Below, piece by piece: positions 1 to 13,038 of a stretch of DNA of 13,038 nt (its first letter is position 1; each line of letters starts with the position of its first letter). The stretch comes from Candidatus Latescibacterota bacterium (lineage in GTDB: Bacteria; JAAXHH01; JABIQT01): NCBI GenBank assembly GCA_018667995.1, contig JABIQT010000362.1, positions 1 to 13,038 of the forward strand. Reading direction: 5' to 3'. Below the pieces are notes generated by a model. That model ran no database searches. It saw only the letters and a program-made list of their open reading frames with translations, and had not been told where the DNA came from. The translations under genes were made by a program, and so were the position numbers.

Positions 1-1638
1 AATCGGAAGCACACCCGGGACGGCTGGCCAGTCGCGATGGGCGGCGCCGCTGCCGGACGATCTCCCGTGGTAGTGGATGTGACGGGCGATCGATTTGCCG
101 AGACCTTTATCGCTTCTTCAGACGGCAAGCTGTATGCCTGGCAGCAGGACGGCTCAAAGCTGATCCCCAACAATCGAAACATAGAAACAGTCACATTTTC
201 CAATGATACGCTCACGGTACCGGCAGCTGTCTTTGCCGAAAGCCCAGGTTCGTTCTTCAACGCTCCAGCGATCGCGGATCTCGATAATAACGGCAGCATC
301 GAAGTCATCTCTTCCGATGCGGAACGAGTCTTCGTCTGGAACCCGGTAGATGCTGACCTGGACGGGCTCGCAGACATTCAACCTGGCTATCCCGTATCCT
401 TGATCTCGCAATCCTCCATCGGACCCCAGAGCCGTCTCACGAGCCCTGCTTTGTTCCGGAACGGCCCCACGCAAACAGGTATAGTAGTCGGTACCTCCGC
501 TGGCGGCTTAATTGCACTCAGCTCGGGAGGATCCGTTCTCTTCTCCATTTCCCTGGCCGAGCAGGCCGACGAAGGCATTAACGTGCCGCCGGCAGCGGCT
601 GACCTCGATGGTGACGGGCTCGACGAACTGGTCGTAACCACCGCTCGAAACAAGGGTGGACGTGTGATCGCCACCGATGTGTTCGGATCGCGCCTCTGGT
701 CAGCGGAAATCAGCACTTCGGGACGTGCCTCTGCACCGATCATCTCTGACATTGACGGCGACGGACAGTATGATGTGATCGTTGCGGGATCGGGTGGAAC
801 CATCTCGGCATGGGATGCGAGCGGAATTATGAAGACCGGATGGCCCGTGGATGCACTAACAGACCTTGCCGCCCCGCCTGCTTCTGGCGACCTGGATGGC
901 GACGGGCTTCCGGAAATAGTGATTTCCGGCCTGAATCGTATATCGGCCTGGCACAGCAACGGATCTCCAGTCACCAACTTTCCTGTGCTCGTCAATCGCA
1001 CGGAGCCAGTCGGTATCATTGGCTCATCGCCAGCTATCGGCGATCTCGACGGCGACCTGGTGCCGGAGATCATAGTGGGCCTACCTACAGGAACCGTAAC
1101 GGCATATACGAGTGACGGCTCGGTAGCCAGCGGATTCCCCCTTGGCACCAGTGGGCCCGTCAGCTCATCACCGGCCCTGGCCGATATAACCGGCAACGGC
1201 GACATTGCCGTCGTATCCGGCTCCGATGATGGTTTTGTACACCTCTGGACCTTTCGCGGCAATCCGGGCGCACTGCCGTGGCCCATGCTGGCACACGATG
1301 CCCGCCGCAGCGGCGCCTCACTTACCGTCAGTCAGTCCCCTGTACCACAAGGTGGATCCTTACTCGTGGACCGCACGGTCTTCTGCTATCCTAATCCGGT
1401 CAACAGCGGCTCTACTTCCATTCGCTACCAGCTGCGCCGAAGTGCCCAGGTTCGCATACGCATATATAATCTGGCAGGAGACCTTATAGATGCCTTCGAC
1501 GGCACAGGTGATCAAAACCAGAATGAAGTTGTCTGGCAGATCAAAGGCGTCGTGAGCGGGATCTACCTCTGTCGGGTAGAAGCAAGCGATACGACGGGAT
1601 CTCAGGCCGCGTTGTTCAAGATTGCGATTGTAAAATGA
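1..1638 (+). CDS. FG-GAP/VCBS-repeat surface protein with C-terminal T9SS/FlgD-type sorting domain (5' end missing)
   Basis: The reading frame is open to the left edge (the first codons read NRKHTRDGWPVAMGG), so the first ATG at 37 is internal and the N-terminus lies outside the window. Counting from that ATG (533 residues), acidic Ca-binding-like FG-GAP repeats recur, for example DLDNNGSIEV (81-90), DLDGDGLDELVV (189-200), DIDGDGQYDVIV (238-249), DLDGDGLPEIVI (285-296) and DLDGDLVPEIIV (336-347). These pack as blades of a beta-propeller. Several blades contain a GWPV or GFPL turn, and the last ends with WPMLAHDARRSG, a common closing motif of such proteins. Residues 447-533 form a C-terminal sorting-type domain: YPNPV, an IRIYNLAGDLI strand, then W...G..SGIYLCRVEA and a final basic FKIAIVK. 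This suggests export and surface anchoring or release by a type IX-like system. The ligand is unknown. It overlaps the next gene by ATGA. Confidence 0.85.
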   Translation, partial: NRKHTRDGWPVAMGGAAAGRSPVVVDVTGDRFAETFIASSDGKLYAWQQDGSKLIPNNRNIETVTFSNDTLTVPAAVFAESPGSFFNAPAIADLDNNGSIEVISSDAERVFVWNPVDADLDGLADIQPGYPVSLISQSSIGPQSRLTSPALFRNGPTQTGIVVGTSAGGLIALSSGGSVLFSISLAEQADEGINVPPAAADLDGDGLDELVVTTARNKGGRVIATDVFGSRLWSAEISTSGRASAPIISDIDGDGQYDVIVAGSGGTISAWDASGIMKTGWPVDALTDLAAPPASGDLDGDGLPEIVISGLNRISAWHSNGSPVTNFPVLVNRTEPVGIIGSSPAIGDLDGDLVPEIIVGLPTGTVTAYTSDGSVASGFPLGTSGPVSSSPALADITGNGDIAVVSGSDDGFVHLWTFRGNPGALPWPMLAHDARRSGASLTVSQSPVPQGGSLLVDRTVFCYPNPVNSGSTSIRYQLRRSAQVRIRIYNLAGDLIDAFDGTGDQNQNEVVWQIKGVVSGIYLCRVEASDTTGSQAALFKIAIVK

Positions 1639-2426
1639 GTTTTTTGAAAAGCGACACAATATGGCCGTTCTGCATCCCCATACTATGGCTGGTGGCCGTA
1701 TTGACACTGGTAGCTATTGATGTGAGCAGTCCCCATGCGCAACCCCTTCGATTGCCACGTGTGGCATCTCTGGCAAGGATCAGTCCAGACATTCCCCCCG
1801 CTCAGCAGGTACCAGCCATGTCGAACCGGGGACGTAAAAGCCCTGCCCGTGCCTTCGCTTTATCACTGTTATTTCCGGGAGCCGGAGAGCTATATTCAGG
1901 CAGAAAGAGGGGTCTCGTCTTCTCAGCGCTGGAAATCAGTGCCCTTACCACATCTATCGTCCATAACGGAAGGGGCAATGACCGCAAGGCCACATCAATC
2001 GCCTTCGCGAATGCCCATTGGGACAGTCTCCTTTGTGCTCCAAATTGTCTGGATCCCTCTGTGGGAACAGAACAGCTGGGAGATTCTGGAAGTCAGCAAT
2101 ATTACGAACAGATCGGGAAATACAATAAATTCCAGGAAGGTTGGGACGATTTCGATCCGGCTCATGTGGGGATCTCTCCGAATCGGGACACATACGTCAC
2201 CATGCAGCACAATATGAACCAGGCGTTTAAACGATCTGATTGGGCCATAGGCGTCATTTTGCTCAATCACTTTGTTAGCGCCATCCATGCTGCCCTTCTG
2301 GTTCGTCTCGACAATAGAAAGCTGGATTCTCCTCCTATTCAGGAATCAAAGCTACGCTTGCATATCGACACTTTCGATCCCTATGGACGATTTGCTCCTC
2401 GGGCGACGATGACCCTATCCTTTTGA
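1635..2426 (+). CDS. DUF5683-like exported/membrane protein
   Basis: A 263-residue protein whose ATG overlaps the upstream TGA (ATGA), implying translational coupling; no Shine-Dalgarno is visible. Residues about 9-30 form a hydrophobic signal or anchor segment followed by SSPHAQP, a plausible cleavage region. The segment SPARAFALSLLFPGAGELYSG (about 69-89) followed by KRGLVF matches the DUF5683-type motif: a basic residue run, then a hydrophobic stretch with PGxGxxY. Further conserved-looking parts are YYEQIGKYNKFQEGWDDF (about 155-172) and the hydrophobic ILLNHFVSAIHAALL near 209-223. The C-terminus ends in a beta-strand-like ATMTLSF with a terminal aromatic residue, as often seen in outer-membrane-associated proteins. 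The biochemical role of the family is unknown to me. The context after a sorting-domain protein suggests an envelope function. Confidence 0.75.
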   Translation: MSFLKSDTIWPFCIPILWLVAVLTLVAIDVSSPHAQPLRLPRVASLARISPDIPPAQQVPAMSNRGRKSPARAFALSLLFPGAGELYSGRKRGLVFSALEISALTTSIVHNGRGNDRKATSIAFANAHWDSLLCAPNCLDPSVGTEQLGDSGSQQYYEQIGKYNKFQEGWDDFDPAHVGISPNRDTYVTMQHNMNQAFKRSDWAIGVILLNHFVSAIHAALLVRLDNRKLDSPPIQESKLRLHIDTFDPYGRFAPRATMTLSF

Positions 2427-2433
2427 GGCACGC

Positions 2434-3114
2434 GTGACAAGAATCGGCGCAATCATTCTACTATCGGCTGTTTATCTGGCGGCGCCCATATCAGCGACCG
2501 CGCAGGACGTGCAAAACGGCCCTATTCAGGATATTACCGATACCGATATATTCGGAGAGCAACTCTATTCGAAACGCAAAGCCATTCTTTTGTCGCTTGC
2601 GGTACCGGGCTTAGGCCACGCCTACACGGGTAATTGGGAGCGTGCAAGAATCTATTTTGCCACCGAGGCTGTCACGTGGGCGGGATTCGCGGCATTCCGT
2701 ATTTTCGGCAGTTGGAAGGCGGACGATTTCAGAACGCTGGCAGCTGACCGTGCTGGCGTGATCCTTCAGGGCCAGAACGATGCCTACTTCAAACAGGTCG
2801 GCATATTCGGAACAAGCGATGAACACAATCAGGATCAAAGACTTACGCTACGTGACCGCGGTAGAACCTATACGGGAAATGATACCTGGGCCTGGGTCAG
2901 CGACGTGGATCGGTTACAATATCAGTCCATCAGAAAATCGAGTCAGCGGGCCCGAGTTCGAAGCTACTATCTTGTCGGACTGGCAATTGCCGCGCGGATC
3001 GCCAGCGCAGTCGATATAAGGCGCACTCTTCCATCTGCCAGCAACCTTCCCACTCTCAACCTTTACATGCCTCCTGAGGGTGGCGTCTGGATGATGGCAC
3101 GCCTCTCTTTCTGA
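2434..3114 (+). CDS. DUF5683-like exported protein, divergent paralogue of the preceding gene
   Basis: A 226-residue protein starting with GTG, preceded by GAGG at 2425-2428, and only 7 nt after the previous stop. The N-terminus (MTRIGAIILLSAVYLAAPIS, then ATAQD) is a clear Sec signal peptide with probable cleavage after ATA. After it come SKRKAILLSLAVPGLGHAYTG (about 46-66) and a hydrophobic segment, the same layout as in the preceding protein (KSPARAFALSLLFPGAGELYSG). The middle carries YFKQVGIFGTSDEHNQDQR, then DTWAWVSDVDRLQYQSIRKSS, and the Y..LVGLAIAARIASAVDIRR helix matches the NHFVSAIHA position of the neighbour. It also ends in an aromatic residue (MMARLSF). The two genes look like an old tandem duplication that has diverged strongly. 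Function is unknown; an inner- or outer-membrane envelope protein is likely. Confidence 0.75.
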   Translation: MTRIGAIILLSAVYLAAPISATAQDVQNGPIQDITDTDIFGEQLYSKRKAILLSLAVPGLGHAYTGNWERARIYFATEAVTWAGFAAFRIFGSWKADDFRTLAADRAGVILQGQNDAYFKQVGIFGTSDEHNQDQRLTLRDRGRTYTGNDTWAWVSDVDRLQYQSIRKSSQRARVRSYYLVGLAIAARIASAVDIRRTLPSASNLPTLNLYMPPEGGVWMMARLSF

Positions 3115-3182
3115 CCCTCGTAACGCTACTGCCCTGTACGTCCCACACTTTTTTTTGAACGCCCAACAACCCCCAAAATGCC

Positions 3183-3214
3183 TTGCTTTTTGAGCACCAA
3201 GACGCTACTATACT
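3183..3214 (+). promoter_or_regulatory. Possible glyA promoter in the 193-nt gap 3115-3307
   Basis: The gap before glyA contains TATACT at 3209-3214, close to a sigma-70 -10 box. TTGCTT lies at 3183-3188 with a long 20-nt spacer, and a TTTTTG stretch at 3187-3192 gives a 16-nt spacer. Neither upstream box is a good -35, so this is tentative. An eight-T run at 3150-3157 lies just downstream of the previous gene but has no clear stem before it. Nothing else is recognisable in the gap. Confidence 0.3.
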
Positions 3215-3295
3215 GCCCTCAGTTCTGGCACGAAAATATGACCATTAATTATAGAAGAATCGGGTTGTCTCTCCCCTGATTCATCGCTCAATTCC

Positions 3296-3303
3296 AAGGA
3301 GGT
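3296..3303 (+). promoter_or_regulatory. Ribosome binding site of glyA
   Basis: AAGGAGGT is a near-perfect anti-SD complement, ending 4 nt before the ATG at 3308. It fixes the glyA start and shows that this organism uses strong Shine-Dalgarno initiation. Confidence 0.85.
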
Positions 3304-3307
3304 AGAA

Positions 3308-4555
3308 ATGCAGGAATTTGCGACGATTCAAGCGCAAGATCCGGACGTATATGAAATCATGGCTGGAGAGCGCACGCGCCAGCGTGATGGCATCGAGTTG
3401 ATACCGTCGGAAAACTATACCTCACCCGCAGTCCTCGAAGCCATGGGCTCGATCCTCACAAATAAGTACTCTGAAGGATACCCGGGAAAACGTTACTACG
3501 GCGGCCAGGAGTACATAGACAAAATCGAGAATCTTGCAAAGCGGCGGGCCAAGCAGCTATTCGGAGCGGAACATGTAAATGTGCAGCCCTACTCAGGCAG
3601 TCCTGCCAATATCGCCGTATTCATGGCCTTGCTGGAGCCGGGTGATACATTAATGGGCATGAAACTGGATCAAGGTGGGCATCTCACGCATGGCCTGGGC
3701 GTCAATTTCTCGGGAAAGTACTTCAATGTAGCTTCCTACGGAGTCCGTCAGGACTCAGGTCGAATTGACATGGATGAAGTGCGCGATATCGCACTGGCGC
3801 AGCGCCCGAAATTGATCATTTCCGGTGCCACTGCTTACCCGAGGCAATTCGATTTTGAAGCCTTTCAATCCATAGCGGATGAGGTCGGCGCCATGACCAT
3901 GGCTGACATATCCCACATTTCCGGGCTTGTGGTCGGGGGCGTGCACCCTACGCCATTTCCATTTACTGATATAGTCACTACAACTACCCACAAGACGCTA
4001 CGTGGTCCTCGCAGCGCTATAATCATGTGCAAAAAGCAGTACGGCAAAGCGATTGACAAGGCGGTGTTTCCGGGCTTGCAGGGCGGACCCCATGATCACA
4101 TCACTGCGGCAAAGGCGGTCGCATTCGGTGAAGCAATGCAGCCGTCCTTTGCGTCCTATGCCGCACAGATAGTATCTAATGCAAGGGCACTGGCAGCAGA
4201 ACTCATAAAGCATGGGTTCGATCTTGTCTCTGGAGGCACGGACAATCATCTTGTGCTGGTAGATTTGACCAATAAAGGTATCATTGGGAAGGATGCCGAG
4301 GCATGCCTCGACAAAGCAGGCTTGACCGTTAACAAAAACTCAGTCCCCTTTGACACACGATCTCCCTTCAGCCCAAGTGGCGTTCGTCTCGGAACACCCG
4401 CGGCAACCACCCGAGGCATGAAAGAAACTGAGATGGCCCACATAGCCAGGTGGATCAGCGAAGCGATCGACAATCAAACGGACGATACGAAGCTTGGCGC
4501 CATACACGATGAAGTCCGGGAGCTATGCGCGGGATTTCCCGTGCCTGCGATATAA
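3308..4555 (+). CDS. glyA: Serine hydroxymethyltransferase
   Basis: A full-length 415-residue SHMT (the usual bacterial length is about 415-420). It is a PLP enzyme that interconverts serine plus tetrahydrofolate with glycine plus 5,10-methylene-THF, and is the main entry to one-carbon metabolism in the cytoplasm. Diagnostic segments in order are [19 protein letters not shown] (30-48), [15 protein letters not shown] (52-66), [15 protein letters not shown] (91-105), the DQGGHLTHG folate/PLP loop (121-129), [10 protein letters not shown] (199-208), [12 protein letters not shown] with the PLP-binding lysine K229, and [11 protein letters not shown] near 254-264. The 3' end has the conserved [13 protein letters not shown]. 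The start is certain because of the AAGGAGGT site. The next reading frame, if it starts at 4525, overlaps the 3' end by 31 nt. No defect is seen in the conserved motifs. Confidence 0.97.
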
Positions 4556-5724
4556 AACGCTGCTTGCCTGTCCGACTTTACCGCCTGTCTACGTCTCCAA
4601 CATGTCCAGTAGAAAGTGAACACTTGCTGCGATCCAATAGCGCCATATGCATCCTCTCACTGATCTTGACTGTCGCGCTACCCGGTGAGATCCTGGCGAT
4701 GCCTCCTGGAGGCGCAGGTGACCATGAGAAACGCCTCGCTCTTGGCAGATTACTGTACGAACAGCAGTGCGCAGAATGCCATGGAGATGACGGGGAAGAC
4801 ACGGGCCGCACCGACGGCATCAAGACGCTTCCGGGAATCTATATCCGGGCCACAGATTTCGAGATAGGCCACAGGTTTCGTGGTTTCTCGGCATCGATGA
4901 TATCGGAAGAGGAACGCGACGCCGTCGTCGCATACGTGAAGTCGCTAAAAGGTAAGAAGGCATATGCCCGGCCGGAGTTCGTCATTAGCTCAATCGGCCT
5001 CGAACCCTTCATTACCGATCCGTCTGTACGCATAGTTGATTTACGGTCGATTGAAGAGTATAGACTTCTCCACCTGCCGAATGCAGTACATCTCTCTTGG
5101 GAAAAGTTACGGCAGACTACAGGAGACGTGCCGTTCAGTCGATTGATGGAGGATATCGGCATAGGTGACGATACCTATGTAGTGGTTTACGATGACCAAA
5201 GTGGAAGACGTGCTGCTACGCTTTGGGCCGCTCTAAGGACACATGGCCATCCACGTATCAGCATCCTCGACGGTGGATGGGCAAACTGGGTTCGTGAGAA
5301 ACGGCGTGTCACCGTATGGGGACCACCGCAGCGATCGGTTCGATTTTCGTCGGAATCTATGGCCACGGCACAGTCAGAGGATGTTCACGTCGCGGCCGCC
5401 CGCCTCGTGAACATTGACGAGAGCGTATCGGCCCGAGGCCAGCAATCACAGGCACTATGGCGGAGTATTCTGCAGCCGGATGGCACGTTCCAGCCGGCTA
5501 AAGCATTGATGGACCTTTATCAAAGATCGGGGCTCCGCATGGGCGAACGTGTACAGACCATATCACGCGATCCTGCCGCCGCAGCCTTGGCGATGTTTTC
5601 ACTCGAGTTGATCGGATTCCATGGGGCCAGCGTGTCTCCTGACATCTCGGGACTAGTGAACGCGGATCGACATATGGTTCCAGCGATGCATATCCCGGAA
5701 CCTGAGGACGGACATCCTCATTGA
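4525..5724 (+). CDS. Exported cytochrome c-tandem rhodanese fusion, sulfurtransferase cysteine lost
   Basis: A 399-codon frame from ATG 4525. The true start is uncertain, because the first 33 residues look non-coding and the GGGAG before the ATG is only 2 nt away. TTG at 4624 would begin directly before the signal peptide ([25 protein letters not shown], about 34-58). Numbered from 4525, a small cytochrome c domain follows: CAECH heme site (C82, C85, H86) and a C-terminal helix [14 protein letters not shown]. Two rhodanese repeats then occupy about 155-380. The first has [20 protein letters not shown] and ILDGGWANW, with D224 at the usual cysteine position, as in inactive N-terminal rhodanese domains. 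The second has [21 protein letters not shown], then [12 protein letters not shown], where S347 replaces the catalytic Cys. After the signal peptide the only cysteines are the two heme ligands. It is probably a periplasmic redox or binding protein rather than a sulfurtransferase. Confidence 0.85.
5703..5720 (+). terminator. Weak hairpin at the 3' end of the cytochrome c-rhodanese gene
   Basis: TGAGGA (5703-5708) and TCCTCA (5715-5720) form a 6-bp perfect stem with a 6-nt loop just before the stop codon, followed by TTGATTCCTT. The downstream T-tract is poor, so it is at best a weak terminator or a chance inverted repeat. The 87-nt gap to msrB holds no other signal apart from the msrB ribosome binding site. 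Confidence 0.2.
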
Positions 5725-5811
5725 TTCCTTGAGGAGTGGGCATATAGTGATTCGCGGCATTCGTATAGCACTCAATTGCGGCAGGACATAGATGTGGAGA
5801 GGCGGTCAGTC

Positions 5812-6405
5812 ATGAAATCAGCATTAATGGCATCAATATTTGGTCTCGTTCTAACAGTCGGGTGTGGTGTAGCGAGGGAACAGAGCACCGCCCGCAACGA
5901 CTCAACGGAGTCTCAAACTGTTTCCATAGTGGAACTCACCGAAACGGGCGAGCTGAAAGGAGTTGTTATGGCCGAGAAAGTGATCAAAACAGAGGACGAG
6001 TGGAAATCTCAGTTGACGGATGAGCAGTACTATGTGACCCGCGAAAAGGGAACGGAACGCGCGTTCACAGGCGAGTACGACAAACACTATGAAGATGGCA
6101 TCTACAAATGCATCGGATGTGGAACGCCGCTTTTTGAATCCACCACTAAATTCGATTCCGGGACCGGATGGCCAAGCTTCTATGAACCCCTGGCGGAGGA
6201 AAATGTTGAACTCGATTCGGACGCGACCTTTGGCATGGTACGAACCGAGGTGCTCTGCAAAAGGTGTGACGCCCACCTTGGGCACGTCTTCAACGATGGG
6301 CCACGCCCTACGGGAATGAGATATTGCATGAATTCCGCATCCCTGGACTTCGTGCCGGAATCAGAACTCAGTTCCGGTGAAGGCGACAAAGCAGAGAAAG
6401 AGTAA
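5812..6405 (+). CDS. msrB: Lipoprotein peptide-methionine (R)-S-oxide reductase MsrB
   Basis: MsrB reduces the R-epimer of methionine sulfoxide in proteins. The ATG at 5812 is chosen (197 residues) because GGAGAGG at 5796-5802 precedes it by 9 nt and it opens a lipoprotein signal, [22 protein letters not shown] at 5776 would add 12 residues without a better site. After lipid Cys18 and a Ser/Thr/Glu-rich linker to about 55, the MsrB domain starts at [24 protein letters not shown]. Zinc ligands are C100/C103 (CIGC) and C149/C152 (CKRC). The catalytic motif is RYCMNSASL with C172, and HLGHVF lies at 155-160. The usual resolving cysteine in SGCGWPSF is Thr118 here (SGTGWPSF). With the lipid, zinc and catalytic cysteines accounted for, no resolving Cys remains, so an external reductant is needed. 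The C-terminal tail is acidic. An internal start could give a cytosolic form. Confidence 0.94.
5957..5970 (+). promoter_or_regulatory. Internal ribosome binding site and in-frame ATG inside msrB
   Basis: AAGGAG at 5957-5962 is followed after 5 nt by ATG 5968, in frame with msrB. Initiation here would make a leaderless protein of about 145 residues beginning [17 protein letters not shown], the usual length and N-terminus of cytosolic MsrB enzymes. The site is a better match to the consensus than the upstream one. Whether it is used is inference. Confidence 0.5.
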
Positions 6406-6411
6406 ATATCC

Positions 6412-7542
6412 GTGAAAATCTCTGACATCAAGGTATTCCCCATTTGGGCTGGCAGCAGAAATTTCCTCGTGGTTAAGGTGGAAACAGATAACGGCCTCTA
6501 TGGCATAGGTGAAAGCGGTCTGACCTGGCGGGAATTGGCCGTGCTGGAAACGGTCAATACACTCAAGCCGCTGCTGATTGGTCAAGATCCCACCCGCCGG
6601 GAACATCTTTGGCAAGTGATGTTCCGCAGTGGATTCTTTCCTGGGGAACGAACCCTGTCGGCCGCTATCAGTGCCATTGACATAGCACTCTGGGATATCC
6701 ATGGAAAAGCACTGGGTGTTCCGGTCTATGAGCTGCTTGGCGGCTTATGTCGCGACAAGGTAGTATGTTACCCCCATTGCGGGGGCGCCACGCCGGCGGC
6801 ATTGGCTGAAGCTGCTAGCGGCCTCGTGGCTGAGGGCTGGAAGTTCGTGCGGTGGGGTCTGCCATCTGAGGGTGATCTGTTGGAGCCGTCCCGGGCCGTA
6901 CGCGAGGGCATTGAACAGTGTCGGGCAGTACGGGAGGCCGTGGGGGACGAAGTGGAACTGATCTGCGATGTGCATACGCGCCTGGATCCGGCGGATGCCA
7001 TTACATTCAGCCGAGCAGTAGAGGAGTTCCGCCTCTACTTTGTGGAGGATCCGCTCAGATCTGAAAATATAGGTTCCTACCACAATCTGCGCCGCCATGT
7101 GGCCGTACCTCTTGGCGTAGGCGAGCACTACGCGAGCAAATGGGAATTCCGAGAACTGATTGAGAATGATCTTATTAACTATGCGAGAATAGACCTCTGC
7201 CTTGTAGGAGGGCTGACCGAGGCCCGGAAAGTTTCCGGGTGGGCCGAAACTCATTATATCAATATCGCTCCCCACAACCCATTGGGACCCGTCTCTGCTT
7301 CCGCTTGTCTGCACCTCGACCTGGCTACGCCCAATTTTGGCGTCCAGGAGATGCCCGGAAAGCCCGGCATCCTTTCGGACGTATTTCCCGTACAATGTGA
7401 GTGGAAGGACGGTTATCTGCTGCCCCCCGATCGTCCAGGATTAGGCGTCACATTTGACGAGGACGCCGCACTGAAACATCCCTATCAAGCGGTTGTGGCT
7501 CCCATGTTGCATCGGCAGGACGGGGCATTCACCAATTGGTAA
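6412..7542 (+). CDS. Enolase-superfamily sugar-acid dehydratase, D-galactonate dehydratase-like
   Basis: A 376-residue cytoplasmic enzyme of the mandelate racemase/muconate lactonizing group, starting with GTG 6 nt after the msrB stop, so probably co-transcribed. The N-terminal capping domain (1-115) ends with AISAIDIALWDIHGKALGVPVYELLGG, the family hallmark. In the barrel the metal ligands appear as D186 (CDVH), E212 (FVEDPL) and E238 (GVGEHY), with catalytic H188 and H288 (IAPHNPLGPVS). These are the same residues, each shifted by +3, that I recall as D183/H185/E209/E235/H285 of E. coli DgoD. The tail RPGLGVTFDEDAAL and the terminal W are also DgoD-like. The likely reaction is Mg-dependent beta-elimination of water from an aldonic acid to a 2-keto-3-deoxy acid. 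The exact substrate cannot be read from sequence, and no 2-keto-3-deoxy-6-phosphogalactonate aldolase, kinase or GntR regulator is in the window. Confidence 0.9.
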   Translation: MKISDIKVFPIWAGSRNFLVVKVETDNGLYGIGESGLTWRELAVLETVNTLKPLLIGQDPTRREHLWQVMFRSGFFPGERTLSAAISAIDIALWDIHGKALGVPVYELLGGLCRDKVVCYPHCGGATPAALAEAASGLVAEGWKFVRWGLPSEGDLLEPSRAVREGIEQCRAVREAVGDEVELICDVHTRLDPADAITFSRAVEEFRLYFVEDPLRSENIGSYHNLRRHVAVPLGVGEHYASKWEFRELIENDLINYARIDLCLVGGLTEARKVSGWAETHYINIAPHNPLGPVSASACLHLDLATPNFGVQEMPGKPGILSDVFPVQCEWKDGYLLPPDRPGLGVTFDEDAALKHPYQAVVAPMLHRQDGAFTNW

Positions 7543-8394
7543 GGTACGCCGATCGCCACGGATACAATCCCAATTTAGAAATGTGACTGGGCTCCAGCCT
7601 CTTAGCGGCAATGCCATGCTCGGCCGTCCCATTGTGATCGGTGTCTGGTAGAGCATGAATACGCTTTTCCGTTTTTGGATGTGAACGGATCCTCTCTGGT
7701 CTGTGTTCCATGTCACGGCGTGTATGAATTGAAATCTTCTCAGATAGCGCGCGACAGAGTTGGGGTATTGTTGCAGACGGTGAAAGCCGAAACGAGACCG
7801 TGTGGATCGTGTGTACTTCTGACAGCGACGTGATCTGCCAACCACACTCGACACTCGTTGACGAGCTAACTCGGATTGTAGCAGCCTATCCACAGCAGGT
7901 GTCGGAAATACCGCAAATAGTACGCCAAGTGTCCGCAACCATCAGCAGACCACCTTCCCTATAGCATCACAAGAACAGCAAATAAACCGGCAAATTGTAC
8001 GAGCTAAGAAATCATCTGAACCAGCAATCCGGCCGACACGTTCAACCGGATGTCGCTGTGTAAATGGGCGAGCCCATGAGCAAGAACACCCGTCATTTCC
8101 CCTCTGGCCTGCAATCGAAAGCAGATATACGGGCATATGGCCTGGATAGAGGAAAACCTTGGAGCCTCGATTCCGCCTCCACGAGTCAGAAAAAACCGCC
8201 ATCGTCTGCGGACCAAGCAGTCCATTTCTATAGAGAACTCTGGCTCGATGCGCCCTGGGAATCAGGCTCACACCGAAACCTATCGAGAGTCGCGAGAGTG
8301 AGCAAGACAGCAGAACTACGAGTGCAGCGACCAACCAATCAAACAACAGGAAGCTCACCACTACCTACACACCTATCAATTCAACAAGTATCAT
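7529..8394 (-). pseudogene. Decayed M48 (HtpX/Ste24-type) zinc metalloprotease gene
   Basis: Read on the - strand, M48 protease pieces lie in correct order but in different frames. From ATG 8394 a hydrophobic segment, VVVSFLLFDWLVAALVVLL, follows after an in-frame TAG. Then come RARVLYRNGLLGPQTMAVF, a frame change, and GEMTGVLAHGLAHLHSDIR (about 8099-8043), where the catalytic HExxH reads HGLAH (Glu to Gly). Next is a membrane-like LLVQMIS, stop, LVQFAGLFAVLVML, stop. After another frame change comes PAVDRLLQSELARQR (about 7900-7855), corresponding to the family's SRQRE region. ADHVAVRSTHDPHGLVSA, FHRLQQYPNSVARYLRRFQ and finally SHPKTEKRIHAL (the family HPPTxxRI motif) each need a further frame switch. 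Three or more stops, about five frame changes and a lost catalytic Glu make function very unlikely. The last piece ends at 7529, inside the 3' end of the convergent dehydratase gene. A plus-strand gene here is not supported. Confidence 0.75.
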
Positions 8395-8723
8395 CCACCA
8401 TTATCCTTGCTGCTTGGAGCGCTCCTTTCGCCTACGCTACCATAAGGCAATGATTGTGCGATCGGAATGTAAGATAAATGCCGATATCACCATCTCTTTC
8501 GTCGTTTGAAATATAGAGAATATCTGGCAATCTGACCATCAAACAGGCATTGCTCCCATCATTTAAATAAAAGCCGCTACCAGGTCGAAGAACGCGATCA
8601 ATACCATATCTCTTCTGCAGCCATATTGAACACGTTGACGCTTGAATAACGCTTGACATCACATCGACTTTGGGCCAAGATATCCCTATCCAAATCATAG
8701 CGTCGCACCAAGGAGCTTAGTAC
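8395..8723. other. Gene-poor stretch upstream of the symporter gene
   Basis: There is no recognisable gene in these 329 bases. The - strand has an 88-codon frame from 8698 to 8432 containing QKRYGIDRVLRPGSGFYLNDG and LPDILYISNDERDGDIGIYL. I do not recognise it, and it may be a relic of a gene that once preceded the M48 protease or simply chance. The + strand holds the symporter ribosome binding site and a TTGACA at 8653-8658, but no -10 box at proper spacing. Confidence 0.4.
8710..8715 (+). promoter_or_regulatory. Ribosome binding site of the symporter gene
   Basis: AAGGAG lies 8 nt upstream of ATG 8724 and decides this start. Confidence 0.75.
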
Positions 8724-10136
8724 ATGGAACCGGTCGAGCAATTCATAGTCGACTTCGCTGATATCGCCTGGTCGTATCTTCTATATTTGCTGATTTTAGG
8801 CGGCCTTTTCCTACTTCTCTACTCCCGCTTTATCCCTTTCCGATACTTCAAGCACTCCATCGATATCATCCGCGGCAAGTTTGACGACCCTGATGAACCA
8901 GGCGATATTACCCACTTCCAGGCACTCGTCAGCGCCCTCGCAGCTACTATCGGTATGGGCAACATCTCAGGAGTCGCCATAGCGATAACGGTTGGCGGCC
9001 CGGGAGCAGTTTTCTGGATGTGGTTAAGCGCCGTGCTCGGTATCGCGACCAAGTTCTTTACGTGCTCTTTGTCAATCATGTATCGAGGGCAGGACAGTCT
9101 TGGCCACACCCAGGGCGGCCCCATGTACGTCGTCGTGGAGGGGCTCGGTAAAGCATGGAAGCCTCTTGCATCATTTTTCTGCATAGTCGGTGTAATTGGC
9201 TGCCTGCCTCTCCTGCAGGTAAACCAACTGGTGCAGGTAATTAGAGATGTCATCTTTGTTCCTATGGGCGTCGCAGACGCATCAAGTCATTTCTGGTTCG
9301 ACTTCTTTGCCGGTATCGTACTGGTCATGCTGGTGGGCACCGTAATCTTCGGTGGCATTTCACGTATCGCGGACGTGTCTTCACGGGTCGTGCCTGCCAT
9401 GGTCATCCTGTATATGGCCTGTGCCCTCTGGGTCATCATTGTGAACCTTAGCGAGGTACCTCAATACCTCGCCCTAATTGTATCGGACGCCTTTACGGGT
9501 GACGCGGCAGCAGGAGGCCTCGTAGGCGTAGTGATCGCAACAGGGGTGCGACGTGCAGCGTTTTCCAACGAGGCTGGTATAGGCACGGAATCCATGGCCC
9601 ACGGTGCCGCGAAAACTCGCGAACCGGTACGTGAGGGATTGGTCGCCATGATGGAACCCGTCATCGATACGCTGATTGTGTGTACCTGCACCGCTCTGGT
9701 AATACTTATGACGGGAGTTTGGCAGACTTCATCAGATAGTGGTGTAACACTCACGGCCACTGCCTTCGAATCGGCTATGCCCGGATTCGGGTCCTATCTG
9801 CTCATAATCTGTGTGATTTTCTTCAGTACCAGCACCATATTTACCTACTCCTATTATGGCACCAAGTGTCTTGGTTTTCTGATCGGTGCTGAACGGCAAG
9901 GTCTATATAACGTATTCTACGTAGCCTGTATCATCGTCGCCTCCGTCGTTTCCTTGGATTCCGCGGTGGCTCTGATAGACGGTATGTACGCACTCATGGC
10001 AATCCCGACCATGGTCTCCACCCTCCTCCTGGCGCCACGCGTAATGCGTTCTCTGCGAGACTATATCGGCCGGTTTCATCCGCCTCATGGCGACTACGAC
10101 GATGTACCAGCCCATAAGGTCGAGCAGAATCGATAG
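8724..10136 (+). CDS. Alanine/glycine:cation symporter family (AGCS, TC 2.A.25) transporter
   Basis: A 470-residue polytopic inner-membrane protein, the normal length for sodium/proton-coupled alanine or glycine uptake carriers. Membrane segments start at about 15-34. Family signatures are FQALVSALAATIGMGNISGVA (66-86), the GGPGAVFWMW motif (91-100), YRGQDSLGHTQGGPMYVVVEGLG (120-142), and the ATGVRRAAFSNEAGIGTESMAHGAAKT stretch (272-298), followed by EGLVAMMEPVIDTLIVC. In many relatives the segment after GGPGAVFWMW contains K-Y/F-x-E; here it reads TKFFTCSLSIMYRG, with Thr at the Glu position, perhaps a subfamily trait. The tail after about 450 (FHPPHGDYDDVPAHKVEQNR) is charged and cytoplasmic. 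The gene stands 55 nt before the GH116 gene on the same strand. Substrate and coupling ion are family inference. Confidence 0.93.
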   Translation: MEPVEQFIVDFADIAWSYLLYLLILGGLFLLLYSRFIPFRYFKHSIDIIRGKFDDPDEPGDITHFQALVSALAATIGMGNISGVAIAITVGGPGAVFWMWLSAVLGIATKFFTCSLSIMYRGQDSLGHTQGGPMYVVVEGLGKAWKPLASFFCIVGVIGCLPLLQVNQLVQVIRDVIFVPMGVADASSHFWFDFFAGIVLVMLVGTVIFGGISRIADVSSRVVPAMVILYMACALWVIIVNLSEVPQYLALIVSDAFTGDAAAGGLVGVVIATGVRRAAFSNEAGIGTESMAHGAAKTREPVREGLVAMMEPVIDTLIVCTCTALVILMTGVWQTSSDSGVTLTATAFESAMPGFGSYLLIICVIFFSTSTIFTYSYYGTKCLGFLIGAERQGLYNVFYVACIIVASVVSLDSAVALIDGMYALMAIPTMVSTLLLAPRVMRSLRDYIGRFHPPHGDYDDVPAHKVEQNR

Positions 10137-10191
10137 CCTGCATCCTCTCAACCTATTAATGTATTGTTAACACTCGACTCAGGATATCCCC

Positions 10192-12717
10192 ATGACCTCA
10201 ACTCCATGGCCAGTCCTTAAGCATTATGATCAGGACCACCTGGCAAAAATCGCACTACCCATTGGCGGAATCGGCACCGGAACAATCTCTCTTGGTGGAC
10301 GCGGTGATCTCCGCGATTGGGAGATTGTAAATCGGCCGGCAAAGGGTTTCATACCCCGCGGGCAATTGAATGGAGGGCCATTCTTCGCCATACATACCCG
10401 GCGAAATGATAGTCAGACAGATACGCGCATGCTGGAGGGGCCCCTTGAGTTTTCTGAGTATGAAGGAGCTTCCGGCAGCAAATCCAGCAACCACGGTTTG
10501 CCACGCTTTCGCAATTGCTCCTTTGCCGCTGCATACCCTTTTGGCCAGGTCAACCTCTCCGACCCCGATTCACCGGTAGAGGTCCGGATGGAGGCTTTTA
10601 ACCCCCTCATTCCTTGCGATGCGGATCGCAGTGGTTTGCCCGTTGCTATGTTGCGATATGTCGTCACAAATCGAACGAGCACTCCCATCGCCGCATCCGT
10701 GTGTGGAACTATTCCAAATTTCATCGGCCAGGACGGTACCAGCGGCGCCAGCAAAGAGAATCAGAATAGGTACCGAAGCTCTGAAGGAGCCCGAGGTCTC
10801 TTCCTGATGTCACGAGGCGTGGACAAGAAGGCGCCACAATGGGGCACTTTGGCGCTTGCTACGATATCTGATGGGGACGTGAGCTATCGTACCGGATGGA
10901 AGAAGATTGGTTGGGGTTCCTCCATGCTGGATTTCTGGGATGATTTCAGTGCGGATGGTACACTAACGGATCGAGTCCCGGAGGATGTAGACGCCCCGGC
11001 GGCGTCTCTTGCTGTATCCGCCGACCTGGAACCAGGAGAAGCTCGTGCATTTACGTTCGTAATTGCCTGGCACTTCCCGAACCGAGTCACCTGGACACCG
11101 CAAGCAAAAACCGAGGAATGTTGCGAGGGCGACAACTGCTGTGACGACCCTGACTTGATTGGCAACTTCTATACCACCCGATTTGACGATTCCTGGGACG
11201 TCATCGAGCAGGTCTGTCCGGAGCTCGATCACCTGGAATGTGAGACGGAGAGATTTGTTCGCTCCTTTTGCGATTCAGACCTTCCTGCGACCGTTAAGGA
11301 AGCAGCATTGTTCAATCTGAGTACGCTCCGTAGTCAGACCTGTTTCCAGACCCCCGATGGACTCTTCTTCGGCTGGGAAGGCTGCGGAGACGACACGGGA
11401 TGCTGCCTCGGATCATGCACGCATGTCTGGAACTACGAGCAGTCTTTAGCATTCCTCTTTGGTGACTTATCCAAAGGGATGCGCAGGGTGGAATTCGGCC
11501 ATGCCATGCGGGAAGACGGCATGATGAGCTTTCGCGTTTCACTACCCATAGCGCGTGCGCAGGATATTCCACATGCGGCGGCGGATGGCCAGATGGGCTG
11601 TATCATGAAGGTCTACAGGGACTGGCAACTGTCAGGCGACCACAAGATGCTGGAAGAGCTGATCCCATCGATTCGGAAGGCGCTCGAATTCTGCTGGATA
11701 CCTGGTGGCTGGGATGCGGATCAGGACGGGGTGATGGAGGGATGCCAGCATAATACCATGGATGTGGAGTATTACGGTCCCAATCCACAGATGGGGATCT
11801 GGTATCTGGGCGCCTTGCGCGCCGCAGAAGAAATGATGAGATACGTCGGCGAAGAAGATTTTGCTAATCGCTGTCGAGCACTTTTTGACAGCGGCCGTCA
11901 GTGGCTGGATGAGAACTTATTCAATGGTGAATACTACGAACACGAGATCCGACCGCCTCTGCGCTCCGAGGATGTGGCCGAATGCCTACGCGTCGGCATG
12001 GGCGCAGCGGACATCACCTCGCCCGACTATCAGCTTGGTCCCGGTTGTCTCGTGGATCAGCTGGTGGGTCAATACATGGCGCATGTCTGTGGTCTGGGGT
12101 ACCTGGTAGACCCGGAACACGTACAGACCACGCTAAAGAGTATCATGAAGCACAATTTGATTGAAGGACTCCACGGTCACTTCAATACCATGCGATCCTA
12201 CGCAATTGGTGATGAATCAGCATTGTTGATGGCCAGTTACCCCGGACAGAGACCTGAGAACCCGTTTCCCTATTTCACCGAGGTCATGACTGGATTCGAA
12301 TATACCGCAGCCATAGGGATGCTGTACGAGGGGCAGATCGACCCAGGCCTTCAATGCATCCAGAACATCCGCGACCGATACGACGGGCGCAAGCGGAGTC
12401 CATTCGATGAGGCGGAATGCGGGCACCACTATGCGAGAGCAATGGCGGCTTGGGCTGCGGGGCTCGCCCTGACTGGTTTTCATTATTCCGCGGTCGATGT
12501 CAGCATGAGTTTCTCCGATACGACGGGCACCTGGTTCTGGTCCACAGGCTATGCCTGGGGCACCAGTCAGATCACAGAAACCGACGTCTCCCTGACCGTA
12601 CTTCACGGCAACCTAATGCTGCGGCGATTGATGATTGGGCGGGCCACCATGACAGGCGACCCTCTCCTGGTACTGAATCAAGGTGAATCCACACGAACAA
12701 CATTCACGTCACCGTAA
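10192..12717 (+). CDS. GH116 (DUF608) beta-glucosidase / non-lysosomal glucosylceramidase-like enzyme
   Basis: An 841-residue protein without signal peptide, so likely cytoplasmic; AGGAT at 10181-10185 precedes the ATG. The N-terminal beta-sandwich domain starts with ALPIGGIGTGTISLGGRGDL (21-40) and RDWEIVNRP, the hallmark of GBA2-like enzymes. The (alpha/alpha)6 catalytic domain begins near 340: FFGWEGCG (392-399) with probable nucleophile E396, CTHVWNYEQSLAFLF (409-423), DGQMGCIMKVYRDWQLSGD (465-483), and WDADQDGVMEGCQHNTMD (507-524) with probable acid/base D524. The assignments come from aligning by eye with the YLEG and TYD motifs of human GBA2 and the Thermoanaerobacterium GH116 enzyme. 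It should cleave beta-linked glucosides or related glycosides, perhaps glycolipid or plant/algal material. An unusual cysteine-rich stretch, ECCEGDNCCDD (309-319), and CG..TGCCLGSC (398-409) beside the active site stand out. Short spacing suggests co-transcription with the symporter. Confidence 0.92.
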   Translation: MTSTPWPVLKHYDQDHLAKIALPIGGIGTGTISLGGRGDLRDWEIVNRPAKGFIPRGQLNGGPFFAIHTRRNDSQTDTRMLEGPLEFSEYEGASGSKSSNHGLPRFRNCSFAAAYPFGQVNLSDPDSPVEVRMEAFNPLIPCDADRSGLPVAMLRYVVTNRTSTPIAASVCGTIPNFIGQDGTSGASKENQNRYRSSEGARGLFLMSRGVDKKAPQWGTLALATISDGDVSYRTGWKKIGWGSSMLDFWDDFSADGTLTDRVPEDVDAPAASLAVSADLEPGEARAFTFVIAWHFPNRVTWTPQAKTEECCEGDNCCDDPDLIGNFYTTRFDDSWDVIEQVCPELDHLECETERFVRSFCDSDLPATVKEAALFNLSTLRSQTCFQTPDGLFFGWEGCGDDTGCCLGSCTHVWNYEQSLAFLFGDLSKGMRRVEFGHAMREDGMMSFRVSLPIARAQDIPHAAADGQMGCIMKVYRDWQLSGDHKMLEELIPSIRKALEFCWIPGGWDADQDGVMEGCQHNTMDVEYYGPNPQMGIWYLGALRAAEEMMRYVGEEDFANRCRALFDSGRQWLDENLFNGEYYEHEIRPPLRSEDVAECLRVGMGAADITSPDYQLGPGCLVDQLVGQYMAHVCGLGYLVDPEHVQTTLKSIMKHNLIEGLHGHFNTMRSYAIGDESALLMASYPGQRPENPFPYFTEVMTGFEYTAAIGMLYEGQIDPGLQCIQNIRDRYDGRKRSPFDEAECGHHYARAMAAWAAGLALTGFHYSAVDVSMSFSDTTGTWFWSTGYAWGTSQITETDVSLTVLHGNLMLRRLMIGRATMTGDPLLVLNQGESTRTTFTSP

Positions 12718-12772
12718 TCACGTACCGCTTTATTGATTCGATCTTCCTTTAGCTTACTTTTCGTGGGTTATG

Positions 12773-12796
12773 TAAAAACCGGCTTTCATTGAAGCC
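12773..12796 (-). terminator. Small hairpin with T-run on the - strand, in the gap before metH
   Basis: On the - strand the order is GGCTT, a 6-nt loop, AAGCC, then GGTTTTTA, the layout of a short intrinsic terminator (5-bp stem). On the + strand the same stem lacks a following T-run. There is no - strand gene immediately upstream that would need it, so it could be chance. The rest of the gap 12718-12788 shows nothing. Confidence 0.2.
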
Positions 12797-13038
12797 TAAC
12801 CTGTATTCGAATGACCCAGGAGGAGTTATCTCCAGCCAATCCACAGCACCATACTCATACGAAGACGTTGTCGCGCAAATTACCAAGCTGCTTGAAGATC
12901 GCATACTCATCTTTGATGGTGCAATGGGATCCCTTATTCAGGAGTATGCCCTCGAAGAAGGCGATTTCCGTGGGGAGGTCTTTGCCGATCACCCAAGTGA
13001 CGTGAAAGGCAACAACGACCTACTGTCCATATCACGGC
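12789..13038 (+). CDS. metH: B12-dependent methionine synthase, N-terminal fragment (3' end beyond the window)
   Basis: The frame that reaches the right edge encodes [27 protein letters not shown], followed by [28 protein letters not shown]. This is the start of the MetH homocysteine-binding (S-methyltransferase) domain, recognised by DGAMG, the DFRGExFADH stretch and GNNDLL. MetH transfers a methyl group from 5-methyl-THF to homocysteine through cobalamin. The start is unclear. In this frame the only usual initiation codon between the upstream stop (12750) and the domain is TTG 12789, with no good ribosome binding site. ATG 12811 lies in another frame, and the AGGAGG at 12818-12823 is not followed by a start codon at normal distance in the metH frame. 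A rare start, or a frameshift near 12811-12860, would resolve this. The family call is firm; the start is not. Confidence 0.85.

Follow-up and report, generated by a model that had tools for sequence, protein, structure and literature searches.

The window analysed in this work, a 13,038-nucleotide stretch of DNA from a Candidatus Latescibacterota bacterium, encodes a protein in which a cytochrome c domain is followed by a tandem rhodanese without a catalytic cysteine (Table 1). Judged from sequence comparison, the catalytic site of the second rhodanese domain has been lost and the CxxCH heme-attachment motif has been conserved; the structural model indicates that the fold of the tandem rhodanese has been kept. 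The protein is predicted to be an exported c-type heme protein, and the reading that we prefer, with somewhat better than even confidence, is that its tandem rhodanese is permanently without sulfurtransferase chemistry and acts as a non-catalytic module. The protein is a clear-cut example: its enzyme fold was deprived of the catalytic residue, kept through deep divergence and joined to a heme domain. The annotation "sulfurtransferase" would be wrong for it.

Table 1. Positions of the features discussed in the text, in the numbering of the window.
Feature	Position	Strand	Remark
glyA (serine hydroxymethyltransferase), upstream neighbour	3308..4555	+	synteny anchor
Cytochrome c / tandem rhodanese ORF	4525..5724	+	399 aa as listed
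Likely start codon (TTG) with signal-peptide-like segment	4624..4698	+	supported by glyA overlap and start position of orthologue L006
Cytochrome c domain, residues 69-142	4729..4950	+	59-62% identity to two orthologues
CAECH heme-attachment motif, C82-H86	4768..4782	+	conserved in 3/3 orthologues
His116	4870..4872	+	invariant in 3/3; candidate distal heme ligand from the alignment
Rhodanese domain 1, residues 146-262	4960..5310	+	core intact; 55-62% identity to orthologues
Domain-1 loop D223-D224-Q-S-G-R228	5191..5208	+	Asp in place of the Cys; Arg228 found in 3/3 fusions and in 0/33 other tandem rhodaneses
Degenerate rhodanese domain 2, residues 293-372	5401..5640	+	fold core retained, active-site residues lost
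Codon 347 TCA (Ser), catalytic Cys position of rhodanese 2	5563..5565	+	orthologues GGC (Gly), GCC (Ala)
msrB (methionine-R-sulfoxide reductase), downstream neighbour	5812..6405	+	lipobox-like LTVGCG N-terminus

Start codon and domain organization

The listed ATG start codon at position 4525 is located inside the 3′ end of the upstream gene, so that the first 31 nt of the listed open reading frame overlap it. From sequence knowledge we take this neighbour to be glyA. The orthologue L006 starts 41 nt past its glyA stop codon. Because the ATG lies within glyA and a normal signal-like segment follows the TTG at position 4624, the latter is the likelier start, which corrects the start used in the original prediction. 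The 399-aa frame contains cysteines only at residues 8, 13, 27, 42, 82 and 85. Translation from the TTG leaves C42, which belongs to the signal segment, and C82 and C85 of the CAECH motif, which are thus the sole cysteines after it. The original prediction that the heme ligands are the only cysteines of the mature protein therefore holds. Its domain order, a CxxCH motif after a signal-like segment and then two rhodanese repeats, is borne out by the reading frame, the Pfam matches, the profile search and the model.

The cytochrome domain is matched by the Pfam families Cytochrome_CBB3/Cytochrom_C at residues 72-138 (28.7 bits against a cut-off of 27 and 29.1 against 21.3). Both the CxxCH motif and the profile match place it in the cytochrome c class (PF00034/PF13442), and all three orthologues score above the PF00034 cut-off. 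Pfam calls a single Rhodanese domain (PF00581) at residues 164-257 (6e-18, 65.6 bits against 22.2), which corresponds to domain 1. Domain 2 is too degenerate to be called, and the profile search aligns homologues across both domains. An AlphaFold2 model built from 36 sequences has a pLDDT of about 90 over most of both rhodanese domains and superimposes on the structure 1uar with a Z score of 25.4 and 3.2 A over 237 residues that span both of them. Membership in the rhodanese fold superfamily (PF00581) is thus indicated by the Pfam match of domain 1 together with the tandem model. A model built from three sequences has a mean pLDDT of 40.6; the 36-sequence model is good for the rhodanese part and poor for the cytochrome part. 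Short fragments of paralogous cytochromes aligned wrongly and were not included in the alignment.

Loss of the catalytic cysteine

The 16 species genomes of the phylum that were sampled all belong to one order and contain three orthologues in total, including the protein of the window. The two others have the same architecture and come from different families: L005 (G001) is 52% and L006 (G011) 45-46% identical to the window protein. The catalytic position of the second repeat, where the original prediction read Ser347 instead of Cys, is indeed occupied by serine in the window, by glycine in L005 and by alanine in L006. The other cysteines of the two orthologues are found at differing, unconserved positions. 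All 33 comparators without this cytochrome carry Cys at the corresponding column (alignment A3). Among the larger number of other loci that were inspected, each second loop within the covered sequence has Cys or, at six distinct loci, an in-frame TGA codon. The canonical cysteine of the second repeat is therefore to be expected, and the alignment indicates that its absence from the fusions is not due to chance. The comparison of the three orthologues implies that the loss is old and shared and that it predates the split of the three families. Since Ser, Gly and Ala occur at one position, serine is merely one of several replacements and is not itself conserved. Conservation of this serine in homologues, which the original prediction had named as a supporting test, is thus not found, and a role of Ser as a conserved replacement nucleophile was discarded for this reason. 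The intact CxxCH motif, named alongside it, is present in all three orthologues.

The remaining active-site features of domain 2 have eroded as well. The Arg of the DxR motif, present in 33/33 comparators, is replaced by D, S or G in the fusions, and RxGHIPGA, the Tyr that precedes the Cys and SW.EW (W379 position) are lost or eroded. The three fusions thus lack the features of a tandem-rhodanese sulfurtransferase (domain-2 Cys, DxR, GHIPGA and SW.EW). The structural positions F322, L328, Y332, G336, L360, L362 and G364 are retained in all of them. The three fusions are 59-70% identical to one another in the cytochrome domain and 55-62% in domain 1; for domain 2, which also varies in length, the figure is 32-43%. 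The active pair L099/L041 shows the opposite ranking of the two rhodanese domains, with domain 1 at 48% and domain 2 at 61% identity. The reading frame is open to its end in 3/3 fusions despite their deep divergence. With no cysteine in the rhodanese loop, Cys-persulfide chemistry at this site is excluded, as had been concluded before. Two ordinary Cys-bearing tandem rhodaneses (L089 and L090) are encoded in the same genome, so the sulfurtransferase function is probably covered by other proteins.

An ancestral selenocysteine was also considered, since a single base change separates TCA from TGA and TGA occurs at this place in some homologues; it is unsupported, as the codons of the orthologues are GGC and GCC and Cys is present in the nearest homologues, L099-L101. 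As a separate observation, the codon of the catalytic Cys is an in-frame TGA (Y-TGA-QGG / QTG) at L044, L045, L047, L049, L055 and L059 in several genomes. The products are candidate selenoproteins, and selenocysteine forms of rhodanese are already on record (PMC13188914).

The Cys-equivalent position of the first repeat is D223, placed by the fixed preceding Tyr in the motif Y222-D223-D224, in agreement with the Asp originally reported there. Among the comparators, Asp occurs in 15/33 at D223 and in 18/33 at D224. The putative pocket residues D172, R174, D223, D224 and R228 are retained in 3/3 fusions. P161, F162, R228, A235 and W265, the last just outside domain 1, are invariant in the fusions and found in 0/33 comparators, a fusion-specific pattern drawn from a weak sample of three orthologues.

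Heme ligation and possible roles of the rhodanese module

Cytochrome c assembly proteins (PF01578) are encoded in the genome, which makes heme attachment plausible. Aligned with the fusions, nine paralogous cytochrome c domains have the distal Met in 9/9, within a segment of the MPxF/MYSY type. At this place the three fusions are without Met, and they have Met residues nearby at differing positions (M125 of the window protein, residue 122 of the two others), which, like the invariant His116, are candidates for the distal ligand. By an ungapped count, Arg119 is near the place of the distal Met in the fusions. The model has a pLDDT below 50 in the distal-ligand region and is unreliable there. 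The lack of the canonical Met ligand on the distal side makes electron transfer by this domain uncertain.

We propose that the rhodanese module probably now holds or docks something rather than moving sulfur. The ligand of domain 1, with its Asp-Asp-x-x-Gly-Arg loop and the D172/R174 pair, would be a small anion or another protein, domain 2 may survive mainly as the structural half of domain 1, and the attached heme would exchange electrons with, or sense, whatever is bound. The original prediction of a repurposed rhodanese fold stands in that a non-catalytic module is the best reading; its binding or docking part stays at the level of a proposal. If the binding role is true, the protein would be a bacterial non-catalytic rhodanese working with heme. 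More tentatively, and at the level of a possibility only, the fusions may form a lineage-restricted class in which a tandem rhodanese without sulfur chemistry has become a ligand or partner receptor coupled to a non-His/Met heme, which would make it a new kind of envelope-located redox adaptor or sensor.

The divergence of domain 2 could equally be the mark of ongoing decay. Domain 2, if not the entire rhodanese half, would then be a vestige on which selection was relaxed after the loss of Cys, and the protein a cytochrome c with a decaying tail. The low identity and variable length of domain 2 are consistent with this, as are the replacement of Cys by a different residue in each fusion and the absence of the gene from most genomes of the phylum, with glyA and msrB adjacent in several. 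We nevertheless regard a vestige as rather unlikely, given that the conservation of domain 1 is close to that of the cytochrome domain, that the frame has stayed open and the core positions of domain 2 have been retained in all three deeply diverged fusions, and that the fold is modelled with confidence. With an assembly of 1165 contigs, one might suspect a sequencing or assembly artefact, or a mutation that a single genome acquired recently, but this is refuted by two independent genomes from other families that encode the same architecture, likewise without the cysteine and with different residues in its place. This reading can practically be dismissed, and the loss is neither recent nor a sequencing artefact. 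Of the outcomes that the original prediction had named as refuting it, Cys at this loop in close homologues or a CxxCH that is not conserved, neither was found in the orthologues.

Two further explanations assign the protein a role other than the one we prefer. The heme could be a five-coordinate or bis-His sensor or ligand-binding centre, with the rhodanese pair transmitting or gating the signal or binding adjacent sulfur species. The distal Met conserved throughout the paralogues and missing at that place in the fusions, the nearby Arg119 and the invariant His116 argue for it, but Met residues occur close by and the model is poor in this region, and we consider such a centre unlikely. Still less probable is a Cys-independent catalysis, in which the domain-1 pocket (D172, R174, D223, D224, R228) would be an enzyme site where an anionic substrate is oxidised via the heme. 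It is suggested by Arg228, which all three fusions share and none of the 33 comparators has, and by the retention of all pocket residues, but Asp at these loop positions is common in non-catalytic first domains. We know of no rhodanese chemistry of this kind.

Distribution, gene neighbourhood and related systems

The fusion gene is absent from 13 of the 16 genomes of the phylum, in several of which glyA adjoins msrB. In G000 and G011 it lies between these two genes, and in the other examined genomes of the order (genera g3 and g5) msrB directly follows glyA. In G001 a dehydratase gene is found at most 4 kb past the fusion gene, and the same dehydratase follows msrB in the window. In the tree, the fusions group as a single clade (100/100 support) with a long stem. 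Their sister, with weak support (81/62), is the exported, Cys-bearing L099-L101 group of another phylum, whose members have a signal-like N-terminus. This distribution fits a single gain in an ancestor of the order, after which some genera lost the gene; alternatively, the gene may have reached its present hosts by transfer. The glyA-msrB setting may represent an inherited gene order without functional link. The MsrB of the window is lipoprotein-like (LTVGCG) and probably exported, and its gene adjoins glyA across the order. Directly downstream of the G001 orthologue, a thioredoxin-like/NHL-repeat protein (L088:1953-3584) replaces MsrB.

The closest known systems are the exported tandem rhodaneses and the thiosulfate and mercaptopyruvate sulfurtransferases (two PF00581 domains; Thermus 1uar, E. 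coli SseA 1urh, Mtb SseA 3hzu), which have the same two-domain fold and a Cys-less first loop and match the window protein over their full length in the profile and the model. The window protein differs from them in the loss of the domain-2 active-site features listed above, in the added N-terminal cytochrome c and in a domain 1 that is better conserved than domain 2. A scan of the genome contigs returned single-module relatives only: L034 and L035 are stand-alone cytochromes, and L033 is a stand-alone tandem rhodanese. No further fusion with this domain order came from profile searches in the phyla to which G110, G240 and G073 belong (5, 95 and 1 genomes), and a Cys-less form with an N-terminal cytochrome was not met elsewhere in the small sample of about 480 genomes searched. 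No description of the architecture was found in the open-access papers searched. The original view of it as non-standard is upheld for this domain order in the genomes and papers searched, but not for the combination as such: L062:1333-2496 (G073, another phylum) encodes a tandem rhodanese with a C-terminal SorB-like cytochrome c (CTACH). The same two building blocks are joined there in one predicted exported chain, but in reverse order, with an intact catalytic Cys and at a separate position in the tree. L062 is an independent rhodanese-cytochrome fusion, and fusion as such is not unique.

The ExtH-type rhodanese lipoproteins of the Geobacter electron conduits are extracytoplasmic rhodaneses encoded beside c-type cytochromes (PMC6148476). 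They offer a precedent for this vicinity, but as separate genes and not as a fusion. In NCBIfam, ExtH (NF040901) is a distant relative of the comparators L062 and L099, and the window protein does not match NF040901. Use of the rhodanese fold for binding and not for sulfur transfer has been described for TBC1D23 and for the N-terminal domain of SseA, which binds SufE (PMC7274447, PMC12375888). Unlike the window protein, neither has a heme domain; TBC1D23 is eukaryotic, and the second domain of SseA is still catalytic. Elsewhere in the window, positions 37-1638 encode an FG-GAP beta-propeller protein that carries at its C-terminus a sorting domain for type IX secretion (TIGR04183).
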